64,000 nucleotides of DNA from Enterobacteriaceae bacterium RIT693 (GTDB lineage Bacteria; Pseudomonadota; Gammaproteobacteria; Enterobacterales; Enterobacteriaceae), in the NCBI GenBank assembly GCA_009668225.1, contig WJYK01000001.1:1-64000 (forward strand), given 5' to 3'. The notes under the pieces were generated by a model, which did not search any database, was not told where the DNA came from, and saw nothing but the letters and a program-made list of their open reading frames with translations. Below are positions 1-64,000 of this stretch, piece by piece (position 1 is the stretch's first letter; the number at the start of each line of letters is the position of its first letter). The translations under genes were made by a program, and so were the position numbers.

Positions 1-17
1 CTGTAAAACATCGTCTG

Positions 18-1526
18 TTAGTCGGTCTGCAATTTACCCGGAGGCGGAGTGTGATAAACCGCATCCGCTTCGGCAAAACGCTTCTGCATGGAGGCCGACG
101 GCGCTTTGCCCATCAGGCTCACCACCACAATTGCCAGGCTCCCGAACACGAAGCCAGGTATGATTTCGTACAGCCCCAGCCAGCCAAACTGCTTCCAGAT
201 AAGCACGGTGGCAGCCCCAACAATCATCCCCACCAGCGCCCCGTTGCGGGTCATACGTGACCACATCACAGAGAACAGAACCACCGGGCCAAATGCGGCA
301 CCAAATCCAGCCCAGGCGTAGCTGACCAGGCCCAGCACGCGGTTTTCCGGGTTAGCGGCAAGCGCAATCGCCACCAGCGCGACCACCAGCACCATCATGC
401 GCCCCACCCACACCAGCTCCTTCTGGCTCGCGCCTTTACGCAGGAAAGCTTTGTACAGATCTTCGGTAATCGCGCTGGAACATACCAGCAGCTGGCAGCT
501 CAGCGTGGACATTACCGCTGCCAGAATCGCGGAGAGCAGCACCCCGGCAATCCACGGGTTAAACAGGATTTGCGCCAGCTCGATAAACACCCGCTCGCCG
601 TTCTGCGTCACCGCTCCGGCCTGCTCAGGGTTGTTATTAAAGTAGGCAATGCCGAAGAAGCCCACCGCGCAGGCACCCGCCAGGCAGAGGATCATCCAGG
701 TCATGCTGATGCGACGTGCGTTCACGATGGTGTGGTGTGAATCTGCCGCCATAAAGCGCGCCAGGATATGCGGCTGGCCGAAGTAGCCCAGGCCCCAGCC
801 CATCAGGGAAACGATGGCGACAAAGTTCAGCCCTTTCAGCATGTCGACGTTTTCGATGCTCTTCTGCTTAATGACCATCAGAGAATCATCGAGGCCGCCA
901 ACCGCCGCAATCACCATCACCGGCGTCAGAATCAGCGCGAAGATCATCAGGCTGGCCTGCACGGTATCCGTCCAGCTAACCGCAAGGAACCCGCCTACAA
1001 AGGTATAGATGATGGTCGCTGCCGCCCCTGCCCACAGCGCCGTTTCATAGCTCATGCCAAAGGTGCTTTCAAACAGGCGCGCCCCGGCCACGATGCCGGA
1101 AGCACAGTAGATGGTGAAGAACAGCAGAATAACCAGCGCGGAGATGATGCGCAGCAGGCGGCTAGAGTCTTCAAAACGCCCGGTGAAGTAATCGGGCAGC
1201 GTCAGCGCATTGTTGTTCACTTCGGTGTGAACGCGCAGGCGCCCGGCAACCAGCTTCCAGTTGACCCAGGCCCCTAAGGTCAGGCCGATGGCTATCCAGC
1301 TTTCAGAGATACCGGAAATGAATATCGCGCCCGGTAAGCCCATTAACAGCCAGCCGCTCATATCGGAGGCGCCCGCCGACAGCGCGGTGACCACGCTCCC
1401 AAGGCTGCGGCCACCAAGAATATAATCGTCAAAGCTGCGGGTGGATCGCCAGGCGATAAAACCGATGAGAATCATGCCAAAGATATAAACCAGAAAGGTC
1501 ACCAGCATCGGTGTGCTTATTGTCAT
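18..1526 (-). CDS. putP: Sodium/proline symporter PutP
   Basis: A 502-residue inner-membrane protein of the sodium:solute symporter family that imports L-proline with Na+ for use as carbon and nitrogen source. The translation is rich in hydrophobic helices from the N-terminus onward and has the usual PutP length; the N-terminal FDDYILGGRSLG segment and the GASDMSGWLLMGLPG segment are typical of PutP. It is divergent from putA across a 426-bp region with PutA-type operators, which is the standard put arrangement. PutA is therefore expected to repress it when proline is absent. Identification rests on family features plus neighbour, and is secure. Confidence 0.97.
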   Translation of the reverse strand: MTISTPMLVTFLVYIFGMILIGFIAWRSTRSFDDYILGGRSLGSVVTALSAGASDMSGWLLMGLPGAIFISGISESWIAIGLTLGAWVNWKLVAGRLRVHTEVNNNALTLPDYFTGRFEDSSRLLRIISALVILLFFTIYCASGIVAGARLFESTFGMSYETALWAGAAATIIYTFVGGFLAVSWTDTVQASLMIFALILTPVMVIAAVGGLDDSLMVIKQKSIENVDMLKGLNFVAIVSLMGWGLGYFGQPHILARFMAADSHHTIVNARRISMTWMILCLAGACAVGFFGIAYFNNNPEQAGAVTQNGERVFIELAQILFNPWIAGVLLSAILAAVMSTLSCQLLVCSSAITEDLYKAFLRKGASQKELVWVGRMMVLVVALVAIALAANPENRVLGLVSYAWAGFGAAFGPVVLFSVMWSRMTRNGALVGMIVGAATVLIWKQFGWLGLYEIIPGFVFGSLAIVVVSLMGKAPSASMQKRFAEADAVYHTPPPGKLQTD

Positions 1527-1712
1527 TCAGACTTCTCCATAGCTATTACGCCTGCTCTCTCTGACCAGGCTGCTTCGCGCCGGAACGAGGCGCTGTGTTG
1601 TTATCGTGATGTAATGGGGAATGCATCCTGCCGGAACCCTTTATTTTTCACAAACGATTTAACACGGCATTTACATCGTTTGCATCTGCCTTAGGTAAGC
1701 ATTTTTCACCAG

Positions 1713-1889
1713 GTTGCACTTGCTCACACTTTTCGCGGTTGCACCGTTAAAAAGTGTTAACTTCGTCGATAAATCTAGCGTTCCACCTGCCTCCCTGCCA
1801 GACGATTTTCTTATCTTACTGGTAACAAATCGCCTTTATTGCGAGCCCATTATCGGCTTCGATTTAACAAGGTTGCACAAAGTTGCAAC
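1713..1889. promoter_or_regulatory. put control region with PutA-type GTTGCA operator sites
   Basis: The 426-bp putP-putA gap contains four copies of GTTGCA: 1713-1718, 1738-1743, 1872-1877 and 1882-1887. The last lies inside a GTTGCAAC palindrome (1882-1889). GTTGCA is the core recognised by the ribbon-helix-helix domain of enterobacterial PutA (established for E. coli). Two sites lie near putP and two about 65-80 bp before the putA start, so both promoters can be repressed. Occupancy is inferred. No other gene is seen in the gap. Confidence 0.8.
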
Positions 1890-1952
1890 TTCATGGATAT
1901 TGCTGGCTAGCAAAGCACAACCCCGAATAATCCTTAACCTGGAGACTGTCGT

Positions 1953-4900
1953 ATGGGCACCACCACGATGGGCGTAAAACTGGATGAAGCGACGCGCGAC
2001 CGCATTAAAGAGGCCGCCTCGCGTATTGACCGCACGCCACACTGGCTGATTAAGCAGGCCATCTTTAATTACCTGGAACGCCTGGAAAGCAGCGACGATC
2101 TGCCTGAGCTTCCTGCCCTGCTGGCCGGTGCGGCCAATGAGAGCGAAGAGTCTCCGGCGCAGCCTGAAGAAGTGGCGCAGCCGTTCCTCGACTTTGCCGA
2201 GCAAATCCTGCCGCAGTCCGTCAGCCGGGCCGCGATCACCGCCGCGTGGCGTCGCCCTGAAACCGACGCAGTCCCGATGATCCTTGAGCAGGCTCGCCTG
2301 GCCCCGGCCATCGCCGAACAGACGCAAAAGCTGGCTTATCAGCTGGCCGACAAGCTGCGTAATCAGAAAACGGCTTCCGGCCGCGCGGGCATGGTTCAGA
2401 GCCTGCTGCAGGAGTTTTCTCTTTCTTCTCAGGAAGGCGTGGCGCTGATGTGCCTCGCGGAAGCGCTGCTGCGTATCCCGGATAAAGCCACCCGCGACGC
2501 GCTGATCCGCGACAAAATCAGCAACGGGAACTGGCACTCGCACATTGGCCGCAGCCCTTCGCTGTTTGTGAACGCCGCGACGTGGGGCCTGCTGTTTACC
2601 GGCCGCCTGGTTTCAACCCATAACGAAGCCAGCCTTTCCCGCTCCCTGAACCGCATCATCAGCAAAAGCGGCGAGCCGCTGGTGCGTAAAGGCGTGGACA
2701 TGGCCATGCGCCTGATGGGCGAGCAGTTCGTGACCGGCGAAACCATCGCCGAAGCGCTGGCTAATGCCCGCAAGCTGGAAGAAAAAGGCTTCCGTTACTC
2801 TTACGACATGCTGGGTGAAGCCGCGCTGACCGCCGCCGACGCTCAGGCCTATATGGTCTCTTATCAGCAGGCGATCCACGCCATCGGTAAAGCTTCCAAC
2901 GGCCGCGGCATTTATGAAGGCCCGGGCATCTCCATCAAGCTTTCCGCCCTGCACCCGCGCTACAGCCGCGCGCAGTACGACCGCGTAATGGAAGAGCTGT
3001 ACCCGCGCCTGAAATCCCTGACGCTGCTGGCGCGCCAGTACGACGTCGGCATTAACATTGACGCCGAAGAAGCCGATCGCCTGGAGATCTCCCTCGATCT
3101 GCTGGAAAAACTGTGCTTTGAACCCGAGCTGGCAGGCTGGAACGGCATCGGCTTTGTTATTCAGGCCTACCAGAAGCGCTGCCCGTTTGTGATTGATTAC
3201 CTGGTCGACCTGGCCACCCGCAGCCGTCGCCGCCTGATGATTCGCCTGGTAAAAGGCGCCTATTGGGACAGCGAAATTAAACGTGCTCAGGTTGATGGCC
3301 TTGAGGGTTACCCGGTTTATACCCGCAAGGTGTATACCGACATCTCTTACCTCGCGTGCGCCAAAAAGCTGCTGGCCGTGCCAAACCTTATCTACCCGCA
3401 GTTTGCGACCCACAACGCCCACACGCTGGCAGCGATTTATAACCTTGCCGGGCAGAACTATTATCCTGGCCAGTACGAATTCCAGTGCCTGCACGGTATG
3501 GGCGAACCGCTTTATGAGCAGGTGGTAGGGAAAGTCGCAGACGGCAAACTGAACCGTCCTTGCCGCATCTACGCCCCGGTCGGCACCCACGAAACGCTGC
3601 TGGCTTACCTGGTGCGTCGCCTGCTGGAAAACGGCGCCAACACCTCCTTCGTCAACCGCATCGCCGACGCAACCCTGCCGCTGGACGAGCTGGTTGCCGA
3701 CCCGGTCAGCGCGGTTGAAGCTATGGCCGTTAAAGAAGGCCAGCCTGGGTTACCTCATCCTAAAATCGCCCTGCCGAAAGCGCTGTACGGTACAGAACGC
3801 AGCAACTCCAGCGGCCTGGATTTGGCGAACGAACACCGCCTGGCATCGCTTTCTTCCGCCCTGCTGAACAGCGCCGCGCAAAAATGGCAGGCCACACCTG
3901 TACTGGAGCAGCCGGTTGTTGAAGGCGAATTAACGCCGGTGAAAAACCCGGCTGAACCAACGGACGTTGTGGGCTACACCCGCGAAGCAACGAGCGAAGA
4001 AGTTTCCCTCGCCCTTGAGAATGCCGTCAACCACGCGCCGATCTGGTTTGCCACCCCGCCGCAGGAACGTGCCGCTATTCTTGAGCGTGCCGCCGTGATG
4101 ATGGAAAGCCGTATGCAGCAGCTGATCGGCATCCTGGTGCGCGAAGCAGGTAAAACCTTCAGCAACGCCATCGCCGAAGTGCGTGAAGCAGTGGACTTCC
4201 TGCACTATTACGCAGGCCAGGTACGTGACGACTTCGACAATGAAACGCATCGTCCTCTCGGCCCCGTCGTGTGTATCAGCCCGTGGAACTTCCCGCTGGC
4301 TATCTTTACCGGCCAGATTGCCGCCGCGCTTGCCGCCGGTAACAGCGTGCTGGCAAAACCTGCGGAACAAACGCCGCTGATTGCCGCTCAGGGCGTGGCG
4401 ATCCTGCTGGAAGCTGGCGTGCCTGCGGGCGTGCTGCAGCTGTTGCCTGGCCGCGGTGAAACCGTAGGCGCGCAGCTGACGGGCGACCCGCGCGTGCGCG
4501 GCGTGATGTTCACCGGCTCAACCGAAGTAGCTTCCCTGCTGCAGCGCAACATCGCCGACCGCCTTGATCCGCAAGGGCGCCCAACGCCGCTGATTGCGGA
4601 AACCGGCGGCCTCAACGCGATGATCGTTGACTCCTCCGCGCTGACCGAGCAGGTTGTGGTGGACGTGGTCTCCTCTGCGTTCGACAGCGCAGGCCAACGC
4701 TGCTCCGCCCTGCGCGTACTCTGCCTGCAGGAAGACGTGGCTGACCACACGCTGCAAATGCTCCGTGGCGCGATGGCGGAATGCCGTATGGGGAACCCAG
4801 GCCGCCTGACTACCGACATCGGGCCGGTGATTGACGCCGAAGCACAGCAGAATATTGAGAAGCACATCCAGGCGATGCGCGCCAAAGGTCGCACCGTATT

Positions 4901-5915
4901 CCAGGCCGTGCGTGAAAACAGCGTGGACGCGCGCGAATGGCAGTCCGGCACCTTTGTGGCTCCGACCCTTATCGAACTGGAAAGCTTCGACGAGATGAAG
5001 AAAGAGGTGTTCGGTCCTGTACTGCACGTAGTGCGCTACAGCCGCAACAATCTTGAATCCTTAATCAAGCAGATCAATGCCGCAGGTTATGGCCTGACGC
5101 TCGGCGTGCATACCCGTATCGACGAGACGATTGCCCAGGTCACCGGCTCAGCCCACGTCGGCAACATGTATGTTAACCGCAACATGGTCGGCGCCGTGGT
5201 TGGCGTTCAGCCATTCGGCGGTGAAGGCCTGTCCGGTACCGGCCCTAAAGCCGGTGGTCCGCTGTACTTGTATCGCCTGCTGGCGAGCCGTCCGGAAAAT
5301 GCGCTGCAAACCACCTTCAACCGCCACGATGCGGAAACCCCGGTGGATGCCTCCCTGAAGAGCGATCTGCAGGTTGCCCATCAGGCACTGAGCGAGTGGG
5401 CGGCCAACCGCGAAGAGCTGCAAGCCGTTTGCCAGCAGTTTGGCGAACTGGCGCAAAGCGGGACGCTGCGCGTGCTGCCTGGCCCAACCGGGGAGCGCAA
5501 TACCTACGCCCTGCTGCCGCGTGAACGCATTCTGTGCGTTGCCGACGACGAACGCGATGCGTTAGTGCAGCTTGCGGCGGTCACCAGCGTCGGCAGCCGC
5601 GCGCTGTGGGCGGATGACAGCCTGCACCGCAACCTGGCTAAGCAGTTGCCTAAAACCGTGCAGCAGCAGATTGATTTTGCGAAGCAGGAAGAGCTGCTGA
5701 AACAGCCGTTTGAGGCGGTGATTTACCACGGCGACTCCGACCAGCTGCGCAAACTCTGCGAAGCCGTAGCCGCCCGCACGGGCGCGATTGTTTCCGTCCA
5801 GGGCTTTGCCCGTGGCGAAAGCAATATCCTGCTTGAGCGTCTTTATGTGGAGCGCTCCCTGAGCGTGAACACCGCGGCAGCAGGCGGCAACGCCAGCCTG
5901 ATGACAATCGGCTAA
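1953..5915 (+). CDS. putA: Trifunctional PutA: proline repressor, proline dehydrogenase and L-glutamate-gamma-semialdehyde dehydrogenase
   Basis: This 1320-residue protein oxidises proline to glutamate in two steps and represses the put genes. In order: an N-terminal ribbon-helix-helix DNA-binding domain (about residues 1-47, starting MGTTTMGVKLDEATRDRIK), the FAD-dependent proline dehydrogenase barrel (roughly 260-610, including GPGISIKLSALHPRYSR), and the NAD-dependent aldehyde dehydrogenase (roughly 650-1130), whose catalytic cysteine is in SAGQRCSAL at residue 917. The length equals that of E. coli PutA. The start is supported by a GGAG ribosome site. Without proline it sits on the put operators; with proline and reduced FAD it moves to the membrane. 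Confidence 0.98.
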   Translation: MGTTTMGVKLDEATRDRIKEAASRIDRTPHWLIKQAIFNYLERLESSDDLPELPALLAGAANESEESPAQPEEVAQPFLDFAEQILPQSVSRAAITAAWRRPETDAVPMILEQARLAPAIAEQTQKLAYQLADKLRNQKTASGRAGMVQSLLQEFSLSSQEGVALMCLAEALLRIPDKATRDALIRDKISNGNWHSHIGRSPSLFVNAATWGLLFTGRLVSTHNEASLSRSLNRIISKSGEPLVRKGVDMAMRLMGEQFVTGETIAEALANARKLEEKGFRYSYDMLGEAALTAADAQAYMVSYQQAIHAIGKASNGRGIYEGPGISIKLSALHPRYSRAQYDRVMEELYPRLKSLTLLARQYDVGINIDAEEADRLEISLDLLEKLCFEPELAGWNGIGFVIQAYQKRCPFVIDYLVDLATRSRRRLMIRLVKGAYWDSEIKRAQVDGLEGYPVYTRKVYTDISYLACAKKLLAVPNLIYPQFATHNAHTLAAIYNLAGQNYYPGQYEFQCLHGMGEPLYEQVVGKVADGKLNRPCRIYAPVGTHETLLAYLVRRLLENGANTSFVNRIADATLPLDELVADPVSAVEAMAVKEGQPGLPHPKIALPKALYGTERSNSSGLDLANEHRLASLSSALLNSAAQKWQATPVLEQPVVEGELTPVKNPAEPTDVVGYTREATSEEVSLALENAVNHAPIWFATPPQERAAILERAAVMMESRMQQLIGILVREAGKTFSNAIAEVREAVDFLHYYAGQVRDDFDNETHRPLGPVVCISPWNFPLAIFTGQIAAALAAGNSVLAKPAEQTPLIAAQGVAILLEAGVPAGVLQLLPGRGETVGAQLTGDPRVRGVMFTGSTEVASLLQRNIADRLDPQGRPTPLIAETGGLNAMIVDSSALTEQVVVDVVSSAFDSAGQRCSALRVLCLQEDVADHTLQMLRGAMAECRMGNPGRLTTDIGPVIDAEAQQNIEKHIQAMRAKGRTVFQAVRENSVDAREWQSGTFVAPTLIELESFDEMKKEVFGPVLHVVRYSRNNLESLIKQINAAGYGLTLGVHTRIDETIAQVTGSAHVGNMYVNRNMVGAVVGVQPFGGEGLSGTGPKAGGPLYLYRLLASRPENALQTTFNRHDAETPVDASLKSDLQVAHQALSEWAANREELQAVCQQFGELAQSGTLRVLPGPTGERNTYALLPRERILCVADDERDALVQLAAVTSVGSRALWADDSLHRNLAKQLPKTVQQQIDFAKQEELLKQPFEAVIYHGDSDQLRKLCEAVAARTGAIVSVQGFARGESNILLERLYVERSLSVNTAAAGGNASLMTIG

Positions 5916-5933
5916 CAGTTAGTTACGCTACGA

Positions 5934-5959
5934 GGGCTCTCATCTGAGAGCCCTTTTTT
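5934..5959 (+). terminator. Rho-independent terminator of putA
   Basis: A perfect 9-bp stem (GGGCTCTCA / TGAGAGCCC) with a two-base loop is followed by TTTTTT, 18 bp after the putA stop. A second near-identical copy lies about 153 bp downstream. Confidence 0.9.
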
Positions 5960-6086
5960 ACTGATGACAAACAGCCGAAAAACGTGGTTTTCGACTGTTT
6001 GGTGCAAACCAGAGAACATTATTCTTTGTTTACATTAGACCAGAGCCCAGAATTTTAAGGACAATATACTTTGTCCACCGTCTCGA

Positions 6087-6113
6087 GGGCTCTCATCTGA
6101 GAGCCTTTTTTTA
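6087..6113 (+). terminator. Second, near-identical copy of the putA terminator, upstream of the LprI-like gene
   Basis: The same stem-loop (GGCTCTCA / TGAGAGCC) followed by seven T residues sits 16 bp before the next start codon. The stretch between the two copies (5960-6083) contains two further inverted repeats: an imperfect one at 5969-6000 (AAACAG...CTGTTT) and GGACAA/TTGTCC at 6059-6076. The copy may end a short transcript of its own or attenuate entry into the following gene; which is unknown. Confidence 0.75.
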
Positions 6114-6128
6114 TTTGAGGACAGCGAA

Positions 6129-6521
6129 ATGAAACGCGTGTGTTTACTTGTTGGCGGGCTGCTGCTGAGCGGGGCCGCGATGGCCGATGGCTGTGATGCA
6201 GCCACCACCCAGGCCGATATGAATCAGTGCTATGCCGCAGAGTATAAAAAGCAGGACGAGCAGCTGAACAAAACCTACAAAGAAGTGATGTCCCGGGCAA
6301 CCGACAAGCAAAAAGCGCAGCTTAAAAAAGCGCAGAATGCGTGGATAGCCTTCCGCGATGCGGACTGTGATTTTATGAGTTCAGGCGCGGAACAAGGTTC
6401 CGTCTACCCGATGGTGCGCGCCAACTGCCTGGCGGATAAAACGCTGGAACGTACCGAGCTGCTAAAAGGTACGCTGGAGTGCGAAGAGGGAGACGTGAGC
6501 TGCGTCCTGCCCCCTAAGTAA
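6129..6521 (+). CDS. Periplasmic LprI-like (DUF1311) protein
   Basis: A 130-residue protein with a clear Sec signal peptide (MKRVCLLVGGLLLSGAAMA) and a mature part of the lysozyme-inhibitor-LprI / DUF1311 type. It shows CDAATTQADMNQC near the mature N-terminus, the QLNKTYKEVM helix, a QNAWIAFRDADC segment, and paired cysteines that probably form disulfides in the periplasm. A GAGG ribosome site precedes the ATG. Members of this family include lysozyme inhibitors, but most enterobacterial ones are uncharacterised, so no activity is claimed. It is convergent with rutR and separated from putA by two terminator-like hairpins. Confidence 0.8.
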   Translation: MKRVCLLVGGLLLSGAAMADGCDAATTQADMNQCYAAEYKKQDEQLNKTYKEVMSRATDKQKAQLKKAQNAWIAFRDADCDFMSSGAEQGSVYPMVRANCLADKTLERTELLKGTLECEEGDVSCVLPPK

Positions 6522-6527
6522 GCGCGA

Positions 6528-7172
6528 TTACCTCACCCGAATCCCCTCAATAATCATCCGCTGCACGTTTTCCACCGTGCGGCGGAAGAAATCTTCGTCC
6601 TGCAGCGTATTACCGGTCACAGCCTCAACCTGGCTGGCAAAATCCGCATAGTGCTGGGTCGTGGCCCAGAGCATGAAAATAAGATGATGCGGGTCAACGG
6701 CAGCAAGCTTACCGCTAGCAACCCAGCCGGCAATGATCGCCGACTTGTCATCTACCAGGGCTTTCAGGTCCCCCGTCAGCTCGCCTTTTAGCAGCGGTGC
6801 GCCCTGCAGCATCTCCAGGCAAAAGAGCTTAGAAGCCTGCGGATAATCGCGCGAAACCTCCAGCTTGAGCCGAATGTATTCCCCAATCGCCACCAGCGGC
6901 TGCAGATCCTCACGAAAGGCACGCAGCGGCGCAAGCCAGACGTCGAGGATCTGCTTGAGCACCGCAATATAGAGCGCTTCTTTGGAAGGGTAGTAATAAA
7001 GCAGGTTAGTCTTTGAAACTTCGGCCCGCTCGGCAACCTGCTCAAGGCTGGTGCCATGGATGCCGTATTGAGAAAAGAACGCCAGCGCAGCGTCAAGAAT
7101 GGCCTGTTTTTTGGCCGCGACGGCTTTCGAGCGGCGTCCAGGGGTTTTATTGTCAGTTGCGGCTTCAGCCAT
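6528..7172 (-). CDS. rutR: TetR-family regulator RutR (pyrimidine-responsive)
   Basis: A 214-residue TetR-type repressor. The N-terminal helix-turn-helix (about residues 25-65, with HGTSLEQVAERAEVSKTNLLYYYPSKEALY) and the ligand domain (KLEVSRDYPQASKLFCLEMLQGAPLL, FMLWATTQHYADF, ending in VENVQRMIIEGIR) match E. coli RutR closely. RutR senses uracil/thymine and in E. coli controls the divergent rutABCDEFG pyrimidine-degradation operon and other genes. Here the rut operon is not beside it, although putA on one side and ymdF-wrbA further along keep the E. coli order. Its remaining targets in this strain are unknown. Confidence 0.92.
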   Translation of the reverse strand: MAEAATDNKTPGRRSKAVAAKKQAILDAALAFFSQYGIHGTSLEQVAERAEVSKTNLLYYYPSKEALYIAVLKQILDVWLAPLRAFREDLQPLVAIGEYIRLKLEVSRDYPQASKLFCLEMLQGAPLLKGELTGDLKALVDDKSAIIAGWVASGKLAAVDPHHLIFMLWATTQHYADFASQVEAVTGNTLQDEDFFRRTVENVQRMIIEGIRVR

Positions 7173-7210
7173 GCGCGCTCTCCTTGTTGATCGCTGGCAT
7201 GAATTATAGC

Positions 7211-8164
7211 TCAGACGCCCTCGCCTTCGGTATCTTCCTGCCAGTCGCGCGCCGCGTTCGCCGCTTTCTTGCGCTTGAGCTTCAGCTCGCTAACCAGCAC
7301 CCCGAGCACAATCAATGCCCCACCCAGCAGCGCAAGTACGGGCAGCCGCTCGCCAGCCATGCGGCCAAAGATCCCCGCCCAAACCGGCTCACCGGTATAA
7401 ATCACCGTCGCGCGAGTCGGCGACACGCTGCGCTGCGCCCAGTTCATCGTCACCTGAATAATGGCGCTGAAAATCCCAAGCCCCAGGGCGATCGCCACCA
7501 GACCAGGGCTGAAATGCGGCACGCTTTCCCCGGCGGGGACCATCGCCGTGAACGACACCAGCGAAGCCGTCGCCAGCTGCACCACGGTGACGCGCTTGAT
7601 GTCCACTTTTCCCGCCCAGGCGCTGATCAGGATTATCTCAGCGGCAATCGCCACCGCGCCGATGAGCGTGATGATTTCCCCTGCGCCCAGTGACAGGCTG
7701 GTCCCTTCCGGCCCGGCAAGAAAAATAAGACCAACAAACGCCAGAATCACGCCTATCCAGGACATCAAGCCCGGCATACGGCCAAGGCAGATCCACTGTA
7801 AAAGCGGCACAACGGGAACGTACATCGCGGTAATAAAGGCGGATTTACTGCTGGGGATGGTTTGCAGCCCCCAGGTCTGCATGCTGTAGCCGATGGCGAT
7901 AGCCACGCCAATCATTACCCCCGCCTTGATTTCAAGCCAGGTTAATCCGCGCAGCGATTTCAGCGACAGCAGCCCCACGGCCACGGCAGCGGTAGCAAAG
8001 CGCAGGCCAACAAAGAAAAACGGGTCGCTCATCGTCATGGCGTACTGCACGGCCAGGAAGGTACCGCCCCAGAACATGGTGATGAGGATAAGCAGCGCTT
8101 CCTGCGGCTTAACGGAGAATTTATAACGGCTTAATGGCGCAGACATGAGGGAGACCGGAAACAT
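7211..8164 (-). CDS. EamA/DMT-family inner-membrane transporter
   Basis: A 317-residue protein with about ten predicted membrane helices in two EamA repeats, for example FWGGTFLAVQYAMT near the N-terminus and the second half beginning around GAGEIITLIGAVAIAAEII, and a charged C-terminal tail. Drug/metabolite transporters of this type export amino acids, purines or other small metabolites; the substrate cannot be told from sequence. An internal ATG six codons in (8146) is an equally good start, because neither has a convincing ribosome site. It lies 38 bp after rutR in transcription order reversed (upstream of rutR on the same strand) and occupies part of the place of the rut operon in E. coli. 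Confidence 0.8.
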   Translation of the reverse strand: MFPVSLMSAPLSRYKFSVKPQEALLILITMFWGGTFLAVQYAMTMSDPFFFVGLRFATAAVAVGLLSLKSLRGLTWLEIKAGVMIGVAIAIGYSMQTWGLQTIPSSKSAFITAMYVPVVPLLQWICLGRMPGLMSWIGVILAFVGLIFLAGPEGTSLSLGAGEIITLIGAVAIAAEIILISAWAGKVDIKRVTVVQLATASLVSFTAMVPAGESVPHFSPGLVAIALGLGIFSAIIQVTMNWAQRSVSPTRATVIYTGEPVWAGIFGRMAGERLPVLALLGGALIVLGVLVSELKLKRKKAANAARDWQEDTEGEGV

Positions 8165-8225
8165 CAGGGTGAAAGTCGAGGGTCTATAGTGCTTCCAGTC
8201 ACATTTTGTTGCAATGGGAAAATAG

Positions 8226-8246
8226 AAAACCGCCTTTAAAGGCGGC
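8226..8246 (-). terminator. Terminator of the hcp cassette
   Basis: A perfect palindromic stem CCGCCTTTAAAGGCGG (8230-8245), followed on the minus strand by TTTT, lies six bases after the stop of the DUF1493 gene. Confidence 0.75.
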
Positions 8247-8251
8247 TTTGC

Positions 8252-8599
8252 TTAGTCGAATAGCCATTTTCCTGCCCGGGCTGATTCTGCAAACATTCTT
8301 ACCGTCAGCGGTAAGCGAGTAGACTCCACCTCTTCCCTTTTGGCCTTAAACCATCGGGTCAGCAGCGGAGTGTTTTGCCATGGAAAATATAAAACCCAGT
8401 TCACAGGCGATAAATCAACATTGAATTCCTTTTCATAACGATCCAGGGCGTCATGAAGATCATCACCCGGAGCATCAAACAGATCAGAATCAAGTCCAAG
8501 TAGAATTTCTTTCCCGTTATCGTCCAGATCACGTGAGATTTCATCGTTGAACATATCCAGAACATTAGTAGCAATCTTGTCCATCAGAATGAAGTCCAC
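8252..8599 (-). CDS. DUF1493-family small acidic protein
   Basis: A 115-residue cytosolic protein with the DUF1493 pattern: an acidic N-terminal half (SDLFDAPGDDLHDALDRYEKEFNVDLS) resembling a carrier-protein fold, a YFPW segment, and the conserved C-terminal PLTVRMFAESARAGKWLF. A methionine at residue 6 is an alternative start. The gene overlaps the preceding STM2901-like gene by 16 bases and is last in the hcp cassette. The function of DUF1493 is not known; a role as partner or immunity protein of the adjacent gene is inference from position only. Confidence 0.75.
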   Translation of the reverse strand: MDFILMDKIATNVLDMFNDEISRDLDDNGKEILLGLDSDLFDAPGDDLHDALDRYEKEFNVDLSPVNWVLYFPWQNTPLLTRWFKAKREEVESTRLPLTVRMFAESARAGKWLFD

Positions 8600-9033
8600 C
8601 GTATACGATCTTTCGGTCGTGCAATCAGGTTGTATTTATCCTGTGTACGAGTTGATACCCTGTGAAGCGTCATCGCTAAAGAAGCCCAACCTAGCCAGGG
8701 AACATAACGAGCAATGACTGTGGCAAGGCTAGTTGTTGTCTTCATTTTGACGCCCACTGGTGTTTTTACTCGAATCCCAAAGGGGGTTTTCGCATTTTTC
8801 AGGATGATACGAGAATACTTTGAAACAAAACTCGTTCCTTTAATTGCACCTTTAGGCTTTCCACGAGTCCCCAACCACGGCTGGCCTGAGATAATTGCAG
8901 CCCCCGCAACAGCATCAATCCCTAGTTCGGTACAAAACTCCTCCAGAAAAATGATTTCAACCAGCTCACCAGGGGTCAGATTGGAATGCCCGTGATAGAA
9001 ATACGTGCCGTTCAGTTCTTCAGTAGTATCCAT
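8584..9033 (-). CDS. STM2901-like protein of the orphan hcp cassette (putative T6SS cargo or partner)
   Basis: A 149-residue protein. The N-terminal part (TYFYHGHSNLTPGELVEIIFLEEFC) and a GQPWLGTRGKPKGA segment match my recollection of the Salmonella STM2901 family, often labelled phage or membrane protein. A hydrophobic stretch (VPWLGWASLAMTLHRV) near residue 115 may insert in a membrane. It starts 13 bp after hcp and overlaps the DUF1493 gene, so the three are one transcript. Small genes directly behind hcp often encode toxins carried in the Hcp ring, but no known catalytic motif is visible, so that role is a hypothesis. Confidence 0.6.
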   Translation of the reverse strand: MDTTEELNGTYFYHGHSNLTPGELVEIIFLEEFCTELGIDAVAGAAIISGQPWLGTRGKPKGAIKGTSFVSKYSRIILKNAKTPFGIRVKTPVGVKMKTTTSLATVIARYVPWLGWASLAMTLHRVSTRTQDKYNLIARPKDRIRWTSF

Positions 9034-9046
9034 CCATGAAACCCCA

Positions 9047-9529
9047 TTAAGCCGTCTGACGTTGGTTCCATGCGTCAGTGAAGATGATATTTCCGTCGCA
9101 ATGCTTCCAGGTAATTTTCTCGTAGCGAAGCTCTACGGTTTCCAGATGATTATTATTTTTATCTTCTGGTGAGGCCATTGACGGAGAGACGGAAACAACG
9201 CGCACACCCTCAAGAAGAATATTGAAATACTCCACCTCTTGGCCAGCATCACTGATCTTATAGAATTTCAATTCAGCCTTTTGAAGGGTCTGCCCCGTGG
9301 CAACGGCTTTGTACAAATACGGGCTGGAATAATCGAACTCTTTTACAACCATCATCGGGGAGTGGATGCGTTTCCCCGTTGGTTTCCCCGTAAAATCATC
9401 GATAGGCGTGGCAAGGTTGTGGTGAAAACCTTTAAACTCAATGCTGAACTCCCTGTTTTCTACATCGCAGCCACCTTTAATCAGCGCACCGCCGTCGTCG
9501 TATAGCCACATATTGCCTGGTATCGCCAC
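9047..9529 (-). CDS. hcp: Hcp-family type VI secretion tube protein, orphan copy
   Basis: A 160-residue Hcp protein with the family signatures MAIPGNMWLYDDGG at the start, GKRIHSPMMVVKEFDYSSPYLYKAV in the middle, the KAELKFYKI strand, and the C-terminal ETVELRYEKITW motif. Hcp forms hexameric rings that stack into the T6SS inner tube and can carry small effectors. No other T6SS structural gene is in the window, so a complete apparatus would have to be encoded elsewhere. The residues after position 16 (CDVENREFSIEFKGFHHN) differ from the common SVDVQDREGSIEV pattern, which suggests a specialised Hcp. The flanks (9540-9680) are markedly AT-rich, consistent with transfer. Confidence 0.92.
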   Translation of the reverse strand: MAIPGNMWLYDDGGALIKGGCDVENREFSIEFKGFHHNLATPIDDFTGKPTGKRIHSPMMVVKEFDYSSPYLYKAVATGQTLQKAELKFYKISDAGQEVEYFNILLEGVRVVSVSPSMASPEDKNNNHLETVELRYEKITWKHCDGNIIFTDAWNQRQTA

Positions 9530-9677
9530 TTATATAATCCCTTATAGTTTCCATTGTTAATTAGCGGCAAGTGTAAACATACTCAGGTGGCAAGTAAATT
9601 AGCTAATCAACTAATAAATTGAATTAATTATAAAATAATAAAAAATTATAAATATTAGCTCAGCTTTTTTTACCCAA

Positions 9678-9702
9678 TAAAAAACCGCCGGCTAACCGGC
9701 GG
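9678..9702 (-). terminator. Terminator of ymdF
   Basis: On the minus strand a CCGCCGG stem with TTAG loop and CCGGCGG arm is followed by a run of Ts (A-run at 9678-9684 on the plus strand), 55 bases after the ymdF stop. Confidence 0.85.
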
Positions 9703-9756
9703 CTGGGGGTATTTCGGCGCAAGCGTTAATTCGCTGTACGCTTCACGAAGTCACGG

Positions 9757-9930
9757 CTATTTATTCTTGCTGCCGTGGCTGTTTTTACCCCCTTTTTGAC
9801 CAGCTTCTGAGGCGCGCTGCGGATCGTTTTTAAAGTTACCGCCGCTGTGCTGGCCACCTTTACGGCCTGCTTCTGATGCTCTTTCACGGTCTTCAGCGAA
9901 ATTACCTGCACCACCACGATGGTTTGCCAT
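9757..9930 (-). CDS. ymdF: YmdF/YciG-type KGG stress protein
   Basis: A 57-residue, very hydrophilic protein beginning MANHRGGAGNFAEDRERASE. It has two repeats of the KGG/con-10 type: RASEAGRKGGQHSGGNF and RASEAGQKGGKNSHGS. It was read directly from the minus strand; a GGAGG ribosome site lies before the ATG. The gene sits next to wrbA exactly as ymdF does in E. coli. Family members are stationary-phase or general-stress proteins of unclear biochemical role, possibly intrinsically disordered. An overlapping longer frame on the same strand (ending at 9726) is a shadow. Confidence 0.93.
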   Translation of the reverse strand: MANHRGGAGNFAEDRERASEAGRKGGQHSGGNFKNDPQRASEAGQKGGKNSHGSKNK

Positions 9931-10905
<975 letters not shown>

Positions 10906-10916
10906 CGGGAGGATTA

Positions 10917-11144
10917 ATGACAACGACGCAAGCAAAAGCCCATCACGTTGGGGAATGGGCTCGCCTACGCAACACCTCACCAGAAATTGCTGAAGCCATT
11001 TTTGAACTGGCAAAGTACGATGAAAAGCTGGCTGAAAAGATTTGGGAAGAAGGGAGCGATGAAGTCCTGCCGCTTGCCTTTGCCAAAACGGATAAGGACT
11101 CGCTTTTCTGGGGCGAACAAACCATAGAGCGCAAAAACGTTTAA
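10917..11144 (+). CDS. yccJ: YccJ family small protein
   Basis: A 75-residue soluble, mostly helical, acidic protein matching enterobacterial YccJ ([37 protein letters not shown] is spread over residues 10-47; only part is quoted by position). It follows wrbA by 11 bp with a GGAGG site and ends before a strong terminator, as in E. coli. Its function is not known; cotranscription with wrbA suggests a stress role. Confidence 0.93.
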
Positions 11145-11151
11145 CCTCTCC

Positions 11152-11173
11152 GCTGCCCCCTTCCGGGGGCAGC
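11152..11173. terminator. Bidirectional hairpin between yccJ and agp
   Basis: A perfect 9-bp stem GCTGCCCCC / GGGGGCAGC with TTCC loop lies between the convergent yccJ and agp genes. The T-run is weak on the plus side (ATCTTCTT). Confidence 0.7.
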
Positions 11174-11179
11174 ATCTTC

Positions 11180-12424
11180 TTACTTCACGGCCTGAGTCAG
11201 CACTTCGCTAAACTTATCCCACGAGCAGTAGCCGTTGGCGTCCGTCGGGCAGCCTTCCAGCTGCAGCGTGACGCGTTGTGGCGGGTTCTTCAGGGTTAAT
11301 ACATCGCCATTACGCAGCTGTTCGGCGCTCTGGTAAACGTATTCCACCTTCAGCAGATCGCGGTTATTGCTCTTATCGTGCCAGCGCTGGAACAGAATGT
11401 TACCGCCAATAGGCGTACGCTCATACTGCCCCGGCAATTGATAAGGCTTGAACTGCAGCGCGGTCAGCAGCGAAGCGATGTTAGAGTCGTGGCCCACCAT
11501 CAATGTTACTTTCGGGCCGGAGACGGCCTCTTTCGACGTTAACGCGTTCTGAATGTATTTCACCAGCGGTGCCGCTACGTTACGCGCGACGTCCGCCGAG
11601 GTGAACAGCGTATCCTGGTAGCCGTTTTTGAGCTGCGAAAGCACACGCCACTGCTCCGCCGTTTTGATTTTGCCCCACGCCACCTGGTCCATCGGGAAGC
11701 CTTCGTAGTATTGCAGCGTGAAAGCATCAACCAGAGCATTGCCCACTTTCAATGGCCCGCTGACGCCGGGTTCCTGAGTCACATTCGCGCTAAAAGCATC
11801 TTTCGGGTCAGCCAGGTCACACTGCTGTTTTTCTTTACAGGTTGGCGAGTTTTTATAGCCGACGATTTGCTCCAGCAGTTTGTAGCTGTCGGCAAGCTTA
11901 TATTCAGTGCGCTGCTTTTCCATCGCCTGCACGGCTTTCTCTTTAAACTCAGGCGAGGTGTTGGTGATAACCGGGTTGAACACCGGGTCCATGGTGCCCA
12001 TTTTTTCCTGATGATGTACCGGCACGTCGCAGCCTGGGAAGGCGCCGGTAATGAAGAATTGTGCGGTGGCCACGGTACGCTGGAGGCTGTTGGCATAAGC
12101 ATAAACGCTTTCCGGCGCCGGGCATTCACCGCTGGTCACCAGGTTCTGGCTCGCCAGCCATTCACGCATGTAGTGCCCCATATACACTTCCAGCACGCCG
12201 CCTTTAGTGGTGAGCTGCCCGCCGGGCACGTCCCATTCCGGCCACGCCTGAGCCGTAGACTGCTCAAGCACGCTGCCGTTGTTGGCCAGCGGTGCACGCA
12301 GGTTATGACGGCTCATCAGCAATACCTGTTGCAGCTGATAGCCGTCAGGCACGGTGTCCGCTTGCGCCAGGCCTGGGGCAATACAGGCGGCGGCAAGCAA
12401 TGAGGCAACCATTTTTTTCTTCAT
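11180..12424 (-). CDS. agp: Periplasmic glucose-1-phosphatase
   Basis: A 414-residue histidine acid phosphatase that hydrolyses glucose-1-phosphate, and can act on phytate, in the periplasm. A signal peptide ([22 protein letters not shown]) is followed by the catalytic RHNLRAP motif, whose nucleophilic histidine is residue 40, and by the proton-donor HD motif in [11 protein letters not shown] in the C-terminal third. Length and position next to yccJ-wrbA match E. coli agp. It is transcribed toward yccJ. Confidence 0.96.
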
Positions 12425-12518
12425 GACTTATTCCTCAGGAGTGATTAATAAAATGTGAAGAATATATTGTGACAGAAAAATGACAGCCGGCCTGCCCGGC
12501 AGATCGCAAAAAGCCCTA

Positions 12519-13400
12519 TTATTCCGTTTGTTGTTTCAGCTGCGCTTCAAAGCGCTGCCGGGAGAGATCCACGTAGCGTTGTAACCCGTCCCTGTCGATA
12601 AACGCCTTGCTATCTCCGGCGGCAAGGCGGGCCTGTTTAGCTGCCAGGCTGAAACGCTCCCCTTTATTCGCCACAAAAATGTCGACCTTTTGCGCGGCGA
12701 GGGTGACAAAGCTATGGCGAATATCGTTCACCAGCGTCGGGTAATTTTTATTCCCGATCAAATGATAGTCCGGTGTGGCAAGGCTGTCGGCGTAGATAAG
12801 CTTGCTACCGCCCGGTAGCGTAAACAGCCACGAAGTGCTTCCCGGCAAGTGCCCCGGCGTCAGCAACGCGGTCACGGTAATGCCGCCCAACGTCAGCGTG
12901 TCGCGGTCATGAATAATCTTGTCCGCGGTAACCGGTGGGAAAGGCAACGCGTCACCCAGTGCGAAATCGTCCCTTCCCCCTCGCGCCATTTGCTCTGCAT
13001 TTGCCTTGCTGGCAATAAGCTTTGCCCCGCTCCACTGTTTGAGCCGGGCGATGCCACCCGCCTGATCCAGACGAGCATGGCTATTGAGAATGAAGCGCAC
13101 ATCACGAATATCAAAACCAAGCGCGGCAATATTACTCTTGATGCCCTCCGCGCTGGCCTCTAACGCGCCGTCCACCAGGATGTGTCCCTCAGGCGTGGTA
13201 ATTAGAATGGACGAGAGATTTTCGGTTCCGACATACCACACGTTTTCCGCCATGCGAAACGGCTTAACCGGTTTTGCCCACCCTTCAAACAGCGAGTATG
13301 GCGGTGCGGCTGAGAGTGGCTGAGTCGGATTTAACGCAGCAAAGCTGCTGGCGGACAGAGTCGAAATCAGGCAGGTAAACAACAGGCTATAGCGATTCAT
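12519..13400 (-). CDS. Subclass B3 metallo-beta-lactamase with Arg/Gln/Lys metal-site substitutions
   Basis: A 293-residue exported protein (signal peptide ending SSFA, about residue 21) with the metallo-beta-lactamase fold and B3-type layout. The usual HxHxDH motif reads H108-A-R110-L-D112-Q113: the second histidine is arginine and the last is glutamine. The third-ligand motif TPGHLPGST (H184) is intact. The position that is His263 in B3 numbering appears as K246 in VANKGERF. This R/Q/K combination is the one reported for a B3 'RQK' variant group known from enterobacteria. It may still hydrolyse beta-lactams, possibly with a loosely bound second metal. It is divergent from a LysR gene, an ampR/ampC-like arrangement. 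Confidence 0.85.
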   Translation of the reverse strand: MNRYSLLFTCLISTLSASSFAALNPTQPLSAAPPYSLFEGWAKPVKPFRMAENVWYVGTENLSSILITTPEGHILVDGALEASAEGIKSNIAALGFDIRDVRFILNSHARLDQAGGIARLKQWSGAKLIASKANAEQMARGGRDDFALGDALPFPPVTADKIIHDRDTLTLGGITVTALLTPGHLPGSTSWLFTLPGGSKLIYADSLATPDYHLIGNKNYPTLVNDIRHSFVTLAAQKVDIFVANKGERFSLAAKQARLAAGDSKAFIDRDGLQRYVDLSRQRFEAQLKQQTE

Positions 13401-13450
13401 GGAGAGCTCCTTTTTGTCAGGAGGCGCAGTATAATGCCGGGCAATTTAGT

Positions 13451-14377
13451 GTGATGCAATTGAGAGCCGATATCGTGAACATCCTGCAATTAGACATGAA
13501 TCTGCTGAAAGTGCTGTACGTGATGCTCACCACCGGCTCAACCAGCCGAACGGCTCAGAAGCTTGCGCTTAGCCCGTCTGCAGTTAGCCATGCCCTCGCC
13601 CGCCTGCGTGAGGCATTGGGCGATCCGCTCTTTCGCCGGGAAGGAAACGCCCAGGTGCCAACGCCCTTTGCGCTGGGCATTAAAGAGCGCTTAATCCCGC
13701 TGTTCGTTTCGCTCAATGAAGAACTGTTTGGTGAAGAGCACGCAGAAGAGCGCCGCTTTCGCCTTGTGCTGCCTCCGGCGCTAAACGTGCTGCTAACCCC
13801 TGAACTTGCCAGCAAAGGCCATCAGGCCGGTGCCATCATCGAGTGCCTGACCTTTGAACGGCGAGCCTGGCGGGATGAGCTGCTGGAAGGCAAAATAGAT
13901 TTGCTGCTTGCCGTCGGCGATCACCAAAAGCGCGTCAGCGCGCTGCATTATGACCGCATAGGCCGCACGCGGCTGATCGCCGTTTTCGGCCAGCCGCTGT
14001 ACGCCAGGCTTAGCGGGCGTGAAGCTCTTGCCTTCGATGAGCTGGCGCAGTTTGAGCACTTCTACTGCCACCCCTGGCCGCAGGACGTTAACGAGCTGGA
14101 CCGCCAGCAGGCACGCGCCGGGCTCGGGCGTCGGCTGGCGTTTACCTGTAGCGATTACGGCCAGCTTGCGCCCGCCTTGCGTCACGCCCCGCTGATGGCT
14201 ATTGTGCCTGCCCCGTGGTTTGCCACGCTCAATGACAAAGCCCAGCTTTTTACGCTGCCGCTTTCCGGTGACCAGGCTGTGGGTAGCCTGTTTTTGCAGT
14301 ACCGGACGTCAACCGTGGAATGGAAGCTCCGGCTGATAGCCAGCCTGCGCCGCACGCTCACCGCCTGGTACCGCTGA
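13451..14377 (+). CDS. LysR-family regulator divergent from the B3 metallo-beta-lactamase
   Basis: A LysR-type transcriptional regulator with an N-terminal winged helix-turn-helix (TGSTSRTAQKLALSPSAVSH followed by ALARLREALGDPLFRRE) and a substrate-binding domain of normal length. The open frame begins with GTG at 13451 (308 residues), but the more usual LysR start would be the ATG at 13496 (DMNLLKVLYVML...), giving about 293 residues. The intergenic space to the beta-lactamase-fold gene is only 50-95 bp, so control of that gene and autoregulation are likely. The effector is unknown. Confidence 0.88.
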   Translation: MMQLRADIVNILQLDMNLLKVLYVMLTTGSTSRTAQKLALSPSAVSHALARLREALGDPLFRREGNAQVPTPFALGIKERLIPLFVSLNEELFGEEHAEERRFRLVLPPALNVLLTPELASKGHQAGAIIECLTFERRAWRDELLEGKIDLLLAVGDHQKRVSALHYDRIGRTRLIAVFGQPLYARLSGREALAFDELAQFEHFYCHPWPQDVNELDRQQARAGLGRRLAFTCSDYGQLAPALRHAPLMAIVPAPWFATLNDKAQLFTLPLSGDQAVGSLFLQYRTSTVEWKLRLIASLRRTLTAWYR

Positions 14378-14441
14378 AATTGGCGCTCAGTTTCCCGACA
14401 AAAAAGTTTTATAATAGAACCTGTAGATCCCACCAGGAGGA

Positions 14442-14894
14442 ATGATGAAACGTAAAAGCCTTGAAGACAGCGTCTGTTCGGTTGCCCGCACGCTGGACGT
14501 GATCGGCGACTGGTGGTCACTGCTTATCGTGCGCGATGCGCTGAACGGCATGTCTCGCTTCGGTGAATTCCAAAAGAACCTCGGCATCGCCAAAAATATG
14601 CTGACCCTTCGCCTCAAACAGCTCGTCGACAACGGCATTTTTGAGCTTCGCCCGGCCTCGGACGGCAGCGCCTGGAGCGAGTACGTGCTGACGGAGAAAG
14701 GCCGGGCGTTGCAAACCGTGCTGGCCGCCCTTTCCCAGTGGGGCTGCGAAAATCTGTATGCCAAAGATGAGACGCGCAGCGTACTGGTAGACAGCCAGCA
14801 GCATCGCCCCATCCGCAAGCTGACCCTGCAGGCCGAAGACGGCCGCGAGCTGCAGCCGGGCGAAATCGTCACTCGGGCACGCCATTCCTCCTGA
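14442..14894 (+). CDS. HxlR-family transcriptional regulator
   Basis: A 150-residue winged-helix regulator with the HxlR signature: an N-terminal cysteine in SLEDSVCSVARTLDVIGDWWSLLIVRDA, then the helix-turn-helix RFGEFQKNLGIAKNMLTLRLKQLVDNGIF region (residues about 40-68) and a C-terminal wing. AGGAGG precedes two in-frame ATGs (14442, 14445). Members often respond to reactive aldehydes or oxidants through that cysteine. The next gene, an SDR oxidoreductase 170 bp downstream on the same strand, is the plausible target. Confidence 0.9.
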   Translation: MMKRKSLEDSVCSVARTLDVIGDWWSLLIVRDALNGMSRFGEFQKNLGIAKNMLTLRLKQLVDNGIFELRPASDGSAWSEYVLTEKGRALQTVLAALSQWGCENLYAKDETRSVLVDSQQHRPIRKLTLQAEDGRELQPGEIVTRARHSS

Positions 14895-15067
14895 CAAGTA
14901 AGCACTTGTTATTCAGGTGCTTAGCAATTCCCCTTTTACCCATTCCTGCGCATAACGAAAAAACCACCCGCAAATTGGTTGCATAATTAAACCTTTACCC
15001 CTACATTTTCGACAAGGTTTCATAATGAAACCAAATCAACGTTACTCTATTTCTTATGAGGTGTTTT

Positions 15068-15856
15068 ATGGCTAATTCTCGTTCCGTCGCGGTGATTACC
15101 GGCGCGTCTTCTGGTATTGGTGCGGTTTATGCCGATCGTTTTGCCGCCAGAGGTTTTGATTTGCTGCTGGTTGCCCGGCGCGAAGATCGCCTGCGCGATC
15201 TTGCCGCAAAGCTTGAGGCTCGCCACGGCATCACCGTGACCACGCTAAAGGCGGACCTGGTTAACGATCGGGATATTGCCGCAGTAGAAGAAGCGCTCAA
15301 GGATCCACGCATTAGCGTGCTGGTTAACAACGCCGGTACCGCGCATATGGCGCCTTTCACCTCAGGAGATGCCGAATTGCACCAGAGCGATATAACGTTA
15401 AATATCACGGCATTAACCCGACTTAGCTTAGCGGCGCTAAAACTATTTCAAACATTACATCGTGGGACACTGATTAATATCGCGTCGGTTCTGTCACTGC
15501 ATGCCCGGGCGGGAAGTGCCGTTTACAGCGGAACGAAAGGATATGTGCTGAACTTCACCCGCGGGTTACAAGAAGAGGTTGAAGGGAGCAACATTCATAT
15601 CCAGGCCGTACTTCCTGCCGCTACGGCCACAGAAATTTGGACGCTATCCGGCATGCCGATGGAAACATTACCAGAAGGCTCAATAATGACTGCTGAAGAT
15701 ATGGTTGATGCGGCCCTGGTCGGCCTGGACAAAGGAGAAACGATTTCCATGCCCCCACTGCATGACGAACAACTTTGGGAGGCCTACGAAAAAGCTCGCC
15801 TCGCTTTATTTGGTGCTTCTCGCACGGGCATTCCGGCACCTCGCTATACGCGTTAA
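15068..15856 (+). CDS. Short-chain dehydrogenase/reductase
   Basis: A 262-residue SDR enzyme with the Rossmann nucleotide motif TGASSGIGAVYADRFA near the N-terminus, NNAG in VLVNNAGTAHMAPF, a catalytic Ser region (INIASVLSLHARAGS) and YSGTKGYV providing Tyr-x-x-x-Lys. It therefore uses NAD(P)H to oxidise or reduce an alcohol or carbonyl; the substrate is not evident. The frame opens at 15056, but the ATG at 15068 has the better-spaced GAGG site and begins MANSRSVAVITG. It follows an HxlR regulator, which probably controls it. Confidence 0.9.
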   Translation: MANSRSVAVITGASSGIGAVYADRFAARGFDLLLVARREDRLRDLAAKLEARHGITVTTLKADLVNDRDIAAVEEALKDPRISVLVNNAGTAHMAPFTSGDAELHQSDITLNITALTRLSLAALKLFQTLHRGTLINIASVLSLHARAGSAVYSGTKGYVLNFTRGLQEEVEGSNIHIQAVLPAATATEIWTLSGMPMETLPEGSIMTAEDMVDAALVGLDKGETISMPPLHDEQLWEAYEKARLALFGASRTGIPAPRYTR

Positions 15857-15919
15857 TCTTTCAGGGCAGATGTCAGGCGGCATCTGCCCTGTTTTCCGGA
15901 ACAAAACGCCGGTCATTTA

Positions 15920-15947
15920 CTGACAGCTCGTGATGTCTCGCTATAAT
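15920..15947 (+). promoter_or_regulatory. Sigma-70-like promoter for a small membrane protein
   Basis: CTGACA (15920-15925) and TATAAT (15942-15947) are separated by 16 bp. Transcription would begin near 15954, which rules out the upstream ATGs of the following open frame and favours the start at 15978. Confidence 0.6.
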
Positions 15948-15977
15948 GAGGCAAATTCCTGTCAATATGATGCTGTG

Positions 15978-16127
15978 ATGAAACTGTTTTACTATTCAGC
16001 CGCGGGCATGGTTGCTGCGCTGATTGTGCTCTGGGGAGCGCTGATTCTGGACAGCGCCAATATCCTGCAGCAAATGTCAGTGTTGATGCATTACATAGAA
16101 TATCTGTTTAAACCCAGCGAACGCTAG
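15978..16127 (+). CDS. Small single-span membrane protein
   Basis: A 49-residue protein (MKLFYYSAAGMVAALIVLWG...) with one hydrophobic helix of about 20 residues and a short amphipathic tail ending KPSER. The open frame extends back to 15930, but the -10 element lies inside that extension, so 15978 is the better start. No strong ribosome site is seen. I do not recognise the family. It is convergent with the FecCD permease gene, 3' ends overlapping by four bases. Confidence 0.5.
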   Translation: MKLFYYSAAGMVAALIVLWGALILDSANILQQMSVLMHYIEYLFKPSER

Positions 16128-17125
16128 CGTCGGGCAACCATCACCACAATAAACAGCCCGCCAATGCCTGCGGTAATAATGCCGATGGGCAGCTCCTGCG
16201 GCGCGACCAGCACCCGGCTGACGATGTCCCCCCCGCACAGCAAACTCGCCCCCGCTAATGCGCACAACGGCAGAAGCCGAGCGTGCCTGATTGCCGAAAA
16301 ATGTCGGCAGAGATGCGGCACCATCAGCCCGACAAAGCCAATCACGCCGGTCAGCGCCACGAAGATAGCGGTCGAAAAGGCACAGCACAGGAAGATCTCG
16401 GTGCGCAGGCGGTTAACGTTAATACCCAACGAAAATGCCGTGCGATCGCCCGCCAGCAGCCCGTCAAGCGAGCGCCACCGCAGCAGGCAAAACGCGGCCA
16501 GCAGCAAAAGTCCGGCCAGCGCAAAGCCCAGATTGTCCCACCGTGCCAGCCCCAGGCCACCGAGCGACCAGAACAACACCGAGCTGGCCGTGCGCTGATC
16601 GCCGGCAAAAATCAGGTAGCTGGTTAACGCGCCGAACAAAAAGGAGATGGCCAGCCCACAAATAATCAGCGTTTCCGCTCCCCGCTCGCGCTTCAGTTGG
16701 AACAAGGACAGCACCGCAACGGAAGAAAGCAGCCCGCCACAAAAGGCCGCCACCGGCAACGTCCAGGCGCCGAAGAAGTCACCAAAACGGGTAAAAACCA
16801 GCACGGCCCCGGCAGAAGCGCCGGAAGAGAGTCCGAACAAAAAAGGATCCGCCAGCTCATTGCGCGTGGCGGTTTGCAGCAAAGCGCCGACCACGGCAAG
16901 CCCCGCCCCGGTCATCAGGGCCAGCAGCGTTCTTGGCAGCCGAATATCCAGCACAATGCCGCGAATCATCGGTGAAACGTCCTGAGCCGTGGGCTGCAGC
17001 GCGCTTGCCACCTGATGCAGACTCAGCCGGACCGAGCCTTCGGTCAGGCTGAGCGCCGCAAAAAATACGATCAGAAACACGGCCAGGCACGCGGCCCGGC
17101 CGTAGCGGGAAGCTATAAACATCAC
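16124..17125 (-). CDS. FecCD-type ABC permease of the Zur-box operon
   Basis: A 333-residue polytopic inner-membrane permease of the BtuC/FecCD family, which transports vitamin B12, iron-siderophores, haem or other metal chelates. Typical segments are LDIRLPRTLLALMTGAGLAVVGA (residues about 58-80), NELADPFLFGLSSGASAGA, and FVGLMVPHLCRH in the C-terminal third. It begins inside the stop region of the binding-protein gene (4-bp overlap), so the two are translationally coupled. It is the last gene of the five-gene operon starting with folE2; the metal-related context suggests a zinc complex as substrate. Confidence 0.9.
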   Translation of the reverse strand: MMFIASRYGRAACLAVFLIVFFAALSLTEGSVRLSLHQVASALQPTAQDVSPMIRGIVLDIRLPRTLLALMTGAGLAVVGALLQTATRNELADPFLFGLSSGASAGAVLVFTRFGDFFGAWTLPVAAFCGGLLSSVAVLSLFQLKRERGAETLIICGLAISFLFGALTSYLIFAGDQRTASSVLFWSLGGLGLARWDNLGFALAGLLLLAAFCLLRWRSLDGLLAGDRTAFSLGINVNRLRTEIFLCCAFSTAIFVALTGVIGFVGLMVPHLCRHFSAIRHARLLPLCALAGASLLCGGDIVSRVLVAPQELPIGIITAGIGGLFIVVMVARR

Positions 17126-18075
17126 AGGGCCGCGAACAGAACGTGCGCAAGCTTCTCTACCGCAGCAATATTTGCCGGGCCGGGCGTTAACTCAGCGTAC
17201 TGCAGCTTAAGGTAACGGTGCTGTTTAACCGCCGGGGTGAGCTTCATCAGCGGATGGCGCTCAAGGAACTGGCGTAGCGAATCCGCACCGCCGCCGTTTT
17301 GGTAATCCAGCAGGATGATGACATCCGGCTCGGCTGCCGCCACGCTTTCCCAGGATGTTGTGCCCCAACTGGTGTCCAGCCCTTCCATTGCGTTTTTACC
17401 ACCTGCGGCCTCGATAATGGCCTGCGGCATGGCGTATTTCCCGCTGGTAAACGGCTTATCCTCGCCGGAGTCGTAGACAAACACGTTCAGCGGCTTCGCG
17501 CCCTGCTTCGCTTTAGGGAGTGCCGCAAGCCGCTCTTTCCAGCCATCAACCAGCTTCTGAGCAGCCTCTGCCTTACCAAATATTTTGCCCAGCGTAAGCT
17601 CATCGTTATAGAGCAGATCCAGGGTCGCTTTGGTTTTGCTTTCGCCGGAAATCGCGCAGCTTTCGCTGAGCACAAATGTTTTGATGCCGTATTTCGCCAG
17701 ACTTTGGGGAGTTACATCGCCCCCCACCTTCATGCCGTAATTCCAGCCGGCAAAGAAGAAGTCGGGTTCGGCGGCCAGCAGCGTTTCAAGCGAGGGATAT
17801 TTGGGCGCAAGCTCAGGGATCGTCCCCATTTTCTGCTTAAATTCTGGCGTCATTTTGTACCAGCCGGAGATGCCCGTCAGGCCCACAATCTGCGGTTGCA
17901 AATGGAGGGCGAAAGCCATCTCTGACATGTTCAGGTCATTTATTACCGCACGCTTAGGCGGCGCGTTAAACACCACGGGTTTACCGCAGCTATTAATGGT
18001 CGCAGGGAACCCCGAGGCCAAAGCCGCGGTGGAAGCAAAGGCAAGCAGCATGCCGGAGGCAATTTTTAACATCAT
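17122..18075 (-). CDS. Periplasmic metal-chelate binding protein (BtuF/FepB-like)
   Basis: A binding protein of about 317 residues with a signal peptide (MLKIASGMLLAFASTAALAS), then a two-lobed Fe/B12 periplasmic-binding domain (CGKPVVFNAPPKRAVINDLNMSEMAFAL; YPSLETLLAAEPDFFFAGWNYG; EPDVIILLDYQNGGGADS). The open frame extends upstream to 18174, but the ATG at 18075 starts a proper signal sequence and lies 16 bp after the ATPase stop. It would deliver a metal complex to the FecCD permease. No TonB-dependent receptor lies nearby. Ligand identity is inferred only from the operon and Zur-type site. Confidence 0.88.
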   Translation of the reverse strand: MMLKIASGMLLAFASTAALASGFPATINSCGKPVVFNAPPKRAVINDLNMSEMAFALHLQPQIVGLTGISGWYKMTPEFKQKMGTIPELAPKYPSLETLLAAEPDFFFAGWNYGMKVGGDVTPQSLAKYGIKTFVLSESCAISGESKTKATLDLLYNDELTLGKIFGKAEAAQKLVDGWKERLAALPKAKQGAKPLNVFVYDSGEDKPFTSGKYAMPQAIIEAAGGKNAMEGLDTSWGTTSWESVAAAEPDVIILLDYQNGGGADSLRQFLERHPLMKLTPAVKQHRYLKLQYAELTPGPANIAAVEKLAHVLFAAL

Positions 18076-18091
18076 AGCGATCCCTGAAAGT

Positions 18092-18883
18092 TTACTGTTG
18101 GCGTGAGGATTCAAAAAAACGGACTCGCCTGCCTTGCTGGCCGGGATGCTCCACGGTAAAGCTATCGAGGCCAAAGACGGGGCGAAGGGTTTGGGTACTC
18201 AGGGCAGCGTCAGGCACGTTAAAAGCCCGCTGCTGGCCCGCAGACAAAATAAGGACTTTGTCGGCAAACCCTTCGATTAAGTTGAGATCGTGCAGGACGG
18301 CGATAACCGTGGTACCGCGAGCTTTCACCAGCGTCAGCAGTTCTTCCCGCGCCGCCAGATCAAGGTGGTTGGTCGGCTCATCCAGCAGCAGCAGCCGTGA
18401 AGTTTGCGCCAGCGTTCGCGCCAGAATCGCCCGCTGCCGTTCACCGCCGGACAGGCAGGCCAGCGATTTATGCCGCATCCCAAGCACACCCACCTCTTTC
18501 ATCGCGCCACAAACAATGCAGCGGTGTTCTGGCTCAGGCATATCCCGGGCAAACGGGAGCCGCCCAAGCGCGACATAATCTTCGATGGACAGGCGCAAAT
18601 CAGGGAGATCGTTTTGCGACATGACCGCCACGAGCTTCGCCCGCAGCAGCGGATTGAGCTTATTTAAGGGGCGGCCCGCAAGCGTAATCTCCCCTTCAAC
18701 CTTTAGCTCCTGGCTCAGCGCCCGCAGCAGCGACGTTTTACCGCTGCCGTTGGGCCCAATCACGCTGAGGCGCTCGCCTTTTTGCAGGTGAAAATTAATC
18801 GCCACCGGCCAGACTGCGCCCTGCGGACGGGCAATCGCCCGCAGGGAAACGCTCAACTCTGGCTCTGCGGATGAAAGAGACAT
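18092..18883 (-). CDS. ABC transporter ATP-binding protein (metal-chelate type)
   Basis: A 263-residue ATPase. Walker A is GPNGSGKT (residues 43-50), the ABC signature is LSGGERQRAILARTL, Walker B is RLLLLDEPTNHLD, and the switch histidine is in VIAVLHDLN. It belongs to the FecE/BtuD-like group that partners FecCD permeases and powers import. It lies between the gamma-carbonic-anhydrase gene (2-bp gap) and the binding protein (16-bp gap) in one operon. Confidence 0.92.
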   Translation of the reverse strand: MSLSSAEPELSVSLRAIARPQGAVWPVAINFHLQKGERLSVIGPNGSGKTSLLRALSQELKVEGEITLAGRPLNKLNPLLRAKLVAVMSQNDLPDLRLSIEDYVALGRLPFARDMPEPEHRCIVCGAMKEVGVLGMRHKSLACLSGGERQRAILARTLAQTSRLLLLDEPTNHLDLAAREELLTLVKARGTTVIAVLHDLNLIEGFADKVLILSAGQQRAFNVPDAALSTQTLRPVFGLDSFTVEHPGQQGRRVRFFESSRQQ

Positions 18884-18885
18884 AC

Positions 18886-19446
18886 TCAGAACTCGTTGCG
18901 CAGCAGCTGGTAACCTTCCACCAGCTTGACGTTGGTATTGGCCACCTCTTCAGAAAACTGAACAGACGCAGGGTCAACGCGTGAATATTGGGTTAAATCA
19001 GAGTCTGGCCCTACGCGCTCGGTAGACGGAATATACGTTTGCTTCGGCAGCGTGACGCCATCCACCACCGCGTTATAGCGAATGACGCAGCCGGTTTGTA
19101 CGTGGCAGTTGAACAACACGCTGTTGAAACCGATAAACACCCGCTCATCGACCCGGCAAGGGCCGTGGACAATTGCCCGGTGCGCAATCGACGTGCCGCT
19201 GCCAATGGTCACCGGCGCGCCACTTTTAGAGTGAATCACTACGCCGTCCTGAATATTCGAATGGGAATGGATAACGATAGGGTCCATGTCTCCTTCGGCG
19301 TTCAGTTCGTCGGCGCGGATCACCGCATAAGGCCCGACATACACATAGTCATGAATAATGACCCGGCCACAAATGACCGCCGTAGGGTCGATATACGCTT
19401 TGGGAGAGACCTGCGGCAGATGGCCTGACGGGTTTTTACGCAACAT
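18886..19446 (-). CDS. Gamma-carbonic-anhydrase-like left-handed beta-helix protein
   Basis: A 186-residue hexapeptide-repeat protein (start MLRKNPSGHLPQVSP, chosen because the upstream frame lies within folE2). The trimeric gamma-class fold is suggested by repeated V/I-x-I-G steps (AVICGRVIIHDYVYVGPYAVIRADE). Three candidate metal ligands are kept: H72 in VVIHS, and H89 and H94 in IAHRAIVH. Paralogues of this family are found in Zur-regulated clusters of other bacteria, where they may replace a zinc-dependent enzyme using iron or act as metal chaperone; the role here is inferred. It overlaps the 3' end of folE2 by 11 bases. Confidence 0.82.
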   Translation of the reverse strand: MLRKNPSGHLPQVSPKAYIDPTAVICGRVIIHDYVYVGPYAVIRADELNAEGDMDPIVIHSHSNIQDGVVIHSKSGAPVTIGSGTSIAHRAIVHGPCRVDERVFIGFNSVLFNCHVQTGCVIRYNAVVDGVTLPKQTYIPSTERVGPDSDLTQYSRVDPASVQFSEEVANTNVKLVEGYQLLRNEF

Positions 19447-20374
19447 GGTGATTTCCTGTCCAGTGAATATGAGCCACCGCATTGTGCGCATGGAGGCTTT
19501 CCTGATGCTCAACGCGGAGAGTAAAAGCGGCGCTGAAAGGCGCGTCCAGCATCGCCTTGTTCAGGCGGCGAGCGGCGTCTTCGCAAAACATCAAATTTTG
19601 TCCGTTGGCCAGGGCGAAAGCCTGTTCGTCGCTGCGCTTAACCACCGTCTGCACCGCCGTTCCAAGCGCGGCCTCGCCGCGGTCGATAAGCTCCTCGAAA
19701 GGCAGCGTGGCAACTTCCGGCTTCAGCCGGCAGCTAACCCACGCCCAGCTTCTCTGGCTGTGGGGCGTGCCCGGCATCCCCTTCTCGCCCAGCCAGGCCA
19801 TCATCTCTTCCACAGAGATGTTGTCGCTTCGCCCGGCAAAGTCCCGCTGAAACTGCCGCTGAGCGAGATTGCGGCTCAGTGCCGCCGATGCCGGACAGGT
19901 GGACGAATACGGGATCCCCACCCGGATCGTGACGGTAAAAACGTCCCCACGCTCCGCCAGAATACGGATGGGATAAGCCTTCCAGCCAAAGTGGTTTGAG
20001 GTTAAAGATTTGCGGGATAGCAGCATTTCGCCGGTAATTTCCACGCTGGCGCGGTCGCTGCTGCGCTGGTGCGAAACCAAAAATTCACCCAATAAATGGC
20101 GCAATACCGCCGGCGTAATTTCGCCCTGGGTTAGCTCGTCCAGCAGCAAATAGATCCGGGACATATGAATGCCCTTTTCCGCTTCCGGGGAATTGAGAAG
20201 ATTGATCCCGGCGTTGACTTTCGCCGCCAGCGGGCGGCCAGCCACCTTCACCGGAAGATCGATTTGTTCCATGCCGACCCAGGACAGGGCCGTGTCGAAT
20301 TCGTGGCTTCTGAGTGACTGAATATCAGGCAGCGTTTTAGGGCATAGCATTGGGGTGACCGTCATAGCGTGCAT
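19436..20374 (-). CDS. folE2: GTP cyclohydrolase IB FolE2 (zinc-independent)
   Basis: A 312-residue enzyme catalysing the first step of folate/pterin synthesis, GTP to dihydroneopterin triphosphate, without the structural zinc needed by FolE. It shows the COG1469 signatures: LPVKVAG, GIHMSRIY near residues 69-74, SRKSLTSNHFGWK, and the active-site cysteine in IPYSSTCPASAALS (C160). An alternative start is the ATG three codons in (20365). It leads the operon and lies directly behind a Zur-type palindrome. FolE2 is the classical zinc-sparing backup enzyme in many bacteria. Confidence 0.93.
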   Translation of the reverse strand: MHAMTVTPMLCPKTLPDIQSLRSHEFDTALSWVGMEQIDLPVKVAGRPLAAKVNAGINLLNSPEAEKGIHMSRIYLLLDELTQGEITPAVLRHLLGEFLVSHQRSSDRASVEITGEMLLSRKSLTSNHFGWKAYPIRILAERGDVFTVTIRVGIPYSSTCPASAALSRNLAQRQFQRDFAGRSDNISVEEMMAWLGEKGMPGTPHSQRSWAWVSCRLKPEVATLPFEELIDRGEAALGTAVQTVVKRSDEQAFALANGQNLMFCEDAARRLNKAMLDAPFSAAFTLRVEHQESLHAHNAVAHIHWTGNHHVA

Positions 20375-20390
20375 CGTCTTATTGTTAATT

Positions 20391-20410
20391 TGTTACGTTA
20401 TAACATAACA
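20391..20410 (-). promoter_or_regulatory. Zur-type operator upstream of folE2
   Basis: An almost perfect inverted repeat with core GTTACGTTATAACATAAC (20392-20409; only one mismatched pair) lies 17 bases upstream of the first folE2 ATG. Its GTTATAAC-rich arms resemble the enterobacterial Zur site (GTTATANTATAAC class) rather than a Fur box. Position over the promoter fits repression in zinc-replete cells. Confidence 0.75.
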
Positions 20411-20499
20411 AAACCAATGTATGCAAAGCGACGTTTCGACCGTAAAGCGAAACCGTCCAGTCACAGGAGAAAACTCGGTGAAAAACCGCTGATTTGCTC

Positions 20500-20512
20500 G
20501 ATATATCTTATA
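20500..20512 (+). promoter_or_regulatory. Motif GATATATCTTATA shared with the sugar ABC operon promoter
   Basis: The same 13 bases occur at 29368-29380 in front of the convergent ABC-transporter operon. Here they lie about 100 bp before the MtnB-like gene. A GTGTG-TT-CACAC inverted repeat follows at 20531-20542. The motif could be a shared operator or a -10-containing promoter segment. Confidence 0.45.
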
Positions 20513-20613
20513 ACCCGGCAAGTGTTGCCCGTGTGTTCACACAATGATAGCATCATGTAAACAGCCATTTAGACGGCTAGACAGTTAAACTAAAAAGCAT
20601 TGAGGAATACTGT

Positions 20614-21225
20614 ATGTGGCAAGAAAGACTCGCGCAGTTGGTCACCACCTGTCATTGGATCGGCGCTAAAGGCTGGGCTCCGGCGACGGGCGGCAATATG
20701 TCTATTCGTCAGGATGCCGAGTGGTGCTGGCTGAGTGAATCCGGGCGCGACAAAGGCAGCCTGACCAGCGAGGATTTTCTTCAGGTAGATATCGCCACCA
20801 ATCAGGCGCCATCGGGGCGTAAACCTTCTGCCGAAACCGGGCTGCACACGCTGGTTTATCGTCTCTTCCCCGAGGCAAACGTCGTACTTCACGTCCACAC
20901 CGTGAATGCCACCGTCCTGTCGCGGATTGAGAAAGGCCCGGCCCTGAACATCAGCGGCTATGAAATGCAAAAAACCCTTACCGGCCAACAGTCGCACCTC
21001 AACACGGTGCCGATTGCTATCTTCGATAACGATCAGGACATCGACGCGCTGGCAAAACGCATTGAACAGCATGCCGAACAGACTCCCCTGAACTACGGTT
21101 TCCTGCTGCGTGGTCACGGCCTGACCTGCTGGGGTAAAGACGTGAACGAAGCGCGTCGCCAGCTTGAGGGACTCGAATTCCTGTTTGAATGTGAAATGCA
21201 GCGCCGCCTGTACGAGCGCGATTAA
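20614..21225 (+). CDS. MtnB-like class II aldolase/dehydratase (methylthioribulose-1-phosphate dehydratase family)
   Basis: A 203-residue zinc enzyme of the class II aldolase fold. Likely ligands or catalytic residues are E74 (KPSAETGLH), H93 and H95 (VLHVHTVNAT) and H168 (LRGHGLTCWG). The GWAPATGGNMS, SGRDKGSLT, FDNDQD and LEGLEFLFECE segments match MtnB, which dehydrates 5-methylthioribulose-1-phosphate in methionine salvage. No mtnA, mtnC, mtnD or mtnK is nearby; instead an FGGY kinase follows. The enzyme may therefore act on another 1-phosphorylated ketose, as dehydratase or aldolase. First gene of a three-gene operon, with GAGG ribosome site. Confidence 0.8.
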   Translation: MWQERLAQLVTTCHWIGAKGWAPATGGNMSIRQDAEWCWLSESGRDKGSLTSEDFLQVDIATNQAPSGRKPSAETGLHTLVYRLFPEANVVLHVHTVNATVLSRIEKGPALNISGYEMQKTLTGQQSHLNTVPIAIFDNDQDIDALAKRIEQHAEQTPLNYGFLLRGHGLTCWGKDVNEARRQLEGLEFLFECEMQRRLYERD

Positions 21226-21268
21226 TCGCCATATTTCTGTTTCTGTTCGCTAGCGTGAGGCTTGAGGT

Positions 21269-22765
21269 ATGGAGTATTTCCTGGGTATTGATATCGGCAC
21301 GTCGCGGGTAAAAGCCGTGCTGTTTGACAGCAATTTCCATGCGGTGGCAAGCGCAGCGGAAAACACCTCGCCCACGCTTTCCCCGCAGGGCTACGCCGAG
21401 CAGGATATGGAGCAGCTTTGGCAGTCGGTTGTACGTACGCTGCGGGAAGTGGCCGACAGCCCGGCATTACAACAGGGCAAACTCAAAGCAATCGGTCTGG
21501 CGGGCCAGGGCGAAGGCGTCTGGCTAAGCGACAAAAACGGTAATCCGGTAGGCCCGGGCATACTCTGGAGCGACACCCGCAGCCGGGTGTTGATGGACGA
21601 ATTATTGCAATCTCCGGGCCTCGACAAAGCACTGTTCGATGAAACCGGCTCTCAGCTACAGCCGTGTAACACCAGCCTGCAGCTCTGCTGGCTCAAGCGA
21701 AATCAGCCCGAACGCCTGGCCGCCGCCGACTATATTTTCTTCGCCAAGGACTGGATTCGCTTTCGCCTGACCCAGGTTGCGGCCCTTGAGCTGACGGACA
21801 CCAGCGCTTCGCTGCTGAACCAGTCAACCGGCGAGATTTCCGATTTCGCTCTGCAGGCTCTGGGTATTGATCATCTGAAAAACCGTTTCCCTCCCCTGCT
21901 TCGCCCTGACGCCCAGGCAGGCAGCTTAAGCGAAGCCGCCGCCCTGCTTTGCGGCCTGCCGCCGGCGACGCCGGTTGCCGCAGGCGCGCTGGACGTATGC
22001 AGCGCCGCGCTAGGCTGTGGCGCGATTCATGACGGAGATATTTACACCATTCTCGGCACTACCTGCTGCACGGGCGTCGTTTGCCACGGGCGAGAAACCG
22101 TCAGCAGCGGTACCCGTTTTGTGACCCATACCGAACGGGGCAGCTTTATTAACCTGTTCCCGATGCAGGCCGGCACGCCAAACATCGACTGGCTGCAGCA
22201 GCACATTTCGCTGACGCCGGACTTAGTGGCGCTGGAACAAGAGATTGCCGCTATCCCGCCGGGCAGCGGCGGCGTTTTCTGGCAGCCTTACCTGAACGGC
22301 GAACGCGCCCCGTTTTACAGCCCCACCGCCCGCGCAGGGTTCTTTGGCGTCGACCAGCACACGTCCCGCGCGGCGCTTCAGCGTGCCGTTTTTGAAGGGC
22401 TGGCCTATGCCATTGTGGATTCGCTGACGGGCTATGCCAGCGAAGGCGACCTGTATCTCACCGGCGGCGGAGCAGCCTCCGCAACGTGGCTGCAAATTAT
22501 CGCCGACTGCACAGGACGCACGGTCATCGCCAGCCACTTTAACGAACTCAGCGCCCGAGGCGCGGCGCTGCTTGCCGCCCGCAGCGTTGGCGCGCTGGAA
22601 CGCTATCCGGCAATCGAACAAACTCGCTATCTGCCCCAGCCTCAGGCCCATGCCGCCTATCGGGCGCTATTCCCGGTATTCCGCCTGCTGCGCGAACAGC
22701 TCCAGCCGGTATGGCAGGCCAGGCACCAGGCCTTACAAAGTCTCTCTCAGGATAATGCACAATGA
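21269..22765 (+). CDS. FGGY-family carbohydrate kinase
   Basis: A 498-residue sugar kinase with the N-terminal ATPase-like phosphate loop (FLGIDIGTSRVKAVLFD), a conserved GPGILWSDTRS region, the FGGY-type actin-fold second half (LGTTCCTGVV) and the C-terminal LYLTGGGAASATWLQIIADCTGRTV segment. FGGY kinases phosphorylate ketoses such as xylulose, ribulose or fuculose, or glycerol. Specificity is not clear here. It lies 43 bp after the MtnB-like gene and overlaps the dehydrogenase by 4 bp, so it likely makes the phosphorylated substrate for the MtnB-like enzyme. Confidence 0.88.
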   Translation: MEYFLGIDIGTSRVKAVLFDSNFHAVASAAENTSPTLSPQGYAEQDMEQLWQSVVRTLREVADSPALQQGKLKAIGLAGQGEGVWLSDKNGNPVGPGILWSDTRSRVLMDELLQSPGLDKALFDETGSQLQPCNTSLQLCWLKRNQPERLAAADYIFFAKDWIRFRLTQVAALELTDTSASLLNQSTGEISDFALQALGIDHLKNRFPPLLRPDAQAGSLSEAAALLCGLPPATPVAAGALDVCSAALGCGAIHDGDIYTILGTTCCTGVVCHGRETVSSGTRFVTHTERGSFINLFPMQAGTPNIDWLQQHISLTPDLVALEQEIAAIPPGSGGVFWQPYLNGERAPFYSPTARAGFFGVDQHTSRAALQRAVFEGLAYAIVDSLTGYASEGDLYLTGGGAASATWLQIIADCTGRTVIASHFNELSARGAALLAARSVGALERYPAIEQTRYLPQPQAHAAYRALFPVFRLLREQLQPVWQARHQALQSLSQDNAQ

Positions 22766-23790
22766 AAATCGTCTTTACCGCCGAGTATGCAGGCAGCCTT
22801 GAACCCTTTAGCCAGCTTGGCGAACTGGTTGTCGAGGGCTGGGCCATCGGCAAACCTAAGCTTCAGGCATCAGAGATTATCGACCTGGCCCACGACGCCG
22901 GGGTGATTGTCACCAGCTATGACGACATTACCGCCGAAGTAATAAACAGCTGCCCTAACCTGAAGGTTATCGCCTGCACCCGCGCTAACCCGGTCAACAT
23001 TGACGTTCAGGCTGCTCGGGCACGTAACATCACCGTGCTTTACACTCCAGGACGCAACGCCGATGCTGCAGCAGAACTCACGCTGGGCCTGATGCTCGGC
23101 CTGATGCGCCATATTCCGCAGTCGCATGCGGCCCTTAAGCGCGGGGAGTTTACCCGTGAAAACCAAAGCGAGCAGCAAACCCAGTCCGGCCTGCGCAAAG
23201 ACGTGGTTTGGGACGTCAGCCCGGAAAGTCCTTATGAAGTGTTCAAAGGCGGCGAACTACGCAATAAAACGCTGGGGCTGATTGGCTACGGCAATATTGG
23301 CCGCCGCGTGGCGCGTATTGCCCGCGCTTTCGGGATGAATATTTTGGTGGTAGATCCGTTTGTCGCCGCCGAGGATATCGACGAGCCGGGCCTGCATAAA
23401 ACCACGCTGGAAGCGCTGTTCCGCGAGTCAGATATTGTCAGCCTGCATTTGAGCAGCGGGCCACACAGCGATGGCCTGGTCAATGCCTCACTGCTGCAGA
23501 GCATGAAGCCTGGCGCAAAGCTGATTAATACCTCCCGCGCCTCCGTAGTTGTGGAGGCCGACCTCATCGAAGCCTTACGCCACGGGCCACTCGGCGGCGC
23601 GGCGCTGGACGTTTACCACCAGGAACCGCTGTGGCGTGACCATCCATTTATCAACGAGCTGGATAACGTCATTATTACGCCGCACATCGCCGGCGCCACC
23701 CGCGAAAGCATCCAGAAGCATACCGCGATGATCGCCGCCGATCTCCAGCGCTTTGTTGCCGGAGAGCCGCTGCTATACGCCTGGCGCTAA
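22762..23790 (+). CDS. D-2-hydroxyacid dehydrogenase family protein
   Basis: A 342-residue NAD(P)-dependent dehydrogenase. The Rossmann motif LGLIGYGNIGRRVARIA is near residue 170; catalytic Arg in NTSRASVVVE, Glu in the LDVYHQEPL segment, and His in IITPHIAGAT complete the family triad. It resembles phosphoglycerate dehydrogenase-like enzymes but lacks an ACT domain. It could reduce or oxidise a short hydroxy or keto acid released from the sugar pathway. Start overlaps the kinase stop (ATGA). Confidence 0.88.
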   Translation: MKIVFTAEYAGSLEPFSQLGELVVEGWAIGKPKLQASEIIDLAHDAGVIVTSYDDITAEVINSCPNLKVIACTRANPVNIDVQAARARNITVLYTPGRNADAAAELTLGLMLGLMRHIPQSHAALKRGEFTRENQSEQQTQSGLRKDVVWDVSPESPYEVFKGGELRNKTLGLIGYGNIGRRVARIARAFGMNILVVDPFVAAEDIDEPGLHKTTLEALFRESDIVSLHLSSGPHSDGLVNASLLQSMKPGAKLINTSRASVVVEADLIEALRHGPLGGAALDVYHQEPLWRDHPFINELDNVIITPHIAGATRESIQKHTAMIAADLQRFVAGEPLLYAWR

Positions 23791-23793
23791 GAC

Positions 23794-23827
23794 AATAAAA
23801 AACAGGCCTTAAGGCCTGTTTTTTATT
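23794..23827. terminator. Perfect bidirectional terminator between the two sugar operons
   Basis: A 34-bp perfect palindrome with arms AATAAAAAACAGGCC and its complement around TTAA lies between the convergent dehydrogenase and PfkB kinase genes. It gives a GC stem with U-run on both strands, and its right edge overlaps the PfkB-gene stop codon. Confidence 0.93.
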
Positions 23828-24770
23828 ACGCCAGCAAAGGCGTGGTCGCCATAAAGTCCTGCAAATGCTCCCAGCTCACCACGCCAGCGTCGGAGCCTAA
23901 TCCGGTCGCCACCAGCGCGGCGGTCGCAGACGCGGCCCGGCAGGCCTCGTCCTCCGACAGCCCCTGGGCCAGGGCCGCGATAAACCCGCCGCAGTAGCCG
24001 TCGCCGCAGCCGGTTGTGTCGCTGGCATTCACCCTATAGGCCGGGAAATGACTGGTTTTCTCACGGCTGAACAGCCAGGAACCGCGCACGCTGTCTTTAA
24101 AAATGCAGCATCTCGCGCCCAGCGAAAGGAAGAAATCGGCGATTTCTGCTGGCTCCACAAGCCCGGAGATAAACGCTGCTTCTTCGAGCGCAGGCATAAA
24201 ATAATCCACATGCGGCAACAGCGGGCGTAACAGAGCCAGCGTATTTTCATCAGGGGCAATTAAATCAAAACTGGTGATGACGCCCCGTGCTTTCGCCGCG
24301 GCCAGCAAACGGGCGCTCTGGCCAGAGTCCATCGCCGCCAGCAGCCCGCTGCCGCCGTGGTGCAGGTAACGCGTGTCCAGCACCTTATCGAAATCGGCCT
24401 CGGCGACGAACAGCTCGTCTGACGCGCCCCGGCAATGCAGCGCAGGCCGCTCGCCGTTGGGGCGAATGGGCAGAATCGTCGCCGACGTCTCTTTGTGTGA
24501 CGTACGCTGAATGAGCGAACGGTCAATGCCCAGGCGGCGATAGCTGCCCAGAATAAACTCGGCTTTTTCATCTTCGCCAAGGCAGGCCACGGTGGCGGTG
24601 CGAATCCCCAGTTTAGCGGCGTTCACCAGGGCCCCGGCCGCTGTCCCCGCCGGGTTAAGGCGAATTTGTTCGATAAACTGCACGCCGCCGCCCTGTGGGA
24701 TCTCCACCACAGGGCGGCCAGCGATATCAAGGATGGTCAGGCCAACGAAAACAGCGTCAAATTTGCTCAT
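23826..24770 (-). CDS. PfkB/ribokinase-family carbohydrate kinase
   Basis: A 314-residue sugar kinase with the N-terminal FVGLTILDIAGRPV segment, the glycine pair region (LNPAGTAAGALVNAAKLG) and the C-terminal PfkB signature with anion hole and catalytic base (NASDTTGCGDGYCGGFIAALAQG). It is the last gene of the five-gene sugar ABC operon, 7 bp after a permease gene. It probably phosphorylates the imported sugar or nucleoside; the substrate is unknown. A second kinase of the FGGY type lies in the opposing operon. Confidence 0.88.
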   Translation of the reverse strand: MSKFDAVFVGLTILDIAGRPVVEIPQGGGVQFIEQIRLNPAGTAAGALVNAAKLGIRTATVACLGEDEKAEFILGSYRRLGIDRSLIQRTSHKETSATILPIRPNGERPALHCRGASDELFVAEADFDKVLDTRYLHHGGSGLLAAMDSGQSARLLAAAKARGVITSFDLIAPDENTLALLRPLLPHVDYFMPALEEAAFISGLVEPAEIADFFLSLGARCCIFKDSVRGSWLFSREKTSHFPAYRVNASDTTGCGDGYCGGFIAALAQGLSEDEACRAASATAALVATGLGSDAGVVSWEHLQDFMATTPLLA

Positions 24771-24777
24771 AGCGCCC

Positions 24778-25785
24778 TCACCGGTGCTGTTGACGCAGAC
24801 GGGCCTGCCAGAAGGAAACGGCCAGCGCCACCACCAGGATCACGCCCACCAGCGCGTCTTTCACCAGGTAGTTCAGCCCCATCAGGTTCAGGCCATTATC
24901 AATAATCGCCAGGAACAGCACGCCGCCAAGCGTGCCGCCCATGCTCACGCGCCCCTGCCGCTGGAATGCGGTGCCGATAAACACGGCGGCAATGGCGTCC
25001 ATCAGGTAAGACTGCCCGGCGAGCGGCGTAAACTGGCGTAGGTTGGCGGACAAAATAATGCCGCCGACGGCGCACATTGCCGACGCGGCAATCAGTACCC
25101 AGAAGAGCGTTCGCTTATCGGCTATCCCGGCAATGCGTGCGGCTTCGCTATTTTGCCCAATCGCACGTACCCGCTTGCCAAAAAGCGTCCGCTCGGTGAG
25201 CAGCCAGGCGGCCAGCCAGACTACCAGCACGATAAGCACCGGCATTGGAATGCCCCAAAGATTACCCACGGCTAAATCGTGGTATTCAGGAGCCATACGC
25301 CGCCAGGAAATCGCCCCGCCGCCGTCGGTATAAATGCGCTCGGCGCTGCTGGCGATAAACCAGGTACCGAGCGTGGCCAGAAACGGCTTAATGCGACAGG
25401 CAAGGATAAGAAAAGCGTTGACGAGGCCTATCATCACGCCGCCCAGCAGGGCACACAGCACCGCCACCTGCCATGGAAGTTGCCAGGTTTTGAGCGCAAT
25501 CAACGCCATCATCGCGCCGAAGTCGATAGCCACGCCGACGGAAAGATCGATAGCGCCGGCGCTGACAATCAGCGTCATCGCCAGCGCCACGATCAGCAGA
25601 ATGGCGCTGCCCTGAAGCAGGTTACTCCAGTTATCCAGCGTCAGGAAAACAGGATTAGACCAGCTGAACAGGACGATAAAAAACAGCGTGACCAGCGCAA
25701 AGCCCGCGCGAGACAGCCAGGCTAACGGCTTTCTCCCGGGCTCACCGGCCGGAAGCGTCGCCGCCAGAGCAGAAAAGACTTTCAT
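24778..25785 (-). CDS. Sugar ABC transporter permease (RbsC-like), second copy
   Basis: A 335-residue polytopic permease of the ribose/xylose/AI-2 class. Characteristic parts are LIVSAGAIDLSVGVAIDFGAMM (residues about 80-101) and the GRVSMGGTLGGVLFLAIIDNGLNLMGL segment near the C-terminus. It overlaps the preceding permease gene by 4 bp. With the neighbouring permease it probably forms a heterodimeric channel. Confidence 0.9.
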   Translation of the reverse strand: MKVFSALAATLPAGEPGRKPLAWLSRAGFALVTLFFIVLFSWSNPVFLTLDNWSNLLQGSAILLIVALAMTLIVSAGAIDLSVGVAIDFGAMMALIALKTWQLPWQVAVLCALLGGVMIGLVNAFLILACRIKPFLATLGTWFIASSAERIYTDGGGAISWRRMAPEYHDLAVGNLWGIPMPVLIVLVVWLAAWLLTERTLFGKRVRAIGQNSEAARIAGIADKRTLFWVLIAASAMCAVGGIILSANLRQFTPLAGQSYLMDAIAAVFIGTAFQRQGRVSMGGTLGGVLFLAIIDNGLNLMGLNYLVKDALVGVILVVALAVSFWQARLRQQHR

Positions 25786-26774
25786 GATTGATTTGCCCCC
25801 TTCTGCTGCAGGGCAGAAGCCGACAGCACCACAAGAATCAGCGCGCCTTTAATCGCGCCTACCCAAAAAATATTCACCCCCAGCAGCCCCAGGCCGTTAG
25901 ACAAAGCGTTGACCAGGACAGCCCCCAGCAATGCCCCCCAAACGGTGACGACGCGGCGGCGCGAAAACGCCGCGCCAAGGAAGGTTGCCAGCACCGTTTC
26001 CATCAGCAAAGGCGTCGCGGTTCCGCTGGAGCTGCCCGATCCCTGAGCCAGTAGCGGGAAGACCGCCAGACCCGCCGCAACGGCGGCGATAAGCCAGGAC
26101 GAGAGGATCAGACGGCGCACGTTAAGCCCGGACATCTGCGCCATATCTTTACTTCCACCCGTCGCCTGTAAATGCTGGCCAAAGCGGGTGTGATGCAGCA
26201 AAAGATGGAAGCCAACGAACACCAGCAGCAGATAAACCAGCGCATAGGGTACGCCCAGCACGCTACCGTCACGGAATGCCACCATCAGCGGATCGCTAAC
26301 GCTGATTCGGCGCTGCCCGGTAAGCAGGTCGGTCAGGCCGGTAAACGCCACCGAGGTTGAGAGCGTTGCCAGCAGAGGCGGCAGCCCGGCAACCAGCACC
26401 AGCAGCGCGTTGATCCCCCCGCACAGCAGACTCAGCGCCGCCATCAGCAGCAATAACAGCGGCCAGGGCGTTAACCATTCGTTCATACCGAGACTAAGCA
26501 GCGCCACGCCAAACACCGCGATGGCCGGGAGCGAAAGGTCTATGCCGCCGGAGACGACGTCATCTCCCCCAGCAGCAATCACGCAAACAAGGCCGAAGCT
26601 GAGAATAGCCAGCGGAACGCTTTGCACCAGCATCAGGCTGATGTTCTGCCAGCTCAGGAACCACGGCGACTGAATGCTCAACCACACCAGCAGGCCGACA
26701 AACAGCAGCAGCGGGAATTTTTCAAACAGCGCGACGGAACGGCGTGTCGCAAAACGACGAATTTCAGTCCTCAT
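25782..26774 (-). CDS. Sugar ABC transporter permease (RbsC-like), first copy
   Basis: A 330-residue permease of the same class. It carries the CVIAAGGDDVVSGGIDLSLPAIAVFG region and ends with WGALLGAVLVNALSNGLGLLGVN. The insertion GDDVVSG before the GIDLS motif sets it apart from the second permease. Its start overlaps the ATPase stop by 4 bp. Two distinct permeases per importer are also seen in YtfT-YjfF and LsrC-LsrD systems. Confidence 0.9.
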   Translation of the reverse strand: MRTEIRRFATRRSVALFEKFPLLLFVGLLVWLSIQSPWFLSWQNISLMLVQSVPLAILSFGLVCVIAAGGDDVVSGGIDLSLPAIAVFGVALLSLGMNEWLTPWPLLLLLMAALSLLCGGINALLVLVAGLPPLLATLSTSVAFTGLTDLLTGQRRISVSDPLMVAFRDGSVLGVPYALVYLLLVFVGFHLLLHHTRFGQHLQATGGSKDMAQMSGLNVRRLILSSWLIAAVAAGLAVFPLLAQGSGSSSGTATPLLMETVLATFLGAAFSRRRVVTVWGALLGAVLVNALSNGLGLLGVNIFWVGAIKGALILVVLSASALQQKGANQS

Positions 26775-28309
26775 AGCGGATTTTCCTGCCCACCGTTAAT
26801 CGTCGCCAGCAGCGCGTCAAGCGTCAGCCCCTGGGTCGGTAAATTCGCCACCAGCGCACCACGCCACATCACCAGAATACGGTCGCACAGGCCAAGCAGT
26901 TCGGTCGCGTCACTGGAAGAAACCAGCACCGAACGCCCCTGTTCGGCAAGCTGGCGGGTGCGCTGATAAATGTCGCTGCGTGCGCCAATGTCGACGCCGA
27001 GCGTAGGCTCATCGAGAATAAACAGCCGGGCGTCGGTACCCAGCCAGCGGGCAAGAATCACCTTTTGCTGATTCCCTCCGCTCATAAAGCGCACCGGCAG
27101 CTCCGGGCCCCCTGGGCGAATACTCAGCCGCGCAATCCAGTCCCGGGCTTTTTTCAGCGCCCGTGAGCGGTGCTCCCAGCCAAACGTTGCCGTGTCCGGC
27201 AGCGACGCAAGGTTAATGTTATCGGTAGCCGAAAACGGCAGGATCAGCCCCTGATGACGGCGATCGCGAGGCACCAGCGCCATACCGGCCCGGATAGCCT
27301 GTCGCGGCGAGCGGATTCGACGTGGTCGCCCCTCTATCACTATCTCGCCCTTTTTCGCCGTGCTCAGCCCGTAAAGGGCATCCACCAGCACATCCCGCCC
27401 CGCGCCCAGCAGCCCTGCAACGCCAACAATTTCGCCTTTGCGGATCTCAAAGCTGATGTCCTGCAGCTGCTGCCCGTCAGAAAGCGAACGAACGGAAATT
27501 AAAGGTTGTTCGCCCGCCGGGGCATCAGCCTCATGTTCGCGGGGGGTATAAAGCCTGTCGATTTCTCTGCCCACCATCATGTGGATGACGGCATCGGTAT
27601 TCTGCAGTACTTCGCGATCCGGATACCCCACCACTTCACCGTTGCGCAGCACGGTGCCCGCATCGCACAGCGCGGCGATTTCGTTGAGGTAGTGGGAGAT
27701 GTAAAGAATGGCGATGCCCTGCTCTTTGAGCCGCAGTATCGCATCGGACACCAGGCTTGCCTCATGAGCTTCAAGCGGGGCCGTAGGTTCATCAAAAACC
27801 ACCAGCTTAGCCGCGCCGTCGATCAGCGCTCTGGCAATTTGCACCAGCTTGCGCTCGGCAAGGCTCAGCTGCCGGATCAGGCGATCGGGGTCGAGCTCCA
27901 GCTGCCAGGTGCGGAGGAAAAAGTCTTTCGTCGCCTGCCGCATACGGCGGCTGTCCAGCAGCCCGCCGGCACGGCGATATTCCTGCCCCAGAAACACCGA
28001 CTCGGCCACGGTAAAGTGTGGGATCAGATTGAGTTCCTGGTGAATAACGCGTATGCCCTGGGCCTCAATGGCCGAAGGCTTACCAAGCGGAAGCGGAATG
28101 CCGTCGAGCGTGGCCGTGCCGCCATCAGCCTGGTAAACCCCGGCAAGAATTTTAATTAAGGTGGATTTGCCTGCGCCGTTTTCACCAATAAGCCCGTGGA
28201 TTTCACCGGGGCCAATCGTCAGCGTGACCGCGTTTAACGCGGTCACATTGGCAAAGCGCTTACTGATGCGGTCCATTACCAGACCGCGTTGCGTTTTTGC
28301 AGCGTTCAC
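26771..28309 (-). CDS. Sugar ABC transporter ATP-binding protein with two ABC domains
   Basis: A 512-residue ATPase of the RbsA/XylG/LsrA type. The first domain has Walker A GENGAGKS and the sequence LSLAERKLVQIARALI in place of a canonical LSGGQ; its Walker B region is LVVFDEPTAPL. The second domain has a degenerate Walker A (GLLGAGRD), MSGGNQQKVILARWL and LFILDEPTLGVDIGA. Degenerate second Walker A is normal in this family. It overlaps the binding-protein gene by one base and the permease by four. Confidence 0.93.
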   Translation of the reverse strand: MNAAKTQRGLVMDRISKRFANVTALNAVTLTIGPGEIHGLIGENGAGKSTLIKILAGVYQADGGTATLDGIPLPLGKPSAIEAQGIRVIHQELNLIPHFTVAESVFLGQEYRRAGGLLDSRRMRQATKDFFLRTWQLELDPDRLIRQLSLAERKLVQIARALIDGAAKLVVFDEPTAPLEAHEASLVSDAILRLKEQGIAILYISHYLNEIAALCDAGTVLRNGEVVGYPDREVLQNTDAVIHMMVGREIDRLYTPREHEADAPAGEQPLISVRSLSDGQQLQDISFEIRKGEIVGVAGLLGAGRDVLVDALYGLSTAKKGEIVIEGRPRRIRSPRQAIRAGMALVPRDRRHQGLILPFSATDNINLASLPDTATFGWEHRSRALKKARDWIARLSIRPGGPELPVRFMSGGNQQKVILARWLGTDARLFILDEPTLGVDIGARSDIYQRTRQLAEQGRSVLVSSSDATELLGLCDRILVMWRGALVANLPTQGLTLDALLATINGGQENPL

Positions 28310-29289
28310 TACTTCAGCTCACCGTAGCCCAGTTTTTTGTACACGGCTTTGGCTTCATCCGGGCCTTTCACCGGGATAACCGGGATAAAGGTCTGGGCGG
28401 GCAGCTTCTGGCCTGCGAAGTAGCGCGCCACGTTTTCGGCAGAAGTCTGGCCAATCAGGTGCGGCTGCTGAGCAACGTTGGCCACCAGCGGGCTGTCTTT
28501 TTCGGCCATGATTTCCAGCGTTTCCGGGCCTGCGTCGATAGCGGTCACCTTCACGTCTTTATCACGTCCGGTCTCTTCCAGCGCCTGAACGATGCCGATA
28601 GCCGGCTGGTCCCAGCAGGCTACATGGATAGCATCCAGCTTGCCTTTCGGGTACTGGCTGAGTAATTCGAGGGTTTTCTTACGCGCATCTTCCGGCGAGT
28701 TAGCAAATTGCTCTGCCAGCTCCGGCTGAATAATTTTAATACCTGGATAGTCCTGCAGGACATATTTCCATTGGTCATAACGTATGCCGCAAATGCGTAA
28801 TGAATTAGAGAACGCATTAAATACCGCGACGTTACCTTTACCACCAAGCGCATCGGCCATATAACGGCCAATCGTTGAACCCAGCGTGTAGTTGTCGGAC
28901 GTGGTGTTATTCACGGAAGACGGCGAAACATGGTCAACGGTAAATACCGGAATACCGGCATCACGTAATGCTTTGAATTTTGGCTCAACGGCACTGTCGC
29001 CCAAAATACTAATTACCGCATCAACCTTACGGGACAGAAGAATATCGTGGTTATTGGCATGAACCTGGTTGTCCCTGCCGCCATCAACGCCGATAACCTT
29101 GCCGCCCAGCTTCTCCACTTCTTCGGTCGCGCCCTTGTAGGCTTCGCGATCCCAAAAATGCTGAGTGCCCACCACGGCAACGCCGATTGTTTTCCCCTGT
29201 AACGAAAGCGTGTCTGCGGCGAAAGCAGCGCCAGATGCCAGTGACATCAGCCCAATAGCCGCAGATAAAAGTCTTTTTTGAACCTTCAT
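28309..29289 (-). CDS. Periplasmic sugar-binding protein (RbsB/XylF-like)
   Basis: A 326-residue type I periplasmic binding protein with signal peptide MKVQKRLLSAAIGLMSLASG...AFA. Mature part begins ADTLSLQGKTIGVAVVGTQHFWDREAYKG, with GVDGGRDNQVH, FTVDHVSPSSVNNTTSDNY and a hinge-type AIDAGPE region. The frame continues upstream to 29319, but AGGATAA precedes the 29289 ATG. The ligand could be a pentose, deoxypentose or related compound. It leads the ABC-PfkB operon, whose promoter carries the 13-bp motif also found before the MtnB-like operon. Confidence 0.9.
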   Translation of the reverse strand: MKVQKRLLSAAIGLMSLASGAAFAADTLSLQGKTIGVAVVGTQHFWDREAYKGATEEVEKLGGKVIGVDGGRDNQVHANNHDILLSRKVDAVISILGDSAVEPKFKALRDAGIPVFTVDHVSPSSVNNTTSDNYTLGSTIGRYMADALGGKGNVAVFNAFSNSLRICGIRYDQWKYVLQDYPGIKIIQPELAEQFANSPEDARKKTLELLSQYPKGKLDAIHVACWDQPAIGIVQALEETGRDKDVKVTAIDAGPETLEIMAEKDSPLVANVAQQPHLIGQTSAENVARYFAGQKLPAQTFIPVIPVKGPDEAKAVYKKLGYGELK

Positions 29290-29319
29290 TGCTATAATTA
29301 TCCTGTATTCATCGTTCAC

Positions 29320-29710
29320 TAAAGCGACAGCATGACAACAAGCTTTATCTAGCCCAAATAAAAAATAGATATATCTTATACTTTCACAGCCATGCCATTA
29401 AGTCACTTTAGAATGAGGCAAAAGAACATGAAAAAAACACATGTAAAACATACAACAAGAAAATAATTCAACCACATCAAACTCATGGATTAATTATTTT
29501 TTGGGCAAAAACAAAATGCCTCAAAATAAAATTAAACGGCGATATACTCTCGCCAGTTAATTATAAATCCTGCCAGCCAATATAAATGAAACAGTATTCG
29601 CTAAAGTTTAGCTCCTTTACCTGATTTTTCATCGTCAGACGGATTTCCTCTTTGCTCCCGCCTCCTCGTATGATGCCGCTTTAGCCCTATCGATAACGCA
29701 TGGTATTAGC
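29320..29710. other. AT-rich divergent intergenic region
   Basis: About 390 bp between the sugar-binding-protein gene and the BisC-like gene. It is clearly AT-richer than its neighbours and holds the shared 13-bp motif near its left side. No coding frame or RNA gene is apparent. Confidence 0.5.
29368..29380 (-). promoter_or_regulatory. Motif GATATATCTTATA in the sugar ABC operon promoter
   Basis: Identical to 20500-20512. It lies 79 bp before the binding-protein start and contains the palindrome AGATATATCT (29367-29376). On the coding strand it reads TATAAGATATATC and may overlap the -10 element. Confidence 0.45.
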
Positions 29711-32017
29711 ATGAAAGCGGAACATCAGCTGGCGGTAATGCACTGGGGAACCTACCGGGTCACCACCGAGGGCGAGCGTATCGCCGCCATTTCTCCCGTC
29801 TCCTGGGATAAAAATCCTTCCCGTATCGGCCAGTCTCTGGCTGACGCCGTTACCGGCAATACGCGCATTCGCCGCCCGGCGGTTCGTCTCGGCTATCTGC
29901 AAAACGGCCCGGCCTCTCGTGAAGGCAGAGGGAAAGAACCGTTTGTCGAGGTGAGCTGGGAGCAGGCGCTGGATCTGCTGGCGCGGGACCTCCGCTCGGT
30001 GCAGGAGCGTTGCGGCAACGAGGCGATTTTTGGCGGCTCTTATGGCTGGGCCAGCGCCGGGCGCTTTCACCATGCCCAAAGCCAGCTGCACCGTTTTCTT
30101 AAAGGCTTTGGCGGCTACACCGCCAGTACAAATACCTACAGCAGCGCGGCCGGAGAACGGATCCTGCCGCATATTCTTGGCCCGTTAAGCCCGCTGCATA
30201 AGCAACACACTCATTTCTCGGTGCTGGCAGAACATTGCGAGATGTTCGTGGCCATCGGGGGATTGCCGCTCAGAAACGCCCAGGTCAACGGCGGCGGCGC
30301 AAACGACCACATGTTGAAGCACTGGCTGGAACGCCTTGAGCAAAACGGCGTGCAGTTCGTGAATATCAGCCCGGTGCAAAACGATCTCAGCGCCGTCGAA
30401 AGCGCCCGCTGGCTGGCGATTCGCCCCGGTACGGATACGGCGCTGCTGCTGGCGCTGTGCCATACGCTGATTGCCGAGTCCCTGCACGATATGGCCTTTA
30501 TCAGCAGCCATACCGTCGGCTTCGAGCAGCTGCGCCGCTATCTTTTTGGCGAGCACGACGGCGTGCCGAAAACCGCGGGCTGGGCGGCCGGCATTACCGG
30601 CATTGATGCCGAACAAATCTTAACGCTGGCTCGTACCATGGCGGGCAAGCGCACGATGATCAATATTTCCTGGTCCGTTCAGCGCGCCCGCCAGGGAGAG
30701 CAGGCGTACTGGGCAACCGTGGCGCTGACTTCCCTGCTTGGCCAGATTGGTACGCCCGGGGGAGGTTTGGCTTTCGGCTATGCCTGTACCAACCTTGCCG
30801 GTGCTGCACGGGTGCCTTTCTCTGGCCCTCGCCTTCCTGCCGGTGAGAACAAGATAAAAACGGCAATCCCTGTAGCTCGCTTATCGGATATGCTGCTGAA
30901 TCCCGGCGGTGAATATGAATTTGATGGCAAGCTTTGCCGTTATCCCGACATCCGCCTCGTCTACTGGGCGGGTGGCAACGCCTTCCACCATCATCAGGAT
31001 CTCAATCGCCTGGTTGAAGCCTGGCGTCGCCCGGAAACCGTCGTTGCCCATGAGCAATACTGGACAGCGCAGGCGAAGTTTTCCGACATTGTGTTGCCGG
31101 TGACCACGTCCCTTGAGCGTGACGATATTGGCAGCGGCAGCCATGACGGCTTTATGATTGCCATGCGCCAGCAAATGCCGGCGCTGGCTGAAGCTCAGGA
31201 TGACTACACCATTTTCTGCGGGCTGGCGAAAAGGCTGGGCTTTTACGAAACCTTCAGCGAAGGGCGTACCGCGGCGGACTGGCTGCCGCATCTGTATGAG
31301 TCCTCAAGAGAAAGAGCGCAGGAGGACGGCGTCGAGCTTCCGCCTTTTGACGCCTTCTGGGAACAAGGAAAACTGGAGTTCCCCCCTCCCGCTAAGCCAC
31401 AAATTTTCCTCGCCGATTTCCGCGCTGACCCTGAGCGTTTCCCGCTGTCCACGCCGTCGGGAAAAATCGAGCTTTATTCAGAAACCGTGGCAGGGTTTGG
31501 CTACCGGGAGTGCCCGGGCTATCCGTTTTGGGATGAGGAAGAGGCCAATTACCAGCAAAAGCAGGCACAAGAGTGGCCTTTGCATCTGCTTTCCAGCCAG
31601 CCGCGAACCCGGCTTCACAGCCAGTACGACCACGGCAGCGTTAGCCGGGCAACCAAAATTCACGGGCGTGAACCGCTGTGGATGCACCCGACGGATGCTG
31701 AAAAACGGGGGATCCGGGAAGGTGAAGTGGTGAAGGTCTTTAACAGTCGGGGGGCGATACTGGCGGGCGTTCATATCAGCGACCAAATCCTGCCGGGCGT
31801 GGTTCAGATCTCTACCGGAGCATGGTACGACCCGATGGATCCTTCCACGCCGGGCTCTTTGGACAAGCACGGCAATCCGAATGTGTTGACCGAGGATCGA
31901 GGTTCTTCACGCCTCGGCCAGGGCTGCAGCGCCCAAAGCTGCCGGGTGGAAATAGAGCTTTGGCGCGAAGTACTCCCGCCGATTACCGCGTTTGATCCAC
32001 CGGCTTTCGTAGCCTGA
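29711..32017 (+). CDS. BisC/DMSO-reductase-family molybdopterin oxidoreductase
   Basis: A 768-residue molybdoenzyme using bis-molybdopterin guanine dinucleotide. The N-terminal segment lacks both a twin-arginine signal peptide and an iron-sulfur cysteine motif, as in cytosolic biotin sulfoxide reductase BisC. The likely molybdenum ligand is S115 in GGSYGWASAGRFHHAQ. The C-terminal molydopterin-binding domain includes LLSSQPRTRLHSQYD and GEVVKVFNSRGAILAGV. Substrates would be S- or N-oxides such as oxidised biotin or methionine sulfoxide. It is divergent from the sugar ABC operon and convergent, with a 4-bp gap, with a LysR gene. Confidence 0.88.
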   Translation: MKAEHQLAVMHWGTYRVTTEGERIAAISPVSWDKNPSRIGQSLADAVTGNTRIRRPAVRLGYLQNGPASREGRGKEPFVEVSWEQALDLLARDLRSVQERCGNEAIFGGSYGWASAGRFHHAQSQLHRFLKGFGGYTASTNTYSSAAGERILPHILGPLSPLHKQHTHFSVLAEHCEMFVAIGGLPLRNAQVNGGGANDHMLKHWLERLEQNGVQFVNISPVQNDLSAVESARWLAIRPGTDTALLLALCHTLIAESLHDMAFISSHTVGFEQLRRYLFGEHDGVPKTAGWAAGITGIDAEQILTLARTMAGKRTMINISWSVQRARQGEQAYWATVALTSLLGQIGTPGGGLAFGYACTNLAGAARVPFSGPRLPAGENKIKTAIPVARLSDMLLNPGGEYEFDGKLCRYPDIRLVYWAGGNAFHHHQDLNRLVEAWRRPETVVAHEQYWTAQAKFSDIVLPVTTSLERDDIGSGSHDGFMIAMRQQMPALAEAQDDYTIFCGLAKRLGFYETFSEGRTAADWLPHLYESSRERAQEDGVELPPFDAFWEQGKLEFPPPAKPQIFLADFRADPERFPLSTPSGKIELYSETVAGFGYRECPGYPFWDEEEANYQQKQAQEWPLHLLSSQPRTRLHSQYDHGSVSRATKIHGREPLWMHPTDAEKRGIREGEVVKVFNSRGAILAGVHISDQILPGVVQISTGAWYDPMDPSTPGSLDKHGNPNVLTEDRGSSRLGQGCSAQSCRVEIELWREVLPPITAFDPPAFVA

Positions 32018-32021
32018 GAGA

Positions 32022-32927
32022 TTAGGTAATATTCTCCTGCAACCTCTCGGCGAGCGCGCTTTTCAGAAAAGCAGCACAGGCGCTGACCTCGCGAGAGGCT
32101 TTATTGATCGGCGGATAAAGTAAAAAGGCGCTGAACGACGGGACGGTGTACTCCGGCAGCAGCGCGATAAGCTGGACGTTTTTCAGCGCGGGTTGGCATA
32201 CCGGATATTGCAGCACGCCGAGGGCTTCACCCGCCATGAGGACCGTGTAGAGCGGCCGCCAGTGGTTAGCGCTGAACACCACGTTCAACCGGGCGCTAAC
32301 AATCTGTTTATCCTGTGAGAGAAGCGGCAGGCGGCTGTCGTTAAACAGGCCGGATACACGCGCAAAAGCGTGATGGATAAGCTCATCCGGAGAGGCAGGC
32401 GTACCGCTTCGCGCCAGATAGTCTGGCGAAGCAACCAGCACCCGCCGCACATCACCCAGCGGATGCGCCACAAAATCGCCCTCGCCGGGGTCGCCAAGCC
32501 TGAAAGAAATATCGACGCCCTCCGTAACCGGATCGACGACACGGTCATTCAAGACCAGCTCAATATTGAGTTCAGGGTATTTTGCTCTCAGCTTTAACAA
32601 GGCGGGCATCAGGACTTCTTCCCCCGCGCCATAAGGCGCCGCGATACGAATCAGCCCTTTTAATGCCACCCGCTCATCCACGACCGCCAGCGCAAGATCT
32701 GCCGCTGAAATCGCGACTTTACTGCGCTCATAGAACAAAGCGCCGCTGTCGGTCAGCGACATTCGGCGCGTGTTGCGCCGCAGCAGACGGGTGCCAAGAT
32801 GAGCCTCAAGCCGCTCTATCCTCTCACTCACCGCCGGCTGTCCGATGCCAATATCGCGCGCGGCGGCGGACATACTGCCCCGCTCCACCACCCGCACATA
32901 GATGCGCATTGCCGCCAAAAGATCCAT
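32022..32927 (-). CDS. LysR-family transcriptional regulator
   Basis: A 301-residue LysR regulator: winged helix-turn-helix at residues about 1-60 (RGSMSAAARDIGIGQPAVSERIERLE, RLLRRNTRRMSLT) and a substrate-binding domain from about residue 90 (LKGLIRIAAPYGAGEEVLMPAL). The layout resembles the CrgA/DsdC-like subgroup. It is divergent from the AHL-lactonase-like gene with a 134-bp gap and is the most likely regulator of it. Effector unknown. Confidence 0.9.
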   Translation of the reverse strand: MDLLAAMRIYVRVVERGSMSAAARDIGIGQPAVSERIERLEAHLGTRLLRRNTRRMSLTDSGALFYERSKVAISAADLALAVVDERVALKGLIRIAAPYGAGEEVLMPALLKLRAKYPELNIELVLNDRVVDPVTEGVDISFRLGDPGEGDFVAHPLGDVRRVLVASPDYLARSGTPASPDELIHHAFARVSGLFNDSRLPLLSQDKQIVSARLNVVFSANHWRPLYTVLMAGEALGVLQYPVCQPALKNVQLIALLPEYTVPSFSAFLLYPPINKASREVSACAAFLKSALAERLQENIT

Positions 32928-33061
32928 TCGCTCAGTATATCGGTTTATCCGATAGATGAAAGCAGCGGCAGAGACCTACTGCGCCAGTACGATTTAGATA
33001 AAACTGATGCCTGGTGGCGCTTATGTCGCTTCTTCAGCCCTTATTAATCAGGAGAATTATC

Positions 33062-33844
33062 ATGACAGAGATCAGGCTTTATCTTTTCCAGTCCGGCACT
33101 CAACGCTGCAAATATCACGATATCAGGATGAATCAGGGGGAAGGCAGAAGCTACGAAATCCCCGTACCCTGGTTTCTTCTGACCCACCCCAAAGGCCACA
33201 CGATTATTGACGGCGGGCTGGCTGCGGAAGGCCTGGCCGATCCCCGAGCGTACTGGGGAAATTCGGTCGATCATTATCAGCCATTAATGACGGAAGAACA
33301 GGGATGCGTGGCGCAGCTGCGTGCGCTGGGCATTCAGCCCGAAGAGATTCGCTATGTCTTACTTTCCCACCTGCATTCCGACCATACCGGCGCGATTGGA
33401 CGCTTTCCAAATGCCTTACATATTGTGCAGCAGCAGGAATACGACTATGCCTTTAAGCCTGACTGGTTCGCCGCAGGCGCCTACTGCCGCAATGATTTTG
33501 CCCGCCCACACCTGGACTGGCGGCTGCTTGATGAGGACGGTTTTGATCTGTACGGCGACGGAACGCTGCGCTGTATCTCAACGCCGGGTCATTCGCCCGG
33601 CCACCAGTCATTCCTGATTACGCTTGCCAGCGGCCTGAGCCTCACTCTCGCGATTGATGCCGCCTATACGCTGGATCATTTTTACGATCGCGCGCTTCCG
33701 GGTTTTATGACTTCGGCCAGTGACGCGGCACGCTCGGTAGCAAAACTCCGGGCGTTAACCGAGCAGCACGCGGCAAAACTGGTTCCCGGTCACGACCCCG
33801 ACGCCTGGCCGCAGCTTACGCTGGCGCCAGGTTGGTACGAATGA
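33062..33844 (+). CDS. Metallo-beta-lactamase-fold hydrolase, N-acyl homoserine lactonase-like
   Basis: A 260-residue metallohydrolase with the intact dinuclear motif SHLHSDHTG (H103, H105, D107, H108), then TPGHSPGHQS, an Asp-bearing LAIDAAYT and PGHDPDAW. The N-terminal order (YLFQSGTQRCKYHDIRMNQGEGRSYEIPVPWFLLTHP) and size fit the AttM/AiiA lactonase family, which opens the lactone ring of quorum-sensing signals. The frame opens at 33014, but CAGGAG precedes the ATG at 33062. Substrate is not proven; other lactones are possible. No luxI/luxR gene is nearby. Confidence 0.82.
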   Translation: MTEIRLYLFQSGTQRCKYHDIRMNQGEGRSYEIPVPWFLLTHPKGHTIIDGGLAAEGLADPRAYWGNSVDHYQPLMTEEQGCVAQLRALGIQPEEIRYVLLSHLHSDHTGAIGRFPNALHIVQQQEYDYAFKPDWFAAGAYCRNDFARPHLDWRLLDEDGFDLYGDGTLRCISTPGHSPGHQSFLITLASGLSLTLAIDAAYTLDHFYDRALPGFMTSASDAARSVAKLRALTEQHAAKLVPGHDPDAWPQLTLAPGWYE

Positions 33845-33864
33845 GGCTTGTAATATGCTGACTT

Positions 33865-34524
33865 TTATAATGAAATCGCCAGTAAGACAATAAACAGGAG
33901 CCCGACGTAAATTCTTGCGTGCAGCACGTCCGGAATCGGGGGGATACGTTTTCTGGCAAACCGTATCCCTGATGCCCCGTCCACCGTTAACAACGCCAGG
34001 ATTTGCAGGTCGATATACCCGAGATAACCGCTTTACGTAACCACGCTACCGCCGACTCCCAACAGCGCCGCGATAAGGCCAATACCGCTGCCGCCAAAAC
34101 AGGACACAGCGACAGTTAGCCTGTGTTTTTGAGGCGGGGTAAAAAATCCTTTTCTCACAAGGCAATCGCCGAGGGTAATCACCATATAAACGATGAAAAA
34201 CCCTCGGATGGCCTTGTCCTGAAGCAGCCCGGCGCACAGCGATCCCAGCAGGGCGCCTGCGGCAATAAACGCCGTCAGTGGAAATAAGCCAACCGGCAAC
34301 CCGCCGCTACGCCAGTTTTGATAGCTTGCCCAACCTGAATTAAACACCATCACCGCCGTGGATGTGGCGATAGCAATATGCATCGCGTAATGCGTAAGCT
34401 CCGGCTGAACAACGGTAATTTGATAGACCAAAGGGACGACGACAAATCCACCGCCGAAACCCAACAGCACGGTAATAAGCCCTGTTATAAACCCCGAAAA
34501 AACAATAAGTAAAATGTCGATCAC
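33865..34524 (-). pseudogene. Decayed TSUP (TauE/SafE) permease
   Basis: The N-terminal half begins near a GTG at 34524 and reads VIDILLIVFSGFITGLITVLLGFGGGFVVVPLV, typical of TSUP carriers. At 34033-34035 an in-frame TAA follows GVGGSVVT. After it the same frame continues as SGYLGYIDLQILALLTVDGASGIRFARK and ends at 33865. Family members carry about 50-60 more residues at this point, so an internal deletion plus a stop is the simplest reading. The remains total about 219 codons. TSUP proteins export sulfite, sulfonates or related anions. Confidence 0.75.
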
Positions 34525-34640
34525 CGATTCAGTTCCCCAAGAAAAGCCGAGCCAAAAGCTTATCGCCTTGCCCGCTGGCTTCCCATTCCTGAACCGCTCA
34601 TTTATCCTTGCGAATCGGTCAATCGAGGAGCACCCCGAAG

Positions 34641-35588
34641 ATGCGTAACGTGCATATTGATGATTACGAGGATATCGAAAGGGACATTGTGGCCGTGGGG
34701 AATGATTATGCGTCAGGGTACATTCTGAAGGAACATAGCCATGCCCGAGTACAGGTGCTGTACGGCGCAACGGGGATCATGCACGTCACCACGGCATCAG
34801 GAAGCTGGACGGTGCCTCCGCAGCATGCGGTACTCATTCCTTCTCGTATGCCGCACAGCGTCCAATTTATTGGCGTATCCACCCGAAGTCTGTACATCAA
34901 ACCTGAGGTTGCCGGTACGTTATTTCCCGCTACCGGCTGCCGGGTTTTCATCGTTTCGCCCCTGCTGCGGCAATTGCTGATTGAGGCGGTGTCTTTAGAT
35001 CCGCTCTATGATTCCGTGCGGGATAGCAGCCTGGTAACGCTGCTTCTGCAGGAACTGGCGAAAATACCAACAAGGCAGTTTGACATTCCCCTTCCGCAGG
35101 AAGCCGCGCTGCGGCAACGGTGCCTGAATTTCTTACGAAAACCGGTTATTCAGGCCCGGGCCGAGCAATGGGCCAGAGATCTTTGCATGAGCGACAGTAC
35201 GTTTCGCAGGCATTTTATTAAGCAGACGGGTATCTCTTTTCTGGCCTGGCGGCAGCGAGCCTGCGTGGTCGTCGCGTTGTCTAAGCTGGTCGAAGGAGCA
35301 CCGGTGAACGAAGTCGCGTTGTCGATGGGTTATGACAGCAGCTCTGCTTTTTCAACTATGTTCAGGCGGATTACCATCAGGATCCATCAAGCGCCCTCCT
35401 CGCTGAGCGGCAAGGGTAAACTTATCGTAATGAGCAGCCCGCCCCTGGCAGGCAGACTGGCGCGGATGTGGCCCTCGTGCGCCTCACAAATTTCCCTCGC
35501 AATAGAAAGCCCCAGCCCGCTGCCGCCTGAATCTCTGGCTCGCGAGCGCTCTCCACGCGTGAAGCGCTCAAAAATATGGGGCAGATAA
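34641..35588 (+). CDS. AraC-family regulator with an abnormal C-terminal end
   Basis: A cupin-type sensing domain (HSHARVQVLYGATGIMHV; PPQHAVLIPSRMPHSVQFIG) is followed by a double helix-turn-helix (WARDLCMSDSTFRRHFIKQTGISFLAWRQ; NEVALSMGYDSSSAFSTMFRRIT). After FRRIT (about 35377) the expected GxxPSxY ending is replaced by about 70 residues read antisense to the histidine kinase gene. The 3' end has probably been lost in a rearrangement, so DNA binding by the second motif may still be possible but is doubtful. The start at 34641 has a GAGGAG site. It is divergent from the decayed TSUP gene. Confidence 0.72.
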   Translation: MRNVHIDDYEDIERDIVAVGNDYASGYILKEHSHARVQVLYGATGIMHVTTASGSWTVPPQHAVLIPSRMPHSVQFIGVSTRSLYIKPEVAGTLFPATGCRVFIVSPLLRQLLIEAVSLDPLYDSVRDSSLVTLLLQELAKIPTRQFDIPLPQEAALRQRCLNFLRKPVIQARAEQWARDLCMSDSTFRRHFIKQTGISFLAWRQRACVVVALSKLVEGAPVNEVALSMGYDSSSAFSTMFRRITIRIHQAPSSLSGKGKLIVMSSPPLAGRLARMWPSCASQISLAIESPSPLPPESLARERSPRVKRSKIWGR

Positions 35589-36574
35589 TCCGCAGCAACG
35601 CCTGGCCCGCTATCCTGAAACGTTATCTCAATTTGCTGCTCAAGGTGGCGAAAACGAATAAACATTCGATCGTCCCGAGCGCAATAACGAAGCATATTTT
35701 CAATAATAATGGTGAAAACCTGGCCCAACCGGGCTTCATCCCCGACGTAATAAAATTCATCCTCCGCCTCAACGGAAACGGACATCCCGGCGGCTTCTAA
35801 TTGAGGTTTTAGCCATGAAACGCGCTCTTTTAACGTCTCTGAAAGAGTAAATACGCTGCGCTGGAGCGTTAATTGCCCCGCGCTCGCCAGAGAGAGGAAA
35901 TGCAAATCGTCGGTAAGATGACTGAGGTTTTTTAATTGCGTCATCACCATATTCAGCTGTTTTTCATCGGCAGGAAACACATTGTCTATCATGCCCTGAA
36001 GCCGCCCCATTGCGGCGGTCAACGGTGAACGCAGTTCGTGCGCGGCGGCCACATGCGAAGCCTTAAGCTCCCGTTCGTACAGGGCAAGCTGGCTAATCAT
36101 TTTATTGAAGTTGCTGGAGAAACGAATCACTTCCTCCGGGCATTCATTCACCAGCTTTGCCTGCTGACTGAAGTCGCCCTGAGTCACGTTCTCCGCAACG
36201 TCCGTCAGGCTGCGGAACTGTGCTGCAAGCGGGCGCGTCGCTCGTAAGCAACTGACGATAACAAACGGCGTCGCCATAGAAATAAAGATGAACAGCCACC
36301 CCCAGTTAAGAGAGCTAATGGAAGGCGTGCTGTATTCAATCCCCCACCGGGCATCCACGATGTCGTGAAAACGAACAATATTTAAATCAGGGTTTGCACG
36401 CAGCGTCAGAAACTCCTGGTAGGCCGCCGGGGACATATGATGGACAACCCAGTAATACTGAACCGCGTAGATGCTCCACATCGCCAGCACAATGAAAAAC
36501 AGCACGCTGACGGCGACCACGATGATACGAATCGATATCCACAGCAGGAGCGATTTGCTTTTTTTGTCTTTCAT
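35387..36574 (-). CDS. Two-component sensor histidine kinase
   Basis: A 395-residue inner-membrane kinase: transmembrane segment about residues 10-33, a short periplasmic domain, a second segment about 91-110, a HAMP-like linker, the H box with H179 (AAAHELRSPLTAAMGRLQG), N box (IIIENMLRYCARD), and G boxes DSGPGVA and GGSGLGLSIAREI. It overlaps the response-regulator gene by 4 bp and is cotranscribed with it. Its 3' end overlaps the run-on end of the AraC gene. The pair is divergent from a MipA/OmpV gene, its likely target. The stimulus is not known. Confidence 0.92.
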   Translation of the reverse strand: MKDKKSKSLLLWISIRIIVVAVSVLFFIVLAMWSIYAVQYYWVVHHMSPAAYQEFLTLRANPDLNIVRFHDIVDARWGIEYSTPSISSLNWGWLFIFISMATPFVIVSCLRATRPLAAQFRSLTDVAENVTQGDFSQQAKLVNECPEEVIRFSSNFNKMISQLALYERELKASHVAAAHELRSPLTAAMGRLQGMIDNVFPADEKQLNMVMTQLKNLSHLTDDLHFLSLASAGQLTLQRSVFTLSETLKERVSWLKPQLEAAGMSVSVEAEDEFYYVGDEARLGQVFTIIIENMLRYCARDDRMFIRFRHLEQQIEITFQDSGPGVAADYLPHIFERFTRGERSRARDSGGSGLGLSIAREICEAHEGHIRASLPARGGLLITISLPLPLSEEGA

Positions 36575-37269
36575 GGTTTACAGAACCTGTAGCCGATGCC
36601 ACGAACGTTCAGAATAAGGTTATCAACGCCTGCCGCCTCAAGCTTTTTTCTTAAGTTATAAACGTGAGTGTCCACCACCCGTTCAAGGGCATCGCTTTCC
36701 GGGAGGCACTCCTCAAGCAGATACTGCCGACTTAATGGCCTTGACGAGGCTCCCATTAACGTCTTCAAAATGGAAAACTCAGTGAGCGTTAAGTCCAGAC
36801 GCGTGATATTTTCACCCTCAGCCTGCACCCGAGCCACCATGTTGGTGACATCAACTTCAAGCGGCCCCCAGCGCAGAACATCCTCAATGGCACTTTGATT
36901 CCCCTGACTACGCCTTAACACAGCCTGCACGCGGGCCATCACTTCACCTGGGTTATAGGGCTTAACGACGTAGTCATCAGCCCCGTAACGTAAAGCACCG
37001 ATCTTGTCATAGGGTTCGCCCATCGCGGTTATCATAATCACCGGCGTGTTACCCTTTCGCCGCACGGCCGCAAGAATTTCCGTGCCGTTCATGCCGGGCA
37101 GCATGACGTCCAGCAAAATAAGGTCGGGCTTCCATGTCAGCACCGTATTCATGCCAGCCAGCCCGTCGCCAGCAACCGAAACACTATACCCTTCACGCTT
37201 AAGGTAAGCCTCCAGTACATTTGCTGCATCAGCATCATCTTCAATGACCAGCACCCGTTTATTTTTCAT
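36571..37269 (-). CDS. OmpR-family response regulator
   Basis: A 232-residue regulator with receiver domain (VLVIEDDADA; phosphorylation site D54 in LILLDVMLPGMNG; KPYNPGE) and a C-terminal winged helix with DLTLTEFSILKTLM, ERVVDTHVYNLRKKLE and VRGIGYRF. It is first in the operon with the histidine kinase and divergent, with a 125-bp gap, from the MipA/OmpV gene. Confidence 0.95.
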   Translation of the reverse strand: MKNKRVLVIEDDADAANVLEAYLKREGYSVSVAGDGLAGMNTVLTWKPDLILLDVMLPGMNGTEILAAVRRKGNTPVIMITAMGEPYDKIGALRYGADDYVVKPYNPGEVMARVQAVLRRSQGNQSAIEDVLRWGPLEVDVTNMVARVQAEGENITRLDLTLTEFSILKTLMGASSRPLSRQYLLEECLPESDALERVVDTHVYNLRKKLEAAGVDNLILNVRGIGYRFCKP

Positions 37270-37394
37270 TTAGTGTTACCTTGACAGTTTCTTCACAAAT
37301 CCCTGGCAGTTCATTGATAAGCCCTCAGCATAATCCTTTTACTTGCTGAGTTAAGCATGCACGAAAATATAAACACATGACAATGAGAATCATA

Positions 37395-38183
37395 ATGTTA
37401 ACGAAGAAAAGCACCACATACATAATCGCACCACTGCTAATTTCCGGCATTTCATCTGCGTATGCAAGTGAATTTAATCCTGATGAAACTGCTATTACCT
37501 TTGGTCCTGGTGCAATATCTTCGCCACGCTACAGCGGTGCTAACGAGCAGAGCACCGGCATCATTCCACTTATTCACATCCAGAAAAGAAATATCTTTCT
37601 TGATTCCATTAATGGTCTTGGTATTCATCTTCAAAGTGATAATGGTTTATATTTCGAGCCAACATTGGGTTATGACTCTGGCCGTACGGATAAAAACTCA
37701 GGGTGGCGTAAAGGCTCAGATAAACTTAAAGGCATGGGCGATATTTCCTCCACGGTTAATTCGGGTATTGCCATCGGCTGGGCAGTTGCTCGCTGGCTAG
37801 TCTTTGAAGGAAAAACAACGTTGCCGCTAAACGAGGGTCAGGGGGTTTCTTATTCCACCTCGATAGATTATATCCCCATTATGAATGAAGATAATTCTAT
37901 TACGCTTCAGGCAAGCGCATTGTTTGGCGATGCACGCTACATGAATACCTGGTATGGGGTGAGCAATCAGCAACACGTCCGCTCCGGCTTCGCGCGCTAC
38001 AGCAGCGCCGGCGGATTTTACGGTACAGATACCAGCCTGACGCTGACCCACCAGTTCAGCGAACATTGGGGTGCAGGGTTCAGTCTGAGTTATGCCTGGC
38101 TGAACAAGAATGTCGCCAATAGCCCTATAGTGATGCGACGAGATGGCACGACAGGCACGCTCGCCGTCAATTATACCTTCTAA
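37395..38183 (+). CDS. MipA/OmpV-family outer-membrane protein
   Basis: A 262-residue exported beta-barrel protein: signal peptide (about residues 1-23, ending SSAYA), MipA/OmpV domain with FGPGAISSPRYSGANE, alternating aromatic strands, and a terminal phenylalanine (AVNYTF) typical of outer-membrane proteins. The frame opens at 37377; the ATG at 37395 gives the better signal sequence. MipA-type proteins scaffold murein synthesis or act as general channels, and some lie next to two-component systems that induce them under antibiotic or peptide stress. That regulation is inferred here from the divergent layout. Confidence 0.88.
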   Translation: MLTKKSTTYIIAPLLISGISSAYASEFNPDETAITFGPGAISSPRYSGANEQSTGIIPLIHIQKRNIFLDSINGLGIHLQSDNGLYFEPTLGYDSGRTDKNSGWRKGSDKLKGMGDISSTVNSGIAIGWAVARWLVFEGKTTLPLNEGQGVSYSTSIDYIPIMNEDNSITLQASALFGDARYMNTWYGVSNQQHVRSGFARYSSAGGFYGTDTSLTLTHQFSEHWGAGFSLSYAWLNKNVANSPIVMRRDGTTGTLAVNYTF

Positions 38184-38238
38184 TCTCTGAGGCTAATCGT
38201 CAATCAAGCCCCATTAAAATAATAGATAAAATACATTT

Positions 38239-38505
38239 ATGAAGATCGCAATTATGATGATTTTCATTTTTTCGACGCTGTTGCCATCGCGGAGTGCCCA
38301 TGATTTTAAAACATGTTTTTATGCCAAAGGTGAATTTAACACCTGCAATAGTGTATGTGTTAAAAATATCAACAAGCAGTGTAATAAAAAATTTCCCTCT
38401 GCGAAAGAAAGACACCCGCATTGCCACCCATGGAGGATGATCGGTATCTACCATTATATAACCGCGCGACATCTTCGATGTTTAATAAAATCACTCAGTA
38501 GATAA
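38239..38505 (+). CDS. Possible small secreted Cys/His-rich protein
   Basis: An 88-codon frame beginning with a plausible signal peptide (MKIAIMMIFIFSTLLPSRSA) and followed by several Cys and His residues (HDFKTCFYAKGEFNTCNSVC). There is no good ribosome site, the region is AT-rich, and a frame of similar size runs on the other strand. It may be a real small gene or chance. No family recognised. Confidence 0.3.
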   Translation: MKIAIMMIFIFSTLLPSRSAHDFKTCFYAKGEFNTCNSVCVKNINKQCNKKFPSAKERHPHCHPWRMIGIYHYITARHLRCLIKSLSR

Positions 38506-38548
38506 TCACCATATAAAATAATACCCACTAACACTGGAGGATAGGCGA

Positions 38549-38887
38549 ATGAACCTTCCCGCAAAAGTAATTGAAACCATCACCTGGTGGATTGACAGTA
38601 ATATTCATCGTCGATTGCGCATTGAAGATATTGCTCGCTATTCGGGCTACTCCAAATGGCATTTTCAGCGAATATTTTTATACTATAAAGGAGAAAGCAT
38701 AGGCCGTTATATCAGAGGAAGAAAACTCTATCTTGCGGCGCAAGATCTAAAAAATACCAAAGAGCGGATCGTGGATATTTCAGTAAAATATGGCTTCGAT
38801 TCACAGCAGAGCTTTAACCGGCTTTTTACCCGTAATTTCAAGATGTCTCCCGGTAACTACAGGAAAAAACAGGGGACACGTGGCTAA
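38549..38887 (+). CDS. Small AraC-family regulator of the MarA/SoxS/RamA type
   Basis: A 112-residue protein consisting only of the two helix-turn-helix motifs: IEDIARYSGYSKWHFQRIF and VDISVKYGFDSQQSFNRLFTRNF. Size and motifs match MarA, SoxS and RamA, which activate efflux, porin-silencing and stress genes by binding as monomers. GGAGG precedes the ATG. It has no sensing domain, so its level is expected to be set by its own transcription, but no TetR or MarR partner is adjacent. Base composition is lower in GC than the flanking core genes. Confidence 0.88.
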   Translation: MNLPAKVIETITWWIDSNIHRRLRIEDIARYSGYSKWHFQRIFLYYKGESIGRYIRGRKLYLAAQDLKNTKERIVDISVKYGFDSQQSFNRLFTRNFKMSPGNYRKKQGTRG

Positions 38888-39118
38888 TCCCTTGAATGGC
38901 CCGCTCTCCACGCACGGTGACTATCCCCCTGCCCCAAATTTGCACAGACCCAATCCAAACATCAGGACTCCAGTATACGCGCCTGCCATTTCGGGCTGGC
39001 AAGGTGCTTACCCTGGCAGGCGCGGTGCACCCGTAAACGGCGGTAAAACCAACTGTCGCTACCTTCATCGCTCCCATCTTCCGAATAAAAAGCTTTTATG
39101 AACCCACTCACAAACATG

Positions 39119-39141
39119 ATAACATTATATTGTTATAACAA
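39119..39141 (+). promoter_or_regulatory. Candidate operator of the GntR regulator before the PTS-sulfatase operon
   Basis: Overlapping inverted repeats ATAACA-N6-TGTTAT (39119-39136) and the perfect 12-bp palindrome TTGTTATAACAA (39130-39141) lie 33 bp before the PTS start codon. A GntR/UTRA gene is in the same operon, so this is its probable binding site. Confidence 0.5.
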
Positions 39142-39173
39142 ATGGAGGCATCACTAACGAAAAGGAACGCTGA

Positions 39174-40589
39174 ATGAATTACAGTCAGGTGGGTAACGAT
39201 ATTATTAAGCACTGCGGTGGCTTAACGAATTTCGTCCATGTCACAAACTGTATGACTCGGGTACGCATGACAATAGCCGATCAAACACAGGTTGATATGC
39301 AGGCGCTTAAAAGCATTGAGGGAGTTTTAGGTCTCGTTGAGGACGAAACACTGCAGGTGATTGTTGGGCCGGGAAAATCAACAAAAGTCGCCACAATAAT
39401 CAACGATCGACTCAAAAGCCTGACTGCAGCAGATACCCCGCTCAGTGACGTTGAGCAAAAGGCCAGCCTTGCACGCGAGAAGGCAAAAAAGCAGACCCGA
39501 ATAAAAGTCATCCTGAAGCACATTGCTAATATCTTCGTGCCCATTCTACCCGCCCTTATCGCCGCCGGGATCCTGATGGGTATTAACAATGTGGTAGTCA
39601 ACTCTGCGGCCGCCTCGGCGATAGCAAACCATATCACCGCCATTGGCGATCTTTCCCCCACTCAGGTTGTGCTTGAGCATCGCCACTTACTGGGATTGAG
39701 CCACTTCCTGGATATTTTGACAAAATCTCTGTTCGGCTTCCTGGCTATTTACGCAGGCGTGACCGCAGCGCGCGAATTTGACGGCAATATCATTATGGGC
39801 GGCCTGCTTGGTGCGATTACCATTGCCCCTCAGCTTTCAGAGCTGGGGTTAGCGCCAGGCCAGGGCGGGCTGATTGGCGTAATCTTCAGCGTCTGGCTGA
39901 TGTGCCTGGTGGAAAAAAAAGTGCGTAAAATCGTGCCGGATATTCTCGACGTGGTCGTCACTCCCACTATCGTATTGCTGGTCATGACCGCCATGCTGCT
40001 TTTTATCATTATGCCTGCGGCTGGTGTGGTGTCAGACGGTATATTGCACGGTCTGAATGGCCTGCTCACCAAAGGCGGTATTGCTGCCGGATTCGTTCTG
40101 TCGGCACTGTTCCCGTTTCTTATCTCGCTGGGCTTACACCACGGTCTGTTCCCTATTCATATCGAAATGATTAACGCCACCGGGCATGCCCCACTTTTCG
40201 CTATACAGATCATGTCAAATGCCGGAATGGTTGGCGCCGCCACGGCGGTCCTGATGCTCACGCGCGATCCGGTAATGAAAAAAATCGCCAAAGGCGCAAT
40301 CCCAACGTCCATTCTTGCGGTCGGCGAACCGACTATCTTTGGCGTCAATATCCCGGCGGGTTTTGCGTTTATCACCGGCTCCATCGGGGCAGGTTTTGGC
40401 GGCGTGATGGTTGTACTGCTTGGCGTGTCGACTAACGGCATAGGTGCCGCCGGCTTGTCGGCTCTGCCGCTGATAGCCGACGGCAAATACCTGCAATACA
40501 TCCTGGCGTGGCTGACGGGCTGCTCGGCAGCCTTTGTGCTGACCTATCTGGTGGGCAAAGTCCGCGGTTACGATAAAGAAACGGTATAA
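39174..40589 (+). CDS. PTS permease EIIBC (glucose/sucrose superfamily)
   Basis: A 471-residue phosphotransferase permease. The N-terminal EIIB domain has the phosphorylated cysteine C26 in HVTNCMTRVRM, and the EIIC domain is polytopic, with FVPILPALIAAGILMG near residue 120 and the substrate-site segment SILAVGEPTIFGVN. There is no EIIA domain, so phosphate would come from a shared EIIA such as Crr. It is most like the sucrose/trehalose/MurNAc branch. The operon partner is a sulfatase, suggesting import and phosphorylation of a sulfated sugar. AAGGA ribosome site. Confidence 0.88.
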   Translation: MNYSQVGNDIIKHCGGLTNFVHVTNCMTRVRMTIADQTQVDMQALKSIEGVLGLVEDETLQVIVGPGKSTKVATIINDRLKSLTAADTPLSDVEQKASLAREKAKKQTRIKVILKHIANIFVPILPALIAAGILMGINNVVVNSAAASAIANHITAIGDLSPTQVVLEHRHLLGLSHFLDILTKSLFGFLAIYAGVTAAREFDGNIIMGGLLGAITIAPQLSELGLAPGQGGLIGVIFSVWLMCLVEKKVRKIVPDILDVVVTPTIVLLVMTAMLLFIIMPAAGVVSDGILHGLNGLLTKGGIAAGFVLSALFPFLISLGLHHGLFPIHIEMINATGHAPLFAIQIMSNAGMVGAATAVLMLTRDPVMKKIAKGAIPTSILAVGEPTIFGVNIPAGFAFITGSIGAGFGGVMVVLLGVSTNGIGAAGLSALPLIADGKYLQYILAWLTGCSAAFVLTYLVGKVRGYDKETV

Positions 40590-40608
40590 AAGAGGTAATA
40601 GAACAAAA

Positions 40609-42354
40609 ATGAAAGCGATTATGTTGATGTTTGATTCGCTGAATAAACGCTTGTTGTCGGCTTACGGCAGCGATAGCGCAATCACGCCCAATTTTCAGCG
40701 ATTAAAAGAAAAAACAGCATGCTTCAATAATTTCTATGTAGGCAGTATGCCGTGCATGCCCGCCCGGCGCGAGCTGCACACCGGACGCTATAACTTCCTG
40801 CACCGAGGCTGGTCACCGCTCGAGCCCTTTGATGATTCAATGCCGGAACTGCTGAAAAAGAACGGCATTCATACCCATTTAGTCACTGACCATAAACATT
40901 ACTGGCGCGACGGCGGTGCAACCTATCACTCGCGGTATAGCACCTATGAATTTGTCAGAGGGCAGGAAGGTGATGCCTGGAAAGGCGTGGTGGATAAGCC
41001 TGAATATCGTTACGAATCTGGCGAGCCGGAAGAGATTAAGCAGCGGCGCGTGGCCAGCCACGTGCAGCATCAAATCAACGTGCAGTTTATGCAGAATGAA
41101 GAAGAGCATCATCTGGCGCGAACCATTAATAAAGGCCTTGAGTTTATTGATACCAACCACGCCAGTGACAATTGGTTTTTACAGCTGGAGTGCTTCGACC
41201 CACACGAACCGTTCTTTGTGCCGGAAAAATACCTGAAGATGTACGGCATTGACGACCCCAGCCAGTTTGACGGTTGGCCCCCCTACTATTTTGTGACCGA
41301 GAGTGAGGAGCGTAAAAGTACCATCCAGAAGTACTACAAAGCGCTACTGACGATGGTGGATGCTTACGTCGGACGCGTACTCGACTATATGGATCGGTAT
41401 GATTTGTGGAAGGATACAGTCCTTATCGTCAACACCGATCACGGCTTCCTGCTGGGCGAGCATGAATGGTGGGGGAAAAACATCATGCCGCTGTATAACG
41501 AAGTGGCGAATATCCCCTTCTTTATGTGGCATCCAGAATACCCCTGCGCCGGAGAGGAGCGGCAAGCACTGGCGCAAACTATCGATGTTCCGGCAACGCT
41601 GCTGGACTGCTTTGGGCTGAAAAAACCGGCGGACATGTTGGGTGTATCACTGCTTCCGGCATTACGTGATGACACTCCGATACGTGACTACGCGCTCTTT
41701 GGTTACCATGGTTGCCACGTCAACATTACCGACGGGCGCTACGTCTATATGCGCTCGCCCGTCGTTCAGGGAATTGATGGGTTGTATGAGTACACGTTAA
41801 TGCCAACCCGTATAAACCGCCGCTGCACGCCTGCTGAACTGCAAAATATCTCACTCTATTCCGGTTTTAAGTTTACCAAAGGCTGCCCGGTGATGAAGAT
41901 GCCAGCAGAATCAGTGATGACTCGCGATGCCGATCGTTTTGGCCACCGCCTGTACGATCTGGTCGCAGATCCTTCACAGCGGAACCAAAGTCCGGACAGA
42001 GAAGCGGCGCAGCATCTGCTTAACAGCATGCGGGTTATCATGGAAAAGAACGATGCTCCCCCCGAGCTTTATGCCCGTTATGGCCTTAACGATCCACGAA
42101 GCGAGCTATTAGGGTGGGATCCGCATCTCCTCCCTGAGCTGGCGCAGTTTGAGCCAACCGTCCGCTATGGGCTTTACGCGCTATTGCAGCATCTCGAAGG
42201 CAGCGACCAACAGAATCTGGTTGAACGCCTGCTGGCATGCAGCCATCCGGACTGGAACCAGGAAAATTTGTGGTGCTTCGTACAGAACCATGTTCCTGAA
42301 GAGCAGCATCAAAGCGTGTACTATAAGATGGCACTAGAAATGCGTCTTGACTGA
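40609..42354 (+). CDS. Cytoplasmic type I sulfatase
   Basis: A 581-residue sulfatase of the alkaline-phosphatase superfamily. The formylglycine motif C-x-P-x-R is present as C49-M-P-A-R (GSMPCMPARRELHTGR), so a maturase must oxidise C49. Metal-binding parts include MLMFDSLN at the N-terminus and VNTDHGFLLGEH around residue 275. There is no signal peptide: the start MKAIMLMFDS is directly the first beta strand, so it acts in the cytosol. It lies 19 bp after the PTS gene, and would remove sulfate from the imported sugar phosphate. Confidence 0.9.
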   Translation: MKAIMLMFDSLNKRLLSAYGSDSAITPNFQRLKEKTACFNNFYVGSMPCMPARRELHTGRYNFLHRGWSPLEPFDDSMPELLKKNGIHTHLVTDHKHYWRDGGATYHSRYSTYEFVRGQEGDAWKGVVDKPEYRYESGEPEEIKQRRVASHVQHQINVQFMQNEEEHHLARTINKGLEFIDTNHASDNWFLQLECFDPHEPFFVPEKYLKMYGIDDPSQFDGWPPYYFVTESEERKSTIQKYYKALLTMVDAYVGRVLDYMDRYDLWKDTVLIVNTDHGFLLGEHEWWGKNIMPLYNEVANIPFFMWHPEYPCAGEERQALAQTIDVPATLLDCFGLKKPADMLGVSLLPALRDDTPIRDYALFGYHGCHVNITDGRYVYMRSPVVQGIDGLYEYTLMPTRINRRCTPAELQNISLYSGFKFTKGCPVMKMPAESVMTRDADRFGHRLYDLVADPSQRNQSPDREAAQHLLNSMRVIMEKNDAPPELYARYGLNDPRSELLGWDPHLLPELAQFEPTVRYGLYALLQHLEGSDQQNLVERLLACSHPDWNQENLWCFVQNHVPEEQHQSVYYKMALEMRLD

Positions 42355-42360
42355 GTGGTA

Positions 42361-42384
42361 TTCCGGCGGTGCGCGCCGCCGGAA
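42361..42384 (+). other. Strong intercistronic hairpin between sulfatase and gntR
   Basis: A perfect 9-bp stem TTCCGGCGG / CCGCCGGAA with a six-base loop lies between the sulfatase stop and the regulator start, with no T-run. It could stabilise the upstream message or reduce expression of the downstream genes. Confidence 0.6.
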
Positions 42385-42401
42385 AACAGGAGTAGAAGTG
42401 A

Positions 42402-43127
42402 ATGAAAGAAGAACTGGATTATTCCCGTGGTGCTAAACCGCTATATGCGCAGCTGTATGACATTCTGCTGTCCCGCCTGAAAGCTGGCGAATACAAAAAA
42501 AATGACGTGTTGCCTACCGAAGCTAAGTTTGAAGAGCTTTTTGGCGTAAGCCGCATTACCGCCCGGCGAGCGCTGGCTGAACTGGCGGCTAAAGGTCTGG
42601 TAAAGCGACAGCCCGGTATTGGTACGATGGTCATCAGTACCTCTGAGAAACAGGAAACGAAAACACGCATCCGCCTGATAGATGGCCGGCAACAACAGCC
42701 GATCCTGCGTAACAATTTAACGCTGGAGCTACTGTTACCGCCTGAAGACGTTGCGCTGGCTTTCGGGCTTGATAACACGACGAAGATTCAACGGCTTATT
42801 CGCACAATTACTCGCGAAGGCGAGCCGCCCGCGCAGGTAAACTTCATTTGGCTGACGCCGCGGCTTGGGCACCTCACGCTGGATGAATTAGACGGCAGCC
42901 TGTACGAGACATTTGAGCTGCATAATGAAAACATCGATACCTATCAGGATATTATTACCGCTGAACTGGTAACAGAGTCAGACTGCCGGCTCCTGCAAAC
43001 TTCACCAGGTGAACCTGTACTGGTAAAAACGCGTAAAGGGTATAACGATCGTGGCGAATTGGTCGAATTCGGGGTATCGAAACACATCGCCAGCTGTTAT
43101 CAGTACATTGTCGAGAATAGCCGATGA
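42402..43127 (+). CDS. GntR-family regulator with UTRA domain
   Basis: A 241-residue regulator: winged helix-turn-helix at residues about 10-75 (PLYAQLYDILLSRLKAGEY; LPTEAKFEELFGVSRITARRAL; VKRQPGIGTMV) and a C-terminal UTRA ligand domain (VLVKTRKGYNDRGELVEFGVSKH). UTRA regulators usually bind phosphorylated sugars. It is inside the PTS-sulfatase operon and probably represses it at the palindromes near 39119-39141. Its stop overlaps the next start by 4 bp. Confidence 0.93.
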   Translation: MKEELDYSRGAKPLYAQLYDILLSRLKAGEYKKNDVLPTEAKFEELFGVSRITARRALAELAAKGLVKRQPGIGTMVISTSEKQETKTRIRLIDGRQQQPILRNNLTLELLLPPEDVALAFGLDNTTKIQRLIRTITREGEPPAQVNFIWLTPRLGHLTLDELDGSLYETFELHNENIDTYQDIITAELVTESDCRLLQTSPGEPVLVKTRKGYNDRGELVEFGVSKHIASCYQYIVENSR

Positions 43128-43468
43128 GCTGGAGAACGCAGGGAAAATCCCCGGATTATCGCTTCTCTTTAGCAAATGAACGCACGTTTCTTGCCTGGAT
43201 CCGAACGGCACTCGCATTTATGGCTGCGGCCATTGGGATCGATCAGCTGGCACCAGAGATGGCACCTTCGGCGTTGCGTGAGCTGCTGGTTGCTGGACTC
43301 GGCCTCACTGCGGCGGTATTAGCCTGGTACGCGTGGCAACGATGGGCGCGTAATGAACGCGCAATGCGAAACGACGCGGCACTAACCTATCCACGTCTAC
43401 TGCTGTGGCTAAGTTATGGCCTTGTCGCGGCATTTTTAATCACGCTGACAATACTTATCCTGTTATGA
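43124..43468 (+). CDS. DUF202 membrane protein, YidH-like
   Basis: A 114-residue membrane protein with three predicted helices and the DUF202 N-terminal motif (FSLANERTFLAWIRTALAFMA). E. coli yidH has the same position beside yidG and a sulfatase/maturase cluster. The function is unknown; constant association with sulfatase genes suggests a membrane step such as sulfate export, but this is a guess. Confidence 0.85.
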   Translation: MSWRTQGKSPDYRFSLANERTFLAWIRTALAFMAAAIGIDQLAPEMAPSALRELLVAGLGLTAAVLAWYAWQRWARNERAMRNDAALTYPRLLLWLSYGLVAAFLITLTILILL

Positions 43469-43812
43469 GCGAAGATTTACGCCCCCGGGATCCTGGCCTG
43501 CAGCCTGAACGCACCGCGCTTTCCTGGCACAGAACGGCATTCACCGTCCTGGTATTCTCTCTGGCCGCGGTGCGCGTCGCTGTCTCGCGTAGCGATGTCG
43601 TTTCCCTTGTGCTAAGCAGCATCGGTACGATGCTGGCGCTGGTGCTGGTGGGACTTTCCTGGCATCGGCAGAAAACAATGCTCACCAATAGCGAACTCAT
43701 GACCCCGACCTCAATACTCGCTAAGCGTCTGATTAGCTTCGTGTTGTGCATTTTGTCTCTTTCACTTGCGCTTCCGGCGCTGCTCAACCTGATAAGCAAT
43801 GGAGATGTCTGA
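43465..43812 (+). CDS. DUF202 membrane protein, YidG-like
   Basis: A 115-residue membrane protein starting MSEDLRPRDPGLQPERTALSWHRTAF, with the DUF202 motif and three predicted helices. The start is set by the ATGA overlap with the yidH-like stop; the frame itself opens further upstream. With the previous gene it forms the tandem DUF202 pair found next to sulfatases in E. coli (yidG-yidH-yidJ). Role unknown. Confidence 0.85.
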   Translation: MSEDLRPRDPGLQPERTALSWHRTAFTVLVFSLAAVRVAVSRSDVVSLVLSSIGTMLALVLVGLSWHRQKTMLTNSELMTPTSILAKRLISFVLCILSLSLALPALLNLISNGDV

Positions 43813-43813
43813 C

Positions 43814-45103
43814 ATGGCAATAGCAGGCTGCCACGTGATGGCCAAACCCAGCGGCTCCGTCTGCAATATTGATTGCACCTACTGTTTCTACCTCGAGAAA
43901 GAAGCGCTTTATCCTGAGCGAAACAAAAACTGGCGCATGTCAGATGACACGCTAGAGCAATTTGTCTGCCAACACATTGCGGCACAAAGCCATAACCACG
44001 TTAACTTTGCATGGCAAGGCGGCGAGCCAACCATGATGGGGCTGCCGTTTTTCCGGCGCGTGGTCGCACTGTCGAAAAAATATGCGGGAGGCAAAAAGAT
44101 AAGCCATTCGCTGCAGACAAATGGCATTTTGCTCAACGACGAATGGGCAGATTTTTTCGCAGAACATAACTTCCTTATAGGCCTGTCTATTGATGGCCCG
44201 GCGCCGCTGCATAACCAGTATCGGGTCAACCGTGCAGGAAAAGGCACGCATGATCGGGTAATGGCGGCGATGGCATTACTCAAAGCGCACAATGTCGAGT
44301 TCAATACGCTGACAGTAATAGGCAAGCATAATGTGGGGCATGCGCGTGAAGTCTATGAATTTCTGCTGGCGGCCGGTTCTCGCTATATCCAGTTCATTCC
44401 GCTGGTTGAGAGGATGAGTACGGAAGCCTCAAGCGTATTAAACCTGGTTATGCCGGGTGAAAGCGCGGCGACTCTCGCGCCCTGGACCGTGCCAGCCTGG
44501 CAATACGGCGAGTTTCTCAAGCAGATCTTTGATATCTGGATCCGCCGGGATGTGGAGCATGTCTACGTTCAGATGTTTGACGTTGCGCTGTCGGCATGGA
44601 CGGGTCAACCACCGGTGCTGTGCGTGCATTCAGAAACCTGCGGCCATGCATTTGCGCTGGAATCCAACGGGGATTTATATAACTGCGATCACTTTGTCTA
44701 CCCGGAACATTTGTTGGGGAATATCCACCAGCACACGATTCAGGCGTTAAATAACACGGCACGCGCAACGGCATTCGGAGAAGCTAAACGGGAAACACTC
44801 ACTGCCGACTGCCGCCGTTGTGATTACCGCTTTGTCTGTCATGGCGGCTGCCCCAAGCACCGCTTCGCCGTGTCCCCCTCCGGCTTCCCCGGCCACAATT
44901 ATCTGTGCCCCGGCTATAAGCATTTTTTCCAGCATATTACGCGCTACATGAATGTATGGCGTGAATTACTGGACCAGGGCTATCCGGCCCCCGCAATCAT
45001 GCAATGGTTAGCACAAGAGAGATCGTCTGAAGCGGAAGCGATCGGCCGTAATGGTCCCTGCCCGTGTGGAAGCGGTAAGAAATATAAAAAATGCTGTGGC
45101 TGA
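43814..45103 (+). CDS. Anaerobic sulfatase-maturating radical SAM enzyme
   Basis: A 429-residue radical SAM protein that converts the sulfatase cysteine to formylglycine without oxygen. The 4Fe-4S/SAM motif CNIDCTYC (C17, C21, C24) is followed by WQGGEPTMMGLPFF, QTNGILL and SIDGP. The SPASM-type cysteines are in the C-terminal third (CGHAFALESNGDLYNCDHFVYP; CRRCDYRFVCHGGCPKHRF). It ends with a SEC-C zinc motif (GPCPCGSGKKYKKCCG). Start 43814 has GGAG upstream; the frame opens at 43799. It serves the C-type sulfatase of the same operon. Confidence 0.93.
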   Translation: MAIAGCHVMAKPSGSVCNIDCTYCFYLEKEALYPERNKNWRMSDDTLEQFVCQHIAAQSHNHVNFAWQGGEPTMMGLPFFRRVVALSKKYAGGKKISHSLQTNGILLNDEWADFFAEHNFLIGLSIDGPAPLHNQYRVNRAGKGTHDRVMAAMALLKAHNVEFNTLTVIGKHNVGHAREVYEFLLAAGSRYIQFIPLVERMSTEASSVLNLVMPGESAATLAPWTVPAWQYGEFLKQIFDIWIRRDVEHVYVQMFDVALSAWTGQPPVLCVHSETCGHAFALESNGDLYNCDHFVYPEHLLGNIHQHTIQALNNTARATAFGEAKRETLTADCRRCDYRFVCHGGCPKHRFAVSPSGFPGHNYLCPGYKHFFQHITRYMNVWRELLDQGYPAPAIMQWLAQERSSEAEAIGRNGPCPCGSGKKYKKCCG

Positions 45104-45161
45104 GATAAAAGACGGCACACGGCCCGTTTACAGCCGGCTCAAAATCGACGCCCTCCGACTT

Positions 45162-45686
45162 CTATTCCAGTTTAAACGGAAATACGTGAACCACATTGGC
45201 GCCCACAGGGTAGATCCCCAGACATTCTGTTCTTTCCTTAGCTTTTTCCCGCGGGAGTCCAGGTATGGGTTCACGTCCTCCCCAGACAAGCAGGCCCTTT
45301 CTAGCATAATCTTCCCGTACTTCCAGGGTTTTACCATTATTAAGCTCTATAACGACATTTTTGTCTTTTAGTGGGAGCAGATGACCATTTTCATCAAAAA
45401 TAAACATTGCCATTCCGGTGGAACTCGCCGGTTTTTCACACCCTGGCGCAACAATGATGCCATTGGCAGCGACTGGCGTGATATTCACTTGTGATTCCTT
45501 CACTCTGGCTGTTTCTTCAGAGGGTTCCCGGCCCCCCCAGACATAAACCCCGTCTGGTATTGACGGGGGTAAATGTTCTGGACTTTCAGCCAGTTCCAGT
45601 GTTTCTCCATCATCGAATTCAATAACAATGCTTTTTCCTTTATGCAATGTTAAGTCGCCACTCTTCTGAGCAATAAAAATTTTCAT
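45162..45686 (-). CDS. Uncharacterised protein with internal duplication
   Basis: A 174-residue cytosolic protein made of two related halves. Each half has a strand pair ending in GKSIVIEFDDGETLE or DKNVVIELNNGKTLE, then VWGGREP, then a PVAANGIIVAPG or PVGANVVHVFPF ending. Segments VWGGREP occur at about residues 49-55 and 135-141. No signal peptide and no known motif. It is convergent with the sulfatase maturase gene and stands alone at the edge of the AT-rich island. I do not recognise the family. Confidence 0.7.
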   Translation of the reverse strand: MKIFIAQKSGDLTLHKGKSIVIEFDDGETLELAESPEHLPPSIPDGVYVWGGREPSEETARVKESQVNITPVAANGIIVAPGCEKPASSTGMAMFIFDENGHLLPLKDKNVVIELNNGKTLEVREDYARKGLLVWGGREPIPGLPREKAKERTECLGIYPVGANVVHVFPFKLE

Positions 45687-46024
45687 TAATTCTCACCTTC
45701 GGAAATACCTTTCTCTCATGATGCATATTTGCACTGTAAATGCCTACAATAATGAATAAGAGGGTACTTTCTGATTCTGAAATGAATGCGTACATACAGC
45801 ATGATAGAAAACAGATTGTCCGCATAACCACGCTAAAGCAAAATGTCCGTCCCACGAGTAGTACAGCGGTATATGGCCTACCACATTGACTCGTACGGAG
45901 TCATTTTCTCCGGGGCCATCCGGTAGCGGATTAAAAAGAACATCTTCAATACCGGGTAGCATAAAGCGAAGAATGCAGCAAAGACAAACAACCTTTCTCT
46001 GACCACTCAACGGAAAGTCGTCAG
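45687..46024. other. Gene-free stretch before the IS256 remnant
   Basis: About 340 bp with only poorly supported frames on the minus strand (45640-45855, 45744-46058). It contains no recognised domain and may be part of the decayed insertion sequence surroundings. Confidence 0.4.
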
Positions 46025-46373
46025 ATGGTGAACAAAACCCTCGACGTACTGCTGGCAAGCTATTCCCCTAAATATCCAACGGCAATGAACAAACTGGAGA
46101 AGGATCGTGAAGAGTTGCTGGCGTTCCAGGATTTTCCGGCGGAGTACCGGGAGTCAATAAGGACGACTAACCTGATAGAATCGGCGTTTGCGACAGTACG
46201 TTTACGCCGTAAATGGGCAAAAATTGCGGGTCGAGAGAAGCCACGCTTACGATGGTATTCAAACTGCTTCAGTCAGCACAGAAAACTGAAACCGACTTCC
46301 GGGATTTAATCTGTTGACGCTGGTAGTGAATAACGTCCTATTTAAGGACGGAGTACAGGCCCACGAAACATAA
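46025..46373 (+). pseudogene. IS256-family transposase remnant
   Basis: The C-terminal portion of a mutator-type transposase: YPTAMNKLEKDREELLAFQDFPAEYRESIRTTNLIESAFATVRLR is readable in full by position (about 46070-46205), followed by a damaged stretch. The original ending then appears in another frame (LLTLVVNNVLFKDG, stop at 46371). The N-terminal two thirds, with most of the DDE site, are missing, so it is inactive. Confidence 0.85.
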
Positions 46374-46423
46374 AATCGGAGCGTTGCCTGATTGCTCCCT
46401 CCACAAGATTTGACAATAATTCA

Positions 46424-46458
46424 TAAAAAAATCCGTACCCCCGAAAGGCACGGATTTT
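46424..46458 (-). terminator. Terminator of the LPMO operon
   Basis: On the minus strand, AAAATCCGT pairs with ACGGATTTT and is followed by a T-run (A-run at 46425-46431 on the plus strand), 24 bp after the LPMO stop. Confidence 0.85.
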
Positions 46459-46482
46459 GAAAGCGAGGTTCAGAATTTATTG

Positions 46483-48060
46483 CTACGGGCGTACTTTGAT
46501 AATTTTAGTCGCCTTCGATTCCTTGCCGTCTTTAGTCACAACAACCTGCACAGCAATATCAGCATGGTTGTTGTACGGGAACACCCCTTTTATGATAGTG
46601 GAAAAACTATCTGTAGAGCCGAACTGAATTTTGTCAGCATCATTTAGCGCTGACCATTTGAACGTCGCGCCCTGTAACGACTCACCATTTTTTGCTGCCA
46701 CCGCAATGGAATGTGCCTGCTGTCCGATAATCGTGTCGACATTACCGCCGGTATTTATCTGGATGTTAGAAGCCTGTTCAGCAGCTTTAACTGTTACGGT
46801 AATATCATCAGTATGCGTCTTTCCATTTTTAGCTGTTACAGTCAGGCGATAGGTCACTTTACCAACCTTACCTGGTTTAATCAGCGCACGTGCTTTCGCC
46901 GCATTGACAATCTGCACCCACGCACCACCGTTAGCCACCTGCAGCGCAGCAATATCCTGGCCAGACACAATGGTCCATTTGTAGCTTTCAGCATTTTTAC
47001 TGGCGAGACCGTTAAGGTCGTATCCTCTTGACTCTTTGTCACTGGTAACAGTGAAATCCTGGCCAGCATCAGCTTCAGGTTTGGTCGCATCAATCTCAGC
47101 TTTGGCTTTAAGCGTCACTTGTTTCGAATCGATCTCATTGTCAGCACTGGTGACGGTGAGGTTGACACTAACATCAAAATCACTTTCAGGTTTAGCTTTC
47201 AAGCGGATATTAGCTTTACTGCTTTGCGCATTTTCCAGCACCACCTTATCGGCATTATTTGTCACTTTCCAGCTGTACTTGAGCTCCTTACCGGTTGAGG
47301 CGCTACCATCAAGGGATACATTGTTGGTTGACAGGGTGTAACTTGAAGGAGAAATAGATGCGACAGGTTTAGTCACCACTTCACCGCCAAAATCCACATC
47401 AACCATCTGATAAAAAGCGTTGCCGGTATCACGAACGCGCCAGACAGCATAAATTTTTTGTTTACCCATGCGCTCAGGCACATTACAGGTATGCGTAATG
47501 AACTTATCTGGAATAGAGTGGTCATTCGCAGGATTGCCAGGCGCATAATTATAAATGATATGGCAGAATGGCTTTTCTCCAAACATGGCTTTAGTTAAAC
47601 GCGAGTTTGAGCCTGGAACTGATTCCCAGTCCTGATTGGTGATGTAATAAGTAAAATAGGTGGTGCGATGGTTAGCAGGTAAGTGCCATTTAAACTGATG
47701 CTGACCTGCGGTCATTGGATTATTAAACGTATTTTGCTTTTCATCATCCAGTTTTGAAAATTCACCTACTGCTGTTGAGCCGCCGCTGGCTAACTTACCG
47801 TCAGCGGGAAAATCAAAAAGTTGTTCGTTGATAGTTGGGCTGGGATTCATATCCCCTCCCGTCGGTAATTTTGCTGCTTCAACAGCATCTGCAGGCCAGA
47901 CGTTGGTATGTTGCCCATTCGCATTCATTGGTGGAAAATGAATGACAGATCGAGATTTTGGCTCATAGAGATAGCCATGCGCCATTGCCCCGGCGGAATA
48001 CATGCTAACCAGAGCAAGTGCTAATGCAGAAGATAGCTTATTAAGCTTGATAGAATTCAC
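46483..48060 (-). CDS. Secreted AA10 lytic polysaccharide monooxygenase, GbpA/CbpD-like
   Basis: A 525-residue secreted copper enzyme that cleaves or binds chitin. The signal peptide ends AMA and exposes H28 (HGYLYEPKSR) as the mature N-terminus, giving the first ligand of the histidine brace; the second is H131 in LPANHRTTYFTYYITNQ. The AA10 domain runs to about residue 230 and ends VYQ/FYQMVDVDFGG. It is followed by three immunoglobulin/PKD-like modules (about 235-525). No separate chitin-binding domain is obvious at the end. It is cotranscribed with the 147-residue protein located 18 bp upstream. Confidence 0.9.
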   Translation of the reverse strand: MNSIKLNKLSSALALALVSMYSAGAMAHGYLYEPKSRSVIHFPPMNANGQHTNVWPADAVEAAKLPTGGDMNPSPTINEQLFDFPADGKLASGGSTAVGEFSKLDDEKQNTFNNPMTAGQHQFKWHLPANHRTTYFTYYITNQDWESVPGSNSRLTKAMFGEKPFCHIIYNYAPGNPANDHSIPDKFITHTCNVPERMGKQKIYAVWRVRDTGNAFYQMVDVDFGGEVVTKPVASISPSSYTLSTNNVSLDGSASTGKELKYSWKVTNNADKVVLENAQSSKANIRLKAKPESDFDVSVNLTVTSADNEIDSKQVTLKAKAEIDATKPEADAGQDFTVTSDKESRGYDLNGLASKNAESYKWTIVSGQDIAALQVANGGAWVQIVNAAKARALIKPGKVGKVTYRLTVTAKNGKTHTDDITVTVKAAEQASNIQINTGGNVDTIIGQQAHSIAVAAKNGESLQGATFKWSALNDADKIQFGSTDSFSTIIKGVFPYNNHADIAVQVVVTKDGKESKATKIIKVRP

Positions 48061-48078
48061 AATATTCTTCCCTGAAAA

Positions 48079-48522
48079 TTAATTGAACGAAACTTCAACA
48101 TGGCTAATTACATTGCCATCCTGGGCATATACGGCGTTAGGACCTCTCTCTTCCGGCGTTATCTGACCGTTGTCATGCAGGAAACCAGCACGAATGTCAG
48201 GGTGTTGCTCGTTAATGGCTTTAGCCAGAACATAAGACCAGTGGGATTCTTCACCCGGTAAAATGGTCACTCGGGTTTCTTTTGAAGGAAGTTCGGTTTC
48301 ACTGCTGAAAAAACGGGCGCGGATGGTCTGCCCTTCCACGACACGCACCTTTTGACCATTAATGGCGCGCTCTAATGAACCAAGCTCTTTGTTCATACAG
48401 GAATGAAGAGTTTGGTTGCAGTTTGCTGTTGGCGAAGAGACTTCTTTAGCAATCGCTGAAGCGCTTACAATGCCACCAGCAAGTAACGTGGTAAGTACAA
48501 TGGCAGATTTACTTATTTTCAT
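48079..48522 (-). CDS. Small secreted protein cotranscribed with the LPMO
   Basis: A 147-residue protein with a signal peptide (MKISKSAIVLTTLLAGGIVSASA) and a mature part with two cysteines (ANCNQTLHSCMN), a strand-rich middle (VRVVEGQTIRARFFSS) and ending VISHVEVSFN. No known domain recognised. It precedes the AA10 gene in the same operon by 18 bp, so it may aid its secretion, copper loading or substrate binding; that is inference. Confidence 0.75.
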   Translation of the reverse strand: MKISKSAIVLTTLLAGGIVSASAIAKEVSSPTANCNQTLHSCMNKELGSLERAINGQKVRVVEGQTIRARFFSSETELPSKETRVTILPGEESHWSYVLAKAINEQHPDIRAGFLHDNGQITPEERGPNAVYAQDGNVISHVEVSFN

Positions 48523-49093
48523 GTGATTCCTTATGACTCCATGACTGGAGTTGTATAAATATACAAATTATCCTTTTACGCAGGCGAAAAAATCCTTAAT
48601 AAAGCCATTGCGCAGACTAATTATCTTAGATAGAGGTTTTGCTAAATAGCAGACCATTCCTTATGGGATGAAGAATTAACGAATGCACACCAGAAATATC
48701 TACAGGCGACACCCTATTCTAAAAATAAAATATGAAAAAAACAAAGAACTGGAGAAGTATCTATACCCTCGAGGGCGGATTCTTATTGCAGACTATAAAT
48801 AACACCTGGTAACCTGAAAATATCTTATCATATGCTTCACCTAAATCGGCCATCAATGAAACGATAGTTATACCGAGTCATAACAAAAGGATAAGACAAT
48901 ATGCTTCTCTGGGTTAAGAGGTAGCCCAGAGAGTTGCCTGCTCATATAGGCAGGTCTTTTTTTAATTACGATCCTGCGCTGAAGAAAAATAAGTCACATT
49001 CACCTTGAGTGACGTTGTTTTTCTCTCAGGAAGAAAAGAGAAATAAATATTGTCTCCGGTGTAAAATGTGAGGGAGGGGTTTCGTTAGTGCGT
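48523..49093. other. Gene-free AT-rich stretch with a candidate small RNA
   Basis: About 570 bp without a supported protein gene. It includes the promoter side of the LPMO operon and the two-hairpin structure at 48907-48963 listed separately. Confidence 0.5.
48907..48963 (+). ncRNA. Candidate small RNA or attenuator with intrinsic terminator
   Basis: Two consecutive hairpins: CTCTGGG/CCCAGAG (48907-48913 with 48925-48931) and CCTGC/GCAGG (48937-48941 with 48950-48954). The second is followed by TCTTTTTTT, an intrinsic terminator. A seven-codon mini-frame (MLLWVKR, ATG at 48901) covers the first hairpin. There is no gene upstream on this strand for it to terminate, so a short independent transcript is plausible. 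The promoter is not clear and no known RNA family is recognised. Confidence 0.45.
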
Positions 49094-49488
49094 TCAGCCA
49101 CTCGTTTTTTCCGGCCACTTAACATCCGGCGCCGCACCCACACGACTCAGCATGATACGATAAGTTTTCCAGACATTAAGCTGCTGTAACTCTTCTTCCG
49201 TTGCCATCTCAATATCCGCCGCATCCTGCAACAGCGATATCGAATCTGCGGCTTCATCAAGTAGTGCTGATTTTGTTTTCTGAGCCTTCGCGATACGCTC
49301 TTATTTCGACAGAGTGCGGGGGGCAACTTTTTTACCGTCAAATACCCATTCCTCACGATTAATGCTAAAGCCATCGGCAATTTACCTTTGATTTCCGCGA
49401 CGCGAATCCCTTCGGGACTAAACATGGAAACCGCATAAACATTGCCACGTTCCGGTAAGGGCAAAAAGGAGAGTTCGATGGCACTCAT
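49094..49488 (-). pseudogene. Phage tail fibre assembly protein (Tfa) remnant
   Basis: The start reads MSAIELSFLPLPERGNVYAV. A one-base frameshift lies near 49385; after it the frame gives DGFSINREEWVFDGKKVAPRTLSK, an in-frame TAA, then ERIAKAQ and the typical Tfa ending with ATEEELQQLNVWKTYRIMLSRV and WPEKTSG (stop at 49094). Both lesions make it a pseudogene. It marks past prophage or tail-fibre DNA here. Confidence 0.75.
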
Positions 49489-49639
49489 CAGTAAAAAGTA
49501 CGTTTGTAATGACGACACAACTGCATTTTATGTAGAAAACAGCGGAAAAATTAATAGATCGTTCTTTCGTGGGGCCTTCCCAGGCCCAATCAGGATTATG
49601 TCGTAATCATCTATGGAGAGCAGCTTCTCACTCACCAGC

Positions 49640-49830
49640 ATTCCTCCTCATTCATGCCAGGCAAGGCAAGGCAAGGCAAGGCAAGGCGTTGAGATAGTCG
49701 CCCAGAAATTTTGTTTTTAATACTGAGAGCCGCAGGTATTCACAGATAGCCCGCGACTCAACTTCTGTGCCTTCCGGTACATCTTCAGCCCTGACAACAA
49801 AAACTGGCGCACCAAGAATGCTCTTCTAAA
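49640..49830 (-). pseudogene. Fragment of an unknown gene ending in a GGCAA repeat
   Basis: The minus strand reads KSILGAPVFVVRAEDVPEGTEVESR...YLRLSVLKTKFLGDYLNA and then continues into the GGCAA repeat as LPCLALPCLA before a stop. No start codon is evident. A second short frame (SEKLLSIDDYDIILIGPGKAP) follows on the same strand near 49535-49630. Neither is recognised; together with the adjacent Tfa remnant they look like decayed island genes. Confidence 0.4.
49661..49687. repeat. GGCAA short tandem repeat
   Basis: About five consecutive copies of the pentamer GGCAA. As the unit is not a multiple of three, copy-number change would shift the frame of any gene reading through it. Confidence 0.8.
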
Positions 49831-49864
49831 CTGTTATTTCCATCCAACAGAAGGAGCATGCCAT

Positions 49865-50356
49865 ATGATTGGAAACACTTTGCAATTACCCGGTAAATCG
49901 ACTAACTCCCTGACAGCCAAAGTTAACGATACAGATTTTGCAGCCACAATAGTTGGCGGTCGCTATGATGAAGACTCGACGGGTAGCACAGAATGGATCA
50001 GACGTTCCTGGGGAAGGGGCCTGTTGCACCCGGAGGATAAAGAACACACTCTGGTCTTTATTTCCATCAACTGGAATATCGTGGGCGAACAAATTTATAA
50101 CCTCAAAGATAGCGACCTTCCGGTCAGTATCGGCTTTACTAACCTGTTCCCGACAGAAGACGGAAACGAATTTGAATATATTAAATACGCAGGAACAGGG
50201 AGATTAACAATCACCCACAGTGCTGAAACCTATATTGCCGAGGGCAGTTTTAATTTTGAAGTGGATGTTCCACAACGTGATGGCACCACTCAACACTTTA
50301 AAGTCACTGAAGGCAAGTTTTATGTTGGGCCGACTGATAAATTAGCCAAAAAATAA
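49865..50356 (+). CDS. Uncharacterised beta-rich protein
   Basis: A 163-residue protein, acidic and strand-rich, without signal peptide (MIGNTLQLPGKSTNSLTAKVNDTDFAAT; ends FYVGPTDKLAKK). AGAAGGAG sits 8 bases before the ATG, so translation is likely. No domain recognised. It is convergent with the second AA10 gene, with a GCTGGTGGG/CCCACCAGC hairpin between them. Confidence 0.7.
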   Translation: MIGNTLQLPGKSTNSLTAKVNDTDFAATIVGGRYDEDSTGSTEWIRRSWGRGLLHPEDKEHTLVFISINWNIVGEQIYNLKDSDLPVSIGFTNLFPTEDGNEFEYIKYAGTGRLTITHSAETYIAEGSFNFEVDVPQRDGTTQHFKVTEGKFYVGPTDKLAKK

Positions 50357-50364
50357 GTTCCGAA

Positions 50365-50391
50365 GCTGGTGGGAAGTATTAACCCACCAGC
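50365..50391. terminator. Hairpin between convergent genes
   Basis: GCTGGTGGG (50365-50373) pairs perfectly with CCCACCAGC (50383-50391). T-runs are weak on both sides, so termination is possible but not assured. Confidence 0.5.
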
Positions 50392-50417
50392 GATTTATGA
50401 AGCAAGTTTAAATAAAC

Positions 50418-51206
50418 CTACTTAATATTTATATCACTGCAGCTATAGAACCCTTCCCCTTCCGGATCAATTCGCTGCCAGCGAACAAACAACACCCTGA
50501 CTCCCTTTTCATTGTTCACAGGAACTAAGAATTTGTAATTGCCATCTACCGGCTGAGGGTTTTCTATCTTTTTCAGAAGGTTGAGATCACTCCATTTCAA
50601 AGGTCTTTCGCTGGCCTTATATGTTTCATTCGAAAGATATACCTCAAAGAAACTGGGATCATGCGTGGCCGTTGCGTGCCAGGTAACTTCCATTTCACCT
50701 TTATCATTTAAGATAACATCTTTTGCAGTCCAGGGGGCAGCAATATCCATACCTGATTTATCGTTATAAAGATATTCTTTTTTCCCGTCTTTCTCCGTCC
50801 CTATATTCCCGCCGGAACAAAGCTGACCATCAGGAATAGCCAACTTCACCTTCTCTGGATCGTTATAATCTGGTTCACGTATTAATTTCGCAAATTCGTC
50901 CTTCTGAACGAATGGGTAGTTAGACTGCTCTATTAGTTTCTGCGTATTCCCCTCACCTACAAATTCTTGATAATCTTTGTATTTATTATAATTTTTCTGA
51001 TAAGCAGATTTGCATGCGGCATTTTTGATGTCAGAACCATCAACTGGCCAGTGATAATCCTCGCCATCAAAACATAATTGCTGTCTTGATATAGGCTCAG
51101 AGACAGTTCCGTGGTGTGGAACTGCATTCCCTTCATCATTTTCAGAGCAAGAGACTCCAAGTACAGCCATACTTAAAGTTACGGCACAAAGAAATGCTTT
51201 TTTCAT
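50418..51206 (-). CDS. Second AA10 lytic polysaccharide monooxygenase, with an unusual N-terminus
   Basis: A 262-residue exported protein whose core matches chitin- or cellulose-active AA10 enzymes: HGTVSEPISRQQLC, IPDGQLCSGG, DIAAPWTAKD, the second brace histidine H182 in TATHDPSFFEVY, PLKWSDLN, and VRWQRIDPEGEGFYSCSDI. The first brace histidine should be the mature N-terminus, but here H32 (HHGTV) lies 12 residues after a possible lipobox cysteine (C20, LGVSC). Either processing occurs just before H32 or this copy is a lipoprotein with an internal histidine. The 51206 start has AAGGAA upstream. Confidence 0.82.
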   Translation of the reverse strand: MKKAFLCAVTLSMAVLGVSCSENDEGNAVPHHGTVSEPISRQQLCFDGEDYHWPVDGSDIKNAACKSAYQKNYNKYKDYQEFVGEGNTQKLIEQSNYPFVQKDEFAKLIREPDYNDPEKVKLAIPDGQLCSGGNIGTEKDGKKEYLYNDKSGMDIAAPWTAKDVILNDKGEMEVTWHATATHDPSFFEVYLSNETYKASERPLKWSDLNLLKKIENPQPVDGNYKFLVPVNNEKGVRVLFVRWQRIDPEGEGFYSCSDINIK

Positions 51207-51446
51207 AATGAGTTCCTTATCACTATATTTACAATCGGGATAATCGCGAAATAAGCATAGGATCACAATGTAATAAACAGCAAATCATCGAATATGAAAA
51301 CCTCTTGCACCTGCCACGATTTATTTACACGGTTTTTACAGTTAACAGACGCCGTTGCTCAATATCACGGACACCCGCAAAATTATTATTTCCTTTCTCA
51401 ATAACGACCAGAAGCGGCTTAATCCAGAGAACGACCTGAAAATATG

Positions 51447-51680
51447 TCATTGAGCTGGTGGCAACGGTACGATCATCGATTTCGTCAGGTCTGCCGGTAT
51501 CGGTGTGCATGGTGCTGGTACGTAAACGGTACGCGTAGCAATAGTCACCGGTGGTTGCTGAACCAGCCAGTTGAGTAAGTTGCTACGTGAAAGTTTTATC
51601 TTCCCGGCAGGTTTCCCATAAGTATTGATGCTGAAGGGATAAAAGTTTGTTTTAGCCAGATCGATGCCGGTGATTTTCAT
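51447..51680 (-). pseudogene. IS110-family transposase remnant
   Basis: The N-terminus reads MKITGIDLAKTNFYPFSINTYGKPAGKIKLSRSNLLNWLVQQPP in order, matching the DEDD transposase start (MKIT-x-GVDLAK, YGK, LxRxxLL). It then loses the frame (VTIATRTVYVPAPCTPIP) and the rest of the protein is absent. Inactive. Confidence 0.8.
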
Positions 51681-51789
51681 TTCAGACAGAGTATCCCTTC
51701 TACTTCTTCTGATTAAAGTTTATCCATCATGGCGTAAATGGAGAGTGCCGTGAAGGAGGGGGAAGACCATCTCCATCGCTTACAAATAT

Positions 51790-52071
51790 TCAGGGAGTAT
51801 TCTTAACCATGCATGACACATGCCGTGATATTTTTTTTAACCCTGCCCAGTGAGTTGCCGAAAACCGCACAGCACTGATGGCTTTCAGCGACTGGCCTGC
51901 CTGATGATTTACCAGATATTCCCCGTCCTGTACCGGACGCAGCATGTCACCAGCCTGGACATCAACTGACGATGCCACCTCTGCAGTCATTTTTAATGCT
52001 CCGGCCCACAGCACCAGCATAAAACGCCCTGGAGATCTCAGGCGGATGACATCAATAACAAGCCATTCCAT
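51790..52071 (-). CDS. Uncharacterised small protein in the tRNA-proximal island
   Basis: A 93-residue frame starting MEWLVIDVIRLRSPGRFMLVLWAGALKMTAEV. It is not recognised. Ribosome site is weak and the surroundings are full of remnants, so it may itself be a fragment. Confidence 0.4.
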   Translation of the reverse strand: MEWLVIDVIRLRSPGRFMLVLWAGALKMTAEVASSVDVQAGDMLRPVQDGEYLVNHQAGQSLKAISAVRFSATHWAGLKKISRHVSCMVKNTP

Positions 52072-52249
52072 AACGACCTGCTTACATTACGTGAGTGGCT
52101 CTCTGACACAATGGCAGAGAGTAAACATATCCCCGGCACCGGATGTTACACACCCGGAACCACTACCCGCGCCGGGTTCAGGATTTTGTGCTCAGTTGAC
52201 AGCTCCATCACAAAGACAATGTGTCGCGGCAGACTGATGATGACAGGCC

Positions 52250-52489
52250 TGTTGCTTTCCAGCCTGACTGACTGCACCGGTACAGGTATTGGGAGACCAT
52301 ATCCATGAGAACAGGCACAGCAATCGCTACGAGGACGAGATGTTTGCAATCAAATACTTTCAGAAAGGAACGGCACATATCAGCTTCAGACGACCGCAGC
52401 TGGTTGAAAAGCTGAATGAGATTATCGCCAGACATTATCCGGGGCACTGGCAGCAAGGTAAAACCAGAAACAGGCGCTATCCTGTCTAA
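52250..52489 (+). pseudogene. DUF4942-like C-terminal remnant
   Basis: The frame from 52289 contains YEDEMFAIKYFQKGTAHISF followed by RRPQLVEKLNEIIARHYPG, which resembles the end of DUF4942 proteins found on prophage and integrative islands. The large N-terminal part is absent. It lies next to the 3' end of serT, consistent with island remains. Confidence 0.55.
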
Positions 52490-52590
52490 TGCATTCTGAG
52501 CTCCACCAGTGCAAGCCAGAAGTTAATGGCATACTGGAAACCAGCACAAAAGAAAAAACCCAAGCCGCATAACGACTTGGGTTTCGAATT

Positions 52591-52678
52591 TGGCGGAAGC
52601 GCAGAGATTCGAACTCTGGAACCCTTTCGGGTCGCCGGTTTTCAAGACCGGTGCCTTCAACCGCTCGGCCACACTTCC
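52591..52678 (-). tRNA. serT: tRNA-Ser (anticodon UGA)
   Basis: An 88-nt tRNA read on the minus strand from GGAAGTGTGGCCGAGCGG to CGCTTCCGCCA. It has the long variable arm of serine tRNAs (GCGACCCGAAAGGGTTCC), anticodon loop CTTGAAA giving anticodon UGA, T-arm GTTCGAATC, and encoded CCA. E. coli serT also lies beside yccA. The DNA downstream of its 3' end (left of 52591) is island-like; tRNA 3' ends are common integration sites. Confidence 0.97.
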
Positions 52679-52834
52679 AACGAGGCGAACTATAAACATA
52701 GCCATACTTCATGTAAAGCACGATTTTGTTCAATCGCCTGAAATTTCATCATATTTGTGTTATTTGCCTGAAACATCATCAATATGTTTACTTTCAAACC
52801 GCTTTTCTGCCCCCAGACGGGGGCAGCGTCGGCA

Positions 52835-54460
52835 TCAATGCTTTTTGATGTACATATCCTGGGTGAGATATTTACCCAGCGTGCTTGGCGCATAGCCGCC
52901 CACGTAAGGTTTTACCAGTTGAACCTTCACATAGTGGTAGATAGGAATGGTCGGAACGTCTTTCGCAAGAATATCCTCGGCCTGCTGATAGTATTTTGCA
53001 CGTTCTTCCACGCTGCCGGCCTGCGAAGCTTTGGCAATAATCTCGTCATAAGCAGGGTTGCTGTATTTTGAGCTGTTCTGGCTGTCGCCGGTACGGAAGT
53101 TGTTCAGGTAGGTAGCCGCATCATCATAGTCGGCAATCCAACCATAGCGCACCAGGTCATAGTTGCCGGTGCGTTTAGTATCCAGCATGGTTTTCCATTC
53201 CTGGTTTTGTAGCTTAGCCTCAACGCCAACGTTTTTCTTCCACATCGAACTGGCGGCAATAGCGATACGCTGGTGAGATTCAGACGTGTTGTATAGCAGG
53301 TTGAACTGCAGCGGATGCTTCTCGTTGAAGCCCGCCTCTGCCAGTAGTTTTTTCGCTTCCGCAATGCGCTTATCGTGGCTCCAGCTGCCGTAATCCGCTG
53401 GTTTAAGCTCAATACCGCCAATTTTAGGCTGACTCACAAGCCACGCGGGCTTTTGCCCCTGCCCTAATACTTTCCCGGCAATAATGTCTTTATCCAGCGC
53501 CAAATTCAGCGCCAGTCGAACACGCGGGTCATTGAACGGTGCTTTAGTGGTATTAAATTCGTAATAGTAGGTAGAGAGGTAAGGCGTGATATGGACCTGA
53601 TCCGGAATGGATTTCTTCAGTGAGGCAAAGAGCGTTTCCGGCACGGTATAGGTGATGTCTATCTCACCTGCCTTATAGCGGTTAATATCTGCTGTGCCGG
53701 AAGTAACGGGCAGGTAAGTCACCTTATTAATCACCGTATGCGCGTCGTCCCAGTACTGCTTATTACGCTCGCCGACGACTTTTTCATTCACCACCCACTG
53801 CGACAACTTATACGGGCCGCTGCTCACGAAATTGACAGGCTGAGTCCATTTATCCCCGAATTTTTCTACGGCCGCTTCACTCACGGGCACCATCGACGTA
53901 TGGCCCAGCATCAGCAAGAAGGCCGACGTTGGCTGATCCAGCGTCACCTGCACGGTGTTGGCATCCAGCGCCTTCACGCCCAGGCTATCAACCGGCTTCT
54001 TGCCTTCGGCAATATCATTCGCATTTTCTATGTGCATCGTGCCGGGGTAAGTGGCATAAGGGGAACCCGTTTTAGGGTCCACTAAACGCTTCCAGCTCCA
54101 GACTACGTCCTGCGCGGTAATGGGCTCACCGTTGGACCACTTGATCCCCGGGCGCAGATGGAACGTCCAGACTTTGTTGTCCTGGTTCTCCCATTTTGCG
54201 GCCAGATGCGGTTCGATGGTGCCATCATTTTTGACGCGAATCAGCCCGTCAAAGAAGTCGCCAATGATATTCCCCTCAACGTCGCTTTCCACTTTATGCG
54301 GGTCAAGCGACGCCGGTTCACTGCCGTTGTTACGCACCAGCTCCTGTTTGGCTGCAAGCTCGGTTCCCGGCGGAACGTCCGCTGCCCATGCGCTGGAAAT
54401 AGCGCTGAGCAAACCCAGAGCAACCAATGATTTTGAGAATGTGTTGTTGTTTGTTTTCAT
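52835..54460 (-). CDS. OppA/MppA-family oligopeptide-binding protein, orphan copy
   Basis: A 541-residue periplasmic binding protein (type 5 family) with signal peptide MKTNNNTFSKSLVALGLLSAISSAWA. The mature protein carries RNNGSEPASLDPHKVESD, AAKWENQDNKVWTFHLRPGIKWSNG, TQPVNFVSSGPYKLSQWVVNE and the OppA-like ending TQDMYIKKH. No oppBCDF genes are adjacent, so it must feed a transporter encoded elsewhere, as MppA does with the Opp permease. Placed between serT and yccA, where E. coli has none, so it is probably an acquired or duplicated paralogue. Confidence 0.9.
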   Translation of the reverse strand: MKTNNNTFSKSLVALGLLSAISSAWAADVPPGTELAAKQELVRNNGSEPASLDPHKVESDVEGNIIGDFFDGLIRVKNDGTIEPHLAAKWENQDNKVWTFHLRPGIKWSNGEPITAQDVVWSWKRLVDPKTGSPYATYPGTMHIENANDIAEGKKPVDSLGVKALDANTVQVTLDQPTSAFLLMLGHTSMVPVSEAAVEKFGDKWTQPVNFVSSGPYKLSQWVVNEKVVGERNKQYWDDAHTVINKVTYLPVTSGTADINRYKAGEIDITYTVPETLFASLKKSIPDQVHITPYLSTYYYEFNTTKAPFNDPRVRLALNLALDKDIIAGKVLGQGQKPAWLVSQPKIGGIELKPADYGSWSHDKRIAEAKKLLAEAGFNEKHPLQFNLLYNTSESHQRIAIAASSMWKKNVGVEAKLQNQEWKTMLDTKRTGNYDLVRYGWIADYDDAATYLNNFRTGDSQNSSKYSNPAYDEIIAKASQAGSVEERAKYYQQAEDILAKDVPTIPIYHYVKVQLVKPYVGGYAPSTLGKYLTQDMYIKKH

Positions 54461-54687
54461 GACCTACGCCTTATTGATGTTATTTAACGACGGTACGGCT
54501 AACACTCTTAGTCACCTTTCATCAATAAAGCAATATTTTTCAGCCACCTATAAGTGGGTGTTATGGCATTAATTTTGTACAATGTGATAAGCTGCACGAG
54601 GTAAAGATGGGTAAAAAGGCTTTTGTCTAATAAAGGTGGGCATTATGCTCATCACCATAAAACACCTGTAAAAGAGAGAGTTTTAGA

Positions 54688-55347
54688 ATGGATCGCATTA
54701 TTACCTCCTCGCGTGACCGTTCGTCACTGCTCAGCACTCACAAAGTGCTACGTAATACCTATTTCCTGCTGAGTTTGACGCTGGCATTTTCCGCGTTGAC
54801 CGCAACGGCCAGTACCGTCTTAATGCTGCCTTCTCCGGGACTTATTCTGACGCTGGTGGGTATGTATGGTCTGATGTTCCTGACCTACAAAACCGCTGAC
54901 AAACCGGTGGGCATTCTGTCTGCGTTCGCCTTTACTGGCTTCCTGGGCTACATCTTGGGGCCAATGCTTAACGCCTATCTTTCTGCCGGTATGGGCGATG
55001 TCATTGGTATGGCGCTGGGCGGAACCGCGCTGGTGTTCTTCAGCTGCTCGGCCTATGTGCTGACCACGCGCAAAGACATGTCCTTCCTCGGCGGCATGCT
55101 GATGGCGGGCGTTGTAGTCGTGCTGATTGGTATGGTGGCTAACATCTTCCTGCAGCTCCCGGCCCTGCATCTGGCCATTAGCGCGGTGTTTATCCTGATC
55201 TCTTCCGGCGCCATTCTGTTTGAGACCAGCAACATTATTCGCGGCGGTGAAACTAACTACATCCGCGCGACCGTAAGCCTGTATGTTTCACTTTACAACA
55301 TCTTCGTTAGCCTGCTGAGCATCCTTGGGTTTGCCAGCCGCGACTAA
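54688..55347 (+). CDS. yccA: BAX-inhibitor-1 family membrane protein YccA
   Basis: A 219-residue inner-membrane protein with seven predicted helices after a short charged N-terminus ([28 protein letters not shown]), including [26 protein letters not shown]. YccA is a substrate and modulator of the FtsH protease and can protect the Sec translocon when jammed. Neighbours serT and tusE match E. coli. GAGAG ribosome region before the ATG; a strong terminator follows. Confidence 0.96.
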
Positions 55348-55369
55348 CTGACACGGTCACTTCTGAAAA

Positions 55370-55399
55370 GAGAATGCCCTGTGCATTCTCTTTTTTTTT
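55370..55399 (+). terminator. Terminator of yccA
   Basis: GAGAATGC pairs with GCATTCTC around CCTGT and is followed by nine Ts, 22 bp after the yccA stop. Confidence 0.95.
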
Positions 55400-55475
55400 G
55401 CCTCTACACCGGCTCTTAAGCCGACAGGGAAAATTTGCTACACTGCGCCCGATTTGACGTGAATAGTGGATAACT

Positions 55476-55805
55476 ATGTTGACCTTCGAAGGTAAAGAAA
55501 TAGAAACAGACACCGATGGCTACCTGAAAAACAGCCAGGCGTGGAGCGAGCCGCTGGCGGAAGTGATTGCCGCTGGAGAAGGAATTACCCTCGCGGTAGA
55601 ACACTGGGAAGTCGTGCGCTTTGTGCGCGAGTTTTACCTGGAGTTTAATACCTCCCCGGCTATCCGTATGCTGGTTAAGGCCATGGCGAACAAGTTTGGC
55701 GAAGAGAAAGGCAACAGCCGTTATCTCTATCGCCTGTTCCCGAAAGGCCCGGCAAAACAGGCTACGAAAATCGCAGGCCTGCCAAAGCCGGTGAAGTGCA
55801 TCTAG
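55476..55805 (+). CDS. tusE: Sulfurtransferase TusE (tRNA 2-thiouridine synthesis)
   Basis: A 109-residue DsrC-like protein that takes sulfur from TusBCD and passes it to MnmA for 2-thiolation of tRNA wobble uridine. The acceptor cysteine is the penultimate residue (KPVKCI, C108), as in the family. [21 protein letters not shown] is typical. Convergent with acyP, overlapping its 3' end by 4 bp. Confidence 0.96.
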
Positions 55806-56092
55806 TAACGAATCCCAAAGTTGACCCATTCGCGTTCGGGTTGATGAGGTTCAGTCAAAACTTTGTCAACCCTCGCGCTACGTGGCCCTCCGGCTTTTAG
55901 CCACGCCAGCAGCTTTTCAACCTGCTCAGCCTCACCGCAAGCCACCACCTCAACGCTGCCATCATCAAGATTACGGGCGTAACCGGTTAAGCCGAGTTTT
56001 TCTCCCTCACGCTGCGTGCTGTAACGAAAGCCCACGCCCTGCACCATGCCGTGAACCCAGCACTTAACGCACTGCCGTTGTGAATCCGCCAT
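55802..56092 (-). CDS. acyP: Acylphosphatase
   Basis: A 96-residue acylphosphatase (E. coli YccX) hydrolysing carboxyl-phosphate bonds. The signature [15 protein letters not shown] supplies the catalytic arginine, and the [17 protein letters not shown] segment supplies the catalytic asparagine. Convergent with tusE. Confidence 0.95.
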
Positions 56093-56253
56093 TGTTTCTT
56101 CTCCAGTCTCAAATCTGCTCTCAGTCTAACAGGGCGCATAATTTTTTCTTACGCCGCGGCCAACGCCGTGAGGCCTTTCACGTGAATAAATTGCAATTAC
56201 ATGCTCTAACCCGGAAAATGGCGCTCATTTCTTAGCGAAGCAGCAAATAAATT

Positions 56254-57444
56254 ATGAGCGTACGTTTAGTGTTAGCCAAAGGGCGTGAGAAGTCGTTATT
56301 GCGCCGTCATCCATGGGTGTTCTCCGGCGCGGTTGCGCGTCTGGAAGGCAAGGCCAATCTCGGTGAAACGGTCGATGTGGTGGACAGCCAGGGCAAATGG
56401 CTTGCCCGTGCCGCCTTCTCCCCTGAGTCGCAAATCCGCGCCCGCGTCTGGACCTTCAATCAGGATGAGAGCATCGATATCGCCTTCTTCACCCGTCGCC
56501 TCCAGCAGGCGCAGCAGTGGCGAGACTGGCTGGCTAAGCGTGACGGGCTGGACAGCTATCGCCTGATTGCCGGTGAGTCTGATGGTCTGCCAGGCGTGAC
56601 CATCGACCGTTTCGGTAACTTCCTGGTGCTGCAACTGCTGTCTGCAGGCGCAGAATATCAACGTCCGGCGCTGGTTGCCGCCCTGCAATCGCTCTATCCG
56701 GAGTGCTCCATTTACGACCGCTCTGACGTGACCGTGCGTAAGAAAGAAGGCATGGCTTTGACTCAGGGGCCGGTGAGCGGTGAGCAGCCACCCGCCCTGC
56801 TGCCAATTGAAGAGCACGGCATGAAGCTGCTGGTGGATATTCAGGGCGGGCATAAAACCGGCTATTACCTCGATCAGCGCGACAGCCGTTTCGCCACTCG
56901 CCGCTACGTTGATAATAAGCGTGTACTGAACTGCTTCTCTTACACCGGTGGTTTTGCCGTCTCCGCACTGATGGGCAACTGTAGCCAGGTGGTGAGCGTT
57001 GATACCTCTCAGGATGCACTGGATATTGCCAAACAAAACGTTGAGCTAAATAAGCTTGACCTAAGCAAAGCAGAATTCCTGCGTGACGATGTCTTTAAGC
57101 TGCTGCGTAAATACCGCGATCGGGGCGAGAAGTTCGACGTCATCGTAATGGATCCGCCTAAATTTGTTGAAAACAAAAACCAGCTGGCGGGCGCCTGCCG
57201 TGGTTACAAAGACATCAACATGCTAGCCATTCAGCTCCTGAATCCTGGCGGCATTCTGATGACCTTCTCCTGCTCGGGGCTGATGACCACAGATTTATTC
57301 CAGAAAATCATCGCCGACGCCGCCGTAGATGCCGGGCGTGATGTACAATTTATAGAGCAGTTCCGTCAGTCGGCCGATCACCCGGTGATCGCAACCTACC
57401 CGGAAGGGCTGTATCTGAAAGGGTTTGCCTGTCGAGTCATGTAG
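56254..57444 (+). CDS. rlmI: 23S rRNA m5C1962 methyltransferase RlmI
   Basis: A 396-residue SAM-dependent methyltransferase modifying cytosine 1962 of 23S rRNA. The N-terminal PUA domain ([27 protein letters not shown]) is followed by a middle EEHAD-like domain and the Rossmann part: [32 protein letters not shown] and the catalytic cysteine in MTFSCSGLM. Same length and place as in E. coli (yccW). Confidence 0.97.
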
Positions 57445-57505
57445 CTTGAAAAGTGGAGAATTGCCCGCATATCACTATGCAGAGTAATGTTCCCGGGAGG
57501 TGACT

Positions 57506-57823
57506 ATGATTGCCAGCAAATTCGGTATTGGCCAGCAGGTTCGCCATTCTTTACTGGGCTATCTGGGCGTAGTGGTTGACATTGACCCTGAGTATTCGCT
57601 TGATGAGCCACAGGAAGATGAACTGGCCGACAATAACGCACTTCGCGCCGCTCCCTGGTACCACGTTGTGATGGAAGATGATGATGGCCAGGCGATTCAT
57701 ACCTATCTCGCCGAAGCTCAGCTTAGTTCTGAAGATGACGACGAGCACCCTGAACAGCCGTCAATGGACGAACTGGCTGCCTCGATACGCCAACAGCTTC
57801 AGGCACCACGCCTGCGTAACTGA
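57506..57823 (+). CDS. hspQ: Heat-shock protein HspQ
   Basis: A 105-residue protein (start [20 protein letters not shown]; the frame opens two codons earlier with GTG, but GGAGG is well placed for 57506). The conserved [13 protein letters not shown] and TYLAEAQLS segments identify HspQ. It acts on Lon as a specificity-enhancing factor and binds hemimethylated DNA in vitro. Its terminator hairpin is split by an IS element. Confidence 0.95.
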
Positions 57824-57841
57824 CAAAAACCCACCGGATGG

Positions 57842-58997
57842 CGCAATGCCGATCAGTTAAGGATCGGTTGACCGATCCTTAAACTGCTGCACTATAACGG
57901 CTTCCACAACAGGGAGCCGTTTTCTTATGCCGCTTCTTAATGACCTGCTCGATTTTAGCGACCATCCCCTTTTGCCTCCGCCTTCTGCACAGATGTTTGC
58001 AGAACATCTTCCCGCTGAGTGGATACAGCACTGCCCGACACTCTCTGAGCACGCAACCGTTCGCCGTCGGCGCCTGCCGGGGGATATGGTTATCTGGATG
58101 GTCGTGGCAATGGCCTTTTTCCGTAATGAGCCGATTACCGATGTGGTTCGTCGTCTGAACCTGAGTGCCGATGGCGACGCCGGCATGAACCTGCTGGCCC
58201 GCAGCGCTGTCACCCAGGCACGCCAGCGCGTGGGGGCGGCACCGGTTGAGTGGCTCTTCCGTCAGACCGCACAGACATGGGGAGCGGAACGCTACCGCAA
58301 GGATGACTGGCAGGGGTTGCAACTTTTTGCCGTTGATGGGGCACAGTTCAGAACACCTGACGAGCCTGAGCTTCGTGAATATTACGGCTCAGCGAATACC
58401 TCCACCCCACGCCAGAGCGCTTATCCGGTTATGCGTCTGGTGGCCTTAATGAACCTGGGCAGCCATGTGCTACTGGATACCGTGACCGCCCCTTACCGGC
58501 GAAGTGAACGGGGTGGAGAAAACGGTCCTGACCTCACTTCCGGCAGACCGCTATAAAGCAAAAGATGTGGCAGAGCTTTACCACTCACGGTGGGAAATCG
58601 AAGTCGGGTTCAGAAACCTGAAAAGTAGCCTGCTGGATAATGCGCTGGTGCTGAGAAGCCGTAAGGTTGACCTGCTGGAGCAGGAGGTGTGGGGCATGTT
58701 GCTGGCCTATAACCTGATACGTCGTGAGGCGACAAGGGTCGTGGAGAAACACAAAAAAGCGCCCTCAGAAATGAGCTTTAAGTTCGCCTTCCAGTTTATC
58801 GCGACGGAAATGATAGTGCTGGGAAATACGGTATCACCGGGGACAATCCCGAAACGGCTGGAGCACCTGCGGGGGAATCTGGAAGCGGTGTTCATAAAAA
58901 AACGCCCCCGACCATCAAGGCCGGGGGCAGTTAAGATGTCAAAAACCCGTTATCCGGTGAACGCCTATGCCGCTCCGCTTAAGTGAACGGCATTGCG
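57842..58997 (+). mobile_element. IS4-group insertion element, internally deleted
   Basis: A 1156-bp element with 20-bp terminal repeats (left CGCAATGCCGATCAGTTAAG; the right end matches at 18 of 20 when complemented, 58978-58997). It is flanked by direct copies of CCGGATGG (57834-57841 and 58998-59005), the minimal target duplication. An internal palindrome near the left end (57859-57881) may block read-in. Classical IS4 is about 1.43 kb, so about 270 bp are missing from the transposase gene. Confidence 0.88.
57927..58986 (+). pseudogene. IS4-family transposase, disrupted by deletion and frame change
   Basis: The N-terminal part (57927 to about 58500) includes TVRRRRLPGDMVIWMVVAMAFF, SAVTQARQRVG and FAVDGAQFRTPD with the first catalytic Asp. 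The C-terminal part (58504-58986, another frame) holds the YREK-type signature YHSRWEIEVGFRNLKSSLLDNALVLRS. About 90 residues between them, including the second Asp, are missing. The element cannot transpose by itself. Confidence 0.88.
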
Positions 58998-59016
58998 CCG
59001 GATGGCGGGGTTTTTC

Positions 59017-59430
59017 TTATTTCGCCAGCCCGAGGCGCGGTATCTCAATCGCCGGGCATTTATCCATCACGACGCTTAATCCCGCATTTTGCGCCAGTAC
59101 AGCAGCCTGCTCGTTTATCACGCCTAACTGCATCCACAGCGTTTTCGCCCCAATGGCAATGGCCTCCTGCGCAACGCCCCAGGCGGCCTCTGAATTGCGG
59201 AATACGTCGACCATGTCCACTTTCTTAGGAATATCGGCAAGCGTTGCATAGCCAGCCTGCCCCAGCAGCGTTTTACCCGCCACCTTCGGCGAGACAGGAA
59301 TAACGTCGTAGCCCTGTTTTAACAGGTAGTCCATCACTCGATAGCTTGGACGATCGGGCTTATCACTCGCGCCCACCAGCGCAATGGTACGGGTTGTTTT
59401 CAGGATAGTTTCAATATCACTTTGTTTCAT
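59017..59430 (-). CDS. yccU: CoA-binding domain protein YccU
   Basis: A 137-residue Rossmann-like CoA_binding protein ([50 protein letters not shown]). The biochemical role is unknown. It keeps the E. coli position between hspQ and yccT. Its 3' end faces hspQ, with which it shares the terminator interrupted by the IS4-like element. Confidence 0.94.
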
Positions 59431-59600
59431 AGCGCCCCCATAAGATGTTATCTGAAGTGTATGCCAAAGCAGGGCTCCCGGCTATTTTTGTACCGGCAAC
59501 GGGAGAGCGCAATTTCTGAAAATATGTCTATATGTTAATAGATAGGGTTTGGGTAAAATTTTGAAACATCCACCCAGCCAGCTCAACCAGGGAGAGTAAC

Positions 59601-60248
59601 ATGAGAGTCGGCCTGCCCGTAGTCACATTGATGTTGATGATGCCAGTGCTGGTCTGGGGAACAACCCTGCGGCTAAGTCCCGAAGTTGATTTACTGGTTC
59701 TTGACGGTAAAAAAGTTTCCAGCTCGCTTCTGAAAGGCGCCGAAAGCATTGAACTTGATAATGGGCCACACCAGTTAGTCATTAGGGTGGAAAAAAACCT
59801 TAACGTCACTCAACGTGACAGACGCCCTGGATTTTCTCCGCCACTGGTAGTCAGTTTTGACTCCAAAGAGATAGACCTGGTGAATATTATTCTACCGCGC
59901 AAAGACGACATACACGCCCAGACGCCTCCCTATATTAAGCTGCTTGATGGTCACGCAAAGCCCATTCCCATCAGAACCGACGTTCTGGAAACGATACCCG
60001 ATCCCACCGGTACGGATTACGAGGAAGAGACACTGCGCTACAACAAAGCAGGGAAAAAAGCTTCAATGCCGGGGTTCGCGACGCTGACAGCCGTCGACGC
60101 CCATGATGTTGCCGCTGCGAAGCCAGCGTTCCCGCCTTCACAGTCTGAAACGCTGACGGAACAAAGGCTGAAGTATTTGTTTAGCCAGGCCGATAAATCG
60201 ACACGCGCGCGCTTTTTACGCTGGGCAAAAGAGACGCCAACGCCATAG
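59601..60248 (+). CDS. yccT: YccT/CsgI family periplasmic protein (DUF2057)
   Basis: A 215-residue exported protein with signal peptide MRVGLPVVTLMLMMPVLVWG and DUF2057 domain (LRLSPEVDLLVLDGKKV near the mature start; LDNGPHQLVIRVEKNL). In E. coli the orthologue, also named csgI, slows curli fibre assembly. The start has GGGAG upstream. Position matches the E. coli order. Confidence 0.93.
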   Translation: MRVGLPVVTLMLMMPVLVWGTTLRLSPEVDLLVLDGKKVSSSLLKGAESIELDNGPHQLVIRVEKNLNVTQRDRRPGFSPPLVVSFDSKEIDLVNIILPRKDDIHAQTPPYIKLLDGHAKPIPIRTDVLETIPDPTGTDYEEETLRYNKAGKKASMPGFATLTAVDAHDVAAAKPAFPPSQSETLTEQRLKYLFSQADKSTRARFLRWAKETPTP

Positions 60249-60341
60249 CGGAAACTCGCGCTTTTTTTGACTCCCTTCTCTTGCAGCGCCGGGGGCTTTT
60301 AGTAAGCTGTGGGCAACCCCAAAACAGCCCAGGAAAAGACA

Positions 60342-60800
60342 ATGGAATTAACGACCCGCACACTTGCGGTAAAAAAACATATCGCACTGGTCGCCCACGA
60401 TCACTGTAAGGATGCACTTTTAAAATGGGTACAGCGGCATAAAACCACGCTTGCCAGCCACACGCTATATGCTACCGGGACAACAGGTAATCTGATCCAG
60501 CGAGCAACGGGCCTTGAAGTACACGCGATGCTCAGCGGCCCAATGGGAGGCGACCAGCAGGTAGGCGCCTTGATTTCCGAAGGCAAAATTGACGTTCTGA
60601 TTTTCTTCTGGGATCCGCTTAACGCCGTACCACATGACCCCGACGTTAAAGCCCTGCTGCGGCTGGCCACCGTCTGGAACATCCCGGTAGCCACCAACCT
60701 CTCCACCGCCGACTTTATCATTCACTCGCCGGGCTTTAACGAAAGCGTTGATATTCTGATCCCGGACTACCAACGCTATCTCAATGAACGCCTGAAATAA
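60342..60800 (+). CDS. mgsA: Methylglyoxal synthase
   Basis: A 152-residue enzyme converting dihydroxyacetone phosphate to methylglyoxal. The start [23 protein letters not shown] matches E. coli (an upstream extension to 60309 is not used; AGGAAAAG precedes 60342). The phosphate-site [13 protein letters not shown] and catalytic Asp in [13 protein letters not shown] are conserved. Ends one base before helD on the other strand. Confidence 0.96.
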
Positions 60801-62855
60801 TCAGGGCCGGTTCACCGCCGGCACGCCAAGCCGCTTGAGTGTGTCAACAAACACGGAAGGATCCTGTTTGTTAAACATCAGCCAGACACGGTGGCGTGCG
60901 CGGGTCAGCGCCACATACAGTAAACGCCGCTCCTCTGCATCCGGGAAATCCTCCGGCTGCGGCAGGAGTGCCTGCTCCATTATCGACTCGCGGGCAGGCG
61001 CAGGGAATCCGTCCTTCCTCTCCTGTAAGCCAAGAATAATCACGTAATCCGCCTGCTGCCCCTTACTCGCGTGGATAGTCATAAAATCGAGGTTGAGCTT
61101 TGGCCAACGCGTTGCGGCTTTTTCGAGGCTAGCCGGTCGTAAATGGTGATAACGAGCCAGAACCAGAATACGCTGCTCGGGCAGAGCGTAACCGCTAAGT
61201 TTATCAAGCAGGTCATCCAGCCGGTCGTCGGCAAGCAGGGCAACGGCTTTTTTATCGCCTTTAGTGAGACTGTTCAGCGGCTTGTGTAACTGATGCGGAT
61301 TCTGCTGAACAAACCCATTGGCAATTTCACCGATACGATCGTTAAAACGGTAGGTGGTATCCAGCGCACAGCTGTCGCCTTCACCGAAATGATGGCTAAA
61401 TGCGGTCGTCAACGCCATTTCTGCACCGCTAAAGCGGTAGATAGCCTGCCAGTCATCACCCACGGCATACAGGGAAGTATGAGAGTTCTGACGCCGTAAA
61501 GCAGCCAGCAATGCAGCGCGCTGCGGAGAGATATCCTGAAACTCATCCACCAAAATATGCTTCCACGGGCTGATAAATCGCCCTTTTTCAAGAACGTTAA
61601 TTGCCTGGTGGATTAGCCCTGAAAAATCAACCGCCTCTTCGGCTTTAAGGGCCGTTTTCCAGCTTTTCAGCAGCGGAGCCATCAGCTTGATGCGTCTGGT
61701 GAATAGCTCCCGTATGTCTTCAGGGGCACTGGCTATCATTTCCGCCTGCGACCCGCCATGCATTCGCATCAGGCCAAGCCAACGGTCCAGACGGCCGGCA
61801 AGCCGCTTCGCCAGGCGCTTATCCTGCCAGTACTCGCCGTCGGGGACCTCCCATTCCAGCTCTTCACTCAGCCACTGCCGCCAGCCCTTCGCCATCGCTT
61901 TTTTCTCCCGACATTGCTGCTGCCAGCTGTCGATAAGCAATTGATGGCGGCCAGCAGTATCGCTTTCCAGCGCGCTCACCCGAGGCACTTTTTTACTGCC
62001 CTGCTGGATGATATGCAGCGCCAGTGAATGGAAAGTTCTGGCAGAAATCGCCTCGGTGTTCAGGCGGCTGGAAATTCGCTCATCCATTTCCTGCGCCGCC
62101 TGGCGGCCAAACGCCAACAGCAGGATTTGTTCTTCTGTCGCTTCCCCGCGCTGCAATAACCAGCCCGCCCGAGCCACCAGTACCGAGGTTTTACCGCTCC
62201 CCGCCCCGGCCAGCACCAGCAACGAATCCTCGCCATTGACCACCGCGCGCGCCTGAGACGGATTCAGCGGAGAGCTTTCAACCTGTTCGAAGAAGGCGGA
62301 ATACTTTTCCAGCATGCGTTCGGTATAAGCGGTATTTCGCTGATGGCGTCTCTCTTCACCCTGTTCAAGCCAGGCTTTGCATACCGCCCACGCTTCGCGG
62401 CAATTCTCAAATTCACTCAGCCGGCTTTGCGGCAGTGGGAGTGCGGCAATGGCGGCTCGCAGATTATCTTGCAGTCCTTGCATATCGCTACGCTTAAACC
62501 ACACCTCTTTGCGGGTGCGCTGCGCTATCTCTTCACGTTGCGCGGCAAGCACTTCAGCGGCCACCTCACTCATCTCCGCACTCCAGCTCATCCAGAGCGA
62601 ATTAAGATGGTGAAAAAACCGCTGCGTTTCCGCCCATTCGGTTCCGTGCAGGCGAACAACTTTGTCGTCAGGGAGAACAAACTCCAGCTCTCCCCACACC
62701 AGTCCACGCTTGCAGTTGATCGCTATTAACTGGTTGAATGGGATAAGATATTCATGGCGTTCGCCTTTTACCTCAACGCCGGCAGTCAGCAGCTTAACCC
62801 GATTATAGGGGTGCTGCGCTAAATGCTTGCCGAGAGAAGTTGCTTTGAGTTCCAT
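60801..62855 (-). CDS. helD: DNA helicase IV (HelD)
   Basis: A 684-residue superfamily I 3'-5' helicase. The start MELKATSLGKHLAQHPYNRV equals that of E. coli; twelve upstream codons to 62891 are probably not translated. Walker A is LAGAGSGKTSVL, motif II is ILVDEFQDIS, motif III VGDDWQAIYRFSGAEM, and the C-terminal motifs include TIHASKGQQADYVIILG and VALTRARHRVW. It unwinds DNA in recombination and repair. Divergent from yccF. Confidence 0.97.
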   Translation of the reverse strand: MELKATSLGKHLAQHPYNRVKLLTAGVEVKGERHEYLIPFNQLIAINCKRGLVWGELEFVLPDDKVVRLHGTEWAETQRFFHHLNSLWMSWSAEMSEVAAEVLAAQREEIAQRTRKEVWFKRSDMQGLQDNLRAAIAALPLPQSRLSEFENCREAWAVCKAWLEQGEERRHQRNTAYTERMLEKYSAFFEQVESSPLNPSQARAVVNGEDSLLVLAGAGSGKTSVLVARAGWLLQRGEATEEQILLLAFGRQAAQEMDERISSRLNTEAISARTFHSLALHIIQQGSKKVPRVSALESDTAGRHQLLIDSWQQQCREKKAMAKGWRQWLSEELEWEVPDGEYWQDKRLAKRLAGRLDRWLGLMRMHGGSQAEMIASAPEDIRELFTRRIKLMAPLLKSWKTALKAEEAVDFSGLIHQAINVLEKGRFISPWKHILVDEFQDISPQRAALLAALRRQNSHTSLYAVGDDWQAIYRFSGAEMALTTAFSHHFGEGDSCALDTTYRFNDRIGEIANGFVQQNPHQLHKPLNSLTKGDKKAVALLADDRLDDLLDKLSGYALPEQRILVLARYHHLRPASLEKAATRWPKLNLDFMTIHASKGQQADYVIILGLQERKDGFPAPARESIMEQALLPQPEDFPDAEERRLLYVALTRARHRVWLMFNKQDPSVFVDTLKRLGVPAVNRP

Positions 62856-62985
62856 TACGTTATCCGATCCAATGAGGTGGTTGTGGCTCAAGTTTAACTG
62901 CCGATGGAATGACGCTCCAGAGTAAAAACGCGTTACAATTGCTGTGGTTATTAAATCTATTATTTTCTGTCAGGAAAGCGTGACT

Positions 62986-63432
62986 ATGCGTACCGTACTT
63001 AATGTTTTGAACTTCGTTTTGGGGGGATTTTTAACCACCCTTTCATGGCTATTTGCCACGCTGGTCAGCATTGTGCTGATTTTTACACTACCCCTCACTC
63101 GTTCCTGCTGGGAGATAACCAAACTCTCCTTCATCCCTTACGGTAATGAAGCTGTTCACGTTGATGAGCTTAACCCACAGGGTAAAAATGCACTGATGAA
63201 TACCGGCGGTACGCTGCTGAATATTCTTTGGCTGATCTTCTTTGGCTGGTGGCTGTGTATTATGCATATTCTGGCCGGGATCGCGCAGTGCATTACCGTA
63301 ATCGGGATCCCGGTTGGCATTGCTAACTTCAAGATTGCGGCCATCGCATTATGGCCAGTTGGTCGCCGAGTCGTATCGGTCGAAATGGCACGTGCTGCGC
63401 GTGAAGCCAATGCTCGTCGCCGTTTCCAGTAA
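62986..63432 (+). CDS. yccF: Inner-membrane protein YccF
   Basis: A 148-residue membrane protein with YccF-domain repeats (MRTVLNVLNFVLGGFLTTLSW; LLNILWLIFFGWWLCIMHI; GIPVGIANFKIAAIALWPVG). The frame opens at 62944, but the ATG at 62986 gives the family N-terminus. Function is not established. yccS follows after nine bases. Confidence 0.95.
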   Translation: MRTVLNVLNFVLGGFLTTLSWLFATLVSIVLIFTLPLTRSCWEITKLSFIPYGNEAVHVDELNPQGKNALMNTGGTLLNILWLIFFGWWLCIMHILAGIAQCITVIGIPVGIANFKIAAIALWPVGRRVVSVEMARAAREANARRRFQ

Positions 63433-63441
63433 GGAGCATTT

Positions 63442-64000
63442 GTGCTGACCCTAAGCCCACTTGTCCGTCGTTACACCTGGAACAGCGCATGGCTTTATAA
63501 TTTGCGCATATTTATTGCCCTGACGGGTACGGCGGCGCTGCCGTGGTGGCTGGGTGAAGTAAAGCTGACCATTCCGCTAACGCTTGGGGTTGTTGCCGCA
63601 GCCCTTGCCGATTTAGATGACCGCGTAAGCGGGAGGCTGCGTAACTTGCTGATAACGCTGGTCAGCTTTTTTATCGCTTCGGCTTCTGTCGAACTGCTGT
63701 TCCCGTGGCCGTGGTTGTTTGCTTTAGGTTTAACAATTTCGACAAGTGGTTTTATTCTTCTCGGAGGGCTGGGCCAGCGCTATGCCACTATCGCTTTTGG
63801 TGCGCTGCTTATTGCCATCTATACCATGCTCGGTATTTCTCTCTATGAACACTGGTATCAGCAACCGCTGTTCCTTTTAGCAGGCGCAGTCTGGTACAAC
63901 CTGCTAACGCTTGCCGGGCATTTGATTTTCCCCATTCGCCCACTGCAGGACAATTTGGCCCGCTGTTACGAAAGTCTTGCGAGTTTCCTGGAGATTAAAG
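63442..64000 (+). CDS. yccS: YccS family inner-membrane protein (5' part, runs off the window)
   Basis: The first 186 codons of a YccS/YhfK-type protein, starting with GTG at 63442 (AGGAG upstream). The translation begins MLTLSPLVRRYTWNSAWLYNLRIF and continues through several membrane helices (LPWWLGEVKLTIPLTLGVVAA; LLFPWPWLFALGLTISTSGF; RYATIAFGALLIAIYTMLG), matching the N-terminal membrane domain of E. coli YccS (about 720 residues, FUSC/aromatic-acid exporter superfamily). No stop before the window end. Confidence 0.95.
   Translation, partial: MLTLSPLVRRYTWNSAWLYNLRIFIALTGTAALPWWLGEVKLTIPLTLGVVAAALADLDDRVSGRLRNLLITLVSFFIASASVELLFPWPWLFALGLTISTSGFILLGGLGQRYATIAFGALLIAIYTMLGISLYEHWYQQPLFLLAGAVWYNLLTLAGHLIFPIRPLQDNLARCYESLASFLEIK

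Follow-up and report, generated by a model that had tools for sequence, protein, structure and literature searches.

A putative Zur-controlled operon joins folE2 and a gamma-carbonic-anhydrase-like gene to a BtuCDF-like importer in a Cedecea-type genome

We found a compact five-gene operon, read from open reading frames on the minus strand of a Cedecea-type genome (positions 16124 to 20409 of the window, the 64,000-nucleotide stretch of DNA analyzed here), in which the genes are preceded by an 18-bp inverted repeat. We propose that the operon is a zinc starvation unit repressed by Zur and that its importer takes up a chelate of a divalent metal, either zinc or cobalt; we give this reading a probability of roughly 60%. 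Zur-controlled BtuCDF-type importers have been described in Pseudomonas, according to the accessible portions of the literature. The claim of the preliminary description that such systems are scarcely reported for enterobacteria is uncontradicted among the open-access titles and abstract openings listed.

The gene order is folE2, gamma-carbonic-anhydrase (gamma-CA)-like gene, ATPase, binding protein, and FecCD permease (Table 1). folE2 and the gamma-CA-like gene overlap by 11 nt, the ATPase gene follows after 2 nt and the binding protein gene after another 16 nt, and the last two genes overlap by 4 nt. The open reading frame coordinates, together with a family match for each gene, confirm the five closely spaced genes on one strand that had been described. 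FolE2 is the only match of its kind in the genome and passes the curated family score, so that this identity, too, is well supported. The gamma-CA-like identity is fairly well supported by the hexapeptide helix (PF00132) and by His 72, 89, and 94, which sit in motifs that we take to be those of the gamma-CA metal ligands, although the protein fails the curated equivalog scores (NF040597, 110.5 versus 380; NF050158, 55.9 versus 250). Both proteins are thought to be spare enzymes that work without zinc. A simple scan found no sigma-70-like promoter upstream of folE2, and megablast gave no matches to the operon DNA in E. coli genomes.

Table 1. Features of the predicted operon, with positions in the window
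Feature	Position	Strand	Evidence
Predicted Zur box, 18-bp inverted repeat GTTACGTTATAACATAAC	20392..20409		Motif match; 13-mer common to zinc loci
folE2, GTP cyclohydrolase IB	19436..20374	-	PF02649, 214.5 bits; NCBIfam NF010200, 290.8 bits (cut-off, 215)
Gamma-CA-like hexapeptide protein	18886..19446	-	PF00132, 59.9 bits; best NCBIfam matches CcmM/carbonic anhydrase, below cut-off
ABC importer ATPase	18092..18883	-	PF00005, 98.1 bits
Periplasmic substrate-binding protein, cluster A-II type	17122..18075	-	PF01497, 78.6 bits; AlphaFold2 model; Foldseek
FecCD-type permease	16124..17125	-	PF01032, 279.4 bits

Judging from the sequence, the operon is very likely under Zur control and is probably turned on in zinc scarcity. 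The 20-bp near-perfect palindrome noted earlier before folE2 is real: TGTTACGTTATAACATAACA, at positions 20391 to 20410, is an inverted repeat in which 18 of 20 bases match, with the core GTTATAAC. The 18-bp box ends 17 nt upstream of the folE2 start codon (position 20374) and agrees on both strands, at 18 of 18 motif positions, with RxxxYRxxRYxxYRxxxY, given as the two-dimer Zur motif in the accessible part of PMC4219657. An exact 13-mer, GTTATAACATAAC, occurs at five places in the 5.04-Mb genome (two of which overlap within one palindrome), compared with 0.09 expected from the base composition of the window, and on this count a chance palindrome was rejected. The four loci concerned are the folE2-importer operon, zinT, zigA, and a second zinc-type ABC operon. 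Looser matches, with at most one mismatch to GTTATANTATAAC, number 9 in the genome versus 7 for a reversed control pattern and 6.3 expected, and are therefore untrustworthy alone. Two FUR-family genes are present in the genome, of which the C3 copy, with its Cys pairs, is Zur-like (named Zur by eye). Zur control, which the preliminary description had also claimed, is thus well supported by the motif fit, by the 13-mer common to zinT, zigA, and the zinc-type ABC operon, and by conservation of the box in related loci.

The importer resembles known families without reaching their curated scores. Its permease matches BtuC and FecCD models below the equivalog cut-offs, and the scores of BtuCDF components are not reached (BtuC, 194.7 versus 334; BtuF, 35.6 versus 234). 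The nearest NCBIfam models of the ATPase are heme, F420-0, and corrinoid importer ATPases, each below cut-off. For the binding protein and permease, the best NCBIfam matches are to a putative F420-0 ABC transporter (TIGR03868, TIGR03869, and TIGR03873), but all three models remain below their curated cut-offs, and their own function is hypothetical. PF01497 is the sole Pfam match of the binding protein, and no ZnuA-family match for it was found in NCBIfam. ZnuABC and the second zinc-type ABC operon (AztABC/ZniCBA-like) likewise carry Zur-type boxes in this genome, but they have ZnuA/AztC-like binding proteins, whereas the PF01497 protein described here has four histidines in total. With the AlphaFold2 model of the binding protein (pLDDT 89.5), the top Foldseek matches were 4mlz, 4n01, 5cr9, and 4ljs, followed by heme binding proteins and, lower, by B12 and siderophore binding proteins. 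The permease, ATPase, and binding protein folds are the same as those of BtuCDF, and several aromatic cage positions are kept (an aromatic residue at four of the six BtuF corrin-cage positions); in contrast to BtuCDF, a Zur box replaces B12 control, and a separate BtuF above cut-off is encoded elsewhere in the window genome.

Comparison of related loci ties the box to the importer itself. On the gamma side, 47 of 61 importer loci have a Zur-type box, compared with none of 19 on the alpha/beta side, where two loci (L086 and L095) each have a 2-mismatch Zur-like site. Five further gamma-side loci have either a 2-mismatch box or a box upstream of an adjoining COG0523 gene, and nine are without a fitting box; two of these stop near the box position at a contig edge, and another, L083, has a 2-mismatch site departing from the 18-bp motif. 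When 80 related loci were scanned with up to one mismatch allowed, 58 sites fell in the 46 kb before the importer and 10 in 1246 kb elsewhere, the promoter zones having been defined after the first box scan. In 43 gamma-side loci beyond the four Cedecea-type ones, the Zur-type box lies upstream of the importer and folE2 is absent. Some importers adjoin COG0523 or zigA; in one K. pneumoniae plasmid examined, the importer is followed by zigA, and both have Zur-type repeats with two mismatches in their upstream regions. These boxes and neighbors argue against the alternative that the importer carries iron siderophores or heme, is located next to folE2 by coincidence, and has no part in the zinc response, which we regard as very improbable even though the PF01032 and PF01497 memberships, the heme-importer-like ATPase, and a fold resembling heme binding proteins would suit it. 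Moreover, no siderophore-synthesis genes were found among 20 neighbor genes scanned (a small share of all neighbors). A heme or ferric siderophore importer was accordingly rejected on the basis of the box before the importer and the COG0523/zigA neighbors. The neighborhoods derive from codon-scored gene picks, and some alpha/beta loci are miscalled (e.g., L087, L094, and L098).

In the sister clade, on the alpha/beta side, a cobalamin riboswitch precedes the importer in 13 of the 18 loci that were scanned (8/8 and 5/10), and some of these importers are part of cobalamin-synthesis (cob) operons. The Zur and riboswitch clades differ at only 11 specificity-determining positions, 2 of which are in cleft loops (assigned by fold type and not by reference to a ligand-bound structure). 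Six cleft-loop differences separate Enterobacterales from Rhizobiales, and six separate Enterobacterales from Vibrio/Aeromonas, the internal control in which both are Zur linked; the count rises to 10 when Enterobacterales are set against Burkholderiales with cob operons and to 13 when the two riboswitch groups are compared with each other. Because the Enterobacterales-Rhizobiales difference equals the within-Zur control, the comparison says only that the clefts are alike, and a corrinoid ligand is therefore possible.

B12-dependent enzymes would spare zinc during zinc starvation, for example if MetH took over from MetE, an abundant enzyme that contains zinc, and a Zur-controlled corrinoid importer could serve this end by taking up cobalamin or cobinamide. 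Besides the sister clade, the similar clefts, and the partly BtuF-like aromatic cage, this alternative has in its favor a MetH domain, uninterrupted by stops, in 47 of the 50 genomes searched; for PA2914, too, import of cobalamin has been suggested in the accessible part of PMC4542158. We nevertheless consider it improbable. BtuF is already present above cut-off in 44 of the 50 genomes, including the window genome, whose sole cobalamin riboswitch precedes btuB. In Erwinia piriflorinigrans, the importer is intact and Zur boxed, and none of MetH, BtuF, BtuR, and BtuB was found in the one draft genome. Since importer and box are kept there without these four, B12 is an improbable substrate in this species, and on the strength of that one draft genome, vitamin B12 itself appears unlikely as a substrate on the gamma side. 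An ordinary B12 importer was among the readings rejected.

The Zur box and the cluster A-II binding protein would also suit a dedicated zincophore system, in which a zinc chelator secreted by the cell or by a neighbor is taken up by a TonB receptor and the window importer forms the inner membrane half. We assign this a low probability, since no Zur box with at most two mismatches lies in the 400 nt before any of the 18 full-length TonB-dependent receptor genes in the window genome (two have a 3-mismatch AT-rich match), and neither a TonB receptor gene nor a metallophore synthesis gene was found within the operon.

Two Pseudomonas aeruginosa systems bear comparison, both as described in the accessible parts of the reports. 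(i) PA2911-PA2914 comprises a Zur-controlled TonB receptor and a FecCD-type ABC importer (PMC4542158, PMC11481552, and PMC13083405), which is reported to import cobalt-pyochelin (PMC11481552 and PMC13083405). On the best reading, by analogy, the window operon resembles it in kind: it shares Zur control (predicted here), a cluster A-II binding protein, a B12-type permease, and proposed chelate import under zinc starvation. However, the window operon lacks a TonB receptor, its genome lacks a Zur-boxed one (at most two mismatches), and the importer is joined to folE2 and gamma-CA. (ii) PA5539-PA5541 brings together folE2, gamma-CA, and pyrC2 as a cluster of zinc-independent paralogues (PMC10393844 and PMC4542158). 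In this cluster and in the window operon alike, folE2 adjoins a gamma-CA gene, and in three of four Cedecea-type relatives a dihydroorotase gene joins directly 3' of the permease gene; the window operon differs in including an importer and in lacking the dihydroorotase at this place.

The import of a zinc chelate, as first suggested, is only partly borne out. The FecCD/BtuC type and the tie to Zur boxes on the gamma side stand, and a zinc chelate is plausible; the riboswitch-linked sister clade, the similar clefts, and the cobalt-pyochelin reported for PA2911-PA2914 in the accessible text weigh against it. The neighborhoods of the binding protein, compared for links to B12 or siderophore genes, divide in the same way, with the Zur-boxed gamma-side loci in favor and the cobalamin-linked alpha/beta loci against. 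It is conceivable, but rather doubtful, that zinc hunger is answered by import of cobalt instead of zinc. In this view, a cobalt-chelate importer from a family that cobalamin riboswitches control elsewhere, for B12 synthesis, was put under Zur, and cobalt could serve enzymes such as FolE2 and the gamma-CA-like protein encoded in the operon. If this is true, Cedecea would carry a metal substitution program on one transcript, and the importer part of it would be distributed over Enterobacterales, Vibrionaceae, and Klebsiella plasmids.

Under the proposed zinc starvation reading, two Zur dimers on the 18-bp box would block transcription when zinc is present. When zinc is absent, the operon would be expressed, FolE2 would sustain folate synthesis, the gamma-CA-like protein would probably replace a zinc carbonic anhydrase by using another metal, and the three-gene importer would move a small-molecule chelate of zinc or cobalt from the periplasm to the cytoplasm. 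The importer family is linked to cobalt or B12 on the alpha/beta branch, and on the gamma branch Zur occupies the position of the cobalamin riboswitch. Here, we observed the gene content, the box and its conservation, the sister clade with its riboswitches, and the lack of a Zur-boxed TonB receptor in the window genome; we infer the repression, the substrate, the metal, and the direction of the regulatory change. The presence of two regulators in one binding protein family is a contrast that bears on whether chelated zinc or cobalt is the response to zinc hunger.

The importer is also of interest for its distribution, which is patchy over several Enterobacterales families and Vibrionaceae and includes Klebsiella plasmids (579 records match), and for having a sister clade controlled by cobalamin riboswitches. 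The binding protein tree shows a single split, with or without three distant outgroup rows (L017 to L019); the final tree left these out, and the Zur-box label was extended to L057 and L124 after the box scans. One locus, L038, holds a second binding protein.

The folE2-importer operon is preceded by the box TGTTACGTTATAACATAACA, and both the palindrome and the five-gene order of the preliminary description are borne out by direct reading and by the Pfam families of the genes (GCHY-1, hexapeptide, ABC ATPase, Peripla_BP_2, and FecCD). The folE2 start codon lies 17 nt past the end of the 18-bp box. Because adjacent genes overlap or sit no more than 16 nt apart, all five are likely to share one transcript; a basic scan of the sequence ahead of folE2 turned up no promoter of the sigma-70 consensus, which is weak evidence either way. 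The best NCBIfam matches of the binding protein and the permease are hypothetical F420-0 transporter models, under cut-off; these models may cover a broader family of metal or cofactor importers.

Features of the window and of compared loci (L numbers), with their coordinates
Feature	Location	Strand	Remark
folE2, gamma-CA-like, importer operon	window 20374-16124	minus	
Box TGTTACGTTATAACATAACA	window 20391-20410		inverted repeat, 18 of 20 bases matching
Importer genes	window 16124-18883	minus	ATPase, binding protein, FecCD permease
49-aa ORF	window 15978-16127	plus	one membrane helix by eye; convergent with permease gene, touching its stop
Annotated GTP-binding protein gene and divergent Fur-family regulator	L124, 16842-18591		regulator with weak Zur likeness; near importer and zigA
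2-mismatch Zur-like repeat, COG0523-like gene, cobalamin riboswitch, importer, in this order	L089 and L094 (Mesorhizobium), 5300-10000		
GTTATAAAATAAC site	L117 (own genome C5:66100-74100), at 3987		upstream of HflK-like/HflC-like pair
HflK-like/HflC-like pair	L117, 4048-7022		second gene (HflC-like) with His-rich N-terminus
GTTATGCTATAAC	L121 (own genome C49:70700-78700), at 4024		between two divergent genes

The evidence for predicted Zur control of the operon is strong. In the available text of PMC4219657, E. coli Zur operators are given as GAAATGTTATA-N-TATAACATTTC and the motif for two overlapping Zur dimers as RxxxYRxxR*YxxYRxxxY, which the 18-bp box fits on either strand. An exact-match scan placed GTTATAACATAAC at five places in four loci of the window genome, against 0.09 expected by chance from the window base composition: the folE2-importer operon, zinT (NF007639, 378.5 bits, cut-off 300), zigA (two overlapping places; NF038288, 683.3 bits, cut-off 600), and an ATPase/permease/binding-protein operon whose nearest models, AztA (209.1 of 220) and AztC (276.5 of 350), are both under cut-off. 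GTTATAATATCAC lies between znuA (assigned by NF007091) and a divergent ATPase gene. Since matches with at most one mismatch occur at about the chance rate (9 places, with 6.3 expected and 7 for the reversed control), it is the exact 13-mer, common to zinT, zigA, and a zinc-type ABC operon, together with conservation of the box among relatives, that upholds the earlier claim of Zur control. Two FUR-family genes are present in the genome, one of them Zur-like by eye.

Among the best 80 of 392 relatives, 61 loci fall on the gamma side of the tree and 19 on the alpha/beta side. A site with at most one mismatch precedes the importer operon in 47/61 and 0/19, respectively. Four more gamma-side loci have a 2-mismatch site at the importer promoter (L038, L050, L057, and L102), and in L040 the box precedes the adjoining COG0523 gene. 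A fitting box is absent in the other nine: L041 and L080 have a contig edge near the site, L083 has a 2-mismatch site at odds with the 18-bp motif, and no box was found in L051, L055, L065, L069, L072, and L073. Additional gamma-side relatives with an available promoter (L010-L013 and L016) have the site in four of five cases. Over the 80 loci, the promoter zones, totalling 46 kb, contain 58 sites, against 10 in 1246 kb elsewhere (reversed control pattern, 0 and 2), a contrast somewhat inflated because the zones were fixed after the first scan. The split between the two sides is clear, the Zur-box and riboswitch labels requiring one tree change each in 100% of 200 bootstrap trees, but the separating branch is not strongly supported (91/66) and the tree gives no direction of change. 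Counting against a clean split, riboswitch-side L086 and L095 have a 2-mismatch Zur-like site close to the importer start.

Rfam scanning covered 24 of the 80 loci (L103 lay outside it). The cobalamin riboswitch RF00174 immediately precedes the ATPase gene, or sits at the start called for that gene, in 8/8 loci scanned from Phyllobacterium (five), Mesorhizobium (two), and Rhodoferax (one), at 57 to 138 bits. In 5/10 further Burkholderiales sources the distance from riboswitch to ATPase gene is about 2.1 to 4.4 kb, and the riboswitch is ahead of a CobB/CobQ-type gene. It was not found in L075, L079, L081, L099, and L105, the last three being short contigs or truncated close to the importer, nor in any of 13 gamma sources (six of the 61 gamma-side loci and seven short loci, including two distant outgroups). 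Downstream of the permease in L082, L085, L088, and L100 are a COG0523 gene (CobW by position), CobN, and a ChlI-like subunit, identified by Pfam in L088 and by clustering elsewhere; these were not called after the permease in riboswitch-bearing L087. Riboswitches and, in part, cob genes link the sister clade to B12, which speaks in part against the zinc claim. In Mesorhizobium L089 and L094, Zur and B12 control may possibly stand adjacent within one cluster.

A corrinoid substrate is less likely than a zinc or cobalt chelate. Vitamin B12 is disfavoured for the gamma side by one draft genome, that of E. piriflorinigrans (L063, genome G086). It retains open frames for the three importer genes and a Zur box, with no MetH domain, no BtuR/CobO, and neither BtuF (best 55.9 of 234 bits) nor BtuB (best 61 of 599.7 bits) over cut-off. 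MetH is absent in 11/37 genomes of this genus, and 6/7 other MetH-lacking genomes searched have no BtuB over cut-off, which suggests that the loss is genuine; the importer is present in 3/37. P. massiliensis lacks MetH and P. stewartii has a broken remnant, both retaining BtuF, BtuR, and BtuB. A MetH domain without stops is found in 47/50 genomes, a set made up of the window genome plus those of 49 of the 80 loci (L060 left out).

A predicted model of the binding protein (pLDDT 89.5) has a cluster A-II fold, with 4mlz, 4n01, 5cr9, and 4ljs as top Foldseek matches and heme, then B12 and siderophore, binding proteins further down. As it contains four His and two Cys, a ZnuA-kind bare-zinc site is unlikely. 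BtuF cage residue numbers were placed on Cedecea BtuF by motif, an assumption of ours. Whereas the BtuF corrin cage comprises Y50, W66, W85, F162, F168, and W196 (PMC5269720, in part), the importer family aligns (about 27% identity) W72, a gap, W111, D202, F209, and W237, so that its cleft is aromatic but altered. Across 60 aligned sequences, one from the window and the others from 59 of the 80 loci, 57/102 cleft-loop positions and 55/197 elsewhere are at least 90% identical in both clades. Enterobacterales differ in the cleft loops at 6 positions from Vibrio/Aeromonas (both Zur), at 6 from Rhizobiales, and at 10 from cob-operon Burkholderiales; the two riboswitch groups differ from each other at 13.

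The importer is patchily distributed, with close binding-protein relatives (E below 1e-60) in 15/59 genomes, eight of the same genus, one in two pieces. Cedecea neteri is the closest named genome (binding protein 95%, folE2 91% identical). The gamma-CA gene adjoins the importer in 7/7 other same-genus genomes (L003-L009), and folE2 plus gamma-CA precede it in 4 of the best 80 loci, all Cedecea-type. In three of these four (L027-L029, not L030) a dihydroorotase gene of the NF006688 kind follows the permease (L027, 684.5 bits, cut-off 535), and what we take to be its usual metal motif reads DDQVHF, Gln replacing the first His. This arrangement resembles the folE2, gamma-CA, and pyrC2 cluster of P. 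aeruginosa (PMC10393844 and PMC4542158). The window strain has no dihydroorotase at the locus; its permease gene adjoins the 49-aa ORF instead. That ORF is 88-92% identical in 3/4 Cedecea-type relatives, where it adjoins the dihydroorotase gene.

Importer matches occur in 1276 of 72,556 plasmid records (Klebsiella, 579; 60-90% identity in 585). On the one K. pneumoniae IncF plasmid examined (L124, NZ_CP072497.1; binding protein 76% identical) the importer is followed by zigA (NF038288, 701.5 bits). Zur-type repeats with two mismatches are present upstream of both, about 540 nt from the annotated start of the ATPase gene and 280 nt from zigA. In 14/80 loci the retrieved stretch includes COG0523-like genes, all from a single cluster (Pfam on two); since some are CobW by position, such a neighbour alone cannot separate zinc from cobalt.

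None of the 18 full-length TonB receptors (of 19 matches in the genome) has a Zur site with at most two mismatches in the 400 nt preceding its gene; in two cases a match with three mismatches is present. The sole cobalamin riboswitch of the genome precedes btuB. On the simplest reading, the chelate would cross porins or use a receptor outside Zur control. Among the titles and abstract openings listed, none mentions an FecCD importer of Enterobacterales under Zur control; a prediction may exist in supplementary tables or regulon databases, outside that scope.

FolE2 and gamma-CA are functional with cobalt. Gamma-CA can also function with iron (PMC2770081, in part). The accessible portions of PMC11481552 and PMC13083405 report that the P. 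aeruginosa importer PA2911-PA2914, which is of the same type and Zur controlled, as is predicted here, imports cobalt-pyochelin, and that cobalt eases zinc starvation. We put the probability that the substrate is a zinc or cobalt chelate at roughly 0.6. Zinc, to which Zur points, is by itself a tentative choice, taken up as a chelate without a dedicated zincophore system; cobalt, suggested by PA2911-PA2914 and by the tie of the sister clade to B12 and cobalt, is an equally doubtful one. The Zur part of the preliminary description is well supported; its zinc-chelate substrate no longer stands as the sole reading.

Two looser sites elsewhere in the genome deserve mention. The one in L121 could be due to chance; its divergent genes, judged by eye, presumably are cysS and ppiB. 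The L117 site alone is within chance; the HflK-like/HflC-like pair behind it may be a further Zur target, because the zinc-response table for P. aeruginosa in the available text of PMC4542158 includes PA2437-PA2439, of the HflC/HflK family.
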